Source: Gracilibacillus salitolerans
GTDB taxonomy: Bacteria > Bacillota > Bacilli > Bacillales > Amphibacillaceae
Direction: 5' to 3'
Assembly: GCF_009650095.1 (NCBI RefSeq)
Contig: NZ_CP045915.1
Coordinates: 3,348,001 to 3,412,000, forward strand
DNA length: 64,000 nucleotides
Shown here one piece after another: positions 1 to 64,000 of the stretch. Every line of letters begins with the position of its first letter. Position 1 is the first letter of the stretch. The position numbers and the translations under genes were made by a program. Under the pieces are notes generated by a model that did not search any database, was not told the origin of the DNA, and saw only the letters and a program-made list of their open reading frames with translations.

Positions 1-823
1 GACCAAGTACAAGAATAAAGGCTAAAATAAAAAGTGCTAACCATAAGTTTATATCACTTAAGAGTTTAATACCTCGGCGTAAGCCGGAATAGGCACTTAC
101 CGCAAAAATAGTCGTACAGACAAGCATGATAACAGCTTGCAACCATAAGGTAACAGGCCAACCTGTCAAATAGTAAACTCCTTCTGCTATCATTGGAGTT
201 CCCAGAGCTAATGTAGTTCCTGCTCCACCTAACAATCCAAAAATAAAGAAAATATCGATAATTTTCCCTAATGGTCCATCTACCAAACCGCCTAAAACTG
301 GCCTAACTGCTTCACTTACTTTTAGTACAGGTTTCTTACGAACATAAAAAAAGTACGCGATTGGTAATGCTGGTAATGTATAAATCGCCCAAGCTATTGG
401 TCCCCAGTGAAAGATACCATAGGCAGTTGCCCACTGTATTGCTTCTGTTGATTCGCCTGCCAAACCGAATGGAGGTCCTTGATAGTAGTATACCCACTCA
501 ATAACTGACCAGTACAAAATACTGGAGCCAATACCCGCAGCAAATAACATTGCGGCCCATGAGAAAGCATTAAATTCAGGTTTTTGACCTTCATCACCTA
601 ACTTCACATGACCATTCTTACTAAATGCTACATATAATAGGAAAGCAAATATAATGAGACCCATTGCTAAATACAACACACCAAAATTAGTGGTCATAAA
701 GGTATTAGCCATGCCGACAATTTCCTTACCTTCCTCAGGGAATAAAACTAGAGGTAAAGTCACTGCTACTAACAGTAAAAACGCTCCAATGAATGTCGGC
801 CAATCAATTATTCGATGTTTCAT
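1..823 (-). CDS. BCCT-family transporter (compatible solute/betaine type), C-terminus beyond window
   Basis: The gene reads leftward from an ATG at 823, preceded by a GGTGTGAAG-type ribosome binding site, and runs off the window after about 274 residues. The protein is a run of hydrophobic helices beginning MKHRIIDWPTFIGAF. It carries the BCCT signature around residues 97-115 (GIGSSILYWSVIEWVYYY), where the aromatic residues of helix 4 form the substrate box. A WGPIAWAIYTLPA stretch and a YFFYVRKK segment follow. The family imports betaine, choline or carnitine with Na+ or H+ and serves osmoprotection. The substrate cannot be fixed from this half protein. It is separated from the next operon by a terminator. 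Confidence 0.85.
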   Translation of the reverse strand, partial: MKHRIIDWPTFIGAFLLLVAVTLPLVLFPEEGKEIVGMANTFMTTNFGVLYLAMGLIIFAFLLYVAFSKNGHVKLGDEGQKPEFNAFSWAAMLFAAGIGSSILYWSVIEWVYYYQGPPFGLAGESTEAIQWATAYGIFHWGPIAWAIYTLPALPIAYFFYVRKKPVLKVSEAVRPVLGGLVDGPLGKIIDIFFIFGLLGGAGTTLALGTPMIAEGVYYLTGWPVTLWLQAVIMLVCTTIFAVSAYSGLRRGIKLLSDINLWLALFILAFILVLG

Positions 824-883
824 CGTCTTCACACCTTCACATTCAAGATTATTTTTAACTTACCCATAATCTGCAAAAACAAA

Positions 884-913
884 CAAAAAGAGGACAATTT
901 TTTGATTGTCCTC
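884..913 (-). terminator. Rho-independent terminator
   Basis: Perfect 9-bp stem GAGGACAAT/ATTGTCCTC at 890-913. On the minus strand a T-rich tract follows immediately. It ends the operon that runs leftward from 3183. Confidence 0.85.
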
Positions 914-916
914 TTC

Positions 917-1102
917 TTACTTTTTCTTATTTTTATAATTTTGATTAGATGCATTTCTGCGAATATGAATGTTATACCAAATTAACGCAACCGCAATAAT
1001 GAATATGATAATCCCAGGTACATAAATAACACCCGTTAAGTCTAAAATCATCATAACTACTAGTGCTGTCAGTAATGGAATACGAATTTTATTATAGTTC
1101 AT
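917..1102 (-). CDS. Small two-helix membrane protein
   Basis: A 61-residue protein. The ATG at 1102 is chosen because AAAGGGGG lies 5-6 nt upstream; an ATG ten codons further upstream has no such site. It has two hydrophobic segments (about residues 7-25 and 27-46), then a basic Asn/Lys-rich tail. It is the last gene of the leftward operon with DUF2249, oxidase-like and DUF59 genes. I do not recognise the family; context suggests a role with those respiratory or NO-related genes. Confidence 0.6.
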   Translation of the reverse strand: MNYNKIRIPLLTALVVMMILDLTGVIYVPGIIIFIIAVALIWYNIHIRRNASNQNYKNKKK

Positions 1103-1167
1103 GATATCCCCCTTTAAAACCGCTTTCATCATTTAATCCTACCATAAGTGGCGGGGGATTCATAATA

Positions 1168-1464
1168 TTAACCAAATAATTGCTTTTTTGCTTCTAAACT
1201 CATATGTGATGGATTCCATACAGGCTCCCATACTAATTCAACGGTAACCTCACCCATTTCATCTATTTTCTGTAATCGATTTTTGACGCCATTTACAATA
1301 CTATCATGCATGGGGCAACCTGGAGTTGTTAATGTCATGACTATTAATACATCATTTGATTCAAATATTTGAATGTCATAGACCAACCCTAAATCAACAA
1401 TATTTATTGCTAATTCCGGATCTATTACCTCATACAAAGATTTTTCAATCACTTCTCGTTCCAT
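1168..1464 (-). CDS. DUF59/MIP18-family metal-sulfur cluster protein
   Basis: A 98-residue protein with the DUF59 hallmarks: an N-terminal helix, the conserved DPELAINIVDLGLVYDI segment, and TTPGCPMHDSI with the conserved Cys. The ATG at 1464 follows GAGGGGGC. Relatives (PaaD, SufT and the MIP18 group) take part in Fe-S or metal centre assembly. It follows the 12-helix oxidase-like gene by 13 nt. Its place in an Fnr-box operon suggests a role in maturation of respiratory or NO-handling metalloproteins, which is an inference from context. Confidence 0.85.
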   Translation of the reverse strand: MEREVIEKSLYEVIDPELAINIVDLGLVYDIQIFESNDVLIVMTLTTPGCPMHDSIVNGVKNRLQKIDEMGEVTVELVWEPVWNPSHMSLEAKKQLFG

Positions 1465-1477
1465 CGCTTTGCCCCCT

Positions 1478-2725
1478 CTATTTAAATAAAACAACAATTA
1501 TTGATACCGCATAAACTGTTGATACAATCATGATTATACCTTGCGCTAACCACACACCTACTGCCATTTGTGCTAACATCGAGCCAATTAATAACAATAC
1601 ACTAACCGTTAATACGGTAAACAGTACGACTGCTAATTTTTCATTAATCATCTCTTTTAAAGTCGGAACTTTTTCTTTTCCAATATGATCTGCATATTTT
1701 TTTGTCCACCATAAAAAAGGAACAATTTTATATAAATAACCTAAGATACTAAAAATAATCCAACAGATAATATAACTAAATAAAAGAATCCCCCAGTGAA
1801 AAGCAGATTGTACTCCTTCAAGCGCAAAAAGCACAGCAATAATATGAATGAGATTACCAAGCACAATGGCAATTAAAGAAAAGATAAATGGTTTATCTAA
1901 CTTTTTTTTAAAACGATTCTGGTAAATGATTTTCATATTATACGTGAAAAGCGTAAAACCAATTGCTAATAAAAGAAAGCCAATTGATTGCACATACGCA
2001 ATTTGTATCCAAAACGAAACAGATACAAATAAGAGTCCAATGATATAACTAGTGATCGCATATTTGGCATAATGAGTAGAATAACCATGTGATAAACTGA
2101 ACATAGGAACCAATTTATAAGAAAAGCCGAAGATCAGTAGACTAAACCAGCCAACTACTCCGAACAAGATATGAGTATAAAAAATCGATTCATGGAACGC
2201 CACGTCTTTTGTTGCAAAACTATATGCCAACAAAAATCCTGCTGCCATTGTTAGAAAAAGCATAACTAACGCTGCAAAAACAAATGTATACATAATCGAT
2301 TTTTTCTCTGTTTGGCGAAGCGTGAACACCATCTGTATTAAAAACATAGATATCCCAATCACAACAATAATCGCTCCATAAATGGAATTAGTAGGGCTGA
2401 ATGCTAATAAACCAGCAAAGACAACCACTCCGGAACAACTGAATAGCAACGGGAGATATCCTAGTTTTTGTCTCCAAATACTCGTTAAAAACACAACAGG
2501 AACTAATTGATACATCGCCCCCATCGCTACAATCATCGCAAATCCTAATAATAATAAATGCGCTGCAGACCAAATATCAGGTATCCTGAAGTGCCCTTGT
2601 AAAATCGAGCCACTATTGATAAAAACGATAATCTGTGCGACAACAAATGCCATTAAACCAAAAACAATAAAACTTAATGGCAATCTAATATCGGTATCAC
2701 TCTTGATATTTGCAGTTGGCATCAT
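1478..2725 (-). CDS. 12-helix oxidase-subunit-I-like membrane protein with triplicated His motif
   Basis: A 415-residue, almost wholly hydrophobic protein with about 12 helices. The start is ATG 2725, with GGTGAG just upstream inside the end of the preceding gene; ATG 2722 is an alternative. A motif of the form H-x(15)-Y-x-LVP or similar occurs at H56..YQLVP, H185..YKLVP and again near the C-terminus (FHWG..YKIVP). This recalls heme-binding helices of the NorB/CcoN superfamily and related 'oxidase-like' proteins of denitrifying Bacilli. It lacks a complete heme-copper ligand set, so enzymatic oxidase activity is not claimed. Its operon partners are two DUF2249 proteins and a DUF59 protein. 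Confidence 0.6.
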   Translation of the reverse strand: MMPTANIKSDTDIRLPLSFIVFGLMAFVVAQIIVFINSGSILQGHFRIPDIWSAAHLLLLGFAMIVAMGAMYQLVPVVFLTSIWRQKLGYLPLLFSCSGVVVFAGLLAFSPTNSIYGAIIVVIGISMFLIQMVFTLRQTEKKSIMYTFVFAALVMLFLTMAAGFLLAYSFATKDVAFHESIFYTHILFGVVGWFSLLIFGFSYKLVPMFSLSHGYSTHYAKYAITSYIIGLLFVSVSFWIQIAYVQSIGFLLLAIGFTLFTYNMKIIYQNRFKKKLDKPFIFSLIAIVLGNLIHIIAVLFALEGVQSAFHWGILLFSYIICWIIFSILGYLYKIVPFLWWTKKYADHIGKEKVPTLKEMINEKLAVVLFTVLTVSVLLLIGSMLAQMAVGVWLAQGIIMIVSTVYAVSIIVVLFK

Positions 2726-2726
2726 T

Positions 2727-2945
2727 TTACTCACCACGCTTTGTTATTACTATTTTAAAACTGCCGTCTTCTTGGGATTCTGTTACATGGTCAAAGCCTA
2801 ATTCATCTAATTCCTCATACAAAAACATCGGTCTCCGGTCATTAACAATGGCCAACTGCTCACCACTTTCCATCGTTTCTAAGTATTTCAAGGTGCGAAT
2901 CATCGGTTGAGGTGGCTCCATTCCTCTATTATCTAAGGTTATCAT
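2727..2945 (-). CDS. DUF2249 (TusA-like) protein, second copy
   Basis: A 72-residue protein opening ITLDNRGMEPPQPMIRTL, the typical DUF2249 start (D-x-R-G-x-EPP). It has a TusA-like beta-alpha fold but no catalytic Cys. The start at 2945 has GAGGTG seven nt upstream and overlaps the preceding gene by 17 nt, so the pair is probably translationally coupled. DUF2249 genes are common beside denitrification and NO-stress genes in Bacilli. The biochemical role is unknown. Confidence 0.85.
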   Translation of the reverse strand: MITLDNRGMEPPQPMIRTLKYLETMESGEQLAIVNDRRPMFLYEELDELGFDHVTESQEDGSFKIVITKRGE

Positions 2946-3183
2946 CCGCCTTCACCTCTTTTCGATAGATGACTTTCCAATGTTTTCTTTCGATTTTCTC
3001 AGCTTGATAGGTAAATCCCTTACGATTTAATAGTTTATGCAATGGTAGTGGTTTAAATGGTGCATGTAAAATAAAGGCTTGATTATCTTTTAAATCTTTG
3101 ATAGTACCCATAATTTTATCGAATGGTTCTTTTTTTAATGCTAAATCTTCACGGACATCTAATTCGACATATTCTTCCGACAT
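2929..3183 (-). CDS. DUF2249 protein, first gene of operon
   Basis: An 84-residue protein beginning MSEEYVELDVREDLALKKEPFD. It has the DUF2249 pattern of an acidic start, a hydrophobic strand (FILHAPFKPLPLHKLL) and a final WKVIYRKE strand. It differs from the downstream copy, so the two are probably paralogues with separate roles. It is preceded by AGGAGGGATATAG and lies 108 bp from the centre of a perfect Fnr box at 3284-3299. A TATCAT -10 hexamer sits where an Fnr site at -41.5 predicts. Confidence 0.75.
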   Translation of the reverse strand: MSEEYVELDVREDLALKKEPFDKIMGTIKDLKDNQAFILHAPFKPLPLHKLLNRKGFTYQAEKIERKHWKVIYRKEVKADDNLR

Positions 3184-3204
3184 CTATATCCCTCCTATCC
3201 TCTT

Positions 3205-3217
3205 TATCACAGTGATA
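3205..3217. promoter_or_regulatory. TATCAC-A-GTGATA palindrome
   Basis: Perfect 13-bp odd palindrome just upstream of the DUF2249 operon start. The same half site (TATCAC) recurs in the larger inverted repeat at 3320-3351. It could be an operator for an unknown regulator; no protein is assigned. Confidence 0.35.
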
Positions 3218-3256
3218 CCCGTCCGTAAGACCTCCTACTTTTGGAAGTCTCCTTCT

Positions 3257-3299
3257 ATGATAATCATTATCAATTAAAAGAGCTGTGATTTCGGTCACA
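3257..3299 (-). promoter_or_regulatory. Fnr box with matching -10 (divergent promoter region)
   Basis: TGTGATTTCGGTCACA at 3284-3299 is a perfect TGTGA-N6-TCACA, the Bacillus Fnr consensus. If it sits at -41.5, the -10 for the leftward operon falls at 3257-3262, where TATCAT is seen. For ctaA on the plus strand the -10 falls at 3321-3326, which reads TATCAC. One box may therefore serve both directions under oxygen limitation. Confidence 0.75.
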
Positions 3300-3319
3300 T
3301 TTCTCGTTATTAGTGTTTG

Positions 3320-3351
3320 ATATCACTTTGTTGTTCACAATAAAGTGATAT
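3320..3351. promoter_or_regulatory. 10-bp inverted repeat in the ctaA leader
   Basis: ATATCACTTT at 3320-3329 is repeated inverted as AAAGTGATAT at 3342-3351, with a 12-nt spacer. It lies between the predicted ctaA -10 and its ribosome binding site. It may be a repressor operator or an RNA hairpin; there is no T-run to make it a terminator. Confidence 0.4.
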
Positions 3352-3375
3352 GTTATCAATAAAGGAGGGAATGAA

Positions 3376-4188
3376 TTGGTAAAGAAAAAATTATTGATAG
3401 TCATTATATTGACGTATTTGTTGATTGTATTTGGTGGCTATGTAGCTTCATCCGAATCGGGAATGGGCTGTGGACCGGAATGGCCATTATGTAACGGAGC
3501 GGTGATACCCGAATTACAGGGTGATACTTTAATCGAATTTGCCCATCGCGTGATTGGACTGGTTTTGTTTTTACTGTTCAGCCAGGTTGTCATACATATC
3601 TATAGGAACGAACGATATCACCATCTTAAGTCCATTGCGTTTTACAGTTATTTGTTATTAATATTTCAAATAATAGCGGGAGCTGTCGTCGTTATTTTAG
3701 ATCTGCCTGCTCTTGTCGTAACACTACACTTAGTGTTAGCAATGATTTTTTCTGGATTATTAACCTATCTCTATCGTCATACAGAAAACCCTTATTTTAA
3801 AGAAAAAAAGTCACAACACTTACCGTTATTGTTACTCACCCTACTAATAACAATAGGATTAGGTGCATATGTAAAACATACATCGATTGGTTTAACGTGT
3901 AGTTGGTTTGGTTGTCATTCAGCGTTTATCCCAACCTCACTAGAAGGATGGATACAAACGGTCCATCGAGTTTTTGCTCTTTTTAGTTTGGTTTATCTCA
4001 TTTATGTGGCATTCATCTATCGCAACCGCTCCATACTCATAGCGCTCGTTTTGCTAGTTATCCAAATAACGGTTGGTGTTATCACCATCTTGACCAAGAT
4101 TGACCTGTTCTGGGGCGTGTTACATTTAGCCTTTGCCACTGCTGTTTACTATTTTGTGCTTGATGCGTGGTTACAAACTAAACAGTAA
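3376..4188 (+). CDS. ctaA: Heme A synthase, CtaA/COX15 family
   Basis: CtaA oxidises the C8 methyl of heme O to give heme A for terminal oxidases. The 270-residue protein has about eight helices, His residues in helix pairs (EFAHRVIG, TLHLVLA, TVHRVFA, VLHLAFA), and the two Cys pairs of Gram-positive CtaA (CGPEWPLC near residue 32 and CSWFGC near 175). The start is TTG at 3376, just after AAAGGAGGGAATGAA. The ATG at 3371 is followed at once by a stop codon and cannot be used. It is somewhat shorter than the roughly 300 residues of B. subtilis CtaA. It stands alone on this strand, divergent from an Fnr-box operon. Confidence 0.9.
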   Translation: MVKKKLLIVIILTYLLIVFGGYVASSESGMGCGPEWPLCNGAVIPELQGDTLIEFAHRVIGLVLFLLFSQVVIHIYRNERYHHLKSIAFYSYLLLIFQIIAGAVVVILDLPALVVTLHLVLAMIFSGLLTYLYRHTENPYFKEKKSQHLPLLLLTLLITIGLGAYVKHTSIGLTCSWFGCHSAFIPTSLEGWIQTVHRVFALFSLVYLIYVAFIYRNRSILIALVLLVIQITVGVITILTKIDLFWGVLHLAFATAVYYFVLDAWLQTKQ

Positions 4189-4207
4189 ACGAGGACAAGG
4201 ATCGATT

Positions 4208-4305
4208 ACCACTCTTTCTTGGATATCTCGCGCTCTTCCTCGGATATATGCCTTTATCCAAGGAAGAAGGATACTTTTCCAAGGAACAGACACGCTTATC
4301 TAAGG
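4208..4305. repeat. Short intergenic repeat array, 'TATCCAAGGAAG' family (copy 1)
   Basis: Downstream of ctaA, units resembling TTATCCAAGGAAG occur in both orientations: CTTTCTTGGATAT, CTTCCTCGGATAT, TTATCCAAGGAAG, TTTTCCAAGGAAC and TTATCTAAGGAAA. The same units form a larger array at 9228-9480. They can pair into hairpins. No gene is seen here. Confidence 0.7.
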
Positions 4306-4343
4306 AAAAAACACGAGCATCCATCTTGATGTTCGTGTTTTTT
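4306..4343 (+). terminator. Rho-independent terminator after ctaA
   Basis: AAAAAACACGAGCATC, a short loop, then GATGTTCGTGTTTTTT. The stem has one G-T type mismatch and T-runs on both strands, so it can serve ctaA and possibly transcription arriving from the right. Confidence 0.8.
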
Positions 4344-4422
4344 CGTAAATCGAGTATTTCTTCCCAGCCTCGTTTTATCTCGGATTCGTTATTTATTTAA
4401 AACGGCTTGTATAGCAATCTTG

Positions 4423-5463
4423 TTAATCTACCTTGTTACTATCTTTCAACCTTCTATTTACTTCTGGTATAACTTGATTAACTAGTAAATCCATCGTTTG
4501 TTTGATCGATTCGATCGGTTGCCCACCAAAATCAACTTGTGCATGATATCGATCATGATGAAACAATTGATGTTGGTAGATTATTTTTTCTACGATTTGT
4601 TCTGGTGTACCTACAAAGAGAGTCGATTCTTTACTCGTGATAAATTCTAAATCTGTTCGAGCAGCACCCATTGCACCACCAATCCCTTGTTTCGTTAGAT
4701 GCTTCCAATAGTTAGCATAATAGGGATAGAAATCCTGTTCTAACTCCAATTCTGTTTCACGAATCATCGTATGACCAGCGATAGCAACTACTGGCCTTTC
4801 CCCTTGATAGACTTCATGATAGTGTTGAACTAATCGTTGGTATTTTTTTGCGGTTCCACCAATCATTACAACTGTTAGGCCACAGCCATTGCGACCTGCT
4901 CGTTCAGCACTCTCGATCGTTCCACCAACTCCGATCGAGAGTGGTAACTTGTTCTGCAGTGGTCGTGGTGCAATCTCTGCAGCTTGTAAAGGTGGTCGGT
5001 ATCTACCTTCCCATGTTACTTTTTCTTGTTGATTAAGTTGTAAAAAAAGATGTAAATGTTCGTCAAAGAGTTCGTCATAATGCTTTTCACTGTAACCAAA
5101 CAATGGAAAAGATTCGACAAATGCTCCTCTTCCTGCAGTAAATTCCACGCGACCTCCAGACAACAAATCTAAGGTCGCAAAATCTTCAAATAATCGTACT
5201 GGATCTGCGGTATTTAATAAGGAAGTTAATGCTGTTAATTTGATCTTACTTGTTTGCTGAGAAATGGCAGAAAGCAGCATTTGCGGTGAGGAAACTGCAT
5301 AATCCAGACGATGATGCTCTCCCACACCAAAAAGATCTAACCCTATCTGATCTGCATAGCGAGCCATTTCCACTAACATATCGACACGTTCTTTTGCCGT
5401 TAACGTTTGTTTTGTTTTTGGGTTTTCTAAGATTTCGGATAAACTATAAACTCCAAACTCCAT
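4423..5463 (-). CDS. LLM-class flavin-dependent oxidoreductase (luciferase-like)
   Basis: A 346-residue protein starting MEFGVYSLSEI at ATG 5463 after GAGAGAGGAAGAA; the frame stays open upstream but without a better site. Luciferase-like monooxygenase features are IGLDLFGVGEHHRLDYAVSSP near residues 45-65, LLSGGRVEFTAGRGAF, and APRPLQNKLPLSIGVGGTIES, which leads the phosphate-binding part of the FMN site. Such enzymes use reduced flavin and O2. The substrate is not predictable. It lies 16 nt after the pseudouridine synthase gene and is probably co-transcribed with it. Confidence 0.85.
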   Translation of the reverse strand: MEFGVYSLSEILENPKTKQTLTAKERVDMLVEMARYADQIGLDLFGVGEHHRLDYAVSSPQMLLSAISQQTSKIKLTALTSLLNTADPVRLFEDFATLDLLSGGRVEFTAGRGAFVESFPLFGYSEKHYDELFDEHLHLFLQLNQQEKVTWEGRYRPPLQAAEIAPRPLQNKLPLSIGVGGTIESAERAGRNGCGLTVVMIGGTAKKYQRLVQHYHEVYQGERPVVAIAGHTMIRETELELEQDFYPYYANYWKHLTKQGIGGAMGAARTDLEFITSKESTLFVGTPEQIVEKIIYQHQLFHHDRYHAQVDFGGQPIESIKQTMDLLVNQVIPEVNRRLKDSNKVD

Positions 5464-5479
5464 ACTGTTCTTCCTCTCT

Positions 5480-6163
5480 CTATTTCGTAAGTAATGCTCC
5501 CCAGTTCGACCATGGATACTGATCAGGTGGAAATGATACCGCACTGACTTCTTCTTTACGAACTGGATGAACAAATTCTAATTCGTGCGACCATAACGCA
5601 ATTTGCTGGCCAGGATTGTTCACCTTTTTCCCATATTTCTGATCACCATATAGCGGATATCCCCGTGATGCAAACTGAACCCGAATTTGATGTGGTCGTC
5701 CAGTATGTAAATTGATCTTCACTAAGCTCAAGCCTTTATCACTAGCTAAAAGTTGATAATCAAGGACAGCTTTTTTTGCTTTTTGATTATTTTTTGACGA
5801 AACCGTGACGAAATTGTGACGACGGTCTTTCCACAAAAAATCCATCCATTCCCCGTTTGGTTCCGGAACCCCTCTGACAACAGCCAGGTATGTTTTATTT
5901 AATTGATTTTTACGGATTGTATCAGATAATCGGGATGCCGCTTTTGATGTTTTCGCAAATACCATCACGCCACCAACAGGTCGATCTAATCGATGAACTA
6001 GGCCTAAATAAACATTACCTGGCTTCTGATAGCGGATTTTGATATCTTTCTTCAAGATGGAGAGCAAATCCTCATCATGACTTTGATCTTTTTGCACAAG
6101 TAAATTAACTGGTTTTTCCACCATTAACAAGTGGTTGTCCTCATATAAAATATGAATATTCAT
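5480..6163 (-). CDS. RluA/RluD-family pseudouridine synthase
   Basis: A 227-residue enzyme that isomerises uridine to pseudouridine in rRNA or tRNA. It shows the family motif GLVHRLDRPVGGVMVFAK near residues 54-71, with the catalytic Asp in HRLDR, and the later HTGRPHQIRVQFA motif. It has no N-terminal S4 domain, so it resembles the short RluA/TruC-like group. The ATG at 6163 follows an AAAAGGGG site. It is separated by a terminator from the copper lipoprotein gene upstream. Confidence 0.9.
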   Translation of the reverse strand: MNIHILYEDNHLLMVEKPVNLLVQKDQSHDEDLLSILKKDIKIRYQKPGNVYLGLVHRLDRPVGGVMVFAKTSKAASRLSDTIRKNQLNKTYLAVVRGVPEPNGEWMDFLWKDRRHNFVTVSSKNNQKAKKAVLDYQLLASDKGLSLVKINLHTGRPHQIRVQFASRGYPLYGDQKYGKKVNNPGQQIALWSHELEFVHPVRKEEVSAVSFPPDQYPWSNWGALLTK

Positions 6164-6210
6164 AAGAAACCCCTTTTGTAAATAGTCATTGGCATTACTT
6201 ATCTTAACAC

Positions 6211-6241
6211 AAAAAAAAGATCCCCTAATACTAGGAGACCT
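6211..6241 (-). terminator. Rho-independent terminator of the cupredoxin lipoprotein gene
   Basis: Inverted repeat 6218-6241 (AGATCCCCTA and TAGGAGACCT, allowing G-U pairs) followed on the minus strand by eight T. Confidence 0.75.
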
Positions 6242-6251
6242 TTATGTTTTA

Positions 6252-6620
6252 TTATTCAACTATTAATGTTGCCACCATATCATCGTGACCAGTACCACAC
6301 ATGATAGAACATCTGATGGTATATTCCCCAGCTTCAAGTGTTGCTGTTTCGGAACCTTCTTCATCCAATGTAATATCTGTTCCTTCTATTTCTATACCGT
6401 GGAAACCTTCTTCGTTTGCAAGGCTTACCGTAACTTCACCAGCTGGCACAGTATATTCTTCTTGATCAAATTGCCAGTTAGAAGCTTGAATTTCAACTGT
6501 TTCGCCATCACCACTTGCAGTTTCTCCATCGTTATTTGAACTTCCTTCATCATCACCGCCACAAGCTGCAAGCACAAGTGTTAATGATAATGTCATCATG
6601 CCTAAAAGTATTTTTTTCAT
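6252..6620 (-). CDS. Lipoprotein with CuA-like cupredoxin domain
   Basis: A 122-residue secreted lipoprotein with lipobox LAAC (Cys20) and an acidic Ser/Gly/Asp linker. The cupredoxin domain resembles oxidase subunit II: His74 (EGFHGIEI), then C104-S-I-M-C108-G-T-G-H112-D-D-M115. The C-x3-C-x3-H-x2-M spacing is that of a CuA site, but the usual Glu between the cysteines is Ile. It may carry electrons or copper outside the membrane to the oxidase/NOR-like clusters. It is divergent from cluster 1 across an Fnr-like box, with a TATTAA -10 at the predicted distance. Confidence 0.8.
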   Translation of the reverse strand: MKKILLGMMTLSLTLVLAACGGDDEGSSNNDGETASGDGETVEIQASNWQFDQEEYTVPAGEVTVSLANEEGFHGIEIEGTDITLDEEGSETATLEAGEYTIRCSIMCGTGHDDMVATLIVE

Positions 6621-6716
6621 GATTATTTATCCCCTTTCTATTCGATTAAGTTTGTCAACCACTTACATCATAAACTATCGGCCACGACATTAATATGATT
6701 TTAATCACACTCAGAT

Positions 6717-6759
6717 TGTGATGTTGCTCACTTTATAGCAAAACAAAATAACTTATGCT
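6717..6759 (+). promoter_or_regulatory. Fnr-like box and -10 of heme-copper cluster 1
   Basis: TGTGATGTTGCTCACT at 6717-6732 matches TGTGA-N6-TCACA in 9 of 10 positions. If the box is centred at -41.5, the -10 should lie at 6754-6759, where TATGCT stands. In the other direction TATTAA at 6690-6695 would serve the copper lipoprotein gene. The box centre is 68.5 bp from the first start codon, the same distance as in cluster 2. Confidence 0.65.
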
Positions 6760-6792
6760 TAAGTCAAATCACATAGATAGGAGGTTCACAAA

Positions 6793-6918
6793 ATGTATTC
6801 CAGTACCAAAAAATCAAACGAATCCATGTCAGGAACAATCGCCTCTGTCACTATTGTTGCTTTAGTCATTATTTTAATGTGGGCAGGTGTATTTGCCATT
6901 TATATGGCTAGAGTGTGA
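6793..6918 (+). CDS. 41-aa single-helix peptide, ba3 subunit IIa-like
   Basis: A very short gene with AGGAGG seven nt before ATG 6793. It encodes MYSSTKKSNESMSGTIASV, then one transmembrane helix (about residues 19-38) and a short basic end. Thermus ba3 oxidase has a one-helix subunit IIa (CbaD) of similar length, and Bacillus ba3-type operons start with such a peptide. Its place as first gene of the cluster, 94 nt before the CuA subunit, supports the same role here. The sequence itself is too short to prove homology. Confidence 0.7.
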   Translation: MYSSTKKSNESMSGTIASVTIVALVIILMWAGVFAIYMARV

Positions 6919-7012
6919 TGTACTACTTATTATAACGGTTGAATTCTTAATTTCTCTACTATTACGTTACATTTTTCACAAAACATTCATATTTAGAGGA
7001 GGGCATAAGTCA

Positions 7013-7474
7013 ATGAGTAAATTAGAAGAAATTTGGATGACAGTTAGTGTTGGTGTTCTCGTTATCTTTATGGTAATTGTCGGATACCAAACCTATGCCT
7101 TGGGGATGGGGCCACCAAGTCATAAAGAAACGATCGATCCGCAAAAAGTGGAACAAACCGCTCCATTTGATAACCCTGGCCTAATTGACCTCGGTGACAA
7201 CAAATACGAACTTGTTATGACGCTAGAAGCGTTTGCCTTTAACCCAGGAAATGTCGAAGTGCCGGTTGGAGCAGAGGTCGAATTTACCATGACCTCAAAA
7301 GATGTATCACATGGTGTTCAAATTCCAGGAACAAATGTAAATGCGATGGTATTACCTGGTCATATTCAAAAAATTACACATACATTTGATGAACCTGGTG
7401 AGTATCTCATTTTGTGTAATGAATATTGCGGTACTGGACATCAAGCAATGTTTACTACGATTACAGTGAAATAA
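7013..7474 (+). CDS. CuA-binding subunit II of ba3-like oxidase / CuA-type NOR
   Basis: A 153-residue subunit. ATG 7013 follows GAGGAGGGC; an open frame upstream lacks a site. One N-terminal helix (residues 9-30) anchors a cupredoxin domain outside the membrane. The CuA ligands are complete: His100 (VSHGVQ), Cys135, Glu137, Cys139, His143 and Met146 in CNEYCGTGHQAM. Electrons enter here and pass to subunit I, whose gene starts 12 nt downstream. Size and single helix match Thermus ba3 subunit II and the small subunit of Bacillus CuA-NOR. Confidence 0.9.
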   Translation: MSKLEEIWMTVSVGVLVIFMVIVGYQTYALGMGPPSHKETIDPQKVEQTAPFDNPGLIDLGDNKYELVMTLEAFAFNPGNVEVPVGAEVEFTMTSKDVSHGVQIPGTNVNAMVLPGHIQKITHTFDEPGEYLILCNEYCGTGHQAMFTTITVK

Positions 7475-7486
7475 GGAGGGACCAAA

Positions 7487-9166
7487 ATGGAACAGGCAAA
7501 AAATATTGGAATCAGAGAAAATGTAATAAGTAATTTAGGAGTTAACCCTCAGGATGCTAAAATTTCGCTGACTTATTTCACCATTTCATTTGCAACATTA
7601 TTAATTGGTGGTTTATTAGGGTTAATTCAAGGATTAGAACGCGCTGGTCTTTATTCGTTACCCGCAGGATTTAATTATTATCAAGTCTTATCCGCACACG
7701 GACTTTTATTATTGGTAGTTTTTACTGCTACATTTACAATCGGGTATCAACTTGCGAACCTCTCCCATTCTTTTAATGGATTATTACCAAAAGTTCGAAA
7801 AATGATCTGGATTGGTATCGTATTAAAGGTAATTGGTGTTGTACTTGCCGTAACCATGATTGTCTTAGGTGAAGCATCTGTATTATACACTTTCTACCCA
7901 CCATTGGCAGCACACCCAATCTTTTACATTGGGCTAGTTCTACTAGTGTTAGGTATTTGGTCTGTCGCTTTTGGTGTATTTATCAACTATCGTCATTGGC
8001 GAAAAGAAAACCCGGGCAAACCAACACCAATTCTTGCTTTTTTTGCAATGGGTGTGTTTGTACTATGGTTCTTCGCTAGTCTCGGTGTAACCATTGAAGT
8101 ATTTATGATTATCCCTTGGGTATTAGGATGGGTGGAAACAATTAATGTGATGGTAACAAGAACACTATTTTGGTGGTTTGGTCATACCCTTGTTAACATT
8201 TGGTATCTTGTTGCTACTTCTGCATGGTATATTATTGTTCCGAAAATCGTGGGAGGTAAACATTTCAATGAGAAATTAATTCGTTTAGTTGTTATTTTAC
8301 TCGTTGTATTGAACATCCCAGGAGGTTTCCACCATCAAATTATCGATCCTGCTATCTCCATATCCATTAAATTCTTACACGTATTCATGAGCTTGTCGAT
8401 CGCTGTTCCATCATTAATGACTGCTTTTGCCATGTTCTATGTGTTAGAAAAAGCTGGACGAAAAAAAGGTGGAAAAGGATTATTCGGATGGTTTAAGAAG
8501 CTACCATGGGGCGATGTTCGTTTCCTTGCACCAATGATTGCGATGATTGCCTTTATTCCGGGTGGTGCAGGTGGTATTGTCAACACAAGTAATCAAATGA
8601 ACCAAGTCATTCATAATACCATGTGGGTGGTTGGACACTTCCACGTCACCGTTGGGGTATCCGTGGTGCTTACGTTCTTTGGTATTTGTTACTGGTTAAT
8701 TCCACACTTATCCAAGCGTCAATTAACACCGAAAATGAATAAAATTGGTGTGATTCAAACTTGGATTTGGACGATTGGCATGACGATTATGGCTGGTTCC
8801 ATGCATTTAGCTGGCTTAGTCGGAGATCCTCGTCGTACTTCTGATACAACATATGCTGGTCATGAAACAGCATTAAGCTGGTTGCCATATGAGTATGTCT
8901 TCGCAACTGGAGCAACACTACTATTGATAGGTGTCATTATTCAGGTGTATGCCGTGTTTAACATGATGTTCTTTGCTCCAAAAGGCAAAACAGAATACCC
9001 TGTTTCCGAGCCGGAGGATGATCAGCCAAAAGTTCCGATGTGGACAGAACGCTGGGGATTATGGGCCATTGTATTACTTGCTGTCGTAGCAATGGCATAT
9101 GTTATTCCAATTGTAGACATGATTGTTAATGCACCTCCAGGATCTCCACCAATCAAAACTTGGTAA
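7487..9166 (+). CDS. B-family heme-copper subunit I with active-site Tyr replaced by Asn (probable CuA-type NO reductase)
   Basis: A 559-residue, about 13-helix protein clearly related to Thermus ba3 CbaA. Ligands are intact: His71 and His386 (low-spin heme), His384 (high-spin heme), and His233, His282 and His283 (CuB site). As I recall the Thermus protein, most of these carry the same residue numbers there. The helix-6 motif reads GHTLVNIW instead of GHPLVYFW, so the cross-linked Tyr needed for O2 reduction is Asn237, and GHFH is preceded by VV rather than VP. Loss of this Tyr is a mark of NO reductases in the superfamily; Bacillus azotoformans CuA-NOR is the closest functional precedent I know. 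NO reduction is inferred. Confidence 0.85.
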   Translation: MEQAKNIGIRENVISNLGVNPQDAKISLTYFTISFATLLIGGLLGLIQGLERAGLYSLPAGFNYYQVLSAHGLLLLVVFTATFTIGYQLANLSHSFNGLLPKVRKMIWIGIVLKVIGVVLAVTMIVLGEASVLYTFYPPLAAHPIFYIGLVLLVLGIWSVAFGVFINYRHWRKENPGKPTPILAFFAMGVFVLWFFASLGVTIEVFMIIPWVLGWVETINVMVTRTLFWWFGHTLVNIWYLVATSAWYIIVPKIVGGKHFNEKLIRLVVILLVVLNIPGGFHHQIIDPAISISIKFLHVFMSLSIAVPSLMTAFAMFYVLEKAGRKKGGKGLFGWFKKLPWGDVRFLAPMIAMIAFIPGGAGGIVNTSNQMNQVIHNTMWVVGHFHVTVGVSVVLTFFGICYWLIPHLSKRQLTPKMNKIGVIQTWIWTIGMTIMAGSMHLAGLVGDPRRTSDTTYAGHETALSWLPYEYVFATGATLLLIGVIIQVYAVFNMMFFAPKGKTEYPVSEPEDDQPKVPMWTERWGLWAIVLLAVVAMAYVIPIVDMIVNAPPGSPPIKTW

Positions 9167-9227
9167 CTATTTAATGATGAGAGAGGACGGGACGCATCAT
9201 CATTTTCACACTAGTGATATATAAGAT

Positions 9228-9480
9228 ATCCTCTCTTCCTTAGATCATATCAGATTCTCCTCCTTGGATATTACCGTTTATCCAAGGAAGAGGAGAATTT
9301 ATCCAAGGAGCAAGGAGAACTCTTCCTTGGATTAATGTTCCGCTTCCTGGGATTTCTGCTTCCCTTCCTTTGATATCATCATTTATCCAAGGAAGGGAGA
9401 GCTTTTTCCAAGGAGCGAGGTTGGCTCTTCCTTGGATTAATGTTCCGCTTCATTGGATCTATTCGTTTATCCATGGAAGC
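9228..9480. repeat. Intergenic repeat array, 'TATCCAAGGAAG' family (copy 2)
   Basis: The 435-bp gap between subunit I and the SCO gene holds about ten units of TTATCCAAGGA(A/G) and its complement CTTCCTTGGAT, alternating in orientation. They include a near-duplicate block: a TCCAAGGAGC unit followed by CTCTTCCTTGGATTAATGTT occurs twice, about 110 bp apart. No coding frame is evident. Confidence 0.75.
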
Positions 9481-9502
9481 GACATAATCATTCTTTGATC
9501 AA

Positions 9503-9540
9503 ACACAGAAGACATTAAAATGGATGTTCGTGTTTTTGTT
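9503..9540 (+). terminator. Possible terminator after subunit I and repeat array
   Basis: AACACAGAAGACATT, a loop, then GGATGTTCGTGTTTTTG forms an imperfect stem with a short T-run. It resembles the terminator after ctaA. Weak because of mismatches. Confidence 0.4.
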
Positions 9541-9614
9541 ACAAAGCAAATACTTCTGTCTTAGCACTTAATCTACTAGGATCAAATTTATTATAATAAA
9601 AGGTGGTGCTTGGT

Positions 9615-10241
9615 TTGACTAATCATGAAAGGGTTGCATCGGTTGTTGTTATACTTTTTGGTTTCGTTGTTTTCTTTATTGGTACTGATGGCTTTCAAGC
9701 TTTTACAACGGAACAAGCACGCACGAACCAATTAATCAAAGAACAACCTCAAATACCCAATGTACTTCTAGAAGACAGTAAGAGCCGCACCTATACAGTC
9801 GAAGACCTACAACAAGATAAGTATTTATTTATTACTTTTATGTACACGAATTGTGCTACTGTCTGTCCACAATTAGAACGAAACATGCAAGAGGTTTATC
9901 AGCAATTGCCTTCGTCCATAGTCAAAGAAGACATTCAATTTCTAAGTATTAGCTTTGACCCAGAACATGATGATCCAGAAACACTCGAAAAATATCGGAC
10001 TTATTTTGACAGTGATGGGGAAACATGGCGAATGGCACGAATCAATGATCAGCAAGCGTTAGATGATTTACTAAATCAACTAGGTGTAGTCGTAATCCCT
10101 GATGATTATGGTAATTTTCAACACAATACAGCTTTTTATTTCGTTGACAGAGACGGCTATTTAGTCAATGTCATGGATTATACTGAAATTGATCAAGCAG
10201 TGGAACAGATTACATCAGTGATCGGAGGTGATCCAGTATGA
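9615..10241 (+). CDS. SCO1/SenC-family copper chaperone (cluster 1)
   Basis: A 208-residue membrane-anchored thioredoxin-fold protein. The preferred start is TTG 9615, eight nt after GGTGGT; GTG 9603 is an alternative but overlaps that site. An N-terminal helix precedes the domain. Cys80 and Cys84 form the SCO CxxxCP motif (YTNCATVCPQLERN), and the copper-ligand His lies in FQHNTAFYF. FDPEHDDPETLEKYR is the usual family segment. SCO proteins load CuA of subunit II. It overlaps the next gene by 4 nt (ATGA) and has a paralogue at 22863-23486. Confidence 0.9.
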   Translation: MTNHERVASVVVILFGFVVFFIGTDGFQAFTTEQARTNQLIKEQPQIPNVLLEDSKSRTYTVEDLQQDKYLFITFMYTNCATVCPQLERNMQEVYQQLPSSIVKEDIQFLSISFDPEHDDPETLEKYRTYFDSDGETWRMARINDQQALDDLLNQLGVVVIPDDYGNFQHNTAFYFVDRDGYLVNVMDYTEIDQAVEQITSVIGGDPV

Positions 10242-10792
10242 AACAGGAAAAATATAGTCTTATTTTATTTATCTTTTTAATACTTCCTTCTGTTGCCCAT
10301 TTATTAGAGTCGATTATGATCTTTCATATGCACACACAAATGCCCTTATTTGTTTTTGCTGGATTTCTGATGACACCTTTTTTCAAAAAGAAGTTTCCAA
10401 ACTTTTTCATGAAATGGAATCGTTCAGGAATTCCAGGTATCTTGTTAGTTATCTTAGTCTGGTCCTATTGGCAAATTCCACGGGCAATGGATGATGCATT
10501 AACGCATTCCTATGTGGAAATCTTTAAGTTTATCAGTCTACCTTTTTTAGTTGGCATACCGCTACGTGATAGCTGGCAAAAGATCAGGAATAATGGACAA
10601 TTTATTTTTTTGGTCTATTTACTTGCTACGTTGATTGTTACTGGTTTTCTTTACATTTGGGTAGATGAGCAAATTTGTAATAATTATTTAATCATTGAAC
10701 AACAAACTCTTGGTTGGGGTTCCTTAGCGATGGCTGCCTGTTTATTATTATATTTATTTTACCGTCAATTTGAGAGAGATGAAGGAGTTTAG
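10238..10792 (+). CDS. Conserved multi-helix membrane protein, 'orf1' of the NOR/oxidase cluster
   Basis: A 184-residue protein with about five or six helices. It is a paralogue of the protein at 22321-22866, and the two share fixed motifs: LES.M..HM..Q.PL (23-37), KWN..G..G.LL (59-70), PR..DDALT (81-89), FKF.SLP, and Q.CNNYLI.EQQ (145-156). Nothing in it points to an enzyme. The pairing with SCO in both clusters, and the norS-norY-senC-orf1 order I recall from Nitrosomonas, suggest an assembly factor or accessory subunit. Its stop overlaps that of the convergent YdcF-like gene by 2 nt. Confidence 0.75.
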   Translation: MKQEKYSLILFIFLILPSVAHLLESIMIFHMHTQMPLFVFAGFLMTPFFKKKFPNFFMKWNRSGIPGILLVILVWSYWQIPRAMDDALTHSYVEIFKFISLPFLVGIPLRDSWQKIRNNGQFIFLVYLLATLIVTGFLYIWVDEQICNNYLIIEQQTLGWGSLAMAACLLLYLFYRQFERDEGV

Positions 10793-11355
10793 AAAACAAG
10801 GTATTTATAAAAAGCAGGAAATTCGCGAATGGTAGAGTAAATATCTCGCCATTCAAAATACTCTGCATGTGAACTGTATACTTCCTTAAAACCTTGTTGT
10901 TTCATTGCCAACTTGGTCCTAGAAATATGAAAAAATTGCGTTATAACCGTTATATTCTCTGTTGACAAATCATGTTGTTGAGCAATCTCCAGGCTGTTCT
11001 CTGCCGTCATTTCGGTATTATAGCCATTGTTATCGGTTATGATCGATGTTTCAGGCACCCCTTTTTCGATTAAATATTCTTTCATTACCTCTGCTTCATC
11101 ATATCCCTCCATACCAACGCCACCACTGACAATAATGGTGTCTAAAAAGTTATTGATATACAAATTGTGAGCTTTATCAAGACGAGCTTGCAGTCTTTCT
11201 GAAGGTGTGCCGTCTTCATTGACCTTATTACCAAGGACAACACCAAGCTCTGATGGTTCTTTTTCATCGGTTAATCCATCAATGGTGATAACGATCGTAT
11301 GTATGACAAAAAAAGTAAATGTCAGCCCAATTAGTATGATTATAATTTTTTTCAT
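10789..11355 (-). CDS. YdcF/SanA-like DUF218 membrane-anchored protein
   Basis: A 188-residue protein from ATG 11355, with GAAAGGAG upstream. An N-terminal helix (residues 3-24) is followed by a DUF218 domain: LGVVLGNKVNEDGTPSERLQARLD, IIVSGGVG, GVPETSIITDNNGYNTEMTAENS, and VTQFFHISRTKLAMKQQGF. The fold resembles SanA/YdcF proteins linked to envelope functions; the reaction is unknown. It is convergent with, and overlaps by 3 nt, the end of cluster 1. Confidence 0.8.
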   Translation of the reverse strand: MKKIIIILIGLTFTFFVIHTIVITIDGLTDEKEPSELGVVLGNKVNEDGTPSERLQARLDKAHNLYINNFLDTIIVSGGVGMEGYDEAEVMKEYLIEKGVPETSIITDNNGYNTEMTAENSLEIAQQHDLSTENITVITQFFHISRTKLAMKQQGFKEVYSSHAEYFEWRDIYSTIREFPAFYKYLVF

Positions 11356-11463
11356 AGAATACTCCTTTCCCCTTCTTATCATAACCGAAAAAAATCTTTA
11401 AAACTATACCTCCATATAGTAAACTAATTTTCAGAGAATAAGAACACAACAGGGGGATACATC

Positions 11464-12258
11464 ATGTTTATGAAAAAATGGATGATCAGTTTACTTATCG
11501 TGATTACTATACTAGCCGGGTGTGGAACTCCAACAATCGAAGAGGAACAAATTGATGCACCAACAGTAGACAATACTACCGAAGAAACAATGTCTCAGGA
11601 AAACGTGGAACCTGCGGAAGAAGCAGAGCCGGCAGAAACAACTGAAGATGACAATTTCGCCATTGCAACCGTTAATCGTGTAGTTGATGGTGACACGGTC
11701 AATATTGAATTAGATGGTCAGGAAGAAACAGTAAGACTTTTATTAGTCGATACTCCTGAAACGAAGCACCCAAACCTTCCTGTTCAGCCATTCGGTCCAG
11801 AAGCATCTGATTTTGCGGTAGAAAAACTGGCAGGAAAAGAAATTCAAGTCGAATTCGATGGACCAGAACGAGATAACTATGATCGTCTACTTGGCTATAT
11901 TTGGGTGGATGGAGAAAATTTTAATCAACTATTATTAGAAGAAGGTTTAGCACGTTATGCTTATGTCTATGATCCACCTTATACCCATCAAGATGAAATG
12001 AAGCAAGCGGAACAACGAGCACGTGAAGCAGAGATTGGAATCTGGAGTATCGATGGATACGTATCAGAAGATGGATTCAACCATGAAGGAGTCGAAGATG
12101 ATCCTCAAGAAAATCAAGAAGCTGAAAAACCAGATGACGATGTTTATTATGCTAATTGTACAGAAGCACATGAAGCCGGTGTAACTCCTTTGTACGAAGA
12201 TGATCCAGGTTATGGCAGTCATATGGATGGCGATGGTGATGGTGTAGCTTGTGAGTAA
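11464..12258 (+). CDS. Thermonuclease-type lipoprotein with C-terminal Excalibur domain
   Basis: A 264-residue secreted protein. Lipobox LAGC (Cys20) is followed by an acidic Glu/Thr linker. A staphylococcal-nuclease domain spans about residues 72-200: VNRVVDGDTVNIEL, VRLLLVDTPETKHP, FGPEASDFA, and DRLLGYIWVDG with the catalytic Arg region. A C-terminal Excalibur segment ends YGSHMDGDGDGVACE, a Ca2+-binding DxDxDG motif. It would degrade extracellular DNA or RNA at the cell surface. GGGGG lies 8 nt before ATG 11464. Confidence 0.92.
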   Translation: MFMKKWMISLLIVITILAGCGTPTIEEEQIDAPTVDNTTEETMSQENVEPAEEAEPAETTEDDNFAIATVNRVVDGDTVNIELDGQEETVRLLLVDTPETKHPNLPVQPFGPEASDFAVEKLAGKEIQVEFDGPERDNYDRLLGYIWVDGENFNQLLLEEGLARYAYVYDPPYTHQDEMKQAEQRAREAEIGIWSIDGYVSEDGFNHEGVEDDPQENQEAEKPDDDVYYANCTEAHEAGVTPLYEDDPGYGSHMDGDGDGVACE

Positions 12259-12265
12259 TGAAGAA

Positions 12266-12300
12266 AAGCTCGAAAGGTCAGATGATCATTCGGGCTTATT
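12266..12300 (+). terminator. Terminator of the nuclease gene
   Basis: Stem AAGCTCGAA/TTCGGGCTT (one G-U) at 12266-12297, then a short AT-rich tract. Confidence 0.6.
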
Positions 12301-12369
12301 TATATTATGGAATTATTCTTCTGACTATAAGGTCAGTTACTTTCCTTTCTTAATTTTAATATCTCGTGA

Positions 12370-13662
12370 CTACCAAACTGCTTCAATTATTTCGCCTTCT
12401 TCTCCAACACCATAAATATTTTCCACATTTACATCAGCTGAATCTAATAACAAGAAGTAAAAACGTTCATTAGGCGGATATTCTGCAATGGTTGCTTCTA
12501 CCTCCCCTTTATTAGTTTCGACAATAACTTCTTCAATATCCTCATTTAAAATTAAACCATCTATTAGAGGTTTCGAAAAATTAGAATTAGAGTTTCCTAC
12601 ATAAGTTTCACTCCATCCAATTTGATGTGTGTTAGTAATAACGCCTGCTCCTCCCCCGCGATTTTTCCATCCAAACCATGTTTTTTCAACAAACACATTG
12701 CCAAAGGAAACAGAGCTACCTCCTCCTGATTGATAGAAAGCAATCAAACGATCATTATCGATAGATTCAAGATGCACCAACTCGGTTATTGGCAAAATTC
12801 CTTCTGTAAGCTGGGTGATCTCTGCCTCATCGTCCATCACTGCTACACGAATAGGGAATATGAAAAGTGTGGCTACAAGTACTAGTCCTGATATTCCTAG
12901 TTTCCATTTTGGTGTTACATGTACATATCTCATGATTAATATGATTACAATAATAGTTGTGATTACTACTATGATAATAAATGGAGTATTTTCATTCGAT
13001 GTTATCTCATGTTGATAAAGGCCGACTTGATCGTGTAAAAGATCAATCACATGAAAGGCTTCACCTGCATCCTCACCTCCTCTCTGACCTGGTTCTATTG
13101 AGGATACACTATGGTAAATTACCTCATATTCATCACTTTCAACAAACTCTTTTGGAACATAAAAGTTCACATCATTACTTTGACCTTGTTCGATTGTTTC
13201 CCAGTCATTCTGTGTCTTTAAAATTACCGAATTACGGTCCACATACGTATTTTCAAAAGATTCACTCCAATCTTCATCATGATAGGTACGCATTTCTCCT
13301 TCACCACTAAAGTCTTTAATAAAGAGTTCATTTTGTTCTAATTTATATTTACTATTATTTTGAACTCTTACAGTCACTTGATAACCGTCCGCTTGTTCCT
13401 TTTTATGTGTAATTTGAATAGCTATACCTTCTTTTGTCTCATGAATCATTCTATCAGAGGAATGTTGGATTGTTTCAGAAAAAGAACCAATTATTAAGAT
13501 GAAGAGAAGAGCTACAGCTATCATCGAAAATATAACCGATAAAGGCGGCATCCGTTTTTTATTAGAAGCAGTTATCTGTTCATCAATCATTCTTTTGACA
13601 CGCTGACGACTTGAACCTTTCCATGTGATTTTCTGATCAAATTCCGATAACTTTTTATCCAT
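12370..13662 (-). CDS. Membrane anti-sigma-factor-like protein paired with ECF sigma factor
   Basis: A 430-residue protein starting MDKKLSEFDQKITWKGSSRQ, 4 nt after the sigma gene. About 35 cytoplasmic residues precede a helix (39-62). A long extracytoplasmic beta-rich part follows with repeated N-D-W-E type turns, then two more helices (about 225-245 and 255-275) and a second outside domain of about 150 residues. The gene order sigma then membrane protein, and the N-in topology, indicate an anti-sigma or sensor role. It has no recognised zinc anti-sigma motif (HxxxCxxC). Confidence 0.65.
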   Translation of the reverse strand: MDKKLSEFDQKITWKGSSRQRVKRMIDEQITASNKKRMPPLSVIFSMIAVALLFILIIGSFSETIQHSSDRMIHETKEGIAIQITHKKEQADGYQVTVRVQNNSKYKLEQNELFIKDFSGEGEMRTYHDEDWSESFENTYVDRNSVILKTQNDWETIEQGQSNDVNFYVPKEFVESDEYEVIYHSVSSIEPGQRGGEDAGEAFHVIDLLHDQVGLYQHEITSNENTPFIIIVVITTIIVIILIMRYVHVTPKWKLGISGLVLVATLFIFPIRVAVMDDEAEITQLTEGILPITELVHLESIDNDRLIAFYQSGGGSSVSFGNVFVEKTWFGWKNRGGGAGVITNTHQIGWSETYVGNSNSNFSKPLIDGLILNEDIEEVIVETNKGEVEATIAEYPPNERFYFLLLDSADVNVENIYGVGEEGEIIEAVW

Positions 13663-13666
13663 TCAT

Positions 13667-14176
13667 CTATTCCTCCTCGCTTTTCAGTGCTTGTTTAAAT
13701 ACTGGCATAGCTCGATGTAAGGTTATTTTTACTTTATTTTCGGACCAGTTTAATATAGTGCTTGTTTCCTTAATAGAAAAGCCTTTTATTTTTCTTAAAA
13801 TGATTACTTCCCGATGGGCGGGCTTTAACTTCTCTAATGCTTGATATAGCTCCCGTACTTCCTCTTGTATAATTAATTGTTCTTCTGGTAATGCTTTTCG
13901 TTCAACTTGTTGATGAAAAATTGCTTCAAACACTCGCAATGGTTTTCGTTTTCGTAAATAATCAATGGTCACATTATGTGCAATCCGAAATAACCATGTT
14001 CGTACTTGTGCTTTTTTTTGAAAGTTATCCATATGGTGATATGCTTTTATAAATGTTTCTTGCGTTAAGTCTTCCGCTTGCTGATAATCTTTCGATATTA
14101 AGCAAATATACTTAAATATTGCGTCACTATGCACTTGATACCATTCATCTAATATTCTCTTTCTCTCCCAATCCAA
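13667..14176 (-). CDS. ECF-type RNA polymerase sigma factor
   Basis: A 169-residue sigma-70 family protein. Region 2 is seen in YQQAEDLTQETFIKAYHHMDNF and RTWLFRIAHNVTIDYLRKRKP (residues about 32-80). Region 4 is seen in LKPAHREVIILRKIKGFSIKETSTILNWSENKVKITLHRA (residues about 118-157), which binds the -35 element. It sits directly before its likely anti-sigma gene. A GTAAC-N17-CGTCTA element upstream suggests that it activates its own operon. Confidence 0.92.
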   Translation of the reverse strand: MDWERKRILDEWYQVHSDAIFKYICLISKDYQQAEDLTQETFIKAYHHMDNFQKKAQVRTWLFRIAHNVTIDYLRKRKPLRVFEAIFHQQVERKALPEEQLIIQEEVRELYQALEKLKPAHREVIILRKIKGFSIKETSTILNWSENKVKITLHRAMPVFKQALKSEEE

Positions 14177-14208
14177 TCAGAGCACCCCACAGACAAAAAA
14201 TCGATATT

Positions 14209-14237
14209 TAGACGGAATTAAGTTAGTAAAAGTTACG
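14209..14237 (-). promoter_or_regulatory. Candidate ECF autoregulatory promoter
   Basis: On the minus strand GTAAC (14236-14232) is followed by exactly 17 nt and then CGTCTA (14214-14209). GTAAC at -35 with CGTC/CGTA at -10 is the pattern of Bacillus ECF promoters. It lies about 33 bp upstream of the sigma gene. Confidence 0.6.
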
Positions 14238-14244
14238 AAATCAA

Positions 14245-14274
14245 GAAAAAAAGATCGTTCTTTTAGAAACGATC
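14245..14274 (-). terminator. Terminator of the thiamine-precursor operon
   Basis: GATCGTT and AACGATC arms at 14253-14259 and 14268-14274 with eight T on the minus strand. The stop codon of the tatD-like gene is in the loop. Confidence 0.8.
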
Positions 14275-15030
14275 CATTAATCTATAAAATAATTTTGTAT
14301 TCTGTTCCACTTGTTCTTTTACATGTTGCATTGGTAACTGTTTAATTTTTGCTATTTGTTTGATCACTTCTATTATCATATTCGGATGCGTCATCTTCCC
14401 TTGAAATGGCCCTTCAAAAGGCCAAGGTCCATCAGTTTCCGCCATCATTAGTTCCATAGGATAGCTTTCAATCAAATACTGGATCTCTTTTTCATAAACA
14501 CAGTCCGGTGTCACGGAAATCATATAGTTTGCCTCGATCATTCGCTTAATCGTAGCTTTATCTCCTTTAAACCAATGGAAATGGGCACGTTCTACACCAT
14601 GCTTAACTAATAAATCACACACTGTCGCAGCATCATCATATACAGCATGCAATACAATCGGCAAATCATATTGCACAGCTAATGCCATGAACCGCTCTAA
14701 TATGTCGATATAGGCTTGGAGATCAAGACTAGGATCCTCTTTTCTCTTGTAAAAAGGAAGTCCCACTTCCCCAATGGCAACTATCTGCTTATGATTTTCG
14801 TGAATCATAGTTTCGATCTGAATTATTTCTTGATCAGTTGGCAGCGGCTGTTCCGGATGCCAGCCAAATGCCGGAAATACGCTTGGATTTTGCTTAGATA
14901 ATTGCCACACTTTTTTACAACTTTTCAAATCACTAGATACTGCAATCATCCCGTTCACTTCTAACGTATTCATTATCTTTTTTTGCTCATTGGACTGGTA
15001 CCAATCCAAATGAATATGTGCATCAAACAT
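14263..15030 (-). CDS. TatD-family metal-dependent hydrolase in a thiamine operon
   Basis: A 255-residue TIM-barrel hydrolase with the N-terminal HxH metal motif (MFDAHIHLDW), IGEVGLPFY (Glu ligand), LPIVLHAV, HFHWFKGD and MAETDGPWPF near the C-terminus (metal Asp). The family includes DNases and other phosphoesterases or amidohydrolases. It overlaps the thiZ-like ATPase gene by 8 nt and is the last gene of a TPP-riboswitch operon. This suggests a salvage step on a thiamine-derived pyrimidine, which is an inference; a housekeeping TatD role is the alternative. Confidence 0.8.
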   Translation of the reverse strand: MFDAHIHLDWYQSNEQKKIMNTLEVNGMIAVSSDLKSCKKVWQLSKQNPSVFPAFGWHPEQPLPTDQEIIQIETMIHENHKQIVAIGEVGLPFYKRKEDPSLDLQAYIDILERFMALAVQYDLPIVLHAVYDDAATVCDLLVKHGVERAHFHWFKGDKATIKRMIEANYMISVTPDCVYEKEIQYLIESYPMELMMAETDGPWPFEGPFQGKMTHPNMIIEVIKQIAKIKQLPMQHVKEQVEQNTKLFYRLMDRF

Positions 15031-15766
15031 CTAACACACTCCGTAATGTTTGATAGATTTCTTTTTTTGTTTCAAGGAATGCCGTCGATAGGGTCAAATC
15101 CTCTTTTCTCGGTCGTTTAAAATCGATGTTGAATTCCTTGATGACATTGGCTGGCTTGGAGCCTAAAACGAGAATTCGATCCGATAAGAAAATCGCCTCT
15201 TCAATGTTATGGGTAACAAATAAGACAGATGGCCGTTCTTGCTCCCAGATCGATAACAACCATTTTTGCATTTCTAACCTTGTAAACTCATCTAATGCAG
15301 AAAAAGGTTCATCTAAGCAAATAAAGGATTGCGGACTTAGTAAACTACGCACAAACGCTACACGCTGACGCATCCCACCAGATAATTCATGGGGATAAGC
15401 ATTGGCATAATCCTGTAGGCCGGCTCTATCCAACATCTCAAGTGCTTTTGGTTTATCGGGTTTTTGATATAGTTCCACACCTAAAATGACATTTTCTAAA
15501 ACCGTACGCCACGGGAAAAGCGAGGGTGTTTGTGGCATATAACTAATTGATCCTTTTTTACCATTGATCGCTTCGTTATCTAATCGAATCGTGCCATGAT
15601 CGGCTTGATAGAGACCGCCAATCAAGTGAAAAATAGTACTTTTTCCACTTCCAGACGGTCCGAGTAAGGAGACGAATTCGCCATCATTCACTTGCAATTC
15701 CAAGTTCTCTAGAATCATTTGTTCACCGAAGCTTTTCGTAATATTCTCAAGTTCTAGTGTACTCAT
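15023..15766 (-). CDS. thiZ: ABC transporter ATPase, thiamine-precursor type
   Basis: A 247-residue ATPase starting MSTLELENITKSFG at ATG 15766, which overlaps the permease stop as TGATG. Walker A GPSGSGKST, Q-loop YMPQTPSLFPWR, signature LSGGMRQRVAF, Walker B FICLDEPFSALDE and H-loop VTHNIEEA are all present, as in the NitT/TauT/ThiZ branch. It energises import of a thiamine breakdown product, probably formylaminopyrimidine or HMP, together with the neighbouring permease and binding protein. Confidence 0.88.
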   Translation of the reverse strand: MSTLELENITKSFGEQMILENLELQVNDGEFVSLLGPSGSGKSTIFHLIGGLYQADHGTIRLDNEAINGKKGSISYMPQTPSLFPWRTVLENVILGVELYQKPDKPKALEMLDRAGLQDYANAYPHELSGGMRQRVAFVRSLLSPQSFICLDEPFSALDEFTRLEMQKWLLSIWEQERPSVLFVTHNIEEAIFLSDRILVLGSKPANVIKEFNIDFKRPRKEDLTLSTAFLETKKEIYQTLRSVLDV

Positions 15767-16521
15767 CACTGGTCCCCTTTCCCTGGATGCCATTTTAAGA
15801 TGATTTTTTCAGCAGCAATAATAATTGCGAAAAAAATCAGACATAAAATCATAATAAATAAAATTGCCACAAATACCCGATCTGTTCGGAATGAGGAAGA
15901 AGCAAGCGTCATGTATACGCCAATTCCTTGATTAGCACCTAACCATTCCGAAATGACAGCCCCCATTACACTATAGGTAGCTGAAATCTTTAATCCGGAA
16001 AACATTTGAGGAACCGCATGAGGTAATTCTAATTTGGTGAAAATTTGCCTTTTCGTTGCACCAGCCATTTTCACATAATGAATTAATTCTGGATTTGTAT
16101 GCCTTAATCCATCAATGGTAGAAACTGCGATTGGGAAAAAGCAAACTAAAGTAATAATTAATAATTTCGGTGTGACACCAAATCCGAACCAAATAACAAG
16201 CAATGGAGCGAGTACAATAATTGGAATATTTTGTGACATAATTAGCAATGGATATAGTGCTTCACGGATTTTGGGTAAGACATGAAGGACAATCGCAATA
16301 ACCAACCCTACGCTGACACCGATAGCAAATCCGCTTACAGTCAGCATCACTGTTGATAATATATGATGCTGATAATTATCCCAACCGCTGACCGCTTCCT
16401 GAATAATGACAGTGGGCGCAGGAAGAACCCAGGTCGGAATATCCAATACCCGACTGGACCCTTCCCAAATAATTAAAATACTAATAATCACTATAACTGG
16501 TAAAAACGACTTTCTAAACAT
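15766..16521 (-). CDS. thiX: ABC transporter permease, thiamine-precursor type
   Basis: A 251-residue permease with about six helices and the EAA-type loop near TIDGLRHTNPELIHYVKMAGATKRQIFTKLELPHAVP. ATG 16521 is chosen because AGGAG lies 7 nt upstream. The frame stays open to 16635, but that extension translates the 21-bp repeat array and is unlikely to be real protein. It belongs to the NitT/TauT-like family and lies between the ATPase and the thiamine-binding protein genes. Confidence 0.85.
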   Translation of the reverse strand: MFRKSFLPVIVIISILIIWEGSSRVLDIPTWVLPAPTVIIQEAVSGWDNYQHHILSTVMLTVSGFAIGVSVGLVIAIVLHVLPKIREALYPLLIMSQNIPIIVLAPLLVIWFGFGVTPKLLIITLVCFFPIAVSTIDGLRHTNPELIHYVKMAGATKRQIFTKLELPHAVPQMFSGLKISATYSVMGAVISEWLGANQGIGVYMTLASSSFRTDRVFVAILFIMILCLIFFAIIIAAEKIILKWHPGKGDQ

Positions 16522-16539
16522 CGACATGCTCCTATTGGT

Positions 16540-16640
16540 TTTACTGGACACTTTTCGCGACTTACTGGACACTTCTGATCCTTTTCTGGACACTTTTTTT
16601 AATTTACTGGACACTTTCGGGAATTTTCTGGACACTTTTC
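16540..16640. repeat. Five TGGACACTT units at exact 21-bp period
   Basis: TGGACACTT begins at 16545, 16566, 16587, 16608 and 16629, each 21 bp apart, usually with a preceding TTAC or TTTTC. The array fills the gap between the thiamine-binding protein gene and the permease gene. As 21 is a multiple of three, it leaves an open frame (KVSSK-like heptads) into the permease. Confidence 0.85.
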
Positions 16641-16644
16641 AAAT

Positions 16645-16938
16645 TTATCGATATTTCTTTGTTAGTTCACTCATGGATGCTTCCTGATCTTTATGAGAAT
16701 AGATCTTCACTTGTGATATAACACTTGGGCAATCTAACTCATGCATACGCTGATTCATTTTTTCGATAACAGATAATAATTCTGCGAGGTTACCCTCCAT
16801 TGTTGTTTCTAATGGATTGACCTGATATTTGACATCTGCTTGCTCGATAATCTTGATCGCTTCATCGACAAAAGGAATGGAATCTTCTCCTTTCGGTGTT
16901 TTCGGTATGATTTGTATACTAACTAATGCTTCAGCCAT
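16645..16938 (-). CDS. MTH1187/YkoF-family thiamine-binding protein
   Basis: A 97-residue protein with a ferredoxin-like UPF0045 fold: MAEALVSIQIIPK, then YQVNPLETTMEGNLAELL near residue 38-55, and SVISQVKIYSHKD near the end. YkoF of B. subtilis binds thiamine, and MTH1187-like proteins commonly sit in thiamine-transport operons. It lies between thiY and thiX, 13 nt after thiY, so the same operon and a soluble binding or sensing role are likely. Confidence 0.85.
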   Translation of the reverse strand: MAEALVSIQIIPKTPKGEDSIPFVDEAIKIIEQADVKYQVNPLETTMEGNLAELLSVIEKMNQRMHELDCPSVISQVKIYSHKDQEASMSELTKKYR

Positions 16939-16951
16939 TAATATCCCTCCA

Positions 16952-17926
16952 TTATTCTGGTAAAAATTCGTTGGTATATGCTGCTTCGACGTCTAGTTCA
17001 CGTTCTAGTAGGTCATTATCAAACATGAATTCTGCGTAATTGCTCCAGACTTCTGCTGATTGTTCACCCCATCTGTCTGCATCATCTTGATATTTTGGCG
17101 ATATCCATTCCTGGCTTGCGTGAACTAATTCCTCATCTAAATCTGGAACTGCTTCTGCTAAAATGTCGGCAGCTTCACTTGGATTTTCTATTGCATCCTG
17201 ATAACCACGACTTACCGCAGCCATAAATTTCTTAATTGTTTCCGGATTTTCTTCTATCATCTCTTCATTTGTTGTAATAACTGGTGTATAGTAGTCTAGT
17301 TTTTCTGAATAGTCCGTGAGATAAATCATATCAATTTCTGTCCCACGAAGTTCTGCTTCGATTCCAGTCCAGCCGTAATAAATCCAAGCAAAATCCACAT
17401 CACGTTCTACTGCTGTAAAAAAATCCGTATTTCCCATATTTACTATTTCTACATCCTCTACAGACGCATCTTCTTGTTTCATTAACGCATCGATAACTGC
17501 AGATTCAACTGGAGCACCCCAGCCACCATAGGCTTTTTCAGCAAAATCAGCAGGGGATGTGATTTCTTTATCCACCGGTGCGGCAAATCCGGAAGTATTG
17601 TGTTGAATTACTGCTGCAATTGATACGAGCGGAATATCTTGAGTACGTGCTTCCGTTACTTGCTCTTGATAACTAATACCAAATTCCGCCTGACCGGAAG
17701 CAACGGTCTGATCTGCTCCGGCTTCTCCTGGCATGACAATTTCTAAGTCTAAACCTTCTTCTTCAAAATATTCTTTTGATTCTGCAACATAAAGTCCGGT
17801 ATGATTAGTGTTTGGCGTCCAATCTAATACTAATGTAACTTCCTCTAATTCGTCTTGTGTGCTTTCTTCATTCCCACATCCTGCGAGTATAAACATACCA
17901 ATCATTACAAATAAAATTTTCTTCAT
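16952..17926 (-). CDS. thiY: ThiY-type substrate-binding lipoprotein (NMT1/THI5 domain)
   Basis: A 324-residue lipoprotein with lipobox LAGC (Cys16). The NMT1/THI5 domain starts LVLDWTPNTNHTGLYVAES, followed by GLDLEIVMPGEAGADQTVASG and EFGISYQEQV, as in pyrimidine-binding ThiY proteins. It delivers a thiamine precursor to ThiX/ThiZ outside the membrane. It is the first gene after a TPP riboswitch, so high thiamine diphosphate should switch the operon off. Confidence 0.9.
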   Translation of the reverse strand: MKKILFVMIGMFILAGCGNEESTQDELEEVTLVLDWTPNTNHTGLYVAESKEYFEEEGLDLEIVMPGEAGADQTVASGQAEFGISYQEQVTEARTQDIPLVSIAAVIQHNTSGFAAPVDKEITSPADFAEKAYGGWGAPVESAVIDALMKQEDASVEDVEIVNMGNTDFFTAVERDVDFAWIYYGWTGIEAELRGTEIDMIYLTDYSEKLDYYTPVITTNEEMIEENPETIKKFMAAVSRGYQDAIENPSEAADILAEAVPDLDEELVHASQEWISPKYQDDADRWGEQSAEVWSNYAEFMFDNDLLERELDVEAAYTNEFLPE

Positions 17927-18021
17927 GATGAATCCCCCTATTATTTTTCACTGCGCTAACCATCAGTCGGGGTTTTTAACTCCCACTGATGGAAATCTCA
18001 CTTTATCTTTTCTAGAGGAAC

Positions 18022-18058
18022 ATATAAGAAAGCGCCCTAGACATATAGCCTAGGGCGC
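18022..18058 (-). terminator. Riboswitch-controlled terminator
   Basis: Perfect 9-bp stem GCGCCCTAG/CTAGGGCGC (18032-18058) followed on the minus strand by TTTCTTATAT. It lies between the TPP aptamer and thiY and is the expected expression platform. Confidence 0.8.
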
Positions 18059-18079
18059 ATATAGATATTATTATCTCAT

Positions 18080-18172
18080 ATGTTCCCTACGCTGGTGCTA
18101 ACCAGATCAGGTTCTAAGGGTCAGCATCTTACGGATACAGTCTCAACCGGCAACACCGGTCCCCCTACATTC
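18080..18172 (-). ncRNA. TPP riboswitch (THI element)
   Basis: The minus strand carries the conserved THI-box order: GGGGGACCGGTG, TTGAGACTG, TCCGTAAGATGCTGACCC, AACCTGATCTGG, TTAGCACCAGCGTAGGGAA. The terminator at 18032-18058 follows. It controls the thiY-to-tatD operon. Confidence 0.95.
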
Positions 18173-18256
18173 ACTATTTGCTTGCTAACTTCTACTTTGA
18201 CATAATTCGCGTTTTTGTTCAAGTTTTATAAACAGATCATGACAGCATTACACTAT

Positions 18257-18293
18257 AAAAAAACGAACCTCAGATTAGAGATTCGTTTTTTTA
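18257..18293 (-). terminator. Terminator of wrbA-like gene
   Basis: AAAAAAACGAA and TTCGTTTTTTT around a 14-nt loop; symmetrical, so usable from both sides. Confidence 0.8.
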
Positions 18294-18893
18294 TTACCCA
18301 TGGATTTTACTTGCTACTTCAACAACACGTTTTGCTTGATGTTTCACAGCAGTTTGAACATCCTCTACCATCGATCCATCTTCCTGGCTTTGCGTAACAC
18401 TTGTACCATATGGATTACCACCAGCCGCAAATAGTGAGTCATCGGAATACCCTGGAGGAACAATGATCGCACCCCAGTGCATCATGGATGTATAAAGACT
18501 TAAAACCGTTGCTTCCTGTCCACCGTGAGGATTAGAAGCTGAAGTCATGGCACTTACTACTTTGTTTACGGTCTTACCTGATGCCCATAGACCACCTTGT
18601 GTGTCAATAAACTGTTTCATTTGGGATGCAACATTTCCAAAACGTGTTGGCGTGCTGAAAATAATAGCATCTGCCCATTCCAAGTCTTCAGTTGTTGCTA
18701 CAGGGACATCTTTTGTTTCTTCTACGTGTTTTTGCCAGCCTGGATTTTGTGCTATTGCTTCTTTTGGTGCTGTCTCCGCAACACGAACTACTTTCACTTC
18801 TGCCCCTGCTTCTTTTACTGATTCTGCTGCCCAATTTGCTAATTGATAGTTTATACCCGTTGAACTATAATAAACTACTGCTACTTTTACCAT
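18294..18893 (-). CDS. wrbA: WrbA-type NAD(P)H:quinone oxidoreductase (flavodoxin fold)
   Basis: A 199-residue protein from ATG 18893, with AAAAGGAG upstream. The FMN-binding loop is YYSSTGINYQLAN. WADAIIFSTPTRFGNVASQMKQFIDTQGGLW is the WrbA hallmark. MTSASNPHGGQEAT and HWGAIIVPPGYSDD follow. The enzyme reduces quinones by two electrons and so avoids semiquinone radicals. Two MhqR-like operators overlap or precede its promoter, consistent with induction by quinones. Confidence 0.93.
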   Translation of the reverse strand: MVKVAVVYYSSTGINYQLANWAAESVKEAGAEVKVVRVAETAPKEAIAQNPGWQKHVEETKDVPVATTEDLEWADAIIFSTPTRFGNVASQMKQFIDTQGGLWASGKTVNKVVSAMTSASNPHGGQEATVLSLYTSMMHWGAIIVPPGYSDDSLFAAGGNPYGTSVTQSQEDGSMVEDVQTAVKHQAKRVVEVASKIHG

Positions 18894-18941
18894 GTTGATA
18901 AAACTCCTTTTCCAATTTAGATATTTTAGATTTGCCCTGTT

Positions 18942-18977
18942 TGATACAATGTATACATTTATCTCGAAACCGAGACA
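18942..18977 (-). promoter_or_regulatory. wrbA promoter with MhqR-like operator 1
   Basis: ATCTCGAAACCGAGA (18961-18975) matches the B. subtilis MhqR half-site pair ATCTC-gaA-TC-GAGAT with a few changes. It overlaps the spacer of a minus-strand promoter TTGTCT-N17-TATACA. Confidence 0.55.
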
Positions 18978-18996
18978 ACATAAATTTATCATGTAA

Positions 18997-19016
18997 TTAT
19001 CTCAATTTCAAGATAA
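18997..19016 (-). promoter_or_regulatory. MhqR-like operator 2
   Basis: TTATCTCAATTTCAAGATAA, an inverted repeat with the same ATCT...AGAT arms, centred about 39 bp upstream of operator 1, i.e. close to four helical turns. Confidence 0.5.
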
Positions 19017-19025
19017 ATGCTTGAT

Positions 19026-19053
19026 AAAAAACATGGAGCGTAAACCCCATGTT
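19026..19053 (-). terminator. Terminator of the DUF3221/DUF4362-type lipoprotein gene
   Basis: AAACATGG.G and C.CCATGTTT arms with a T-run on the minus strand; it begins in the stop codon of the gene. Confidence 0.75.
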
Positions 19054-20033
19054 TAATCAATTGTCAAACCTGCCTCAATAAAAGTATTATAGCGGATCAC
19101 ATTCCCTGCCTCTTGATAATCAAAATGAATGGTCGCTTGTTTACCATACAAAACAATTTCGCCTTCTGGTGCCATCATCGTCATTGTCATCACGGAATGT
19201 GGTGTACCTCCACGTATTTTTGTAATAATCTCCTCTTTTTCGGATTCATCGGTTGTATCCAATACAACTTCATCACCAACGATCACTTCAATGCGGTGAT
19301 ATGTGTCCTTAGGAACCATGATATCTGCAAAAGGTAGGCTTGCTATCGCTAATGTTTCACCTTCCTTGTCACAACTTGTCAGTTCGAACATTATATGTTG
19401 ATCATCTGTTAAGTAATATTCTAATTTTTGGCAGGTTACTTCTCTTATTGTTTCCGCTTCAACGAAATCATCCTGGGTTGCATCCTCTTTTACGATATAC
19501 TCGCCATTGTCAAAAATAAAATTGTTAAACACCGTACCACCTTCAGGTGTAAAGTTTACCACTCGCATGATGGCTTCTTCATTGTTTTCTGCTTTTTGTA
19601 TAAATTGTTCCAGAGTGACTAAGTTTATTGTTTCATCATACGATATGATCATATCATGTTCCTCATCAACCAGCCGTTTTATTGCAACAGCACTGCTTTG
19701 TCCAGGATAGGATTCCGCCACTGCTCCATGGGTGACTTGAATTTTTTCGCCTCTGATTAGTGAATCAACCATACTATCTTCTATATCATCGAGGCTAAAA
19801 CTAATTGCACTACCTGCCTGTTCATGCTGGTCTGGATGGAACTCAGATATGGTTGGATCCAATCGATTCTCGACAACTAATACACTATTATCTTCTATGT
19901 TAGCGACATAACCTTCCATAACATTTTGCACATCATCATTTGCATCACCATGCTTTTTATTCCCGTTATCCAAAGTTGTACCACAAGCAGTTACGAATAA
20001 TATCATGATAAGACCAAGTAAATATCTCAACAC
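19053..20033 (-). CDS. Lipoprotein with DUF3221- and DUF4362-type domains
   Basis: A 326-residue lipoprotein with lipobox VTAC (Cys17). The N-terminal domain (about 36-120) begins with a GYVANIEDNSVLVVE strand and ends ...AIKRL, as in YobA-like DUF3221 proteins. The second domain (about 125-225) with INLVTLEQFIQKAENN, AIMRVVNFTPEGGTVF and CQKLEYYLT resembles DUF4362. A third, smaller beta domain follows. Such proteins are secreted and of unknown function. The gene stands alone between wrbA and the ars operon. Confidence 0.7.
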   Translation of the reverse strand: MLRYLLGLIMILFVTACGTTLDNGNKKHGDANDDVQNVMEGYVANIEDNSVLVVENRLDPTISEFHPDQHEQAGSAISFSLDDIEDSMVDSLIRGEKIQVTHGAVAESYPGQSSAVAIKRLVDEEHDMIISYDETINLVTLEQFIQKAENNEEAIMRVVNFTPEGGTVFNNFIFDNGEYIVKEDATQDDFVEAETIREVTCQKLEYYLTDDQHIMFELTSCDKEGETLAIASLPFADIMVPKDTYHRIEVIVGDEVVLDTTDESEKEEIITKIRGGTPHSVMTMTMMAPEGEIVLYGKQATIHFDYQEAGNVIRYNTFIEAGLTID

Positions 20034-20082
20034 GATCGCCCCCTTTTTCTATTAGTCGTCGTCCTTCGAAAAAGGTTACAGC

Positions 20083-20116
20083 AAAAAAAGAATGGACATT
20101 GAAACGCCCATTCTTT
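20083..20116 (-). terminator. Terminator of the ars operon
   Basis: AAAGAATGG and CCATTCTTT arms, followed on the minus strand by seven T. Confidence 0.85.
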
Positions 20117-20124
20117 ACCTTCAT

Positions 20125-20544
20125 CTATTCTCCTGTTTCCGCAAAACGTTTAATTCGGTTACCGATTTCATCACGTACTCGTTGGAAAACAGCCCACTTC
20201 TCTTCCTCTGTTCCTTCTGCTTTTGCCGGGTCATCAAAACCCCAGTGTTCATTACGGATACCAAATGGAATAACTGGACATTTATCACGTGCATCACCAC
20301 ATAACGTCACAACCATATTAGCATTTCGCAGAATTTCCAAGTCAATTTTATCAGATGTTTGGTTGGAAATATCGATATCTACTTCTTTCATTGCTTTGAC
20401 AGCATTTGGATTTAACCCATGTGTTTCAATTCCAGCACTGTAAACATTCCAGTCAGCACCTAAATACTTTTTCCCCCAACCTTCTGCGATTTGACTGCGA
20501 CAAGAATTACCTGTACATAAAAAGTAAATTGTTTTATTCGTCAA
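20125..20544 (-). CDS. arsC: Arsenate reductase, thioredoxin-dependent (LMW phosphatase fold)
   Basis: A 139-residue enzyme reducing arsenate to arsenite. The N-terminal P-loop [16 protein letters not shown] holds the nucleophile Cys (CxxxxCR). [16 protein letters not shown] supplies the two shuttle cysteines, and [12 protein letters not shown] carries the general-acid Asp. Length and motifs match B. subtilis and S. aureus ArsC. It is the last gene of arsR-arsB-arsC, 18 nt after arsB. Confidence 0.97.
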
Positions 20545-20562
20545 TTGAAATTCCTCCTTTAA

Positions 20563-21858
20563 TTAGAATAGTAATAATGTCAGATATAAGCCTACTAACG
20601 TAATAAATAAAATGGGTATCGTGAGAATAATTCCAGTCTTAAAATAAGTACCCCAGGAGATTTTCACACCTTTTTGAGACAAAACATGCAACCATAAAAG
20701 GGTTGCTAACGAACCGATAGGTGTGATTTTCGGACCTAAGTCAGATCCAATCACATTTGCATAAATCAGTGCTTCACGCACGACACCAGATGTATTTGTC
20801 TCCGCAATCGCAAGTGCATCAATCATTACAGTTGGCATATTATTCATCACTGAAGATAGAATTGCAGCAATAAAGCCCATGGCAACAGTAGCACTGAACA
20901 AACCTTGATCTGCACTCCATTGAATCAGTCCTGCTAATACGTCAGTGAGCCCTGCATTACGCAGACCATACACGACTACATACATTCCAATCGAGAAAAA
21001 GACAATTTCCCATGGTGCTCCTTTGACTACTGCAGTTGTGTTAACCGCAGTGCTGTTCCGTGCCATAATTAAGAAAAAGATAGCAATGATTCCTGCAATA
21101 ATCGAAACTGGAACTGCAATAAATTCACTGATAAAATAACCAACTAATAATATCGCAAGGACATACCATGACAGATGGAACATTTTAATATCTTTTAATG
21201 CTTCAGCTGGCCGTTTTAAATGATCAACCTGATAGGTTTTCGGAATATTTTTTCTGAAGTATAGATACAATACCGCAATCGTGGCAATGATCGAAAACAA
21301 GTTTGGAATGATCATTCTTGACGCATATTCGACGAAACCAATCTCAAAAAAGTCTGCCGAGACTATGTTCACCAAGTTACTGACGATCAATGGCAATGAA
21401 GTGGTATCAGCAATAAAACCACTTGCCATGATAAAAGGAAAAACCATTTTTTCTTTGAATTGCAGATTGCGAACCATTGCCAAAACGATGGGTGTTAAGA
21501 TCAAAGCAGCCCCATCATTTGCGAAAAAGGCAGCCACTAAAGCACCTAGTAAACTGACATAAATAAACATTTTAATACCATTGCCTTTAGCGAGACGAGC
21601 CATATGTAAGGCGGCCCACTCAAAAAAGCCGATTTCATCTAATATTAACGAAATAATAATAATCGCCACAAATGCCAACGTTGCATTCCAAACGATTCCA
21701 GTTACTTCTATTACATCCTGAAATCCGACAACTCCTACAAGCAGTGCCACTACGGCACCACCGATCGCAGACCAACCAATCGATAAATTTTTGGGCTGCC
21801 AAATCACAAGTATTAACGTTGCTAAAAAAATAATAATAGCCAAAATAACATCAATCAA
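20563..21858 (-). CDS. arsB: Arsenite efflux transporter ArsB
   Basis: A 431-residue, about 12-helix carrier starting [20 protein letters not shown]. Family signatures are [37 protein letters not shown] and [17 protein letters not shown], as in ArsB of the ion-transporter superfamily. It expels arsenite made by ArsC, using membrane potential. It sits between arsR and arsC and shares their promoter. Confidence 0.95.
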
Positions 21859-21873
21859 AATATTGTCCCCCTA

Positions 21874-22221
21874 CTAACAACAAGTAATTCTTGTTCCGTT
21901 CTTCTCTAATTCTATTAATTTGTCTTCCTGACTAGGTAATTGTTCTAAAATTGACTTCATTAATCCAAACCATTCACTTTCATGATTTAAGGAATAAAAT
22001 ACCCATTGTCCTTTCCGTTCTTCTTTGATCAGTCCGGCATCTCGTAATTTACGCAAATGCTGACTAATGGATGGTTGACTCATTTGGAAAATTTCAACGA
22101 ACTCACAAACACAACAAGTCTGGTTTTCGATTAATTTCATCATGGTAAGCCTTGTTTTATCACCTAACACCTTAAAGATTGGTGCAGCTTTTTCAATTTG
22201 AAATTCCGTTTTGTTAATCAT
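21874..22221 (-). CDS. arsR: ArsR-family arsenite-responsive repressor
   Basis: About 115 residues with a winged helix: KVLGDKTRLTMMKLIENQ, then the metal-binding box CCVCEFVEIF (CxC type), SQPSISQHLRKLRDAGLI recognition helix and WVFYSLN wing. The C-terminus ends ITCC, possible extra metal ligands. ATG 22221 is preferred because GGGGG lies 7 nt upstream; ATG 22227 is also possible. It represses the ars operon until As(III) binds. Confidence 0.92.
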   Translation of the reverse strand: MINKTEFQIEKAAPIFKVLGDKTRLTMMKLIENQTCCVCEFVEIFQMSQPSISQHLRKLRDAGLIKEERKGQWVFYSLNHESEWFGLMKSILEQLPSQEDKLIELEKNGTRITCC

Positions 22222-22242
22222 TCTCATCCCCCTTTTTCATTC

Positions 22243-22277
22243 GAATATAAATATATAACAATATACTTATATATTCA
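22243..22277. promoter_or_regulatory. AT-rich inverted repeat before arsR, possible ArsR operator
   Basis: GAATATAA at 22243-22250 and TTATATATTC at 22268-22277 face each other in the AT-rich arsR promoter region. Position suits an ArsR operator; sequence alone does not prove it. Confidence 0.35.
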
Positions 22278-22309
22278 ATGCATAAAACCTATCTTTACAA
22301 AAAATTAAT

Positions 22310-22336
22310 AAAAGAAGAGACTATTTTGCCTCTTCC
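22310..22336 (-). terminator. Terminator of heme-copper cluster 2
   Basis: GAAGAG (22315-22320) and CTCTTC (22331-22336) arms at the stop of the last gene, then an AT-rich, moderately T-rich minus-strand tail. Confidence 0.5.
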
Positions 22337-22866
22337 ACTAACCCTCTAAAAAAGCCAATATACACTAGGTAAAGCAATGATACCAGCACAACGGAAAGGT
22401 AAACAGCCCCAACTATTTGTTGTTCGTTAATCAAGTAATTATTACAAATTTGTACAGGTGTTCCGAGATAAAGCCAGGCCAATAATCCAAACATCGATAA
22501 AAAATTAATATGAAGAAAACTTTTGAATATTCCTCCTAATTTTCGCCAGCTATTCCGCCATAGAAAACCAAGAAGAGGGAGTGAGACAAATTTCCAAACT
22601 TCCATTCCTGTTTCTGTTAAGGCATCATCCAATGATCGCGGAAGCATCCAGAAAAATAACACCCCGACAGCCAGTAACATTCCAGCAACACCATTTTCGT
22701 TCCATTTTTCAAGAAAATGCCAATTACGATTGCCATGTGATAAAACACCAACTAAAATAAGCAAAGGTAACTGCACAAACATATGCAGTACCATTACCGA
22801 TTCAAGACTGTCTCTAGTAACAGGGGCTAGTAAGAGAATAAAAAATACGATGGCTAACTTCATCAT
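22321..22866 (-). CDS. Conserved multi-helix membrane protein, 'orf1' paralogue of cluster 2
   Basis: A 181-residue protein with about five or six helices. It is homologous to the protein at 10238-10792 through LES.M.LHM..QLPL (21-35), KWN.NG..GMLL, PRSLDDALT (76-84), WKFVSLP and QICNNYLINEQQ (139-150). Overall identity outside these motifs is low, so the motifs mark functional sites. It overlaps the SCO gene by 4 nt and ends cluster 2. Function unknown; an assembly or accessory role for the reductase is inferred. Confidence 0.75.
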   Translation of the reverse strand: MMKLAIVFFILLLAPVTRDSLESVMVLHMFVQLPLLILVGVLSHGNRNWHFLEKWNENGVAGMLLAVGVLFFWMLPRSLDDALTETGMEVWKFVSLPLLGFLWRNSWRKLGGIFKSFLHINFLSMFGLLAWLYLGTPVQICNNYLINEQQIVGAVYLSVVLVSLLYLVYIGFFRGLVEEAK

Positions 22867-23486
22867 TTTCCCCCCTCTAACCTTCTAACGACATATTCTG
22901 TAGCAGCATTTATATCGGTATAATCGAGAACATTTTCTAAATATCCATCCTTATTAACAAAGTAAAAAGCAGAATTATGCGAAAAACCATATTCATCAGG
23001 GATAACAATCACCCCAAAAGCATCTAACAAAGATTCTAATTGTTGTTGATCTGGAACCCTTGCCATCCGCCATGTTTCTCCATCACTATTAAAATACTGG
23101 CGATAGTTTTCTAATGTTTCTGGATCATCTCGTTCTGGATCAAAACTTATCGTTAGAAAGATGATCTCTTCCCCAATATAATGTGCAGGAATGCTTTGAT
23201 ATACCTCTTCTAAATTTCTTTCTAACTCTGGACAAACGGTAGTACAAGCTGTATAAACAAAAGTTATTAACACATGTTTTCCACGAAACGTTTCCATTGT
23301 ATACGTTCGTTCTTTGCTATCTTCTAATATTACCTCTGGGAACTTTGGTTTCTCCTCTATCAATTTGTTCTTTCTTGCTGATTCTGCTGTAAAAACAGTA
23401 AATCCATCTGTTCCTATAAACAACATAAAAAGAACTAAAATAATTGATAGAGTAGTAGCTATTCTATTACAACATTTTTTCGCCAT
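22863..23486 (-). CDS. SCO1/SenC-family copper chaperone (cluster 2)
   Basis: A 207-residue paralogue of the cluster 1 SCO protein. It has an N-terminal helix (about 10-25), shared IGTDGF and SARKNKLIEEKP segments, Cys81 and Cys85 in YTACTTVCPELERN, FDPERDDPETLENYR, and His170 in FSHNSAFYF. ATG 23486 has AAAGGA upstream and overlaps the subunit I gene by 20 nt. It probably loads copper into the CuA site of the cluster 2 subunit II. Confidence 0.92.
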   Translation of the reverse strand: MAKKCCNRIATTLSIILVLFMLFIGTDGFTVFTAESARKNKLIEEKPKFPEVILEDSKERTYTMETFRGKHVLITFVYTACTTVCPELERNLEEVYQSIPAHYIGEEIIFLTISFDPERDDPETLENYRQYFNSDGETWRMARVPDQQQLESLLDAFGVIVIPDEYGFSHNSAFYFVNKDGYLENVLDYTDINAATEYVVRRLEGGK

Positions 23487-24918
23487 AAAGATCGTTCCTT
23501 TTTACGTTTTGTTGCAATACATAGCGAACAAAATGAACGATAAATAATGTAGTAGCAATCATTAAAAATACTCCAGCAATTCCTCCAAATAATGCAGGCC
23601 CCATCCATTCAGGAATATGTGTTGCCCAACGTCTTGGTGTACTTAATGCACCGGAGACTAGAAATTGAACACTAACAGAAGCCATTGTTATGATATAACT
23701 AAAAAAGGCAATCCAGTCTAACTTCGTTACTTTTAAACCACCATCTACTTTTGCTAAATAATACATAAAGGCAAAAATCATAACTACTGCACCAAGTCCC
23801 ATATACATATGAAAATGTCCTGGTACCCATTTGGTATTATGCATGACATGGTTCACAACAATTGTTGCGTCAATGATTGCAGGAACAACTCCAACTGTCC
23901 AACCAAACATGGATAAAAAGGTTAATCCTGATGCCATATCCCACTTAATCCCTGACTTGTAGACAATCATTAGTGCACCATAAGCGGTGACAATTAGTAC
24001 TGGTAAACCATTTGCATAGGAAAACACCTGTCCAATTATTAACATCCATTTTGGCATGACAGAATCCATCAACACATGATGCGTATAAATCATTAATGTA
24101 AATACAGTTGACATTGACCATGCGATTAAAAAGACTTTGTTCGCTTTCCACGGTCTGTTTGTATACTTTGCTAACAATTCATAGACGACAATAACACCCA
24201 TGTAAATAATCGAATTAGCGAACACATGACCAAATGCAAACGTTAAATTTTTCGCTAAAAGTGGATCAAAGGTAAAAGATGGATTAATTGTATGGATGAT
24301 GTTCATCATTATCACAGTTGCACCGGCAATCAATGCTGTTACGTTAACGATCGTTACCATTGTACTGGCGATAATCGCTGGTGCGGGTGCGTCTTTTTCG
24401 GCTTTTTTACCGGCAATCACATCCCAACCTAACCCTTTGGCAAGACTGCCTTGTTTTTTCATGATGGCACGGCCTGTATCAATGAATAAAAGTATAAAGC
24501 CAATACCAATTATTAACATACCTATTAGATATAGTAATGCACCAATTGTTCCCCATGCCTTAGCAGATAAGGTTGGTAATGGATACAAAAACGTCCAAGC
24601 ACTTGCATAATCAAAGGAGAAAACACCAATGATAATAAGCACAAGTCCAATTACAAATAATACTAAGTTCGTCACAAAAATTTTCTTGGATAGTGTGACA
24701 TGCTGACTTAAAAAATACCACATCACAGCAGATGCTGCTAATCCAGCCGCACCAATCATTCCAGTTCCATGTATTGTCATGAATTGATAAAATGTCGGTG
24801 TACTAAGAGATAGAACACCACCTTGGGCGAGCAACATCAAAATACCAAATACCATCATCAATAAAATCACTGTTCCACCAATGATTAAGTAATTTTTGAT
24901 TAATCGATTATGGACCAT
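23467..24918 (-). CDS. Heme-copper subunit I with active-site Tyr replaced by Asn (second, sNOR-like)
   Basis: A 483-residue, about 12-helix protein. ATG 24918 follows AAGGAG by 8 nt. His50 (TIHGTG) and His370 would bind the low-spin heme, His368 (PGHFHMY) the high-spin heme, and His231, His280 and His281 (FGHVFAN, THHVLMD) CuB. The residue four after His231, Tyr in oxygen reductases, is Asn235. It is only distantly related to the cluster 1 enzyme. Gene order II-I-SCO-orf1 resembles the norY/norS-senC-orf1 cluster I recall from ammonia oxidisers, so an NO reductase is the favoured reading. An unusual oxidase is the alternative. Confidence 0.82.
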   Translation of the reverse strand: MVHNRLIKNYLIIGGTVILLMMVFGILMLLAQGGVLSLSTPTFYQFMTIHGTGMIGAAGLAASAVMWYFLSQHVTLSKKIFVTNLVLFVIGLVLIIIGVFSFDYASAWTFLYPLPTLSAKAWGTIGALLYLIGMLIIGIGFILLFIDTGRAIMKKQGSLAKGLGWDVIAGKKAEKDAPAPAIIASTMVTIVNVTALIAGATVIMMNIIHTINPSFTFDPLLAKNLTFAFGHVFANSIIYMGVIVVYELLAKYTNRPWKANKVFLIAWSMSTVFTLMIYTHHVLMDSVMPKWMLIIGQVFSYANGLPVLIVTAYGALMIVYKSGIKWDMASGLTFLSMFGWTVGVVPAIIDATIVVNHVMHNTKWVPGHFHMYMGLGAVVMIFAFMYYLAKVDGGLKVTKLDWIAFFSYIITMASVSVQFLVSGALSTPRRWATHIPEWMGPALFGGIAGVFLMIATTLFIVHFVRYVLQQNVKRNDLYGEKML

Positions 24919-24934
24919 CCAAAACACTCCTTCA

Positions 24935-25459
24935 CTAATTAATTACCGTAATTTGATAGGTCATCACATGATGAGCAAGGCCGCAATATTCCAGACATAA
25001 CACTTCATACGTACCTGGTTCGGTAAACGTTAGATAGACAACATTGGTGTACTCTGGCATTGCTTGTGTTTGCGCAATCATGTTCATTTCCTCATCGTAT
25101 ATTCCAAATCCATGATTAACATCTTGACTTGTCACATGAAATTCTATTGCCTCTCCAACTTTAAACTCTGATTGACTTAACTCCCAACCAAATTGCAACG
25201 CTTCCACATCAACAATTGTTGGGTCCTCACCTTTTCCGTAAACTGGTTGGTCATAAGGAAGTTCTCTTAGTGTGTAAATCGTAATGATGAGCATAAATAC
25301 CACAAGAGTAACACCATAAAATGTCCTGGCTTTGTACCATTTCTTTTTAATCCGTCCATACTCTCTTTTTTCAGTCGATTTCAAAGCTACAAATAAAAAA
25401 ATAAAGGTAATCAATAACATAAAAATAAGACTTGTTATCCACGCAACAGTTTGAACCAT
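24935..25459 (-). CDS. CuA-binding subunit II (cluster 2)
   Basis: A 174-residue subunit from ATG 25459, with AGGAGGTAG upstream. Two N-terminal helices (about 7-26 and 46-63) anchor a cupredoxin domain. CuA ligands are His116 (VNHGFG), Cys155, Glu157, Cys159, His163 and Met166 (CLEYCGLAHHVM). It differs from the cluster 1 subunit in having two helices, like NorY-type or ordinary subunit II. It is the first gene of cluster 2, 68.5 bp from the centre of an Fnr-like box. Confidence 0.9.
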   Translation of the reverse strand: MVQTVAWITSLIFMLLITFIFLFVALKSTEKREYGRIKKKWYKARTFYGVTLVVFMLIITIYTLRELPYDQPVYGKGEDPTIVDVEALQFGWELSQSEFKVGEAIEFHVTSQDVNHGFGIYDEEMNMIAQTQAMPEYTNVVYLTFTEPGTYEVLCLEYCGLAHHVMTYQITVIN

Positions 25460-25492
25460 CCTACTACCTCCTAAAATCAATATATATGTCAC

Positions 25493-25535
25493 AATGTATG
25501 ACAAATTATTTATGTTACGTGTGATACAAATCACT
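25493..25535 (-). promoter_or_regulatory. Fnr-like box and -10 of heme-copper cluster 2
   Basis: TGTGATACAAATCACT at 25520-25535 has the same one-base departure from TGTGA-N6-TCACA as the cluster 1 box. A -10 of TACATT lies at the position (25498-25493) expected for a site at -41.5. Confidence 0.65.
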
Positions 25536-25686
25536 TTTAAGGTTTTTTTATTGACAAAAATCAAAACTTTTATTATATTTAAAAATTAAACTTTTATTTA
25601 TATAAAATAAAAAAACTTGATATAAAAAGCTTTTCTCTTAGCTAGTCCAAACGATGAAGTGATGGTCCTTCCCTCTTTTTCAATAT
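25536..25686. other. Gap between the Fnr-like box and the zinc lipoprotein terminator
   Basis: AT-rich sequence with several A- and T-runs. No gene or clear repeat is seen. Confidence 0.5.
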
Positions 25687-25719
25687 AAAAAACACGGAGT
25701 GATTATACTCCGTGTTTTT
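25687..25719 (-). terminator. Bidirectional terminator
   Basis: AAAACACGGAGT and ACTCCGTGTTTT arms around GATTAT, with A/T runs on both sides; ends the zinc-binding lipoprotein gene. Confidence 0.9.
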
Positions 25720-25720
25720 C

Positions 25721-26974
25721 TTAATAATCTAACGCTTCTGTTAATACGTTCAAATTTCGCTCCATTAAGCTAAAATATGTTTCGTCATTTTCAATATCCT
25801 CATCAGTCAAAATGGATAAATTATGCAATTGCAATGATTCGACGTTTGTTTCTGCTTGAATTACTTCTGCTACTTTTGGTTCTATATTTTGTTCAAATAA
25901 TAAATATTGAATATTGGTATCTTCAACATGATCCAGAATTCTCTCCAACTCTTTCTGAGAAGGTTCTTCCGATGGAGACAAACCAGCTAATGCAATTTGC
26001 TCGAGTCCGTAGCTTTGTTCCCAATAGCCATATGCAGCATGAGTAACGAGAATTTCATTATTTGTTGCACCTTCTAATTGTTCATGGAATTCATCATCTA
26101 AAGCAATTAATCTATCTTCTAAATCACTGAAATTAGTTTCAAATATTTCTTCTTGCTCCGGATTTAATTCTATTAAGGCATCCTTGATATTACGCGCCAG
26201 TTCAATGGAACGGATAGGATCTAACCAAAGATGCGGATCATCATCACCATGGTCATGATCATGTTCCTCTTCAACTTCCACTTCAGCTTCTTCTTCATGT
26301 GCATGTTCATCTTCGTGACTGTGTTCCTCTTCCTCGTGTGCGTGCTCATCTTCGTGACTGTGTTCCTCTTCTTCGTGTGCGTGCTCATCTTCGTGACTGT
26401 GTTCCTCTTCTTCGTGTGCGTGCTCATCTTCGTGACTGTGTTCCTCTTCTTCGTGTGCGTGCTCATCTTCGTGACTGTGTTCCTCTTCTTCGTGTGCGTG
26501 CTCATCTTCGTGACTGTGTTCCTCTTCTTCGTGTGCGTGCTCATCTTCGTGACTGTGTTCCTCTTCTTCGTGTGCGTGCTCATCTTCATGTTTATGCACA
26601 TGCTCAACCAGTGAAACTCCTTCGGCTGCTTCTACCATTAATACATCCTCACCTACAAGTGCTTCTTCTATTTTCCCCGCATAGGTTTCAAGATTAGCTC
26701 CATTATATAAAAACATATCCGCTTCTGCGATATCTACCATCATTTTAGAAGTAGGTTCAAAGTTATGCGGATCAGATCCAGGTGGTAAAATCGTTTCTAC
26801 CTCTACAAACTCCCCACCAATTTCTTCTGTAAAATAGGCTAACGGATACAATGTTGAATAGATTTGAAGTGTATCATTCTCTGATTCTTGTTGATCTGCT
26901 TGAGAGTCTTCCTCAGCATTACAACCTATTAACAGAAATAATATAGATAAAATGGCTAAACTTACTTTTTTCAT
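25721..26974 (-). CDS. znuA: Zinc ABC transporter substrate-binding lipoprotein with long His/Glu/Asp repeat
   Basis: A 417-residue lipoprotein with lipobox LIGC (Cys18). The ZnuA/AdcA fold is clear: ILPPGSDPHNFEPTSKM with His70, DPHLWLDP after the repeat, VTHAAYGYWEQSYGLEQ and LFEQNIEPKVAEV. Between the two lobes lies a repeat of HSHEDEHAHEEEE, seven copies after one degenerate copy (residues about 127-235), then HDHDHGDDD. This loop is far longer than usual and would bind several zinc ions. No ATPase or permease gene is adjacent. Three Zur-like boxes lie upstream. Confidence 0.93.
   Translation of the reverse strand: MKKVSLAILSILFLLIGCNAEEDSQADQQESENDTLQIYSTLYPLAYFTEEIGGEFVEVETILPPGSDPHNFEPTSKMMVDIAEADMFLYNGANLETYAGKIEEALVGEDVLMVEAAEGVSLVEHVHKHEDEHAHEEEEHSHEDEHAHEEEEHSHEDEHAHEEEEHSHEDEHAHEEEEHSHEDEHAHEEEEHSHEDEHAHEEEEHSHEDEHAHEEEEHSHEDEHAHEEEAEVEVEEEHDHDHGDDDPHLWLDPIRSIELARNIKDALIELNPEQEEIFETNFSDLEDRLIALDDEFHEQLEGATNNEILVTHAAYGYWEQSYGLEQIALAGLSPSEEPSQKELERILDHVEDTNIQYLLFEQNIEPKVAEVIQAETNVESLQLHNLSILTDEDIENDETYFSLMERNLNVLTEALDY
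26295..26590. repeat. In-gene tandem repeat, 39-bp period, seven full copies
   Basis: Nearly identical 39-bp units inside the znuA-like gene, such as 'tcttcgtgactgtgttcctc', repeat seven times, with only a few base changes (cctcg versus ttcg) in the copies at the ends. Near-identity at the DNA level implies recent expansion and probable length variation between strains. Confidence 0.95.
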
Positions 26975-27003
26975 TTAAAATTATCCCCCTTCATTATGTA
27001 TAG

Positions 27004-27024
27004 AAATAATAATGATTACGAATA
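27004..27024. promoter_or_regulatory. Zur-like box 1
   Basis: TAATGATTACGA core; 17 of 21 positions, counting the free centre, agree with AAATCGTAAT-N-ATTACGATTT. Closest to the znuA start. Confidence 0.45.
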
Positions 27025-27037
27025 AACACACAAAAAC

Positions 27038-27058
27038 AAACCGTAATCAATACGATTT
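27038..27058. promoter_or_regulatory. Zur-like box 2
   Basis: CCGTAATCAATACGATTT core; two differences from the B. subtilis Zur consensus over 21 positions. Confidence 0.75.
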
Positions 27059-27090
27059 AATAATATTATAGTAGATTATTATTAAAATGT

Positions 27091-27111
27091 AAATAGTAAT
27101 TGTTACGATTT
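27091..27111. promoter_or_regulatory. Zur-like box 3
   Basis: AGTAATTGTTACGATTT core; two differences from consensus. Its position between the divergent genes could silence both znuA and the lipoprotein gene when zinc is plentiful. Confidence 0.75.
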
Positions 27112-27274
27112 ATTTTATTTTTTATCCAATTAATTGAATTTTGTGGTGGCAACGGCAAACTTTTTTTGGCTCTAGGATTAATGTCAGATGAAAAATGTCA
27201 TACATTGTTCATTGATTATTCTTGCTGTAAGTCGTATAGTATGATTAGAAAAATGCATTATACGGAGGATCATT

Positions 27275-28039
27275 ATGAAAAAAAGCTATATCCTATTTAC
27301 TTTATTAACCCTATTATTAGCAGCTTGTAACAGTCAAGCAGAGAATGACGAACAACAACTCGAAAAAGAAGAAGTAAAAGGTATTCAAGTAGATTTTGTA
27401 CTTCCTGAAGAAGCAAAAGTCGGGGAGACAGTAATGTTACAAACTACCGTTACTTATGGTGAAGATGAACTTGTGCGAGATGCTGAAGAAATGACCTTCG
27501 AGTATTGGAATGTAGAAGATGAAGACAATACAGTTGAAGTGGAAGCTACTAATCAAGAAGATGGCACTTACTCAGCAGAAGTAACATTTGAGGAACCTGG
27601 TACTTACGAGATTTATGCGCATACAACAGCTAGAGACATTCACTCGATGCCGAAAAAAGCCATTACAATCAATGGTGAGGAAACGGAACATCATGAGCAT
27701 GAGTCTCATGAAGAAACAGAAGACACAGCACATGAGCATCAACATGGATTCGAAATAACGCTGAATCCTTTAGAATCTATATCTGTTAATCAAGAAATAG
27801 ACATCACCGTAGACCTTTCTATGGATGAAGAACCATATGAGAACGCAAGAGTACGCTATGAAATAATTCCAGAAAACAGTGAGAAGCATGACTGGATTGA
27901 AACAGAAGAAATTAATCCTGGCGAATATGTAAATTCTCACTCCTTTAAAGAAGCCGGGCAGGCAGAAATGATTGTCCATGTAACAGATGATTCTGGATTG
28001 CATGAACATGAAGAGTTCGATATTGAAATAGAAGAATAA
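27275..28039 (+). CDS. His-rich lipoprotein with two YtkA/FixH-like domains, probably zinc-related
   Basis: A 254-residue lipoprotein with lipobox LAAC (Cys18), after CGGAGG and ATG 27275. Two similar immunoglobulin-like YtkA/FixH domains (about 32-135 and 160-254) each end with an EPGTYEIYAH- or EAGQAEMIVHV-type strand. The linker HHEHESHEETEDTAHEHQHG is a metal-binding loop like that of the divergent zinc-binding protein. Shared Zur-like boxes suggest a zinc-starvation role, perhaps handing zinc to the transporter. That is an inference; related YtkA domains are otherwise uncharacterised. Confidence 0.75.
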   Translation: MKKSYILFTLLTLLLAACNSQAENDEQQLEKEEVKGIQVDFVLPEEAKVGETVMLQTTVTYGEDELVRDAEEMTFEYWNVEDEDNTVEVEATNQEDGTYSAEVTFEEPGTYEIYAHTTARDIHSMPKKAITINGEETEHHEHESHEETEDTAHEHQHGFEITLNPLESISVNQEIDITVDLSMDEEPYENARVRYEIIPENSEKHDWIETEEINPGEYVNSHSFKEAGQAEMIVHVTDDSGLHEHEEFDIEIEE

Positions 28040-28059
28040 GATTATATTAATCAATTGGC

Positions 28060-28117
28060 AATTAAAAAAGTATACATCGTTTCAATAAGCAGTTGAAACG
28101 CGTGTATACTTTTTAAT
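28060..28117 (+). terminator. Long bidirectional terminator
   Basis: AATTAAAAAAGTATACA.CGTTTCAA and its complement around TAAGCAG, with a T-run on each strand; serves the FixH-like and the DUF4870 genes, which converge here. Confidence 0.9.
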
Positions 28118-28147
28118 TACGCTAATTTTTAATCATTTTAGAGCAAC

Positions 28148-28471
28148 CTATTTGATAAAACGAATTACAAGCGGGATTTTATATTCTTCTCCATTGAAAG
28201 CTTTAAATAAGGCGATAAGTGTGAATATAAATGCTAAAATACCAACAATTGGCAATAGCAGCACACCAATTAACACTACTACCAAAATCCCACTAACAAT
28301 CGCATAAATCGTAAACGATATAAAGAAATTGAAGTATTCTTTTCCGTGATAGTCAATAAATGCTGACTCTTCACGTTTAATCATCCAGATAATTAATGGA
28401 CCGATAATGGCAGTAAAAAAGCTTAATAAATAAATCAACATTCCAAATAAACGTTCGTCATTATTCGTCAT
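28148..28471 (-). CDS. DUF4870 small membrane protein
   Basis: A 107-residue protein with three helices and the DUF4870 pattern: an initial LLIYL-type helix, IIWMIKREESAFIDYHGKEYFNF, and a final helix ending in ...LIALFKAFNGEEYKIPL. The family is widespread in Firmicutes with unknown function. Upstream AGGGGAGGTG gives a strong start at 28471. It is alone between converging terminator and the N-hydroxylase gene. Confidence 0.88.
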   Translation of the reverse strand: MTNNDERLFGMLIYLLSFFTAIIGPLIIWMIKREESAFIDYHGKEYFNFFISFTIYAIVSGILVVVLIGVLLLPIVGILAFIFTLIALFKAFNGEEYKIPLVIRFIK

Positions 28472-28587
28472 AATCTACACCTCCCCTCGATATTGTACCA
28501 TATCCAGTCAGCTTCTAGTTCCTAAATAGATAATTTTTCATGTAACGTATATAATAAAAGGAAATGGCTAAAAAAAGAGGGATATCT

Positions 28588-29880
28588 ATGGAACAATATG
28601 ATCTTATCGGGCTAGGAATTGGCCCCTATAACCTTGGACTCGCAACTTTAACAACCGAAAAATCTAATCTAAAAACAATCTTTTTTGATCAAAATGGGCA
28701 ATTTGCGTGGCACCCAGGGATGTTAATTGAAGGAACTGATTTACAGGTTTCCTTTCTGGCAGATCTAGTGACATTTGCGAATCCTACTAGTAAGTATACG
28801 TTCTTAAATTATTTACATGAACACAATCGCCTATATAAATTTTTCTTTTTTCATAAATTTGAAATGCCTAGAGCGGAGTATGCCTCATATTTAAAATGGG
28901 TTGTTGAGCAACTGCCAAATTGTCACTTTAAATCAGAAGTCAAAGATGTGATTGATCATAGTGATCATTACGAAGTAGTTGTCAATCATTGGGGCGAACA
29001 AAAAGAGCGCTCTTATTTTGCAAAGCATGTCGTACTTGGGACGGGTAGTACTCCGATGATTCCATTCGAACTAGATGACATTGGCTCGGAACATGTCCAC
29101 CATTCCAGTCAATATGTATATCTTAAAGATCGAACAATCAAAGCAAATGACATTACAATTGTCGGGTCCGGACAAAGCGCTTCAGAAATTTTCTATGACT
29201 TATTGAAACTTCAAGAACATTTCAATTATCACTTATCCTGGTATACAAGATCTCCTGGATTCTTACAGCTGGATAACAGTAAATTAGGCCAAGAAGTATT
29301 CACACCAGATTATGTAGATTATTTTCATGAGTTACCATTTCAAGAACGAAAAGATTCTCTAGATCACCTCGGTCAATTACGTAAAGGGATTGACCGTGAC
29401 ACTATACATAGTATTCATGAATTGCTCTACCATCGGTCCGTAGATAATAAAAAGCTACCAGTGACTATTCAACCTTTAACAGAGATTCAGAAGGTTGAAA
29501 AGAACGGCTCGAGCTTAAAAGTCAAGGCCAGACAATGGCAAAAAGATGAGGATGTTTCTTTTGAAACTGAAAAAGTTATACTTGCTACAGGATATAAACC
29601 AAACATTCCGGACTGGTTTAACCAGCGATTTGAGGGTGAAATTGAGTGGGAGGATGACAAACGTTTTAAGGTAGATGATAATTTCAAACTTGTTTTTAAA
29701 GATAGAAAAAGAGACCATCACTTTTATACTTTAACGAATTTGGAACACTCCCATGGAACAGGAGCGACTAATTTAGGATTGGCAGTAGATCGCAATATTC
29801 AAATCATAAATGAAATCGCCGGGGAAACCATTTATGAAGAAAAAAGGGATACGATTTTTACACAGTTTGATCCTAATTAG
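28588..29880 (+). CDS. Lysine/ornithine N-monooxygenase family (IucD/PvdA/SidA)
   Basis: A 430-residue flavoenzyme starting MEQYDLIGLGIGPYNLGLA after AAAGAGGGA. The FAD motif GIGPYNLGLA, the substrate-side segment FAWHPGMLIEGTDLQVSFLADLVTFANPTS, the NADPH motif IVGSGQSASEIF (about 190) and ATGYKPN near 345 all fit. These enzymes hydroxylate the side-chain amine of lysine or ornithine as the first step of hydroxamate siderophores. No siderophore synthetase, NRPS or transport gene adjoins, so partners must be elsewhere or the role differs. Confidence 0.92.
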   Translation: MEQYDLIGLGIGPYNLGLATLTTEKSNLKTIFFDQNGQFAWHPGMLIEGTDLQVSFLADLVTFANPTSKYTFLNYLHEHNRLYKFFFFHKFEMPRAEYASYLKWVVEQLPNCHFKSEVKDVIDHSDHYEVVVNHWGEQKERSYFAKHVVLGTGSTPMIPFELDDIGSEHVHHSSQYVYLKDRTIKANDITIVGSGQSASEIFYDLLKLQEHFNYHLSWYTRSPGFLQLDNSKLGQEVFTPDYVDYFHELPFQERKDSLDHLGQLRKGIDRDTIHSIHELLYHRSVDNKKLPVTIQPLTEIQKVEKNGSSLKVKARQWQKDEDVSFETEKVILATGYKPNIPDWFNQRFEGEIEWEDDKRFKVDDNFKLVFKDRKRDHHFYTLTNLEHSHGTGATNLGLAVDRNIQIINEIAGETIYEEKRDTIFTQFDPN

Positions 29881-29885
29881 TCCCT

Positions 29886-30068
29886 AAGCGGACATTTGTT
29901 CCGCTATATCACGAAAAATGGTTATTTTTAACTTTTGACGGACATCTTTTCCGTTATTAATAAGAAATTCTTCAAATACATGCCAAATCTCGGTAAATAA
30001 CGGAACAGATGTCCACATCACCTTAAAAAAGAGGTGCTTTAGCGAAAATAGCGGAATAAATGTCCGCT
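29886..30068. repeat. Intergenic 'GCGGACATTTGTTCCGC' repeat units
   Basis: Four units: 29888-29905 and 29938-29955 (CGGACAT.TTTCCG type) and, inverted, 29998-30014 and 30049-30067 (GCGGAA.A.ATGTCCGC type). The two pairs face each other and could fold into one long structure between the convergent N-hydroxylase and HAD genes, where they may act as a terminator. Confidence 0.75.
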
Positions 30069-30074
30069 GATCTC

Positions 30075-30752
30075 TCATCTTTCTGTTTCGATTGACGTTA
30101 ACTCTAAAAGGCTATGTATTACTTTTACTCCTGAATTACTTTTATGTTTTTTTCGATTCAACCATACCCCTACCATCCCTGCTTTGTTACTTCCAATTGC
30201 ATCCGTTTCAAGTCTATCCCCTACATAAATACTTTTACGAAGTTGAGCTTTCGCTTGCATACATGCTTTTTGAAAGATAGAAGGATTTGGTTTAGCCACT
30301 CCTATTTCACTTGAAGTAAAAATATGTTCAAAATAATGATCTATCCCTACACTCTCTAATTTTTCGAATTGTTGTTGATAATTGCCGTTGCTAATAACCC
30401 CAAGACGAATCCCTTGTTGTTTTAAGGCCACTAAGCAAGGGACGACATCTTCAAAAACAGACCAATTTCTTTTATACAAAATCAAATAATTGTTGAATAT
30501 GTTATCTGCCTGCAAGTCATTTAAATGATAACCAAATATGTCTTTTATACGGAACCTTCTCTGTTCCTGGAATGTTAATTCATTTGATAAAAATTTTTCG
30601 AAATACTTTTTTGATAATTCAAACCACATATCAACAAGTTCATTTTCACTACATTCTAGCTCATCTGCATACTTCTTATAAAAATCAATTGCTCCCTTTT
30701 TTTCTGCACTTTCGTGGTCTAGTAATGTTGCATCAATATCGAAGAATATCAC
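30075..30752 (-). CDS. HAD-superfamily hydrolase (YjjG/YfnB-like)
   Basis: A 225-residue phosphatase. Motif I is FFDIDATLLDH (Asp nucleophile and second Asp; DIDAT instead of DxDGT), motif II LGVISNGN, motif III lysine in GVAKPNPSIF and motif IV YVGDRLETDAIGSNKAGM. The helical cap follows motif I, as in nucleotidase-like members. Substrate unknown. It is convergent with the N-hydroxylase gene, with a repeat array between. Confidence 0.88.
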   Translation of the reverse strand: MIFFDIDATLLDHESAEKKGAIDFYKKYADELECSENELVDMWFELSKKYFEKFLSNELTFQEQRRFRIKDIFGYHLNDLQADNIFNNYLILYKRNWSVFEDVVPCLVALKQQGIRLGVISNGNYQQQFEKLESVGIDHYFEHIFTSSEIGVAKPNPSIFQKACMQAKAQLRKSIYVGDRLETDAIGSNKAGMVGVWLNRKKHKSNSGVKVIHSLLELTSIETER

Positions 30753-30879
30753 TTGGACTTTCCCCCATAGTTTAATATAATTTGTTCAAAATGTGGTACT
30801 CTTATTTTGTAACCAAGTATATTCATTGTTCTCTAATTTATTGTATTAACCTTGCTCAATAAGTACACAAATCTTCTAA

Positions 30880-31656
30880 TTATTTAATTGCTTTCCAAAT
30901 TGTCCATCTATCCTTTTCGGTTATAATTTCGTCTTTTGGAATGGATTGATCTATATGATTTATTAACACATTTATTTCACCATCATCTAATTCGTGTAAA
31001 ATACTTCTTCCAGTTCTTTGATGTAAATCCTTTAGTAACAGTTCTTTGGTATCATACACTTTTCTTGTTTCCCACAACTTAACTTCTTCAATTTCTCTAA
31101 AACCATTATCCTTTAAGGTTTCCATTACAAATTGGCTCTTGTATCGACGATTATTCTCTTTCTCAATCAATTTTGGAAAAAGTTCAAAAAAATAACCTCT
31201 GATGTTGTTATCTGTACCTTCTAACAAACAATCTTCAGGAGTTCGATCTTGAATAAGAAAATATCCATTTTCATTCAAAACTCGGTATGCTTCTTGAAAA
31301 CAAGAGTACAAATCTTTAATATGATGTATTAATGCTCTTTCTAACAATAAATGATAACTATCACTATCTAACCCCGTTTCCAAGGCATTTCCATGTTTAA
31401 ATGATATGTTTTTATAAGCTTTACAGTTTTCCCTTGCGCCTTTTAGAATAGCTTCGGAAAAGTCGACACCAGTAACGTTTTCAACACCCATGTCAGAAAG
31501 TGCCTTCGAATAAATTCCCCCACCACATCCAATATCTAAAGCCTTCGATATATTCTTGATAGGTACAAAGTCTTTTATTACTTCAGTCCATGAGTTATCA
31601 GCAATTCGAGTTGTGTAAGACATACGACTTTTTTTACTATGGAAATCAATTCCCAT
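30880..31656 (-). CDS. Class I SAM-dependent methyltransferase
   Basis: A 258-residue protein. SAM motif I is ALDIGCGGGIYSKALSDMGV (about 41-60), motif II VTGVDFSEA and the post-I region LLLERALIHHI and EAYRVLNENGYFLIQDRT. It resembles small-molecule methyltransferases (Methyltransf_11/25). It is the last of several minus-strand genes in an accessory region; substrate unknown. Confidence 0.88.
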   Translation of the reverse strand: MGIDFHSKKSRMSYTTRIADNSWTEVIKDFVPIKNISKALDIGCGGGIYSKALSDMGVENVTGVDFSEAILKGARENCKAYKNISFKHGNALETGLDSDSYHLLLERALIHHIKDLYSCFQEAYRVLNENGYFLIQDRTPEDCLLEGTDNNIRGYFFELFPKLIEKENNRRYKSQFVMETLKDNGFREIEEVKLWETRKVYDTKELLLKDLHQRTGRSILHELDDGEINVLINHIDQSIPKDEIITEKDRWTIWKAIK

Positions 31657-31708
31657 TCTACATCCCTCATCTCTGTTCTAGTAAAGGCCTTTAAATATTA
31701 CTGTAAAA

Positions 31709-32470
31709 CTATATTTTCTTTGCCAAACAAAACATTTCTGCAAAATCATTGACAATTGTCTTGTTAGGATTAGTTTTTATATCGTATCTCATTCTTTCTA
31801 ATCCTTTCTCATAATCTTCATCATGGATTAATGTAAGTACGGAAATATCTCTATTTTCAACGTGGTCTATGTAATCTATCACCTTTATATTTTCCATTCT
31901 GTACGTGATTTCAAGATTAACTTCAAAACCTCTTGATGTAAGCTCATTATAAATAACATCTTTATTCCAAAATCTTTTTAAATCTTCATAATAAGCTGAC
32001 GGAAAATAATGATAAGCCCACCATTTAGGCATATCATGTATTGCTATATTATGTAATTTATAAATACCACCTTTTTTTAGTACCCGATATATTTCATTTA
32101 AAGCTGCTCCCTTATCCATATAATGATGGAAGGCATAGCTATTCGAAATAAAGTCAATTGTTTCCGACTCATAAGGCATATCCGCTACATCTGCTTGAAT
32201 CAACTCTACATTCTTCACTTTTTCCTTTGCCTTATTCAACATTTGATCTGATAAATCTAATCCGCTCCACTTAATATCTAACCCATTAAAATAATTTGTT
32301 TGTTTTTCAAGGTAAAGACCTGTTCCGCAAGATAAATCCAGTACATCGTATTCTTTTTGCCTATTGTTTTCAATGTATTCTTTTAAATCATTATCAAAGC
32401 TTATTTCATTAGCTCTATATTGATTTTTATCGTACTTTTCAGCGATTTTAGAGTAATTAGTTATTTTCAT
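31709..32470 (-). CDS. Class I SAM-dependent methyltransferase, second
   Basis: A 253-residue protein with LDLSCGTGLYLEKQTNYF (about 45-62) as SAM motif I, GLDLSDQMLNKAKEKV motif II, IQADVADMPYESETIDFISNSYAFHH and EIYRVLKKGGIYKL. It is distinct from its neighbour apart from the shared fold. A C-terminal domain of about 100 residues probably binds the substrate, which is unknown. Confidence 0.88.
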   Translation of the reverse strand: MKITNYSKIAEKYDKNQYRANEISFDNDLKEYIENNRQKEYDVLDLSCGTGLYLEKQTNYFNGLDIKWSGLDLSDQMLNKAKEKVKNVELIQADVADMPYESETIDFISNSYAFHHYMDKGAALNEIYRVLKKGGIYKLHNIAIHDMPKWWAYHYFPSAYYEDLKRFWNKDVIYNELTSRGFEVNLEITYRMENIKVIDYIDHVENRDISVLTLIHDEDYEKGLERMRYDIKTNPNKTIVNDFAEMFCLAKKI

Positions 32471-32511
32471 ATTCTTACCTCCCTAACTTCCTTTAAAAGC
32501 ATAATTAATTT

Positions 32512-33048
32512 TTAGTTAGAATTTAAATAATCCAAGACAGTATGAACTCTTTCCGACACTGTATAATCTCCTTCGATCCTTAAAATCGGACAAGATAAAT
32601 CTGTCATCCAATGTTCATGTAAAGCTTTGCTTCTAACATCCATACCGGCATGATCATACAAGGAAGCCCATTCTAAAAACGCTTTTGATTGGTCGTATTT
32701 GCTACCACCAACTAATATTTCTTGTCCATACCTTTGAAATTCTCTTTCTCGCAATCTTTCAAGCCTGATATCTGAAGGAATCCATAAAAAAATAACCAAA
32801 TCAAAACAATTTTTAAAGGTATCGCCCCAACCACAAACTGCTCCAGATAAAATCCAATTTTCATTTTGCGATAAATCCGGTTTAAGTATTTTTCTTCTCT
32901 CTGGTACTTGTCTTTGTTCTGTAAATTTGGTTATCCAAAAATAATCATCTGTATCAAGATGTCTATGAGGTAACACGTATGACAATGAAGCACCAAGTGT
33001 TGAAGTTCCAGCACCAGCCGCTCCCATTATATGAATTTTCCTGTACAA
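32512..33048 (-). CDS. P-loop NTPase, adenylate-kinase/shikimate-kinase-like
   Basis: A 178-residue protein. TTG 33048 is chosen as start because GGGAGGAG lies 6 nt upstream; an ATG at 33093 lacks a site. Walker A is IHIMGAAGAGTSTLGASLS, followed by HLDTDDYFW, and LVIFLWIPSDIRLERLREREF with the lid-like arginines. Such 'AAA' small kinases phosphorylate nucleotides or other small molecules; this one's substrate is unknown. Confidence 0.8.
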   Translation of the reverse strand: MYRKIHIMGAAGAGTSTLGASLSYVLPHRHLDTDDYFWITKFTEQRQVPERRKILKPDLSQNENWILSGAVCGWGDTFKNCFDLVIFLWIPSDIRLERLREREFQRYGQEILVGGSKYDQSKAFLEWASLYDHAGMDVRSKALHEHWMTDLSCPILRIEGDYTVSERVHTVLDYLNSN

Positions 33049-33227
33049 TTTTTCTCCTCCCATATGATGAATGATAAATAATTTATTGGCCATATATAGC
33101 TCTACTTCTTAACTTCTCCTATTAAACGGCAAATTCTCCTTGCAAGAAATATTACTAAGAGACCTACATGAGTGATAGAATCAGGCTTAGATATCCTTTA
33201 TACTTAATTAACCGTTTACAATTATTC

Positions 33228-34259
33228 TTAATTTATTTCCTCCTCTATTACTTTCATAATATCGTATGCACCTTCTGACTTGTTCGCACACACTACAACT
33301 TTATTTCCGCTCCCAGGATAATAAGCAGAATGAAAACTAACACCTGGATCATACCCCATAACGTGATATTTATAAATATCTTTATGTTTTTTTTCAATCC
33401 AAACACCGTATCCATAACAACTATCCTGATCATCCGTTTTTACATGAGGAGTAAGCAACTTCTTCGTATATCTCTCACCTAAAAGTTGATTATCTGTGAG
33501 TGCGTCCCATAACTTAATCATGTCTTTCACCGTAGTGTATGCTCCTCCGTCAGAGCCACCTTTTACGGGTAGCGAATAAATATTTGTCTTCCAATTTCCA
33601 TCCGGGAAGTCAATATACCCTAGCGCTGTGTTTTGCGGTAAAGCATCGAACTCAAAATATCCTGATTGATCCATTCCTGCTTTATTAAAAATATTTTCCT
33701 GAATATAATCTGAAAAGCTAAAGTTACTTGCCTGTTCAACAATTAAACCGAGTAAAATATATCCTGCATTATTGTAATGAAATCTCTCGCCAACTTGTAG
33801 TTTCATAGTATTGTCTTGAAATAATGGTAAAAAGTCCTCTAAACTTCTTATCGTATACATCGGGTATTTAATCCATAATTCTTCAAAATCGTTCATTACT
33901 TCTTCATCAAAATAGTCAGGTATTCCAGAAGTATGTGTTAGAAGATGATGAATGGAAATTGATTGATCGAAATGTGGAAAAGAGATGTCCAGACAGTCTT
34001 TTAACTTGGTCTCAAATGATAGATTACCTCTCTCAACCAGTTGACAAATAGCTATCGACGTAAACAGCTTACAGCCTGATGCAATACCAAAGCGAGTATC
34101 TACTTTATTTTCAATCTGCTCTGTACGGTTTGCAAAACCATAACTCTTCTCTGCTACAGTATTATTTCTATCTTGCAAAATAACTGTTCCTGAGAAATCA
34201 TTTTTTTCCACAGCATTGTTAATCCGGTTAACAACATTTTCCTCCATTATCAAATTCAT
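33228..34259 (-). CDS. Beta-lactamase-family serine hydrolase (class C fold)
   Basis: A 343-residue protein without a signal peptide. The catalytic SxxK is S-G-C-K in FGIASGCKLFTS (about 57-68), YxN is YNN in RFHYNNAGYILLGL (about 160), and HVMGYDPGVSF near 300 stands at the KTG position. Such proteins include esterases, peptidases and penicillin-binding homologues. ATG 34259 is adopted; an in-frame TTG two codons later has better spacing to AAGGG. Confidence 0.85.
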   Translation of the reverse strand: MNLIMEENVVNRINNAVEKNDFSGTVILQDRNNTVAEKSYGFANRTEQIENKVDTRFGIASGCKLFTSIAICQLVERGNLSFETKLKDCLDISFPHFDQSISIHHLLTHTSGIPDYFDEEVMNDFEELWIKYPMYTIRSLEDFLPLFQDNTMKLQVGERFHYNNAGYILLGLIVEQASNFSFSDYIQENIFNKAGMDQSGYFEFDALPQNTALGYIDFPDGNWKTNIYSLPVKGGSDGGAYTTVKDMIKLWDALTDNQLLGERYTKKLLTPHVKTDDQDSCYGYGVWIEKKHKDIYKYHVMGYDPGVSFHSAYYPGSGNKVVVCANKSEGAYDIMKVIEEEIN

Positions 34260-34269
34260 TCCCTTTTAT

Positions 34270-34733
34270 TTAATTGTTCTTACGTCAAAAGTCATGCTAG
34301 ATCCGTATCTTCACACTTTAATACTAACATAATATTCCAATAATAAATTGCATTTACCCAAAAAAAGACGTCTTTTTCCTCATATTGCTTTAGTCGTATG
34401 AAGACACGAATAGTCCTCAATTTATGCAACATAATGATGATCGTGCCAATTATAGCTTTAAAAAATGTTTGATCAAAAGCTTCTCCTAAGAATCACATTT
34501 TCGATAAAAAAGATTCCACTTTGAAAAAGATTGATCAAAATGGATTTTTTCTTTGTGAAATAATTCTCAAATTTTATATTTGAACATTTTCTACTATTGA
34601 TCTTCAACAATCGCACCCTATTAAGGAATAACATAAGTTAACAAAAAAGCATCGTTTCATGTTGTTTGTTCAAAATAGCAATCGAAAAGAAACCTAAGCA
34701 TCATTCAGATGTTACGATTGAAGAACAAAAACT
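34270..34733. other. Intergenic region without a gene
   Basis: About 460 bp, AT-rich. It contains an AAAAAGACGTCTTTTT-like palindrome near 34367, two AAAAA...TTGATCAAAA units (about 34460-34480 and 34525-34545), and one copy of the CTTCAAC...GCACCC repeat at 34600-34629. No open frame worth reporting. Confidence 0.6.
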
Positions 34734-34748
34734 AAGGAGTTGATTATT

Positions 34749-35171
34749 ATGGCCGTGAAACTTACCCCTTATTTAAATTTGGAAGGGAATGCAAGAGAAG
34801 CGATTCAGTTTTATGAACAAGCAATTGGTGCCAAAGTCCTCACAATTATGACTTATGGAGATATGCCAGATATGCCTAATACTTTTACAGATGATCTAAA
34901 AGAACTTGTGGCACACGCAAAGTTACAAGTAGGTGAAACGGAACTCATGTTTTCGGATGTTCCTGATGGTTCCCCTGTTGAAAAGGGTAAACAAGTAACA
35001 ATTTGTATTTCAACGAATAATGTGGAAAAATCAAAACGAATTTTTGATGCTCTACAGCAAGAAGGTACAGTCAATATGCCGTTTGAAGAACAACCTTTTA
35101 GTCCAGGTTTTGGTGATGTAACAGACAAATTCGGTGTGACCTTTCAGGTTAATACTGAAATTCAAAACTAA
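34749..35171 (+). CDS. VOC/PhnB-like glyoxalase-fold protein
   Basis: A 140-residue protein of the DUF1338/PhnB-like 3-demethylubiquinone-type glyoxalase group: VKLTPYLNLEGNAREAIQFYEQAIGAKV, KLQVGETELMFSDVPDG, VTICISTNNVEKSKRIF and PFSPGFGDVTDKFGVTFQV. ATG 34749 follows AAGGAG by about 10 nt. Function unknown; a distant homologue is at 51032-51451, ending in the same GQVTDKFGVTWQI-type motif. Confidence 0.88.
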   Translation: MAVKLTPYLNLEGNAREAIQFYEQAIGAKVLTIMTYGDMPDMPNTFTDDLKELVAHAKLQVGETELMFSDVPDGSPVEKGKQVTICISTNNVEKSKRIFDALQQEGTVNMPFEEQPFSPGFGDVTDKFGVTFQVNTEIQN

Positions 35172-35177
35172 AATATA

Positions 35178-35219
35178 ACTGGAATGTAAGCATAAATGCA
35201 AGCACTCCAGTTTTTTTTC
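35178..35219 (+). terminator. Terminator of VOC gene
   Basis: ACTGGA(A)TG and CA(C)TCCAGT arms followed by TTTTTTT. Confidence 0.75.
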
Positions 35220-35254
35220 ACTCTCCTTTTTCCACAAATCATCGCAAATCTAAT

Positions 35255-35923
35255 CTACATAGGTATATTCATCGACAAAATTTCCAAAACCTCATCTAAA
35301 GTCATATCCTGCTTAGAATTCAAACGCAACGCAACTCTTTCATCAAATTTAAGTAATTTAGTTGTTTCGTTAGGTACTATAACACAAGGTATTTCAGCAC
35401 GAATAGAAGCTAATGAACCATTCGGGGAGTCTTCAAATACGACAGCTTCTTTAGGACTAATCTCAAAATAACTAAGAACTTTTTGGTACAGGTCTGGTTC
35501 GGGATTTACATTCTCAACATCATCAGAGGTACAAATATAATCAAAATAAGATATAATACCTAATTTATTTATATGGTACTCAATCCAACTTCTTGTAGAA
35601 CTTGATGCAAGGGCGATTTTAATTCCAAGTTGTTTAGCTCTTTCTAAATAATCAACAACACCTTCTCTTGGAGATTTACCTTCCAATAATTCTTGATATA
35701 AATTACTCCGTTCAATTCTAATCTTGTCTCTACTGATTTCTGGGAAATTCACTAATAACCGTTCATAGGGGGCAAACCTCAGAGAACTACCAATAGAATT
35801 TATCCACTCTCCAAGTGGAAAATCTACATTATATTTTTTATATAATTCCTGAAAGGCTTGGAGGTCATAAGTTTCAGTGTCAAAAACTAATCCATCAAAA
35901 TCAAATATTATTACCTTAACCAT
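35255..35923 (-). CDS. HAD-IA hydrolase, beta-phosphoglucomutase-like
   Basis: A 222-residue protein. Motif I is IIFDFDGLVFDTE, motif II LASSSTRSW, motif IV VVFEDSPNGSLASIRA. The motif III region reads DVENVNPEPDLY, so the usual KPxPD lysine is Asn. That lysine normally stabilises the phospho-aspartate, so activity may be altered. Alternatives are a recent mutation or another lysine substituting. Stands alone; substrate unknown. Confidence 0.85.
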   Translation of the reverse strand: MVKVIIFDFDGLVFDTETYDLQAFQELYKKYNVDFPLGEWINSIGSSLRFAPYERLLVNFPEISRDKIRIERSNLYQELLEGKSPREGVVDYLERAKQLGIKIALASSSTRSWIEYHINKLGIISYFDYICTSDDVENVNPEPDLYQKVLSYFEISPKEAVVFEDSPNGSLASIRAEIPCVIVPNETTKLLKFDERVALRLNSKQDMTLDEVLEILSMNIPM

Positions 35924-36063
35924 TATTCAATCCCCCAAACTAAATAACTATTTATAACCATTCTACAAGGCAAATACCAATTCCTTGTTAAACAATCCTG
36001 CTTCGTTAACAAATATGCATATACCCTTATTGAAGAAACGCTACCCGTTTGTGGTAGAAGATT
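35924..36063. repeat. Short gap with degenerate CTTATT...ACCCG repeat
   Basis: A copy of the interspersed repeat (CTTATTGAAG.AACGCTACCCGTTTG, 36026-36060) precedes the DinB fragment. Nothing else seen. Confidence 0.45.
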
Positions 36064-36297
36064 TTAGCCTTCTACACCATCTTTCGGATTCCACATACCT
36101 TGTAATTTCCTAATATAAAGAATCTGTCCAGTGTGGTATGTTATATGAATAGTAAGATGAGCAAGTACAGGTGCCCACTTGTCAATTTTATTAGCATTAG
36201 CTTCTTCCACAACGTTCTTCCATTCAGACATTATGCCATTAATGCACTTAACCGTGTCTTCCCAATTTAATTTTCCTTTGTTTCTAAAGGTATTATT
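36064..36297 (-). pseudogene. DinB-family protein, C-terminal part (split by TnpB element)
   Basis: Reading leftward from 36297: NNTFRNKGKLNWEDTV, then SEWKNVVEEANANKIDKWAP and LAHLTIHITYHTGQILYIRKLQG, which carry the His residues of the four-helix DinB/YfiT metal site. It continues the N-terminal part at 37797-38018. If the element is removed after TTGAT, the two parts rejoin in frame (NVD-NNTF). Confidence 0.85.
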
Positions 36298-36431
36298 TTG
36301 AACCTCTCATGACTAAAGTCACGAGATTCTTGGGAAGAGAGCATACTTGCGAGATTATTTCTTTACTAGCAGCGGTTTCTCTTATTTACCAAGCTATCCC
36401 CGTAGTACCTACGGTTGTTTGTTTTTAATGA
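36298..36431 (-). ncRNA. Probable omegaRNA (reRNA) region at the tnpB right end
   Basis: The 134 nt between the tnpB stop and the right end hold CCGTAGGTACTACGGGG and the terminal hairpin CTCGTGACTTTAGTCATGAG, then GGTTCAA. In TnpB systems the guide RNA spans this segment, and the guide itself is the flanking DNA beyond 36298. The assignment rests on position and structure only. Confidence 0.5.
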
Positions 36432-37568
36432 TTATACCAATGTGTACCGCCTTAGACCTTCGGCCAAGATATTTTTACTAGCATTGATGTCACGATCATG
36501 ATGGGCATGACAAACAGGACACATCCATTCTCGAATGTCGAGTGATTTCTTGCCATCTCGATGACCACATTCCGAACATAGTTGACTAGATGGAAACCAT
36601 TTATCCACCTTGATGATGGCACGACCGTACCATTCCGCTTTGTACTGTAATTTCGCAACAAAGCTAGACCATGATACGTCAGAGATACTTTTCGCTAGTT
36701 TGTGATTACGCAACATTCCTTTTGTGTTTAAATCTTCCATACAGATCACATCGTGGGTTTTGATGATTTCTGTTGAGAGCTTATTTAGAAAGTCGTTGCG
36801 TTGGTTCATTACTTTTTCATGTAAGCGGGCCACTTTTCGTTTTTGCTTTTGATAGTTTTTCGCTTCAAACAGGCTAATGCCATTCTTTTTTGCAACTAAT
36901 GCTCGTCTGGACAATTTACGTTGCTCCCGTTTAAGTTTCGCTTCCATTTTGGCCGTGAACCTATGATTGTCTACTTTATGTCCATCCGAAAAAACCGCAA
37001 AATCTGTGATGCCAAGGTCCAGCCCTATTGCCGAATCTGTCTTGGGTAAATCGTGCATTTCTTCTTCGCAAAGAATCGACACAAAAAAGGTACCACTAGC
37101 TTGTTTGCGAATGGTTGCTTTTACAATACGTCCTGTTGGTTCTTGACTTTTAGCACATGTAACCCATCCAAGTTTGGGTAATTTTATATACTTGTCGGAA
37201 ATGGCAATATTGTTATTCGTGAATTGCGTGGTGTAACTTTGAATAGGGTTCTTTTTGCTTTTGAAACGTGGTTGATCATTTTGGTGGGTAAAAAAACGCG
37301 AAAATGAATCTGCAAGGTTTCGAAGAGCGTTTTGAAGGGAAAACTTATCTACTTCACGAAGCCATTCTGTATCGGGTTGTTTCTTTAAATGGGTTAACAA
37401 CTTAGAACAAGCGGAATAAGTGAGGCCTTTTCCCGTAGCATAGATCGCATTCCATTGATCCAAAAAATAATTATAGACAAACCTGGAACAACCTATTGTC
37501 TTCGTGATAAGAATGGCTTGTTCTTTGGTTGGATAGATTCTATATTTATAGGCTTTGTGTCGCAACAT
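36432..37568 (-). CDS. tnpB: TnpB, RNA-guided nuclease of IS605 type
   Basis: A 378-residue protein from ATG 37568, with TAGGAGGTG upstream. An N-terminal helix-turn-helix domain ([10 protein letters not shown]) and the wedge region precede the RuvC nuclease. Catalytic residues are Asp184 ([12 protein letters not shown]), Glu278 (VICMEDLN) and Asp360 ([12 protein letters not shown]). The zinc finger has Cys331, Cys334, Cys350 and Cys353. No frameshift or missing residue is seen, so the nuclease appears intact. It would cut DNA next to a TAM chosen by its right-end RNA. Confidence 0.93.
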
Positions 37569-37750
37569 CGTATTCACCTCCTACCCTTTTTCTGATGATG
37601 GATGCAAAGGCCTAACCATACTTCCTAATGAATAGCTGAAACAGAAAAAAGATCCTTTAAAATAGCATAACATACGTTTGGTGCCAAATATACTATTACC
37701 TTTAAAATATGTCGGTTGATTAACATAGCTAAAGCTATGCCTCAACCGAA

Positions 37751-37790
37751 GCTTGCTAACTCACGACTGAAGTCACGAGTTTGCGCAAGC
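37751..37790. repeat. 40-nt imperfect hairpin at the left end of the TnpB element
   Basis: GCTTGC and GCAAGC close the ends, with ACTCACGACT/AGTCACGAGT inside. The matching inner hairpin at the other end is near 36306-36325. Confidence 0.8.
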
Positions 37791-37796
37791 TATATC

Positions 37797-38018
37797 ATCA
37801 ACATTTTTTTCGTTTGGTATGCCTTTAAAGCTATTTAAATATCGCTGATTGTAGAATATTAAGTGATTTACTATTTCAAAGATAGAGTTAGTCGTTTCAC
37901 TTGGTTTCCAGCTGGCTTGTTCTTCAGTAAGACCATCAATTGAATTTAGTAACGCTACAAACCAAGTATTTTCATGACAAGCATTTAACTGTGCTAAAAA
38001 AATATCTTTCACATTCAT
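37797..38018 (-). pseudogene. DinB-family protein, N-terminal part
   Basis: Starts MNVKDIFLAQLNACHENTW at 38018 with GGAGGAAAAAAG upstream, and runs to GIPNEKNVD, where the TnpB element begins. IDGLTEEQASWKP and IFEIVNHLIFYNQRYL, with the metal His, are typical of DinB-like damage-inducible proteins and thiol-transferase relatives. The reading frame is open to a stop within the element, so a truncated protein could be made but would lack the second half of the bundle. Confidence 0.88.
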
Positions 38019-38280
38019 CTTTTTTCCTCCTTCTTATTAAACAATCCTGCTTCTTAGCGGAACAAGGTTGCAATTGGAGGTTTAAAACAAAGTTTGATTA
38101 ATTACCTCGATTCAGCAAAAAATCAGAGCCTGCATTTGAAAAAAATATTGATCAAAACAGGCTCTTAAATATTTTGTTCCAGAAAGTTTTTAAAAAAGAG
38201 TTTGATCATTTTCTGCTTCTGTTATTGAATTAAAGTCCCTCTTCAATACTAACAGGCGCAATAAGCTAATAAGCGTTTAG
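38019..38280. other. Intergenic region with inverted repeat and TTGATCAAA units
   Basis: AGAGCCTG (38125-38132) and CAGGCTCT (38158-38165) form an 8-bp stem with a short T-rich minus-strand tail, a possible weak terminator. AAAAATATTGATCAAAA and AAAAGAGTTTGATCA resemble units at 34.5 kb. No gene. Confidence 0.5.
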
Positions 38281-39048
38281 TTAAAGACCCCCTGACACTC
38301 GAATGAGTTCGCCATTAATATGTCCATTCGCCTCTGAACCGAGGAATAAAACCAAATTTGCTACTTCTTCGGGTGTAGTTAATCGTTTTGTAGGCGTTTG
38401 ATTCGCGATCTCTTCTCTAATGTTATTTGGTAACACACGTTTGGCACGTTCAGTTAGGGTCATACCTGGTATGACACAGTTACTTAATATTCCGGCATCT
38501 GCTAATTCAACAGAAAGCGTACGGGTTAATCCGTGCACCCCTGCCTTCCCAGCTGCATATGCACCCGCTCCAGGCAATCCTTCATCCGCAATACTGGACG
38601 AAATATTAATAATTCTTCCCCACCTTGAATCCCTCATTGCTGGTAAAGATGCTTGAATGGTTTGGTATGCCCCTTCTAGTGTAGAGCGTATCATACTTTG
38701 CCATTGTTCAGGTTCAACATCTTCAAATCTTGTCATTCCTGTTGGATTCCCCCTCGCTCCCCACTGGACAGCGTTATTGACAAGAATATGAAGTGTCCCC
38801 CACTCATCTAAAACGTGCTGAACCGCAGCGAATATCGACGCTTTATCACTTAAATCATACCGCGTGATTATTGGCGTACCTCCGACCTCCCTTACTCTTT
38901 CTGCTGTCTTTTCTGCTCCATACCGGTCAGAATGATAGGTGATGGCAACACGGGCACCTTCTCTCCCATAGGCTACGGCTGTTTCCCTACCTATTCCCGA
39001 TGAACTACCAGTAACGAGAACTACCCGATTGTTTAGACCCATGTTCAT
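38281..39048 (-). CDS. SDR-family NAD(P)-dependent oxidoreductase (FabG-like)
   Basis: A 255-residue classical short-chain dehydrogenase. The cofactor motif is VTGSSSGIGRETA, NNAVQWG replaces the NNAG motif, and the catalytic set is Ser in INISSS and Tyr/Lys in YAAGKAG. It ends with HINGELIRVSGGL. The start overlaps the stop of the NmrA-like gene (TAATG), showing translational coupling. The pair lies beside a marR gene with matching operators. Substrate unknown. Confidence 0.9.
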   Translation of the reverse strand: MNMGLNNRVVLVTGSSSGIGRETAVAYGREGARVAITYHSDRYGAEKTAERVREVGGTPIITRYDLSDKASIFAAVQHVLDEWGTLHILVNNAVQWGARGNPTGMTRFEDVEPEQWQSMIRSTLEGAYQTIQASLPAMRDSRWGRIINISSSIADEGLPGAGAYAAGKAGVHGLTRTLSVELADAGILSNCVIPGMTLTERAKRVLPNNIREEIANQTPTKRLTTPEEVANLVLFLGSEANGHINGELIRVSGGL

Positions 39049-39953
39049 TATATTTCCCTCCTAGAAAATGAATTTTTTTCTGTACTAGCAGTTCCCCACC
39101 CACAATCTTTTAAAAATTTATTAATAGTTGTAAGTGTAAGTGAATACTTTTCTTTCGTTAATGTCATGTCAAATGTGAAACCATTTTTGTTAAAATAACG
39201 AATCATTTCAGCCATATCAAATCCAAATTGCTCTTCAACTTGATTTATAGGGATTTGATGATAAGTAATCTTTCTCCCGAGAAGATCAGACATCACCCTG
39301 ATAATTTCTTTATAGGTGATCGGTTCGGGTCCACCAAGATTAAAGACTTTTCCTATTAGCTCAGAGTTAGATAAAGACAAAAGTGCAAATTGTGCTAAAT
39401 CTTTAGAAAAAAGATAGTTAATCGGTGTCTCTAAATCAGTAGGACTCGCTAATACTCCTTTCTGTAGTACACTTTCTTTTATCCAATCTGCATTCAAGGC
39501 GTCCATAAATGTACATGGGCGTAAAATTGTATAGGGTATTCCTGATGACTCGATATATTTCTCTAGATGTCCTTTCACCTCAAAGTGTGGCACATTCGTC
39601 TTCTCATTTGCTCTATATACAGATGTATAGATAATGTGTTCTACCTTGGCTCGTTTCGCGGCATCAACGAGCATTCGAGTAATAGTATCCTCATCAGCTG
39701 CTGGGTTTTCTCCCCTTCCTAGAATAGATACAACGAGAATATCAGTATCTCTCATCGCTATTTCAATAGCATTTTTATTTCTTAAGTCAACCTCAATTGG
39801 CTCTACCCCTTTTGTGTTTGTGAAGACACGACCTTTTCCCTTTCCTGGTCTAACTGTAGCTTTAACCCTATAACCACTCTCACTAAAAACCTCTACATAT
39901 GCTCTTCCCGCCGTTCCTGTAGCACCAGCAACTAAAATGTTTTTATGATACAT
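39048..39953 (-). CDS. NmrA/atypical-SDR NAD(P)H-binding protein
   Basis: A 301-residue protein with the N-terminal Rossmann motif ILVAGATGTAGRAYVEVFSESG, then VEPIEVDLRNKNAIEIAMRDTDILV, HIIYTSVYRANEKTNVPHFEVKGHLEKYI, ILRPCTFMDAL and VFNLGGPEPITYKEI. It lacks the YxxxK of classical SDRs, typical of NmrA and NAD-epimerase relatives that may act as redox sensors or reductases. It is first in a two-gene unit preceded by a TTAG-N4-CTAA operator-like site. Confidence 0.87.
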   Translation of the reverse strand: MYHKNILVAGATGTAGRAYVEVFSESGYRVKATVRPGKGKGRVFTNTKGVEPIEVDLRNKNAIEIAMRDTDILVVSILGRGENPAADEDTITRMLVDAAKRAKVEHIIYTSVYRANEKTNVPHFEVKGHLEKYIESSGIPYTILRPCTFMDALNADWIKESVLQKGVLASPTDLETPINYLFSKDLAQFALLSLSNSELIGKVFNLGGPEPITYKEIIRVMSDLLGRKITYHQIPINQVEEQFGFDMAEMIRYFNKNGFTFDMTLTKEKYSLTLTTINKFLKDCGWGTASTEKNSFSRREI

Positions 39954-39977
39954 TCATATCCATCCCCTCTCAATTAT

Positions 39978-39989
39978 TTAGACGGCTAA
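39978..39989. promoter_or_regulatory. MarR-type operator A (TTAGACGGCTAA)
   Basis: The exact reverse complement of the site at 40487-40498. It lies just upstream of the NmrA-SDR pair and contains TTAG-N4-CTAA. Confidence 0.65.
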
Positions 39990-40039
39990 CTATAATAGGA
40001 AAATAATTCCCGACAAATAGATATCTGCCGAGAAATTTT

Positions 40040-40465
40040 TTATAATTGTCGTTTCAAATAAGAGAGCTGTTCCTTTAGATTTAAACGTTCTTCAGACGTT
40101 AATCCTTGTAGAATTTGCTCTTCAATGTCAGACCAAGATTGAACGACTTGTTGTTTCAGTCTCCTCCCTTTTTCAGTTAAGAAGATACGAGAAACACGGG
40201 CATCTGTCGAATCTCGCCTTCGTTCCAACAAACCTGTCTTCTCCATTCGATTAATCATTTTTGTAATCGTAGGTGGCTCTACATTCAGGCTGCGAATAAT
40301 TTCTGACTGGGTAATCCCATCTTTTTCCCACAACGCCATAAGAATCATATCCTGGCCTACATGTATACCTAACTTCGAAAACCTTGTACTAATTTCCTGA
40401 CGATGCAGTTTTGCAATTTGTACGATTAAATAGCTGACACTTGATTGTAACTCACTATTTTTCAT
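40040..40465 (-). CDS. MarR-family transcriptional regulator
   Basis: A 141-residue winged-helix regulator: LGIHVGQDMILMALWEKDGITQSEIIRSLNVEPPTITKMINRMEKTGLLERRRDSTDARVSRIFLTEKGRRL covers helices and the basic wing DxRxxR-type loop. The dimer helices lie at both ends. Its own promoter and the promoter of the NmrA-SDR pair carry the same 12-bp site in opposite orientation, so autoregulation and control of the pair are likely. Confidence 0.92.
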   Translation of the reverse strand: MKNSELQSSVSYLIVQIAKLHRQEISTRFSKLGIHVGQDMILMALWEKDGITQSEIIRSLNVEPPTITKMINRMEKTGLLERRRDSTDARVSRIFLTEKGRRLKQQVVQSWSDIEEQILQGLTSEERLNLKEQLSYLKRQL

Positions 40466-40486
40466 TGTTAACCTCTTTCATTTTAT

Positions 40487-40498
40487 TTAGCCGTCTAA
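40487..40498. promoter_or_regulatory. MarR-type operator B (TTAGCCGTCTAA)
   Basis: The reverse complement of operator A, 22 bp upstream of the marR start codon. Confidence 0.65.
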
Positions 40499-40842
40499 TT
40501 AAATAGTATAATCGGTTTATTTTCTGATGTCAACATCTGATCAAGTTGGTATTAGGAGATACGTACCTAAAATTATTCCATCAAGATTCATTATAAGCAC
40601 ATACCTCTTGTAAACGTATTCTCTAAAAAGCTTTTCTGATGAATCTGCCAACATTATTAATTCCAATGGTAATTCTGCACCTTATTTTATTCTCATATCC
40701 ACTTGAACACCTTGTTCTTTTTTAGGCATAATAACGCCCCTTTGAATAATCATATCCAAAGGGTAAAGCTTCGGAATTTTTTTGTAAACATCGCAACTTT
40801 ATTTCAAATCAACAGCAATTCCTTATTCAAGGAAAGCACCAG
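40499..40842. other. Intergenic region without a recognised gene
   Basis: Includes CCCTTTG/CAAAGGG arms near 40735-40761 as a possible small hairpin. No open frame with a ribosome binding site is seen. Confidence 0.5.
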
Positions 40843-41130
40843 TTAGCTGAAGATATATATTCTTCCTGGAACACTAGCTGTTCCGAGACATTCATAGCCA
40901 ATTTGTTCAAACTCTATTTTTTGAACCAAAGTAAGCTCTAATGACTTAGGAATTTCGACTAATATATCAAAAATGGGCTTTCAATTGAGTCCGGAGTCAG
41001 AAGTACTACCAAAGTGCTCAAACGTGACATTTAGATCGAAGATAGGTTTTAATGACCTTATTTCTTCCTCATACCAATGCTTCCATTTAGTATTAAAGTT
41101 TGAAATTGAAATTTCTTCATCAATGTCCAT
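40843..41130 (-). pseudogene. GrpB/UPF0157 family fragment with in-frame stop
   Basis: Reads MDIDEEISISNFNTKWKHWY at 41130-41071, then HFGSTSDSGLN, a TGA at codon 50 (40983-40981), then KPIFDILVEIPKSLEL and YECLGTASVPGRIYI before a stop. The family motif is HxGSTSVPGLxxKPIxDI; here VP has become DS and an Ala- or Ala-Gly-type codon has become a stop. The C-terminal half of the usual 170 residues is missing. Confidence 0.85.
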
Positions 41131-41231
41131 ATGCAACTCTCCAACCTAATTATTTATAATTACTTTATTTGATTTTCTTTGTTTATATCCTGATCGTAAG
41201 TACAACAAATAAAAAAACTGCCGTGGTAGCC

Positions 41232-41269
41232 CTTATTTCTTCAACTCTTGCACCCGATTCTTGAATAAG
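41232..41269. repeat. Interspersed CTTATTCAACTCTTGCACCCG repeat, copy
   Basis: Reads CTTATTTCTTCAACTCTTGC, ACCCGATTCTTGAATAAG. Ends are complementary (CTTATT/AATAAG), so it can fold. Confidence 0.7.
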
Positions 41270-41335
41270 CTACTACATAATGATGGTGTTCCATGACATA
41301 ACTTCGAGTTACTTTAATTACTTCTATAAGAACAG

Positions 41336-41710
41336 CTATTTTTTATTATAAACAGAAAATCCAATGGTTCCTTCTAGATTATAAGGAGATGAGACATCCC
41401 CATAGTACTTACCACCAATCAAATTGTAATAAGAAATAATCCCACTTTGATTGTTCGATTTATACGATGTGCAATTTCCAGTATTTGCGCTGCATAAACG
41501 GACGTTAACTGTTCGTGGGGTAGCAACTCTAACTACAACATTACCACCATTGGATTTCACGTACATTTGCCCGTCCCATCGTCCATCATTTGTTTTAAAT
41601 GTATATAGTCCAAATTTTGTCCACTCAGCTGACACAGGAGAAGAAAAGATCATTGATGCAATAGAAAGGACGGCAGATAAAATCAACACAGACATAAACC
41701 TTTTTACCAT
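41336..41710 (-). CDS. Small secreted protein of unknown function
   Basis: A 124-residue protein from ATG 41710, after GGGAGGTG. A signal peptide of about 29 residues ends SSPVSA before EWTKFG. The mature part of about 95 residues is rich in Asn, Ser, Gly and Tyr with alternating strands (GQMYVKSNGGNVVVRV, TVNVRLCSANTGNCTSY), suggesting a small beta-sandwich with one possible disulfide (LCSANTGNC). I do not recognise the family. It could be a toxin-like or cell-surface protein. Confidence 0.7.
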   Translation of the reverse strand: MVKRFMSVLILSAVLSIASMIFSSPVSAEWTKFGLYTFKTNDGRWDGQMYVKSNGGNVVVRVATPRTVNVRLCSANTGNCTSYKSNNQSGIISYYNLIGGKYYGDVSSPYNLEGTIGFSVYNKK

Positions 41711-41824
41711 CTGGTTCACCTCCCTTTCCCCCTTACATAACAGTATTCCAAGCGAACACGTGATATTCAAATAAAGTAAAACTTCAATCAATATTTTGTA
41801 TGCAAAATTTCGGCTTTGATTCAT

Positions 41825-42209
41825 GTGATTATTTATTTAGCATTTAACCTCTATATAAGAAATCATTTTTAACATTATTTCTTTGAATTGTGAGTTAAAT
41901 AAAATAGTTTTTGACTAATTTGATAGATACATTCCTCCCTTATTTATTACGCATAAGGGGTCAAATATGAATTTTATCGGAATTCTTTGTTAGAGAATTG
42001 CGCCCGATTTTGGAAGATCATTGTAGATGCTTTATTAAACAAAAGCACTCGATAGTTCAATAAGATTTTATTACATATTTTATTCGAATTACGTAATCAA
42101 GAAATAAATTCTTAACTAAAATGTAATCCAAAAGTTACCATCGTTTTGATATAATTTATATAAGAACCTCAGATTCTGTTTATTCTTTAAAAGTTAGGAG
42201 TTGACCTCA
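41825..42209. other. Intergenic region with promoter of the small gene
   Basis: Contains a degenerate copy of the interspersed repeat at 41986-42018 (GAATTGCGCCCGATTTTGGAAGAT) and a TATAAT at 42150-42155, a likely -10 for the small gene at 42210. Otherwise AT-rich with nothing recognised. Confidence 0.5.
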
Positions 42210-42374
42210 ATGTACGTAATTTCAAGAAAAATACGAGGGACAAAAGAAATCCTAAAAGACTCAAACAGAGATTCGAATAAAAAATTCTCTAATTTCTCTA
42301 GCGCAACAACCTTTGTTAAAAAACTTAACTTTCATATCCAGCCAGATAAACAATGGTATGTAGAAAATGAATAA
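42210..42374 (+). CDS. 54-aa basic protein of unknown function
   Basis: ATG 42210 follows TTAGGAG by 9 nt. The protein begins MYVISRKIRGTKEILKDSNR and ends QPDKQWYVENE. It is basic, polar and without a signal peptide or membrane helix. It has its own -10, ribosome binding site and a strong terminator hairpin, and stands alone on the plus strand among minus-strand genes. This favours a real small gene. Family not recognised. Confidence 0.65.
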   Translation: MYVISRKIRGTKEILKDSNRDSNKKFSNFSSATTFVKKLNFHIQPDKQWYVENE

Positions 42375-42378
42375 ATAA

Positions 42379-42412
42379 TAAATCAATGTAGGTGTTTACC
42401 TACATTGATTTA
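42379..42412 (+). terminator. Hairpin after the 54-aa gene
   Basis: AAATCAATGTAGGT and ACCTACATTGATTT arms around GTTT, a perfect 14-bp stem; the T-run is short (TTTATAT). Confidence 0.75.
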
Positions 42413-42517
42413 TATCACATTCGAGTCTAGTACGAATAAAAACTTTCTCTCACTCTTCCCCTTTTTGAAATATGCTACTGCGTTAACTTAATAAGAGCAG
42501 ACGGAAATTCACAATAT

Positions 42518-42550
42518 CTTATTCAACTCTTGCACCCGTTTGTTGAAGAT
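42518..42550. repeat. Interspersed repeat, CTTATTCAACTCTTGCACCCG copy
   Basis: CTTATTCAACTCTTGCACCC followed by GTTTGTTGAAGAT. Directly downstream of the 139-aa membrane protein gene. Confidence 0.75.
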
Positions 42551-42557
42551 GAAATCT

Positions 42558-42977
42558 CTATTTTTTGTTTATTTTTGATATTAACAATGACACGTGAAAG
42601 TAAATATTAGAAGCAACAATGCCGTATATTGAAAATGAAATGACTTCTAATTGATAGATATTTTGACTGAAAATAATAAGAAAAATAACGCCAACAAGGG
42701 TACCAACTAATGAATATAAACCTAATCCGACAAAGTATTTTTGCCATTTTGTCTTTCCTGTAGAATTCTTAATTAATTTATCAATAAAGATTGAAAGTGG
42801 TAATCCGATCAGAAAATAAACTGGACCAGCATAAATAATGACAAAAGCAAACGTTTCTAAAAAACCAAAATAATAAACATTAGGTTCCCTTTGAGAACTT
42901 GGTACATAAGAAATCCAAGAGAAAATAGTCGCAAATATAATCACAGATAGTGCTGCTGTTAAAAACTTTGTCATCAT
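42558..42977 (-). CDS. Four-helix membrane protein of unknown function
   Basis: A 139-residue protein. ATG 42977 is chosen for the AAAGGGTG site. Helices lie at about 3-20, 32-55, 75-100 and 105-130, with a basic loop KNSTGKTKWQKY. No conserved motif is recognised. It stands beside another small membrane protein gene, with repeat copies on both sides. Confidence 0.6.
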   Translation of the reverse strand: MMTKFLTAALSVIIFATIFSWISYVPSSQREPNVYYFGFLETFAFVIIYAGPVYFLIGLPLSIFIDKLIKNSTGKTKWQKYFVGLGLYSLVGTLVGVIFLIIFSQNIYQLEVISFSIYGIVASNIYFHVSLLISKINKK

Positions 42978-43099
42978 TTCACACCCTTTATGCTGTTGAA
43001 CTAAACTGCCAGTTAGTTCAATATCTTTGTAATTTAATTTTAACATAATATTCCAACAATTCATCCACAAAAAGAAAAGACCACCAAATTAATGATAGT

Positions 43100-43135
43100 C
43101 TTGTTCAACTCTTGCAACCCGTTAATTTAAGATGA
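43100..43135. repeat. Interspersed repeat, CTTGTTCAACTCTTGCAACCCG copy
   Basis: Overlaps the last codons of the 63-aa gene at 43127. Same consensus as the copies at 41232 and 42518. Confidence 0.7.
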
Positions 43136-43318
43136 GACTAATCCAAAAAGCCTTAAAAAAGCGTACAAAGTAAATCCTGTCCCGATAAATATGATAATAA
43201 ATCTAATGATAAATCTAATTATCCAATGGAGTTTAGAACGAATGAAAAAATCAATAATACCAATAGATAAGAACAAAACCCCTATAATAAAAATGATTAA
43301 AATTTCTAACGAATTCAC
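43127..43318 (-). CDS. 63-aa two-helix membrane protein
   Basis: Starts with GTG 43318, AGGTG seven nt upstream: MNSLEILIIFIIGVLFLSIG, then FIRSKLHWIIRFIIRFIIIF and a final GLVSS. Two hydrophobic helices separated by a basic loop. Not recognised; real gene status rests on the ribosome site and length. Confidence 0.5.
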   Translation of the reverse strand: MNSLEILIIFIIGVLFLSIGIIDFFIRSKLHWIIRFIIRFIIIFIGTGFTLYAFLRLFGLVSS

Positions 43319-43508
43319 TTCCCTACACCTGACGATATTCCTATTACCATCATTCGTTTCACCTTAGATCACCTTCTTTTAACAGATTTAAAATCTATTA
43401 AGAGTGTTCAATTTATTTAAACAAAAACTACCATTAACTTAATAAGTCAACTGTAAAAGATGCGTTAATCTTTCTGAATTAACGCTCTAGTTATTGTTTA
43501 GTGAAGAA

Positions 43509-44297
43509 CTAAATAATTTCCAACGAGTGTAAATACTTTTCCATTTCATGCCTTGTTTTATGAAAATACTCATTATTATGTCTGCCGTAATTAAAATAGC
43601 CATGTGCCATACCCTCAACTGTTTTTAAGGTTATATCATTTCCCTTTTCTTTCATCTGTTTAATAAATTTTTTATTTTGTTCATACAGGTCGTCAGTTGT
43701 TCCACAAATCCATAATGTAGTGGGCAAGCATTTTTTAACGTTATGAATTGGCGAAAGTCGAATAGCTTCTTCGAGTAATTGAGGGTACCGCCTTCTCATG
43801 ATGTCAATCCCATCCATCCCCGCAGCAAAAACAATTAAGAAATTGGGTATATGGTCGGTACTTTCATGATCATATTCCTTATCATCATTTATTTCCTTAA
43901 ACATAATCGAAGAAACAGTAATGTATCCGCCTGCTGATGAACCACATACCACTATTTTATTCGGATCTACTCCCAATTCAGAGGAATTCCTCCTTACCCA
44001 TCGGACAGCGGATTTAACATCACATATTGCTTGAGGTGGTAAGAAACCTTCATCAGATCCATTTCGGTAATCAACACATATTGCCACCATGCCCTTAGAA
44101 GAAAAATATTTTGCTTGATGTTGGAACTGTGCTGGGGTCTGGGGATCCTTTTTAAAGCTACCTCCATTAAAAAATAAAATAACTGGTCTGTTTTCTTGGT
44201 GTGCTTTTGGTTCAAATATGTACAATATTAAATTTCTATCCTGTACCACTTTATAAGTTCTTTCAGCTATCGGGAAATCAAACTTGATTTTATTCAT
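43509..44297 (-). CDS. Alpha/beta hydrolase (esterase/lipase, hormone-sensitive-lipase type)
   Basis: A 262-residue hydrolase. The oxyanion motif is FFNGGSFKKDP (NGG in place of HGG), the nucleophile elbow is VVCGSSAGGYITV (Ser near 140), the acid region TLWICGTTDDLYEQ and the His VEGMAHGYFNY near 238. Probably an intracellular carboxylesterase; substrate unknown. Confidence 0.87.
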   Translation of the reverse strand: MNKIKFDFPIAERTYKVVQDRNLILYIFEPKAHQENRPVILFFNGGSFKKDPQTPAQFQHQAKYFSSKGMVAICVDYRNGSDEGFLPPQAICDVKSAVRWVRRNSSELGVDPNKIVVCGSSAGGYITVSSIMFKEINDDKEYDHESTDHIPNFLIVFAAGMDGIDIMRRRYPQLLEEAIRLSPIHNVKKCLPTTLWICGTTDDLYEQNKKFIKQMKEKGNDITLKTVEGMAHGYFNYGRHNNEYFHKTRHEMEKYLHSLEII

Positions 44298-44478
44298 CGG
44301 ACAACCACCTTAAAATAATTATTCATTTTTAAAACTTATTATTTAATTCTCTACTCATCTCCGATAATCCTTCTGAAATCAATCCATCTTCACCAAAATA
44401 TCCTGCTTTTTAGCACGGTAAACATATATTGTAGTTGAAGACATCAAACACAAATTAGATTATTATGGAAATGACAAA

Positions 44479-44988
44479 CTATGCTTTATCATTCATTGCT
44501 ACTTGAACTATTTGTTTTTCCCCATTTTTCTCAAATACTTTATATTTCTGCATCCCTATTTTCTCCGCTACCTTTTGCGACGGTATATTCTTCATGGTGG
44601 TGTATGAAAAGACCTTTGGATAATGTAACACTTCAAATGCATATTCCTTACAAGCTGTTGCAGCTTCTGTTGCATATCCTTTATTCCAAAAGTCCTTCAT
44701 AATATGAAAGCCGATCTCAGGTACTGTTTCACTTTCAATTTTTTGCATTGTAATGCCACAATCTCCAATGAATGTATCATCATTTTTTAAAACAACTGCC
44801 CATAATCCGTGATTACATTTTTGGTAATTTTCCATATTCCATTGAATCCACTTTTCTACCTTTTTCATATTAAATGGCTCAGGATAGTATTGCATCGATT
44901 CTGGATCTGAAAGAACCCTTGATAACTTATCTGCATCCTCCAGTTTTAATTCTCTTAAATAAAGTCTTTCTGTTTCCATGATTTTCAC
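44479..44988 (-). CDS. GNAT-family N-acetyltransferase (RimJ-like)
   Basis: About 169 residues. The core is METERLYLRELKLEDADKLS, DDTFIGDCGITMQ, EIGFHIMKDFWNKGYATEAATACKEYAF with the acetyl-CoA loop, and VFSYTTMKNIPSQKVAEKIGM. GTG 44988 has AGGTG 6 nt upstream; ATG 44979 is an alternative. RimJ/RimL-type enzymes acetylate protein N-termini or small amines; the target is unknown. Confidence 0.85.
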   Translation of the reverse strand: MKIMETERLYLRELKLEDADKLSRVLSDPESMQYYPEPFNMKKVEKWIQWNMENYQKCNHGLWAVVLKNDDTFIGDCGITMQKIESETVPEIGFHIMKDFWNKGYATEAATACKEYAFEVLHYPKVFSYTTMKNIPSQKVAEKIGMQKYKVFEKNGEKQIVQVAMNDKA

Positions 44989-45130
44989 GACTTTCACCTT
45001 CTCTCGCAAAACTGGTTCCATTTGCTTTATATCTTCCACTCCAATATTAGCATAATGTTCCAAATTGATTAATGGCCATAAAAAAACGATCAATTAGCTG
45101 ATCGCCATATTTTGGTCATGTTCCTTTGTA

Positions 45131-45739
45131 TCATAGGGAATCAGGAAGATGATTTTTATACATTTCTATTAAATTGGTATTTGCTCGTAACGTAGTAATG
45201 GTGTTGTCATTAGGTTTTGAGTAAATAATTGGAAAATCTCTTTCTCCGAACTCTTGCTGAACGGAGAATGCTAATTTTTCTTCGTCTAGAGAAAATTCTG
45301 CTTGTACTCCTGGTTTATTTCCCCGAGCGTCTACTCTTATCCAACGATTGAACGAACGGAGAAAAACTCCATTTAATGCATGTAATGAGTAACCCTTTTC
45401 CGGTGTGTCAAAGATCATTAACCTTTGATAACAGAATCCGGTAGGGATCCCTTCAGCTCGTAATATAGCAGCTAACAAATTAGCTTTTGCAAAACAAATA
45501 CCTTCTTGATATTTGAGCACATCTGACGCTAGACAGGTTACTTTTGAGCCTTGAATATCCCAAGAATGAGAAATTTCATCTCTTACGAATTCAAAAGCTT
45601 TTTTCACCTTTTCGATTTCTGTCTGTTCTTTGTTGAATAATTCATTTTTCTTACTTTGAATGATAGAATGTGAATAATCCACAACATCTAGCTCTTTGAG
45701 ATATTCTGCCATGTTATAAGATTCTGGTATCAGTTCCAT
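45131..45739 (-). CDS. Transglutaminase-like cysteine protease-fold protein
   Basis: A 202-residue protein. The triad of the transglutaminase core is visible: Cys in YQEGICFAKANLLAAILRAEGIPTGF (about 75-100), His in YSLHALNGV, and Asp in RWIRVDARGNKPG. VKKAFEFVRDEISHSWD precedes it. No signal peptide, so cytoplasmic. Enzymatic target unknown. Confidence 0.88.
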   Translation of the reverse strand: MELIPESYNMAEYLKELDVVDYSHSIIQSKKNELFNKEQTEIEKVKKAFEFVRDEISHSWDIQGSKVTCLASDVLKYQEGICFAKANLLAAILRAEGIPTGFCYQRLMIFDTPEKGYSLHALNGVFLRSFNRWIRVDARGNKPGVQAEFSLDEEKLAFSVQQEFGERDFPIIYSKPNDNTITTLRANTNLIEMYKNHLPDSL

Positions 45740-46120
45740 TTATTCTCTGATCTCCTTTTTGTATAATAATACACTTATTTGAATATTAATACAATAACCA
45801 AATAAATTACTCTAAGTGTTTTTTAAATTACACTCTACCTTGATGGGAACCATCATAATCGGTGTGAACAGGTACACCAATCGCTTCACTATCGCCTTGC
45901 TCTATTTCAAACCTCATTTTTTATGGTAAGCGATCGATAATTTATTCACACCGCCAAGAAAGTAAAAGACGTGCAAATTACAGCACGTCTTTTCAATTGT
46001 AATTTAAGATTCGGTATAGAACTTGTTTCTTAGTTCTATAACTTATTGCTGCTCTTTAATTATAGGTACCCATACGTGAAACAGGGGTTTTGTAGTTAAC
46101 AAAATCCTTCATTCATCACT
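45740..46120. other. Intergenic region with a terminator and a possible gene remnant
   Basis: On the minus strand 45917-45828 encodes a 29-residue peptide MRFEIEQGDSEAIGVPVHTD.. without a ribosome site; it reads like the tail of a lost gene but I cannot name it. A terminator lies at 45964-45993. Confidence 0.4.
45964..45993 (-). terminator. Terminator, probably of the MFS gene
   Basis: AAAAGACGTGC and GCACGTCTTTT perfect arms around AAATTACA. About 130 bp beyond the MFS stop. Confidence 0.75.
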
Positions 46121-47329
46121 TTATTGTCTTATAACATTTCTAACAAACAATTGCTTATATTTATAAGCGATTGTACTTACTATTGCTAGCAGTAGCCCTG
46201 AAATAAGAAAAACCATTTTAACCCCTAACAAATCTGTTAATATTCCCATAATCAGCGAACCAACGCCAAACATTCCCGTACCAATAGCACCCAATGAAGT
46301 ATAAACGGTAGACAATTGTTCTTTTGATACACTGGTTTGTATAACAGTTTGTTGCGGAATGTTTTTTAATTGTCCAAAAATCCCCACACAAAGCGATAAA
46401 AGTAAGGCATTGATTGGGACACTGTTTATACTAAACAATATTGTAACTAAGAAACTTGCAAATGAACCAACCAAAATAAAAGTACCCAATTTCTTTTCAA
46501 TAAAAGAAGCGTATTTAATACAATAAATACTTCCTAAAATCAAGCCCAAAAAGAAAGCACCATTGATAAATCCCCACCATTTTTCATCAACATGTAAAGC
46601 GTCACTGACAAATACATATAAAATAGCGGCAATCCATACCGTTCCTGCAATGGTTTCAAAAAAATCTATCCAAGCAATCCGTCTCAAAACTGGAGTGTTA
46701 GAGATCGTTTTCCATCCTTCTTTTATCTGATCTAATTTTCCTTTTCGTGGAAGTGTTTGGTGACTTATGTTCTCTAAAAAACAAAACATGACACTTGATA
46801 GAACAAATAAACATCCAACTAACCAAATAAGTTGATGTGAACTTAAAATGATTAAAAATAAACTGCCGACAAACCACATTACTGCTTGAATAATTTGCGT
46901 AACAGTTTCAGCAAGCCCATTTGCTTGTACTAAGTGTACAGGTTTTACATAGTGCGGAATCAATGTCTGTCTTATTGGATTTGCACAACCATCGAAAAAA
47001 GCAATTAGCCCTATGATTATAAAAACCAAATAATAATTAGATGCTGTGATACCCATTAACATAAATCCCAGAATTACCAGTAATATAGTTTTGCCAATTT
47101 GGGATCCAGCCATTAACCACTTTAAATTAACTATTCCGATTAAAAGAGGTGTTAATAGGCTAGAAACAAACATCGATGAAGTAATAGTAAATGGAACAAA
47201 GGATGCAGCCGTCGCAGAACCTGTTAAAGCAAAAATCGTACTAATAACACTTACCGTATATAATACATCGCCAATATTAGCAAATGACTGACCTGACAAT
47301 AATAAGGAAAAGTTTCTATTCAATTTCAT
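46121..47329 (-). CDS. MFS-family transporter
   Basis: A 402-residue protein with about 12 helices, from ATG 47329 with GGGGATATATA upstream. It begins MKLNRNFSLLLSGQSFANIGDVLYTVSVI, which matches the macrolide-efflux/MdrP-like MFS group; IAFFDGCANPIRQTLIPHYV and GVFGQLKNIPQQTVIQTSVSKEQLSTVYT are its conserved loops. Likely drug or small-molecule export; substrate unknown. Confidence 0.85.
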   Translation of the reverse strand: MKLNRNFSLLLSGQSFANIGDVLYTVSVISTIFALTGSATAASFVPFTITSSMFVSSLLTPLLIGIVNLKWLMAGSQIGKTILLVILGFMLMGITASNYYLVFIIIGLIAFFDGCANPIRQTLIPHYVKPVHLVQANGLAETVTQIIQAVMWFVGSLFLIILSSHQLIWLVGCLFVLSSVMFCFLENISHQTLPRKGKLDQIKEGWKTISNTPVLRRIAWIDFFETIAGTVWIAAILYVFVSDALHVDEKWWGFINGAFFLGLILGSIYCIKYASFIEKKLGTFILVGSFASFLVTILFSINSVPINALLLSLCVGIFGQLKNIPQQTVIQTSVSKEQLSTVYTSLGAIGTGMFGVGSLIMGILTDLLGVKMVFLISGLLLAIVSTIAYKYKQLFVRNVIRQ

Positions 47330-47646
47330 TATATATCCCCAATATTTCAATTAAAACTTGAATTTTGGGGGTATATTAAATTGGACTATTCATCTACCTC
47401 TTTACTCCTTTCAAATACCGGATAAACCTGGGGGAAGTAGATTTATCACACATTTTTCATCCATAAAATATTATATGAATTTTAACACCATTAAAGCACC
47501 AAAATTCGTCATTTAATCTTCCTTGTTGAACTACTCCAATTTCCCTCTACTTCTGTTCATTAAAAAAACCAAATCTCCTTTCGATTTGGTCTTAAATAAT
47601 ATATTAATTAATAACTGAACTGCCTAGGAAAAATAAATGGATTTTT
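47330..47646. other. Intergenic region between MFS and que genes
   Basis: AT-rich. Contains AAACCAAATC and GATTTGGTCTT (about 47568-47593), a probable terminator for queE, and TTGTTGAACTACTCC near 47522, a weak relative of the interspersed repeat. No gene. Confidence 0.5.
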
Positions 47647-48375
47647 TCACACGCCTCTTTTATTACCCCATACCAATGTATGAATCTGCGGAAGTACACG
47701 GACATCGTTTAAAGCACTGGAGTTCATCACCTGCTCAATTAACCACTCGTATTTTGATAATAAATGTCCGGCTAATTCGTTCGGTGCTACTGCTTCCAAA
47801 TTATCATTACCTACCTGTAAGAAAAAAGGAACTTCTGGATACCTATTATGAACGTTTGTTGCATAGTCCATGTCATTGTCATCAAAAACAACAACTTTTA
47901 AACTTGTATGTGGAAGACGACTGTGCTTTTCTAGTTGTGCTAATATATCATCCAACATGGTCCAATTGGTTTTCATCTTGGAACTTGGTGGTTTAGGAGA
48001 TATGGTTAAGTCGTCTACTTCCACAAACCAGTCCTGCCAACGACTTCCTTGTGTTTCCAGTGCTACCTCAATATCGTATGAGTGTAACAAGTCTATTAAT
48101 TCGCCTACATGTTGGAGAAGTGCCGGATTTCCACCTGAGATCGTAACATGATCAAACTGATCACCACCGATCTCTTTTAATCGATTGAAAACTTCTTCAC
48201 TAGTCATCTTTACAATATCTTCTTTAGCACTACCATCCCAGGTAAAGGCAGAATCGCACCATGCACAGCTATAATCACAACCAGCAGTACGCACGAACAT
48301 TGTCTTACGACCAATTACCATGCCTTCCCCTTGGATTGTTGGACCGAATATTTCCAGAACAGGAAGCTTATTCAC
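47647..48375 (-). CDS. queE: 7-carboxy-7-deazaguanine synthase
   Basis: A 242-residue radical-SAM enzyme converting CPH4 to CDG in queuosine biosynthesis. LEIFGPTIQGEGMVIGRKTMF is the QueE start, and CDYSCAWCDS is the Fe-S motif CxxxCxxC. VTISGGNPAL and ALETQGSRW follow. It starts with GTG 48375 inside the end of queD, so translation is coupled. No queF follows in this operon. Confidence 0.95.
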   Translation of the reverse strand: MNKLPVLEIFGPTIQGEGMVIGRKTMFVRTAGCDYSCAWCDSAFTWDGSAKEDIVKMTSEEVFNRLKEIGGDQFDHVTISGGNPALLQHVGELIDLLHSYDIEVALETQGSRWQDWFVEVDDLTISPKPPSSKMKTNWTMLDDILAQLEKHSRLPHTSLKVVVFDDNDMDYATNVHNRYPEVPFFLQVGNDNLEAVAPNELAGHLLSKYEWLIEQVMNSSALNDVRVLPQIHTLVWGNKRGV

Positions 48376-48835
48376 TGATCATCCACTCCCGTCTTGCTTC
48401 GGCATAGCTTGTTGGTGTTTCAAACAAACGGGCAAACTCTACTCGGCATTGATTCGGTAAATCCTGTAATGCTTCTTCCATCTTTTCAAACATCCATACG
48501 ACCATATTTTCTGCGGTTGTATTCATTTTTGGTAACGTTTCGTTTAAATAACGATGATCGAGATGGATTTCAATTTTTTCCTTCCAAATTTGCTTGATAT
48601 CACCAAAATCGATGACAATTCCAATTTCATCTACAAATCCACTGATACCAAATACGACTTTATAGGTGTGACCATGTAGGTTTTTACATTTTCCTTCATA
48701 ACAGTGAAGATGATGTGCTGCATCAAATGTAAATTCCTTACTTACCATCACACGTTTTTGATGATATTTTAATTGATCCCGTTTAATATCCTGATCTATT
48801 TTTTGTAAATTCTCGACAATTTGAAAGCCGTACAT
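48368..48835 (-). CDS. queD: 6-carboxy-tetrahydropterin synthase
   Basis: A 155-residue QueD turning 7,8-dihydroneopterin triphosphate into CPH4. Zinc ligands are in FDAAHHLHCYEGKCKNLHGHTYKV, with the catalytic Cys in GKCKNLHGH. DFGDIKQIWKEKIE and LDHRYLNE, TTAENMVVWMFE are conserved. It overlaps queC (TAATG) and queE. Confidence 0.95.
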   Translation of the reverse strand: MYGFQIVENLQKIDQDIKRDQLKYHQKRVMVSKEFTFDAAHHLHCYEGKCKNLHGHTYKVVFGISGFVDEIGIVIDFGDIKQIWKEKIEIHLDHRYLNETLPKMNTTAENMVVWMFEKMEEALQDLPNQCRVEFARLFETPTSYAEARREWMISE

Positions 48836-49503
48836 TAATTATTCACTCCATTACGTTTTGCTAAATAGGTGTCTAACCCATTTTGTCTTAAGTGACAAGC
48901 TGGACATTCACCACAACCAGTTCCTCGGACACCGTTATAACAGGTTAATGTTTTTTCTCGTATATAATCAAAAGCTTCTAATTGATCTGCAAATTCCCAT
49001 GTTTCTGCTTTATTCAACCACATTAACGGCGTATGCACCACAAAATCTTCATCCATCGATAAATTCAAGGTAACATTTAATGATTTAATAAAGATATCGC
49101 GACAATCGGGATAACCGCTAAAATCTGTTTCACAAACACCTGTAATAATATGTTTAGCATCAATTTGTTTTGCTAGAATCGTTGCGAAGGATAAGAATAA
49201 TAGATTTCTTCCTGGAACAAACGTATTTGGCAGCTCTCCATCTTCTCCATCAGCAACTTCAATATCATCTCTTGTCAAAGCATTTGGTGCTAATTGATTT
49301 AACAATGACATATCCAAAATATGATGTTTAAGGCCTTGTTCTACTGCAATCTCTTTTGCTACCTCGATTTCCTGCTGGTGACGCTGGTTATAATCAAATG
49401 TCACTAATTCAACATGATCAAATTTTTCTAATGCCCAAAAAAGGCATGTGGTACTATCCTGACCACCACTAAATACGACTACTGCTCGTTTATTTTTATC
49501 CAT
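48835..49503 (-). CDS. queC: 7-cyano-7-deazaguanine synthase
   Basis: A 222-residue QueC making preQ0. The PP-loop is [15 protein letters not shown], then [10 protein letters not shown] and [17 protein letters not shown], and a C-terminal zinc site [19 protein letters not shown]. First gene after the preQ1 riboswitch; GAAAGGGG precedes ATG 49503. Confidence 0.97.
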
Positions 49504-49553
49504 AAAAAAATTCCCCTTTCACATTGAAAAAGAGAATTCTATACACCCAAAAC

Positions 49554-49580
49554 AAAAAAACATACCTAAGGCTCGGTATG
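49554..49580 (-). terminator. preQ1-controlled terminator
   Basis: CATACC/GGTATG arms (49561-49580) around GAGCCTTA, then seven T on the minus strand. CCTTAG in the loop can instead pair with CTAAGG at the aptamer end, which forms an antiterminator. Confidence 0.85.
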
Positions 49581-49585
49581 ATTAT

Positions 49586-49622
49586 CCTTAGTTTTTTATA
49601 GAGGGTGTAGCTAGAACCTCTC
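49586..49622 (-). ncRNA. preQ1-I riboswitch
   Basis: The minus strand reads AGAGGTTCTAGCTACACCCT and then CTATAAAAAACTAA, the canonical class I preQ1 aptamer. It precedes queC with a terminator between, so preQ1 should switch the operon off. Confidence 0.95.
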
Positions 49623-49854
49623 CTGCTTTATAAGCAGACTTGTATGTAATTTTTTAAACACAATTTGTAGTATAGCATATTCACCTATATAAAAGGAAGA
49701 CAAATATCTCTTCAAATAATTTACAGTTTTTTCTTGAAAACTATATTTCAAGCTATATAATAGTATATGTAATATATTGGCCAATTATTACAATCAGTAC
49801 CATCTAGAGGAGCTTTTTTCAACACATTCTAAAAATGAATGAAAGGATGTAAAA

Positions 49855-50964
49855 ATGAAAAACAAATTTTTATTTTTGTTAGCGCTTACTTTACTTGTCA
49901 CAGGTGCTTTTTTTGCGGAAAATGTCGAAGCTGCCAGTCTGGACGCTAGTAAAAGTTACAAGATTATTAATAGGTTTAGTGGTAAAGCTTTAGAGGTTTA
50001 CGAATGGTCTACTTCGGACGGTGGCAATGTGGTACAATATGATGACCTCGGAGGAATGAATCAACAGTGGAGAATTATTGATGTTGGAGAAGGTTATCAA
50101 AAAATCGTTAACATTCATAGTGGAAAGGCACTTGAAGTATACGATTGGTCTACAAGTAATGGTGCTAACGTAGCTCAATGGTCTGATTGGAATGGAACAA
50201 GTCAACAATGGGATATTGTAGATCTTGGCAATGGCTACTATAAAATATTAAACAGATATAGTGGCAAGGCATTGGAAGTATTTGAGCGGTCCAATGAGAA
50301 TGGCGCAAACATTGTCCAGTGGGATGATAATGGTGGAGAACACCAACAATGGCAAATTATTGAGGTTCCACCAGCGGATACTATTACAGTAAATGAAACA
50401 ATTGTCGTGTCAGCAGGCGAAACTTTTGATGGGCAAGGCAGAAGATATGTAGCCAATCCAGATACATTAGGTGATGGAAGCCAATCGGAAAATCAACAAT
50501 CAGTCTTTAGATTGGAGGACGGTGCCACTCTTAAAAATGTTGTATTGGGGCATCCGGCAGCAGATGGCGTTCATACCTATGGTGATGTCTTAGTAGAAAA
50601 TGTAGTTTGGGAGGATATTGGTGAAGATGCTTTAACAATAAAAGATGAAGGGCATGTAACCATTCGCGGTGGTTTGGCTCAGAATGGAGATGACAAAGTC
50701 TTTCAAGTTAATGCACCTTCCACTTTTGAAATTATTAACTTCACTGCAAGAAATGCCGGTAAGTTGATTCGCCAAAATGGTGGTACAACCTTTAAAACAA
50801 GTATCTTTATCGAAGGAAGTGTTATCACCGATATGAATGAAGCAATTTTCAGAACAGATAGTAGTTCAAGTGAAGTAACCATGACCAATACTAGATATTC
50901 TGATGTTGGTACGAAATGGTACAATGTACAAAATATCACTGAAAGTAATAACTTCGAATTTTAA
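49855..50964 (+). CDS. Secreted PL3-type pectate lyase with N-terminal ricin-type lectin domain
   Basis: A 369-residue exoenzyme with signal peptide (about 1-26, ending NVEAAS). Residues about 30-175 are a ricin/CBM13-like trefoil: three repeats of SYKIINRFSGKALEVYEW-type followed by NVVQYDD...QQW. Residues about 178-369 match pectate lyase family 3: TIVVSAGETFDGQGRRYV, VFRLEDGATLKNVVLG, GVHTYGDVLVENVVWEDIGEDALTIK. It would bind and cleave polygalacturonate using Ca2+. Likely partner of the rhamnose-type uptake system nearby. Confidence 0.93.
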   Translation: MKNKFLFLLALTLLVTGAFFAENVEAASLDASKSYKIINRFSGKALEVYEWSTSDGGNVVQYDDLGGMNQQWRIIDVGEGYQKIVNIHSGKALEVYDWSTSNGANVAQWSDWNGTSQQWDIVDLGNGYYKILNRYSGKALEVFERSNENGANIVQWDDNGGEHQQWQIIEVPPADTITVNETIVVSAGETFDGQGRRYVANPDTLGDGSQSENQQSVFRLEDGATLKNVVLGHPAADGVHTYGDVLVENVVWEDIGEDALTIKDEGHVTIRGGLAQNGDDKVFQVNAPSTFEIINFTARNAGKLIRQNGGTTFKTSIFIEGSVITDMNEAIFRTDSSSSEVTMTNTRYSDVGTKWYNVQNITESNNFEF

Positions 50965-50972
50965 ATAAACAA

Positions 50973-51015
50973 AGTGCGTTTAACTATTACTTTTACTAGT
51001 TAAACGCACTCTTTT
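50973..51015 (+). terminator. Terminator after the pectate lyase gene
   Basis: AGTGCGTTTAACT and AGTTAAACGCACT perfect 13-bp arms, then CTTTT. Confidence 0.9.
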
Positions 51016-51031
51016 ACATGGATCGCTCTAA

Positions 51032-51451
51032 CTACTCATGAGTAGAAATCTGCCACGTAACACCAAATTTATCTGTTACTTGTCCATATGACGGACTCCA
51101 AAACACTTCTTGTAATGGCATCACCACTTTACCATCTTGAGCGAGATTTCCAAAAATTCGCTCTGTGGATGCAATATCACTTGAAATAATCGCAACGGTT
51201 ACTTGGTCTCCTAACTGATACGATTGCCCTGGCATTGTATCTGAAAGCATGAAGTCTGTTTGTCCCACTCTTAAATGAGCATTCAGTACACGATCCTTTT
51301 CATCTTCTGCAATGCCCATTTCAGCTCGATTAGGAAGATCTGCAAAGGTCTGTAAGCTTAATAATTCGGCATCTATAGCTGATTGATAAAATTTAATTGC
51401 CTCTTGTCCATCTCCATTCGTTACCAGATAAACATGCATATTCTTAATCAT
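51032..51451 (-). CDS. VOC/PhnB-like glyoxalase-fold protein
   Basis: A 139-residue protein. ATG 51451 has AGGAGGTGG upstream. It starts MIKNMHVYLVTNGDGQEAIKFY and ends YGQVTDKFGVTWQIST, as in PhnB-like proteins. It shares the general pattern of the protein at 34749-35171, at low identity. Function unknown. It lies between the lyase and AraC genes, transcribed convergently with the lyase. Confidence 0.87.
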   Translation of the reverse strand: MIKNMHVYLVTNGDGQEAIKFYQSAIDAELLSLQTFADLPNRAEMGIAEDEKDRVLNAHLRVGQTDFMLSDTMPGQSYQLGDQVTVAIISSDIASTERIFGNLAQDGKVVMPLQEVFWSPSYGQVTDKFGVTWQISTHE

Positions 51452-51509
51452 ATTTACCACCTCCTGTTTTGATATCTATATTATATCCAATCATCTAACT
51501 GAAGGCTTC

Positions 51510-52304
51510 TTATAAATTGCCATCTTCTATGTTGGCTGATAAATATTGTTGCATCAATACAGCAATTGAAATAAGTACTGGTGGATCATCTATTCTTGGT
51601 GGGCGTAAGCTGACGTTTAGTTGTGGCGTTTCTTGATGAGGTTGAACAATAACAGGCTCTTCTAGTTTTGCTCTAAGTGTCGACTCTGTTAATAATATTT
51701 CAGAATTATTCATCCCGGTAATAACAGTAGTAGAAAGTAAATAATATGTACCTGCTTTCACATTTTCAAATACAAATTCCCCTGCTGATTCAAGAATAGT
51801 CCCGTACAAAGGTAAACCTTCCGGGATAGGCTTAGAAAATAAACCTACCAATATAATGCCATTAATCGGATTAGGTGAGATAATCTTGCCTTTAACAGTT
51901 TGAGAAGAATTTCCATTATATCTGTTTAAAGATATATCGCTTTTAAATTGAATTTGTTGCAGGTGTTGCGTAACATTTGATGCAGAGTGACGAAAAACAG
52001 AGGGAGACACTCCTACTTTTTGCGTAAATCGAGTAGTAAAGGTACCAAGGCTCTGTTGACCAATCTCCATACCTATATCGCGTACAGGTAAATCTGTTTG
52101 AATCAATAATTCTTTTGCCTTTTGTAATCGGAGTGCAGATAAATAGTAATGGGGCGGCAGACCGATTTGATCTTTGAATATTCTTGAGAAATGATAGGGA
52201 CTGTAAGCTACATGGTTTGCTACTTGTTGGAGTGTTATTTCTTCATGTAAATTCGACTTGATGTACTTTATAGCAGCTTCTATTTCGGGAGAGTTATACA
52301 CCAT
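51510..52304 (-). CDS. AraC-family transcriptional regulator
   Basis: A 264-residue regulator. The N-terminal two helix-turn-helix motifs are IKSNLHEEITLQQVANHVAYSPYHFSRIFKDQIG and KELLIQTDLPVRDIGMEIGQQSLGTFTTRFTQKVG. The rest (about 110-264) is a beta-rich domain rather than the usual cupin sensor. Position beside the PhnB-like gene and the ABC operon does not fix its target. Confidence 0.88.
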   Translation of the reverse strand: MVYNSPEIEAAIKYIKSNLHEEITLQQVANHVAYSPYHFSRIFKDQIGLPPHYYLSALRLQKAKELLIQTDLPVRDIGMEIGQQSLGTFTTRFTQKVGVSPSVFRHSASNVTQHLQQIQFKSDISLNRYNGNSSQTVKGKIISPNPINGIILVGLFSKPIPEGLPLYGTILESAGEFVFENVKAGTYYLLSTTVITGMNNSEILLTESTLRAKLEEPVIVQPHQETPQLNVSLRPPRIDDPPVLISIAVLMQQYLSANIEDGNL

Positions 52305-52426
52305 AAAAACACCTCATGACTATTTTCTACCATTTTACTAAATTTACATGGTTGAATCTAGTGTAACTTTATTGAAGAAACTAGAATGGAAACATAATGC
52401 TACTTCTATTTGTATTTTAAAAAGAA

Positions 52427-52670
52427 GAGGTTGGGACGAAAGAGTAATTAAACAGGAAAAATCCGAACAATAATGCCTGAGCAAATTTACCGCTTCGGCA
52501 AAATACTTCGCTTTCCGTGGGCACGGCTTCAGCTAACTGTGTGAAGAAGAGCACTTCACACAGTGGATCTTCAGCTCGTGTGAATTCCCACAGGAGTCTG
52601 CGTATTTTGCCTACGCTAAGTTCAGATTGTTCGGATTCTCGTTCTTCCTATTTAGTTATGTCCCAGCCTC
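52427..52670. repeat. 244-bp palindromic interspersed repeat (copy 1)
   Basis: Outer arms GAGG.TGGGAC (52427-52437) and GTCCCA.CCTC (52660-52670), then ATCCGAACAAT and ATTGTTCGGAT, then an inner core with GTGGGCACGGCTTCAGC, ACTGTGTGAAG/CTTCACACAGT and TTCCCACAGGA. It ends 8 nt before the ABC binding-protein stop and may terminate transcription. A partial copy, inverted, is at 57600-57725. Confidence 0.85.
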
Positions 52671-52677
52671 CGCTACT

Positions 52678-53769
52678 TTAATATACATCTTTCCATTCAT
52701 CAATATTATCCGGATCAAACTGGAATGGTTCTCCTAATAGAATTTCTGTACCATCATCACTTTCTGTTACTTCAAATGATCCTTCAAGATCACCTGCTTC
52801 AAATGATTCACCAGCCTCTCCAGTGATCTCCTCTTCTGCTAATGCGTTAGCTGCATAACCTGTCAGATATCCCACATCAATTGGATTCCATAGGTACATC
52901 CATGGACTTACTCCATTAGATATATATTCTGCCATTTCACTTGGTAAACCTAATCCAGTCACTAACACTTCACCTTGAAGACCTTTATCTGTTATAACTT
53001 TCGATGCTGCAGCAATCCCTACTGTTGTTGGTGCAACAATCGCTTTTAATTCTGGATAAGATTGAAGTAATGCTTCTGTCTCCGATACACTTTTATCTCT
53101 TAAGTCATCACCATAAGCGACTTCTACTAACTCAACATCTGCATACTCTTCATTTTCTAATTCAGTCTCCATCCACTCAATCCAAAGGTTTTGATTAGAT
53201 GCTTGAGAAGTTGCACTTAAAATCGCAAATTGTCCTTCATTTTCCATCATTTCGGTAACAGCTTGCACCAACGTACGACCAATTGCTTCAGGGTCTGCTT
53301 GATTAATGTGTACCATTCGAGAATCTCCATTTACCGCAGAGTCTGCTGAAAGTACTTTAATTCCTTGGTTCATTGCTTTAGTTAGAACGGGTTGTAATCC
53401 ATCATAGTCATTTGCAGCAACAGAAATACTGTCCACTTGTTGTGCAATTAATTCTTCAATGATTTGGATTTGTCCTTCCACTGTTGGTTGATCCGGTGCA
53501 CGAAGAATCGCTTCTCCACCGGTTTCATTGATCGCCGTTTCAAAGCCTTCCATCTGCTTCTCACCATACGGATTACCAGTATTCTTAAAAACAAACGCAT
53601 GTCTTTTTTGTTCTTCATCACCACTATCCGTACTTTCTTCCGTTCCATTATCGTTAGAGCTATTATCAGATCCTGTGTCATCACCACCAGTCTCATCGTC
53701 ACCACCACAGGCAACCAACAATGCTAACAAAAATACAGCTACTAATTGTAAAAACCAATGCTTCTTCAT
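52678..53769 (-). CDS. Rhamnose-type (RhaS-like) ABC transporter substrate-binding lipoprotein
   Basis: A 363-residue lipoprotein with lipobox LVAC (Cys21) and an acidic Asp/Ser/Gly linker. The periplasmic-binding fold is HAFVFKNTGNPYGEKQMEGF, DQPTVEGQIQIIEELIAQQVDSISVAANDYDGLQP and INQADPEAIGRTLV. Closest in pattern to RhaS rhamnose-binding proteins and to LsrB. It is the last gene of the four-gene ABC operon. A homologue at 61192-62247 accompanies the sensor kinase. Confidence 0.85.
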   Translation of the reverse strand: MKKHWFLQLVAVFLLALLVACGGDDETGGDDTGSDNSSNDNGTEESTDSGDEEQKRHAFVFKNTGNPYGEKQMEGFETAINETGGEAILRAPDQPTVEGQIQIIEELIAQQVDSISVAANDYDGLQPVLTKAMNQGIKVLSADSAVNGDSRMVHINQADPEAIGRTLVQAVTEMMENEGQFAILSATSQASNQNLWIEWMETELENEEYADVELVEVAYGDDLRDKSVSETEALLQSYPELKAIVAPTTVGIAAASKVITDKGLQGEVLVTGLGLPSEMAEYISNGVSPWMYLWNPIDVGYLTGYAANALAEEEITGEAGESFEAGDLEGSFEVTESDDGTEILLGEPFQFDPDNIDEWKDVY

Positions 53770-53836
53770 GCAAAACTTCCTCCCCTTTTTTAAAAACTTT
53801 TTATGATAAACAGTAAAATGACTGTTTCATCCAACA

Positions 53837-54814
53837 TTATAATTTCTTCTTGACTCGTAAGTTAGTAATTGTTACAGAAATAATTAATAACAAACCAATG
53901 ATGACTAATAATGCTTGTGCAGGGATATTAATTAATCCAAGTCCATATTGCAAATAACCAATTACAAACACAGCAAGTACTGCTCCTAACATTCTCCCTT
54001 TTCCACCTGCTGTACTAATACCGCCTAAAGCAACCATTGCGATAACATCCAACTCATACATATTGGCAACATTCGGTCTAGTACTGCCCATTCTTGCTGT
54101 TAGAAAAATCGCCGTAATGGCTGCCATTACGCCAGCTAAAGTAAAGACGATCAGTTTAATCCGATCTACTTTTACACCAGCGAAACGTGCTGCAGTCGGA
54201 TTGCTACCGATCGCATAAATCTGTCTTCCAAGCACTGACTTTTGTTGCATTAAAACAAACAAAATAGCTAGTGCAATAAAAAGAATGAATATAAACGGTA
54301 TCGTTCCAACATAACCCCACCCAAAAAATGAAAACCATGTAGGAAAACCACCTGCTGACTGATCTTCTAAAATCATGTAAGCAATACCTCGATATAAAAT
54401 CATAGTGGATAAGGTGACGATTACTGCGGATAGCTCACGATATTTCACTAATAAGAAACCATTTAAAAACCCACATAACGCACCAACAGCTAAACATAAA
54501 ATCAAGGCTAATATCATTGGCAATCCTGCATTATAGGCTGTTGCCATCACAACGGATGACAAGGCTACTGTCGATCCAACGGAAATATCAATTTCTCTCA
54601 TTAACATAATCATTACCATCGGAAAAACAATAAATGCTTTATCTAAAAACGTCATCGTCGCATCCGTAATGCTTGTATAATTGAGAAAGTAGGGAGAAAT
54701 TGAGCTATTCATCATAAAAATAGCGATAATTAACAGGATCAACATCCATTCCCATTGCATGAAAAATCTTTTCCAAGAAAATGATTGGCTATTTTCAATC
54801 GTTCTCGTTACCAT
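53837..54814 (-). CDS. Sugar ABC transporter permease (RhaQ/RbsC type), second
   Basis: A 325-residue permease with about eight to ten helices. Family segments are DISVGSTVALSSVV, TLSTMILYRGIAYMIL, RQIYAIGSNPTAARFAGVKVDRIKL and LDVIAMVALGGISTAGGKG. It pairs with the neighbouring permease; the heterodimer forms the channel of a CUT2-class importer. Confidence 0.9.
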   Translation of the reverse strand: MVTRTIENSQSFSWKRFFMQWEWMLILLIIAIFMMNSSISPYFLNYTSITDATMTFLDKAFIVFPMVMIMLMREIDISVGSTVALSSVVMATAYNAGLPMILALILCLAVGALCGFLNGFLLVKYRELSAVIVTLSTMILYRGIAYMILEDQSAGGFPTWFSFFGWGYVGTIPFIFILFIALAILFVLMQQKSVLGRQIYAIGSNPTAARFAGVKVDRIKLIVFTLAGVMAAITAIFLTARMGSTRPNVANMYELDVIAMVALGGISTAGGKGRMLGAVLAVFVIGYLQYGLGLINIPAQALLVIIGLLLIISVTITNLRVKKKL

Positions 54815-54816
54815 TT

Positions 54817-55809
54817 CTAAATCTCCCTCCTTAGACGGTTATTTCTTTCTATAAATTCACGAATATTTGTATTAAAGAGCACAGCAATTAAGATAATAGT
54901 CCCTTCGATTCCCATCTGCCAAAAAGGAGAAACATTTATTAATGGTAAGCCATTACTTAACACACCTAACAGCATGGCACCTAAAAGAACTCCTGTTACT
55001 TTGCCAACACCACCTGCAATACTAACACCACCCAAAATACATGCAGCAATTACGGTTAATTCGTAACCTGTCGCTGTATCACCTTGTGCAGATGCGAATT
55101 TTGAAACCCATAAAACACCTGCTAATCCAGATAAACCTCCCATCATCATATAAACGAGCATTAATATTTTGGCCTGATTAATACCACTTACCCTAGCAGA
55201 ATCCGGATTACTGCCGATTGCATATATTTGCCTTCCTGTAATCGTTGTATTAACAAAATAATAGAAAAATAGAAAGATAAGAATAGCAATAAACACTAAC
55301 GTATTGGTGCCTAAAATCGTACTTGTGGCAATATTTTTAAAAGAATCTGGCATTTGATAAGCACTTACCCATTCACCACCACTGGCCCAGAATGTCAATC
55401 CGCGAAAGACATTCATTAAACCAAGCGAAGCAATAATCGGCAAGATTCCCACTTTTGAAACTAATAAACCGAGAATCACACCACAAACACATCCAACTAC
55501 TATTCCTAATAAAATAGCTAAAATAGGATGCAATCCTGGAAAGGCGCTGACCGTTAAAGCGGTTATCATACCGGAAAGTGCGAGGGTAGCCCCTATCGAA
55601 AGATCAATGCCCCGAGTTATAAGAACGAGCATCATACCAAGCGCTAAAATACTGAGAATAGCTGTATTTGTCAGTAAATCCCGAAGGTTTCCTATTGTTA
55701 GGAAAGCAGGATTCAATAGTTGGATGACAAGCGCCAAAATAATAATAAATGCTAACAAGCCTAGTTCTCGAAATTTGGAGACTTTTTCTAAATTTAATTG
55801 CTGGAGCAT
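54817..55809 (-). CDS. Sugar ABC transporter permease (RhaP/RbsC type), first
   Basis: A 330-residue permease with GIDLSIGATLALSGMI, SLGLMNVFRGLTFWASGG, RQIYAIGSNPDSARVSGINQAKI and LTVIAACILGGVSIAGGVGKV. ATG overlaps the last base of the ATPase stop (TAATG), and the next permease follows after 2 nt, so one operon. Confidence 0.9.
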   Translation of the reverse strand: MLQQLNLEKVSKFRELGLLAFIIILALVIQLLNPAFLTIGNLRDLLTNTAILSILALGMMLVLITRGIDLSIGATLALSGMITALTVSAFPGLHPILAILLGIVVGCVCGVILGLLVSKVGILPIIASLGLMNVFRGLTFWASGGEWVSAYQMPDSFKNIATSTILGTNTLVFIAILIFLFFYYFVNTTITGRQIYAIGSNPDSARVSGINQAKILMLVYMMMGGLSGLAGVLWVSKFASAQGDTATGYELTVIAACILGGVSIAGGVGKVTGVLLGAMLLGVLSNGLPLINVSPFWQMGIEGTIILIAVLFNTNIREFIERNNRLRREI

Positions 55810-57332
55810 TATCCCATTACCTCCTGACTTGCTGTAATTCTATCTTTCGACATAGCTGCTTCTAAGATCGCTTCTTGACTTGCTTCTTTCCGATTCATTA
55901 TTCTTGTCAATCTTCCTTCACACATGACTGCAATTCGATCACTCAATCCCAGCACTTCTGGCATTTCAGATGAAACCATAATAATGCCATAACCTTGTTT
56001 AGCTAAGTCAACAATAATCTGATAAATAGCAGATTTTGCACCTATATCAACACCCTTTGTAGGTTCGTCAAAAATAATTACCTTCAAGTCGGTTGTTAAT
56101 AGTTTGGCAAGAGAGACTTTTTGTTGGTTACCACCAGATAATGAACTTGCTAAGTGAAACACACTAGGTGTTTTTACATCGATTTTTTCTGCCAATTCTT
56201 TCGATACTTTTCGCTCATTTTTTTCATTTAACCATCCAGTATTAGATAACTCCATTAATGAAGCTAACGTAATATTTTGTTTAATAGACCATTGTAAAAT
56301 AAGACTTTGTGTTTGCCGGTCTTCTGGTAAATAGCCAATTCCTAAGTTCATTGCTTTAGATGGTTGATCGATCTTCACCTTTTTCTGATCAAAAACAATC
56401 TCTCCTTCATCATAAGGATCGATTCCGAAGATCGACTGACATAATTCACTTCTTCCAGCTCCTACTAAACCAGTTAATCCTAGGATTTCTCCTTTTCGTA
56501 ATGAAAAAGAAATATCTTTAAATCTACCAATTTGCCCTAACCGCTCAACTCTTAATATCTCTTCTCCGATTTCAGCCTCTTTATCAGGAAACAGTTGTTT
56601 AATTTCCCGGCCAACCATAGCTACAATCAGGTCTTCATGATGAATACCGTCTACATTCCAAGTGCCAATATATTGTGAGTCTCGTAAAACTGTTACACGA
56701 TCAGCTAATCGATACATATCTTCAAAGCGGTGAGAGATAAATATAATGGAAACACCCTCATCTCTTAGATTTTCGGTAATTGCATACAATTCCTCACTCT
56801 CACGGTGAGTTAAAGCGGCAGTAGGTTCATCCATAATTATAATTTTGGCATTAGCTGATAAAGCCTTTGCTATTTCGACTATTTGTTGCTGTGCTACACT
56901 CAATGCTCCCATCTCTGTTCTGGGATCTAAATCAGAACCTAAGTTTTCAAGCAATGCTTTTGCATCTGCATGCATTTCTTTCCATTTGATCATCCGCGTT
57001 TTGGGATTAATTTTTTCATGTCCCATATATATATTTTCTGTAATACTTAAATCAGGATAGTTTGTAACATGCTGGTATATCGCTGCAATCCCTAAGTTTT
57101 GCGCTACTTTTGGACCGTTAATTTCGATCTGTTCATCATGCAGAAAAATTTCCCCTTCGTTCGGATGATGAATGCCGGTAATTACTTTTATAAATGTCGA
57201 TTTCCCTGCACCATTCTCACCCATAAGTGCATGAATTTCTCCTTTTTTTAATTGAAAAGATACTTTATCTAAAGCTTTCACACCCGGAAATTCCTTGGTG
57301 ATATGATGAAGCTCTAATATATAGTCAGACAC
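55809..57332 (-). CDS. Sugar ABC transporter ATPase, tandem domain (CUT2)
   Basis: A 507-residue protein with two ATPase domains. GTG 57332 is chosen because GAGGTG lies 7 nt upstream. Domain 1: Walker A GENGAGKST, signature LSVAQQQIVEIAKAL, IIIMDEPTAALT. Domain 2 (after about 255): GLVGAGRSEL, which lacks the full GKS/T, signature LSGGNQQKVSLAKLL and IIFDEPTKGVDIG. As in RbsA and RhaT, only one site is likely fully active. It opens the ABC operon. Confidence 0.92.
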   Translation of the reverse strand: MSDYILELHHITKEFPGVKALDKVSFQLKKGEIHALMGENGAGKSTFIKVITGIHHPNEGEIFLHDEQIEINGPKVAQNLGIAAIYQHVTNYPDLSITENIYMGHEKINPKTRMIKWKEMHADAKALLENLGSDLDPRTEMGALSVAQQQIVEIAKALSANAKIIIMDEPTAALTHRESEELYAITENLRDEGVSIIFISHRFEDMYRLADRVTVLRDSQYIGTWNVDGIHHEDLIVAMVGREIKQLFPDKEAEIGEEILRVERLGQIGRFKDISFSLRKGEILGLTGLVGAGRSELCQSIFGIDPYDEGEIVFDQKKVKIDQPSKAMNLGIGYLPEDRQTQSLILQWSIKQNITLASLMELSNTGWLNEKNERKVSKELAEKIDVKTPSVFHLASSLSGGNQQKVSLAKLLTTDLKVIIFDEPTKGVDIGAKSAIYQIIVDLAKQGYGIIMVSSEMPEVLGLSDRIAVMCEGRLTRIMNRKEASQEAILEAAMSKDRITASQEVMG

Positions 57333-57434
57333 CCTTCTCACCTCTTCCTTATTTGTATACGCTTACCTTCAAGTGTAGTGAATAAGTCTCAGAAAGAATA
57401 GGAGACATTTTTCTGATAGGGGGGTGAAATTTCT

Positions 57435-57455
57435 GTTTCTTATTAAATAAGAAAC
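57435..57455. promoter_or_regulatory. 21-bp palindrome upstream of the ABC operon
   Basis: Perfect arms GTTTCTTATT and AATAAGAAAC around a central A, about 100 bp upstream of the ATPase start. A candidate binding site for the adjacent AraC-type response regulator or another sugar regulator. Confidence 0.5.
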
Positions 57456-57599
57456 ATACGAACAAAACCCACTCTGCTTAATTAACTCGAAATAGATAAA
57501 AACTGAAAACGCCTACACTTGTAGTACCTTTCTGATTATCGGAAGAATAGAACTCATGGAATTAATTCTTTGGGTTACCACTTACTTGGCAAGTAAACT

Positions 57600-57725
57600 A
57601 CTCTAAGCTGCGGAAAAATGCGACATCCTGTGGGAATAGCGCGAGCTGAAGATCCCACAGCGAACGTATGTGAGCTAAGAAGCTGAAGCCGTGCCCACGG
57701 AAAGGGAGTATTTTGTAGTATATGT
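57600..57725. repeat. Interspersed palindromic repeat (partial copy 2, inverted relative to copy 1)
   Basis: The minus strand carries CTTTCCGTGGGCACGGCTTC, GATCTTCAGCTCGCGCTATT and CCCACAGGA in the same order as copy 1. It lacks the GAGGTTGGGAC outer arms. It lies between the ABC operon and the two-component genes. Confidence 0.75.
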
Positions 57726-57762
57726 ATTTAGTACAAAAGCTCTGTCTTTCTTTGCTTTCAAC

Positions 57763-57793
57763 AAAAAAACATGGAGTTTTACATCCATGTTTT
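57763..57793 (-). terminator. Terminator of the sensor operon
   Basis: AAAACATGGA and CCATGTTTT arms with seven A/T flank; the response regulator stop is inside. It separates the sensor operon from the ABC operon. Confidence 0.85.
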
Positions 57794-59414
57794 ACTTGGT
57801 TACTATTACTTTATATTTGGAAGGGGTTTCGCCGTAATATTGTTTAAATAATTTACTAAAATATTTTGTATCACTATAACCGACTCTTCTAGCAATTTCT
57901 CCAATTTTCAAGGTATCTTCCATCACTAGTTTTCTTGCTTGTTTCATTCTTTCCTTGGTTACATAATCGTGAACGGTCTCTCCAGTTTCACTTTTGAATT
58001 GTTGACAAAAATAAGTTGGATTCATGAATACATGATGAGCGATTCGATCGATGGTAATTTGTTTGTCTAAATTATGTAATATCCACTCTTTTGCAATCGC
58101 TATTTGACTCTGTTTATCTTGTGATTCCGCCAATTTTCTCCTTTCTAACAATTGATCTATCCAATTCCATACCTCTATCTTTAATTCCGTTATACTAGTA
58201 GTTCTTTCAGTAATGGTAAACATATATTGAAATTGTTTACTGCTGAGACTAAATGTGTGACCACTTAATTCATTCCATATTTTAATACCGAAAAGCTGCA
58301 ATACTTTTTCTATTTCGACTGGGGAGTGTAAATGGCTCAACAAATCCAAAAATAGGGTCAGTTCCTTCTTTAGATGTATGTTATCCGTATGATGAATCGC
58401 TAATACTATGTTGTCGATTTTCCGAATAATAGCTTTATTCTTCACATCACTTTCTTTTAGACTAATATCAATTCGCTCATCTGTTGTAATGATTTGATTC
58501 GTTCCTTTTATTAAACGAAATTTAATAGCTGTTTGCATATCCTTTTTCCTGATAGTAAGTAGGGATAATTGATCAAAAGGGTCGCTCAATGCAATAGAAC
58601 AACATAATGCTGTGTATTTTTTAACATTTTCTAATAAACCGTTCGCAAAATGCTTCGATTTATATGCGATATTATCCGATTGGAGCAGGATCCACCACTG
58701 ATTATGTTTTTCCGCCCATTTCCATGCAGCAGCTTGTTTTTCACTATTCCAGTGGTCGACCATTTCATTCATAATATTGCCTATTGCAAATATCCAATCA
58801 CTCCATTCTTTTTGATCGGACTTCATTCTTTTACTTTTTAATTGGTCTGCACTGATAAATAATACAACATATTCCCCACCGGGAAATTGCTTCGTCCATT
58901 CTAGTAGGGAAACATCCATTTCTTCCTCACGTGTCATTTCCTGCAGTAATTGTACTTGTTGCAGATAAATAGATTTCTCTGCTTCCTTCGCTAATTCTTT
59001 TTGCTTTCTTTCTATTTTTTCCTGTGATTGTATCTCTTTACTGATTTGCATTAGCTGAAATCGAAATTCCTCCCGATCAATTGGCTTTACTAAGTAATCA
59101 TTTGCCCCTTCACGTATGGCTGTCTGTAAATATTGAAAATCATCGAAGCCACTGATAACTATCGAATGAAAGTTCTGTTGTTTCTTTAATTGTTGAATGA
59201 GCGTTAAACCGTCTATTTCCGGCATCTTCACATCAGTAATTAGCAGATCGATCTTTTTTTGCTCTTTACGAATATTCGTCAAACATTCTTCACCATCGCA
59301 ATAACTACCTATAATCTCAAATTGATCACCAGCTCGTAATACTTGTCTCTCTATTCCTCTACGCAATCTTGGTTCATCATCCACAATTACTGTCCTCACC
59401 TTACTGATAGTCAA
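57792..59414 (-). CDS. YesN-like response regulator with AraC-type DNA-binding domain
   Basis: A 540-residue regulator. The receiver domain (about 6-125) has DDEPRLRR, phospho-acceptor Asp in LLITDVKMPEIDG, SGFDDFQYLQTAIREGANDYLVKPI. A middle part of about 300 residues follows. The C-terminus has two AraC helix-turn-helix motifs: IAHHVFMNPTYFCQQFKSETG and IARRVGYSDTKYFSKLFKQYYGETPSKYK. It follows the kinase gene with no gap. It probably activates the ABC operon next door. Confidence 0.93.
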   Translation of the reverse strand: MTISKVRTVIVDDEPRLRRGIERQVLRAGDQFEIIGSYCDGEECLTNIRKEQKKIDLLITDVKMPEIDGLTLIQQLKKQQNFHSIVISGFDDFQYLQTAIREGANDYLVKPIDREEFRFQLMQISKEIQSQEKIERKQKELAKEAEKSIYLQQVQLLQEMTREEEMDVSLLEWTKQFPGGEYVVLFISADQLKSKRMKSDQKEWSDWIFAIGNIMNEMVDHWNSEKQAAAWKWAEKHNQWWILLQSDNIAYKSKHFANGLLENVKKYTALCCSIALSDPFDQLSLLTIRKKDMQTAIKFRLIKGTNQIITTDERIDISLKESDVKNKAIIRKIDNIVLAIHHTDNIHLKKELTLFLDLLSHLHSPVEIEKVLQLFGIKIWNELSGHTFSLSSKQFQYMFTITERTTSITELKIEVWNWIDQLLERRKLAESQDKQSQIAIAKEWILHNLDKQITIDRIAHHVFMNPTYFCQQFKSETGETVHDYVTKERMKQARKLVMEDTLKIGEIARRVGYSDTKYFSKLFKQYYGETPSKYKVIVTK

Positions 59415-61202
59415 TTAAGACACCCCTTTTCTTTCTAAATTGTCCTCTAATGGTAATAATAAATAGACAACCGTTCCATACCCAGCTTTACTGTCAATGT
59501 TCAGACCATATTGTTCTCCATACATCATCTTTATTCGTGTATGTACGTTTAATAAACCATATTGTGAATCTCGTATCATCGGATTCTGGCTCAATGTTAT
59601 TTGAATTTTCTTTAGCATCGATTCTTCCATTCCTGGTCCATCATCCGCTATTTCAATTAATAGATTATCATCCTTATTTTTGATAATCCTTACATCAATA
59701 TTAATTCTCCTCGAACGATCCAAACCATATTTGATGGCATTTTCGATGACAGGCTGCAATATAAACTTTGGTATCAGATATCTTTCTTGATCTACATTTA
59801 TGGTTATTGAAAAATTAATACGCTCTTCAAAGCGAAACCGTTGGATTGTTAGGTAATCTTTTGTATGACTTACATCTAAAGATATCGGGACTAACTTTTC
59901 TTTATTATTTAAGGAATAACGTAACATCCTTCCCAACAAAGTAACCATTTTAATTACTTCTTCTTTTTCATCTTCCTCCACTGCATAAGCTATTGTTTCC
60001 AACGTATTGTACATGAAATGCGGATTTATTTGAGATTGGAGAGCGTATAATTCTGCATCCTTTTGTTTTAATTCAATCTGATAATTTTCCCTGATAAGAT
60101 ATTCTATTTCCTGTATCATCGAATTAAAACTATTTGCTAGCATTCCTACTTCATCTTTCTTATCCATCGGTAAGTCTACTGTAAAATCCCCTTTCTCCAC
60201 GCGTTTCATGAGAGAAGTTAATTTTTTTATCGGATTCGAAACATTCCATGCTAACAGAACAGATATGACACTACTTAAAACAACAATAATAATAAAGGCA
60301 ATAATCGTTCCATTTCTAACAACATTGGTTTCCTTCATCAACTCACGCAATGGAATTCTGTGAAACGAGTACCAATTCATGGAGGGGAATTTATACGTAC
60401 TGATCAGGTCATTATTCATCCAGTCGGTCGTTCGAAAACTTCCATTAACTTTTGGATAATGTTGAAACTGAGAATCGATTTCTCCAATCATATTTGGATC
60501 ACTGTGGTAAATAAAGCGACCATCCTGATCAGTTAGCCATATCGATGGACTTCGATCTCTTGTCAACCCTTGCATCGCTTGTTCGATAAAACTTAAACGT
60601 ATCGCAATAAACATCGTACCCAAATTCTCTTGATTTTCATAATCACGCAATTCCCGCATCATAAAAAGAAACGGTGAATCACCTTCAAATTCTAAATCTA
60701 CTTGATTAGGCAGAATAAACTCTGTGCCTCCATTTAAGTCAATACTTTCGCCTAAAAATGATGGAAAATTTTCGATATCAATGTTGACCTGTGTTTGTTT
60801 CGCACTTTGAAACAATCGATTTTTACTTAGAATAAAAACACCTAATATATCTGGATTACCGCTGGTCATATACATTCTTGATAAAGTTCCATTGACCAAA
60901 AATTCATCACGAAAAAGGGCAGAATTATTTTGATAAGCATCTTTTCTTAATACTTCTATCACCTGTGATGAATTATATAAGGCATCTGGTAACGCTTTGT
61001 AATCATTTAGTTGGTTATTGATATTGGTATTTGCTTGCTCCAGTAATTTTGGGATATACTCTCCCACTTGATTTTCAATAGACATGGTATATTGTTTGTA
61101 TGCAATATATCCTAAAACTGATACAGGGATAACCGTGACCAAAATATAAGTGATCATTAATTTTGCCATTAGTTTTCGATTACGAAAGTAGTTAAAAATC
61201 AT
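59415..61202 (-). CDS. YesM-like sensor histidine kinase
   Basis: About 595 residues. Helix 1 (about 12-35), an extracytoplasmic domain of about 260 residues (YTMSIENQVGEYIPKLLEQ ... WMNNDLISTYKFPSMNWYS), helix 2 (about 298-320), HAMP, and a HisKA_YesM domain with SQINPHFMYNTLETIAYAVEE, where His is phosphorylated. HATPase_c has ILQPVIENAIKYG and IADDGPGM. ATG 61202 is adopted; ATG 61214 is also possible. Both overlap the binding-protein gene. Confidence 0.92.
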   Translation of the reverse strand: MIFNYFRNRKLMAKLMITYILVTVIPVSVLGYIAYKQYTMSIENQVGEYIPKLLEQANTNINNQLNDYKALPDALYNSSQVIEVLRKDAYQNNSALFRDEFLVNGTLSRMYMTSGNPDILGVFILSKNRLFQSAKQTQVNIDIENFPSFLGESIDLNGGTEFILPNQVDLEFEGDSPFLFMMRELRDYENQENLGTMFIAIRLSFIEQAMQGLTRDRSPSIWLTDQDGRFIYHSDPNMIGEIDSQFQHYPKVNGSFRTTDWMNNDLISTYKFPSMNWYSFHRIPLRELMKETNVVRNGTIIAFIIIVVLSSVISVLLAWNVSNPIKKLTSLMKRVEKGDFTVDLPMDKKDEVGMLANSFNSMIQEIEYLIRENYQIELKQKDAELYALQSQINPHFMYNTLETIAYAVEEDEKEEVIKMVTLLGRMLRYSLNNKEKLVPISLDVSHTKDYLTIQRFRFEERINFSITINVDQERYLIPKFILQPVIENAIKYGLDRSRRINIDVRIIKNKDDNLLIEIADDGPGMEESMLKKIQITLSQNPMIRDSQYGLLNVHTRIKMMYGEQYGLNIDSKAGYGTVVYLLLPLEDNLERKGVS

Positions 61203-62247
61203 ATTGATCCACATTCTCCTTCGTAAAGTCTATCGGCTCTCCCATAATAACCGTATCATTGTCCACACGTATTTTTCCGACACCACCAATTTCTTGATTG
61301 TTATAAGGAAAATCTCCTTCTGCTAGTTGCTTGCTCAGTGCAACCGTTAAGTAGCCTAATTTTTTCGGACTCCACAACGTAACTACATGCACGATGTCTT
61401 TTTTTAAATACTCATTCATTGGGTTAGGAGATGATAATCCTACGATAGCAACTTCTCCAACTTTACCCTCCTCTTTTATCGCTTGGGCTGCTGCTGGAGG
61501 TGCTACAGATGAGTTGCCAATAATACCATCTAAATCAGGATATTTCGCTAGTAATTCCTTCGCTACAATATAAGCTTGTTGTGGATCATCATTAGCCGCA
61601 ACCGTTTCGACTAATTGCATGTCAGGGTAGAATTCCTGATGTTGTTGTTTGATCCAATAAAGCCATTCATTTAAATTCGCTGCCGTATCTGCACCAGTCA
61701 TAATAGCGAATTTGCCTTTTTCATCAATATTCCAAGCTAACGTATCCATTAAATGTCTACCTAACGTTTCATCTTGAACCATATTAATGAAAAAAGACCT
61801 TCCTTCAGGTAATGTATCTGCATCCCAAGTAATGACCTTAACCCCCATTTTCTCTGCTTTCTTTAAAGAAGGTAATAAGGCTTCCGGGTCATTAGCTGAT
61901 ATCGCTAAAACATCTAGATTCTCATTTCTAACTAATTGGTCAACTACTTCAATTTGCTGTTTTGAATTTGCAATATTTGGACCTTGATAAATGACTTCTA
62001 CTTGCAAATCATTTGCGGCTTCCATTGCACCTTGTTCAACCGCATTAAAATATGGAATGTTCATTACCTTTGGCACAATGGCAATTTTATATGTATTGCT
62101 ATTTTGATTTTCTGTTTGTTCTGTTATTATTTCTGAAGAGTATACAACATGGTATGGCTCTTTACTCGTACCCTTCATACTGCAACCGCTTACAAATAAT
62201 ATGAATAAGATAAGCATTAATACAGTCTTACTCCGCAAACCTATCAC
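61192..62247 (-). CDS. RhaS-like sugar-binding lipoprotein of the sensor operon
   Basis: A 351-residue lipoprotein with lipobox VSGC (Cys22). The binding-protein fold has PKVMNIPYFNAVEQGAMEAA, VVDQLVRNENLDVLAISANDPEALLPSLKK, VKVITWDADTLPEGRSFFINM and IGNSSVAPPAAAQAIK. It is first in a three-gene unit with the kinase and regulator, so it probably presents the ligand to the kinase, as in 'three-component' sugar sensors. No N-terminal DNA-binding domain. The ligand, probably rhamnose or a related sugar, is inferred. Confidence 0.87.
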   Translation of the reverse strand: MIGLRSKTVLMLILFILFVSGCSMKGTSKEPYHVVYSSEIITEQTENQNSNTYKIAIVPKVMNIPYFNAVEQGAMEAANDLQVEVIYQGPNIANSKQQIEVVDQLVRNENLDVLAISANDPEALLPSLKKAEKMGVKVITWDADTLPEGRSFFINMVQDETLGRHLMDTLAWNIDEKGKFAIMTGADTAANLNEWLYWIKQQHQEFYPDMQLVETVAANDDPQQAYIVAKELLAKYPDLDGIIGNSSVAPPAAAQAIKEEGKVGEVAIVGLSSPNPMNEYLKKDIVHVVTLWSPKKLGYLTVALSKQLAEGDFPYNNQEIGGVGKIRVDNDTVIMGEPIDFTKENVDQYDF

Positions 62248-62372
62248 CCCACCAGTGAATCTTGACTTTATTTATGGAATTATCGAGAACTTATTCCCTT
62301 ATCTCTTTTAGCCTATATAGATTTTATCATTACTCCTATTAGATTACTAGTTTGTTAGAAATGACATTTCCA

Positions 62373-62401
62373 TTGACAAATCCCTTTATCTATATTATAT
62401 T
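62373..62401 (+). promoter_or_regulatory. Sigma-A promoter of guaC
   Basis: TTGACA (62373-62378), 17-nt spacer, TATATT (62396-62401). Confidence 0.75.
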
Positions 62402-62403
62402 AC

Positions 62404-62449
62404 CTAAGGCGAATATTTATGAACACCCATTTTAAAACGTTCGTCTTTA
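62404..62449. promoter_or_regulatory. Pair of PurR-box-like sites in inverted orientation
   Basis: CTAAGGCGAATATT (62404-62417) and, on the minus strand, TAAAGACGAACGTT (62449-62436) each resemble the 14-nt Bacillus PurR box with its CGAA core. They are separated by 18 nt. B. subtilis guaC (yumD) belongs to the PurR regulon. Confidence 0.55.
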
Positions 62450-62461
62450 GGAGTGATATAA

Positions 62462-63436
62462 ATGGAAAATGTATTTGATTATGAAGATATTCAATTAGTT
62501 CCCGCGAAATGTATCGTAAATAGCCGTAGTGAATGTGATACATCGATTCAATTCGGAAAGCACACATTCCGTATTCCGGTTGTTCCTGCTAATATGCAGA
62601 CGATTATTGATGAAAATATTGCTGTTTTCTTGGCAGAACGTAATTATTTTTATGTGATGCACCGCTTTGAGCCAGAAACAAGAAAAGATTTTATTATATC
62701 CATGAAGGAAAAGAACTTAATCGCTTCCATTAGTGTTGGAGTGAAGGATGAGGAATATAGTTTTATCGAAGAACTTGCGAAAGAAGAACTTGTACCGGAC
62801 TATATAACCATTGATATTGCACATGGACATTCTAACGCAGTAATTGAAATGATTCAGCATATTAAAAAGCATTTACCTGACAGCTTTGTGATTGCTGGTA
62901 ATGTCGGTACTCCAGAAGCTGTTCGTGAATTGGAAAATGCAGGTGCTGATGCTACGAAAGTAGGAATTGGTCCCGGAAAAGTTTGTATTACTAAGGTGAA
63001 AACAGGATTTGGTACTGGTGGATGGCAGCTTGCTGCATTAAGATGGTGCGCAAAAGCTGCAACGAAACCAATCATTGCAGATGGTGGTATTCGTACACAT
63101 GGAGATATAGCTAAATCAATCCGATTTGGAGCATCCATGGTAATGATCGGTTCTCTTTTTGCTGGTCATGAGGAATCACCAGGTACAACGGTAGAACAAG
63201 ACGGGAAACTGTATAAAGAATATTTCGGATCTGCATCTGAATATCAAAAAGGTGAAAAGAAAAATGTCGAAGGTAAAAAAATGTATGTAGCATATAAAGG
63301 AGCACTCCAAGATACATTGACAGAAATGGAGCAGGACATGCAATCCTCTATTTCATACGCTGGTGGAAAAACGTTAAATTCTATCCGTACCGTCGATTAT
63401 GTCGTAGTAAAAAACTCTATTTTTAATGGAGATTAA
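62462..63436 (+). CDS. guaC: GMP reductase
   Basis: A 324-residue enzyme converting GMP to IMP and ammonia with NADPH. It is an IMPDH-type barrel without CBS domains: [24 protein letters not shown] at the N-terminus, [33 protein letters not shown] with the catalytic Cys near 179, GGWQLAAL and [30 protein letters not shown]. Length and the GuaC2-type start match B. subtilis GuaC. AGGAG precedes ATG 62462. Confidence 0.97.
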
Positions 63437-63441
63437 TAAGC

Positions 63442-63476
63442 AAGCACACCTGTAAGCTGAGGTGTGCTTCTTTTTT
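63442..63476 (+). terminator. Terminator of guaC
   Basis: AAGCACACC and GGTGTGCTT perfect arms around TGTAAGCTGA, then CTTTTTT. Confidence 0.95.
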
Positions 63477-63568
63477 GTCGATATTGTGTCGTCTATTGAC
63501 AAAGTATTCTTCATTATCACGGGAAATGGTATAATGAGTCTAGTATTTTTACTAAGGAGTTGATATAA

Positions 63569-64000
63569 ATGAGGTTAAGAACAATATTGTCATTTCTACT
63601 GATCATATCATTATTTGCTGGATGTAGTAATCAAGCAGATCAACAAGAGGAAGCATTATCTGCAGAAGAATTAAAAGATCTGGTTTATCAATACAGCATC
63701 GATGAAAAAGATGCAAAATCTGCTTCCATCACTTCTACAGAATTGATCATTGCAAAAAAGGATGATAAGGAAACGAGTTTTACTTTACCAGAAAATGAAT
63801 TCTTCGTTTCGATTGCACCGTTTATAGATGAAACGCATCCCTGTACAAATCATAGTCTTACAGGATGTCAAGGAGAGTTAACAAACACTACATTTGATGT
63901 TTATATTGAGGATGATGCCGGTAATATCGTAGTAGATGAAACGGTTGAATCCTTTGATAATGGATTTATTGATTTATGGTTACCACGTGATCAAATTTTT
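63569..64000 (+). CDS. CueP-like copper-binding lipoprotein, C-terminus beyond window
   Basis: The first 144 residues are visible, from ATG 63569 after AAGGAG. Lipobox FAGC (Cys18) is followed by SAEELKDLVYQYSIDEKDAKSASI, then the CueP core ENEFFVSIAPF, THPCTNHSLTGCQGEL with the copper-binding cysteines, and GFIDLWLPRD. Salmonella CueP is a periplasmic copper protein; Gram-positive homologues are lipoproteins. It would bind copper outside the membrane, in line with the copper enzymes in this window. A TATAAT lies at 63530-63535. Confidence 0.88.
   Translation, partial: MRLRTILSFLLIISLFAGCSNQADQQEEALSAEELKDLVYQYSIDEKDAKSASITSTELIIAKKDDKETSFTLPENEFFVSIAPFIDETHPCTNHSLTGCQGELTNTTFDVYIEDDAGNIVVDETVESFDNGFIDLWLPRDQIF

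Follow-up and report, generated by a model that had tools for sequence, protein, structure and literature searches.

The analysed window, a stretch of 64,000 nucleotides from Gracilibacillus salitolerans, contains two clusters for CuA-bearing haem-copper enzymes. The second of them (cluster 2) is probably an sNOR operon, coding for an NO reductase of two subunits from the haem-copper B family, with the activity deduced from the sequence. Cluster 2 adds to a known type: it is an sNOR located beside a bNOR (cluster 1), which is the usual pairing among relatives.

The order of genes in cluster 2 put forward in the earlier note (subunit II, subunit I, SCO and orf1, from 25459 to 22321 on the minus strand) is borne out (Table 1). 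Subunit II has two N-terminal hydrophobic stretches, and the CuA ligands, the His of DVNHGF followed by CLEYCGLAHHVM, can be read off its sequence; their ligand roles are assigned by analogy with ba3 oxidase. Subunit I matches the Pfam COX1 profile with 157.8 bits (cut-off 34.8) and retains the CuB and haem His residues, the CuB His being residue 234. The Asn noted earlier at the position of the cross-linked Tyr is confirmed as residue 238 in the 486-residue reading; it becomes 235 if translation starts at Met4, consistent with the 483-residue database record. A near named relative of the cluster 2 protein is found in Gracilibacillus saliphilus (94%). Genes for an ArsR-family regulator, ArsB and a protein of the low-molecular-weight-phosphatase fold such as ArsC follow 3' of the cluster and are read as a separate arsenic operon. 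A ZnuA-like zinc-binding lipoprotein (25721-26974, minus strand) contains a run of near-identical His/Glu/Asp-rich repeats.

Table 1. Features of the two clusters in the window
Feature	Position	Strand	Basis or remark
FNR-type palindrome AGTGA-N6-TCACA	25520..25535	-	1 mismatch; about 60 bases 5' of subunit II start
sNOR subunit II (norS-like)	24935..25459	-	Pfam COX2 above cut-off; CuA domain
sNOR subunit I (norY-like), 486 aa	23467..24927	-	COX1 match, tree, His inspection
Asn238 codon, where oxidases have the cross-linked Tyr	24214..24216	-	alignment
SCO/SenC copper chaperone	22863..23486	-	Pfam SCO1-SenC above cut-off
orf1 membrane protein, weakly DUF1404-like	22321..22866	-	profile scan, alignment of relatives
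Two FNR-type palindromes upstream of bNOR cluster	6694-6709 and 6717-6732	+	1 mismatch each
Cluster 1 membrane peptide, 41 aa	6793..6918	+	sequence reading
Cluster 1 bNOR subunit II (CuA)	7013..7474	+	Pfam
Cluster 1 bNOR subunit I, Asn within GHTLVN motif	7487..9166	+	Pfam, tree, alignment
Cluster 1 SCO protein	9603..10241	+	Pfam; 60% identity to cluster 2 SCO
Cluster 1 orf1	10238..10792	+	40% identity to cluster 2 orf1

The two subunit I genes lie 14.3 kb apart, and a near named relative of the cluster 1 protein is found in G. suaedae (96%). A gene of the COX15-CtaA family (haem A synthase, 3376-4188), roughly 3 kb away from the bNOR genes, has a perfect FNR-type palindrome (3284-3299) directly before it. 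Facing this ctaA gene and adjoining an Fe-S assembly-type gene is a gene for a 419-residue membrane protein (1478-2737, minus strand), which matches no family of Pfam or NCBIfam at E <= 0.001.

To read the Tyr/Asn column, 75 selected subunit I sequences were aligned. Asn occupies it in every sNOR row checked (27-28 rows), in 11 of 11 bNOR rows and in the 12 Asn-type rows that were added; Tyr occupies it in all 23 oxidases of the B family and in both of the A family. The cross-linked Tyr, a hallmark of the oxygen-reducing B family (ba3), is absent from cluster 2 subunit I. The genome codes for five COX1-family proteins: two A-family oxidases, one B-family oxidase that keeps Tyr (motif GHPLVY), the bNOR and the sNOR. 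By the subunit I comparisons, no qNOR or cNOR was found among these five genes; PF00115 also catches NorB. The ba3 K-channel positions S309, T312, T315 and Y244 (ba3 numbering) are occupied by V, V, Y and V in the aligned cluster 2 subunit I. By homology at these four positions the cluster 2 sNOR appears to lack a K-type proton channel, in agreement with Table A4 of PMC8756737, where sNOR is entered as 'N, 0 channels' (Asn, no channel) and CuANOR as Asn with 1 channel.

The function of sNOR is debated between NO reductase and oxidase, and the experimental work found in the literature comes from nitrifiers. For Nitrosomonas europaea, passages of PMC6967387 propose an oxidase role from the retained haem-copper site and from expression, with sNOR transcripts up 2.7- to 10.8-fold at O2 limitation; the same passages cite indirect evidence of NO reduction by the Nitrococcus sNOR. 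No assay of a purified sNOR was found in the literature examined, which counts against the NO-reductase reading. Nevertheless, it seems rather unlikely that the enzyme is a high-affinity, NO-tolerant O2 reductase instead, as Asn replaces the cross-link Tyr in 28 of 28 sNOR rows checked and the genome already codes for two A-family oxidases and for a B-family oxidase that keeps the Tyr.

Phylogenetic analysis of subunit I, suggested in the earlier note as a check, was based on 56 selected rows; the tool gave a warning about long branches and flagged one row (Thermomicrobium) for odd composition. The window protein groups with sNOR, and all 27 sNOR rows, including those of Nitrosovibrio, Nitrosospira, Ruegeria pomeroyi and Thermomicrobium, form one clade (100/100). 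Ammonia-oxidizing bacteria (AOB) are represented in this tree by Nitrosovibrio and Nitrosospira and not by N. europaea; B. azotoformans sequences are also absent from it. The bNOR clade (11 rows, 100/100) is nested among Tyr-bearing B-family oxidases, so that cluster 1 combines Asn with a clade of its own next to Tyr-type enzymes. Two changes are needed to explain the Tyr/Asn states on the tree. As a side observation, the distant sNOR-like enzyme with Asn on a Thermomicrobium roseum plasmid (L068) is encoded in a cluster where no orf1 was recognized, and which carries a formate/nitrite transporter and another gene whose annotation reads cytochrome c oxidase assembly protein.

These data also bear on whether clusters 1 and 2 represent a single duplicated operon that has since diverged. 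Their gene order is identical, and the identity between clusters is 60% for SCO and 40% for orf1. However, it drops to 33% for subunit II and 25% for subunit I (over 393 residues, confirming the distant likeness described earlier), and bNOR joins the Tyr-type B oxidases while sNOR does not. Constraining all Asn rows to one clade cost 15.5 log units and is disfavoured, if marginally (AU p 0.046). Taken together, a duplication is very improbable.

The helper genes tell a different story from subunit I. Of 143 Asn-type loci, 138 have an orf1 that we recognized 3' of subunit I; the loci from the genome scan are the top 80 out of 553 in similarity to the Ruegeria protein. By group, it was found in all 30 sNOR loci of the family, 79 of 83 other sNOR loci and 29 of 30 family bNOR loci, the lone exception being at a contig end. 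The corresponding numbers for SCO are 15/30, 80/83 and 30/30. Outside the family, both helpers accompany bNOR in 7 of 11 loci and neither does in the remaining 4, which are nested in the tree and represent two losses. Two further sNOR loci were added; one has neither helper and the other, with a split subunit I, has both. Next to Tyr-type enzymes (33 loci, ~3 kb searched on each side) orf1 was never recognized and SCO was recognized once. Likewise, neither gene occurs within the 7.6 kb surrounding the genome's own ba3-type oxidase (L169, C1:2598456). We found no earlier description of this tie of orf1 to Asn-type versus Tyr-type clusters; as a marker, it could aid annotation of Asn-type enzymes.

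Some proteobacterial copies match the window sNOR orf1 at 41-48% over shorter stretches, no less closely than the bNOR orf1 does. Since identities alone do not discriminate, the case for orf1 exchange depends on the tree. The tree of orf1 (51 rows, with four omitted) splits bNOR and most family sNOR copies from proteobacterial and Neobacillus-type sNOR copies (100/100). The SCO tree (49 rows) also groups bNOR with most family sNOR (100/99). In contrast, the subunit I tree unites family sNOR with the Neobacillus type (100/100) and places both far from bNOR. The pattern in the helper-gene trees was already present before rows were left out, and many forks inside their bNOR/family-sNOR group lack resolution. 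This conflict between trees implies that the SCO-orf1 pair has moved between the sNOR and bNOR cluster types, in either direction. No earlier description of SCO and orf1 being closer kin than the catalytic subunits, with exchange between clusters, was found in the literature.

As for orf1 itself, residues H28, Q32, D80, K92, C141 and Q149 are each kept in 96% or more when compared across 135 relatives. It has no Pfam match at E <= 0.001, and the window copy misses the DUF1404 (PF07185) gathering score (16.1 bits against a cut-off of 29.4); 8 of 19 orf1 family members match DUF1404 at E <= 1, the best at 7e-5. Comparison with CtaG (PF09678), represented by a shallow alignment of 3 sequences, gave an hhalign probability of 0.7%, and no clear fold match was found among the PDB chains searched. 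Tentatively, SCO and orf1 might constitute a mobile module that matures haem-copper sites without the His-Tyr cross-link, passed between sNOR and bNOR in Bacilli. Two separate Tyr-to-Asn lineages would thus have converged on one gene order, and orf1 might be an assembly factor specific to NO reductases or a third subunit.

Both cluster types are preceded by FNR-type palindromes. We scanned 300 bases 5' of subunit II for sNOR and 500 bases for bNOR with TGTGA-N6-TCACA, which we take to be the Fnr box of Bacillus, and derived expected counts from shuffles. Allowing up to 2 mismatches, a palindrome precedes 29 of the 30 family sNOR loci (4.1 expected) and 29 of the 30 family bNOR loci (6.7 expected), sites that are related by descent; the single sNOR locus without it has just 195 bases before the contig end. 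At up to 1 mismatch the numbers are 17 and 25, with 0.43 expected for each. Among Tyr-type control loci, 8 of 20 have a palindrome when 2 mismatches are allowed and 4 of 20 when 1 is allowed; among the Neobacillus sNOR loci, none of 3 has one. Over the whole window there is no excess over chance (34 versus 37.75 expected). Three matches to the Crp/Fnr-type helix-turn-helix above the cut-off are present in the genome. We found no earlier description of this signal before family sNOR and bNOR loci.

The same loci make it highly doubtful that cluster 2 is decaying and of little use. It is true that SCO was recognized in half of the family sNOR loci, and that two relatives (G049, locus L034; G396, locus L208) have a subunit I broken across two reading frames, although such splits may reflect either decay or assembly error. 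The window cluster is nonetheless intact, with His residues, CuA ligands and Asn kept, and the palindrome is retained nearly throughout the family.

The earlier note regarded two CuA-NOR types in one genome as unusual. This proved wrong: 29 of the 30 family genomes with sNOR also code for bNOR, the exception being G094. Among 159 family genomes, sNOR (score over 600 bits) is present in 30 and bNOR (60% identity or more; Asn confirmed in the 30 with fetched loci) in 59. The association is strong (Fisher p 2.7e-14), across genomes that are not independent. In a class sample, where the best three candidates per genome were scored, sNOR was detected in 3 of 398 genomes, in one case split in two; two of these three have bNOR at the 60% threshold. 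The two clusters share a contig in 12 family genomes, within 70 kb in 8 and more than 800 kb apart in 4, and are on different contigs in the remaining 17. The near pairs span three genera, and draft contigs bias towards such pairs. Published accounts likewise contradict the view of an unusual pairing: both types were described in Bacillus azotoformans in 2012 (PMC3475470), and PMC11388526 counts 26 genomes that combine qNOR, bNOR and sNOR, and 2 of 433 where sNOR is the sole Nor.

If cluster 2 is indeed an NO reductase, electrons would enter at CuA of subunit II, loaded by SCO, and pass via haem to the haem/CuB centre of subunit I, where 2 NO would be reduced to N2O. The missing cross-linked Tyr, which oxidases use for O2 splitting, would favour NO as the substrate. 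Given the loss of K-channel polar positions, protons are probably taken up from outside and little energy would be conserved. The orf1 product is probably either a maturation aid for the centre or a third subunit, and an FNR-type regulator probably turns the operon on as O2 drops. NarG is encoded ~50 kb ahead of the window start, and the next three reading frames resemble narH, narJ and narI on inspection. The genome search did not find NirK or cytochrome cd1 (cd1-NirS), nor NosZ, for which there were only four CuA-domain matches below the cut-off. With NarG present and NirK and cd1-NirS not found, the likely job is NO removal. Clearing NO that nitrate respiration releases as a by-product, or that enters from outside, would be the simplest role. 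Having sNOR and bNOR, no detected qNOR or cNOR and a shared FNR-type signal upstream of the two clusters, such Bacillota offer a test bed by deletion.

A literature search on Gracilibacillus and nitric oxide reductase returned no paper. According to PMC4719734, Bacillus vireti forms N2O via CuANor in nitrate ammonification. KEGG labels both sNOR and bNOR cytochrome c oxidase, according to PMC11388526. The genome's own ba3-type oxidase resembles cluster 2 in having a B-family subunit I and differs in its Tyr. The bNOR/CuANOR of cluster 1 (qCuANOR type I) shares with cluster 2 the Asn, CuA, related SCO and orf1 and the palindrome, and differs in its distant subunit I, placed among Tyr-bearing B oxidases, and in an extra cbaC-like peptide.

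For B. azotoformans, PMC3475470 describes qCuANOR type I as cbaC, B, A and senC together with a six-helix protein, with Asn, and type II as a shorter subunit I, a two-helix subunit II, SCO and a 4-5-helix protein, also with Asn; these descriptions fit clusters 1 and 2, respectively. By position, unaligned, the 41-residue peptide of cluster 1 stands in place of the 46-residue cbaC. Cluster 2 is like type II (BAZO_04695-04710), by description with sequences unaligned, in gene order, short subunit I, Asn, SCO, membrane protein and two membrane helices in subunit II. B. bataviensis has both types, according to the same paper, with its type II lacking SCO and the membrane protein and having a truncated subunit II. 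In PMC3475470 the name sNOR was given to type I, whereas our tree groups AOB sequences with the shorter type.

The earlier assignment of cluster 2 to the sNOR type of ammonia oxidizers holds, given the norSY-senC-orf1 order (reported for AOB in PMC4940428) and the grouping with Nitrosovibrio and Nitrosospira. The order also matches Ruegeria pomeroyi, where, on a megaplasmid (L066), an Rrf2-family regulator precedes the sNOR cluster, a formate/nitrite transporter follows it, and a cbb3 oxidase operon adjoins. Cluster 2 and AOB sNOR have in common the gene order, Asn and the subunit I clade, with 50% identity to subunit I of Nitrosospira sp. Nsp11; unlike them, cluster 2 resides in a member of Bacillota.
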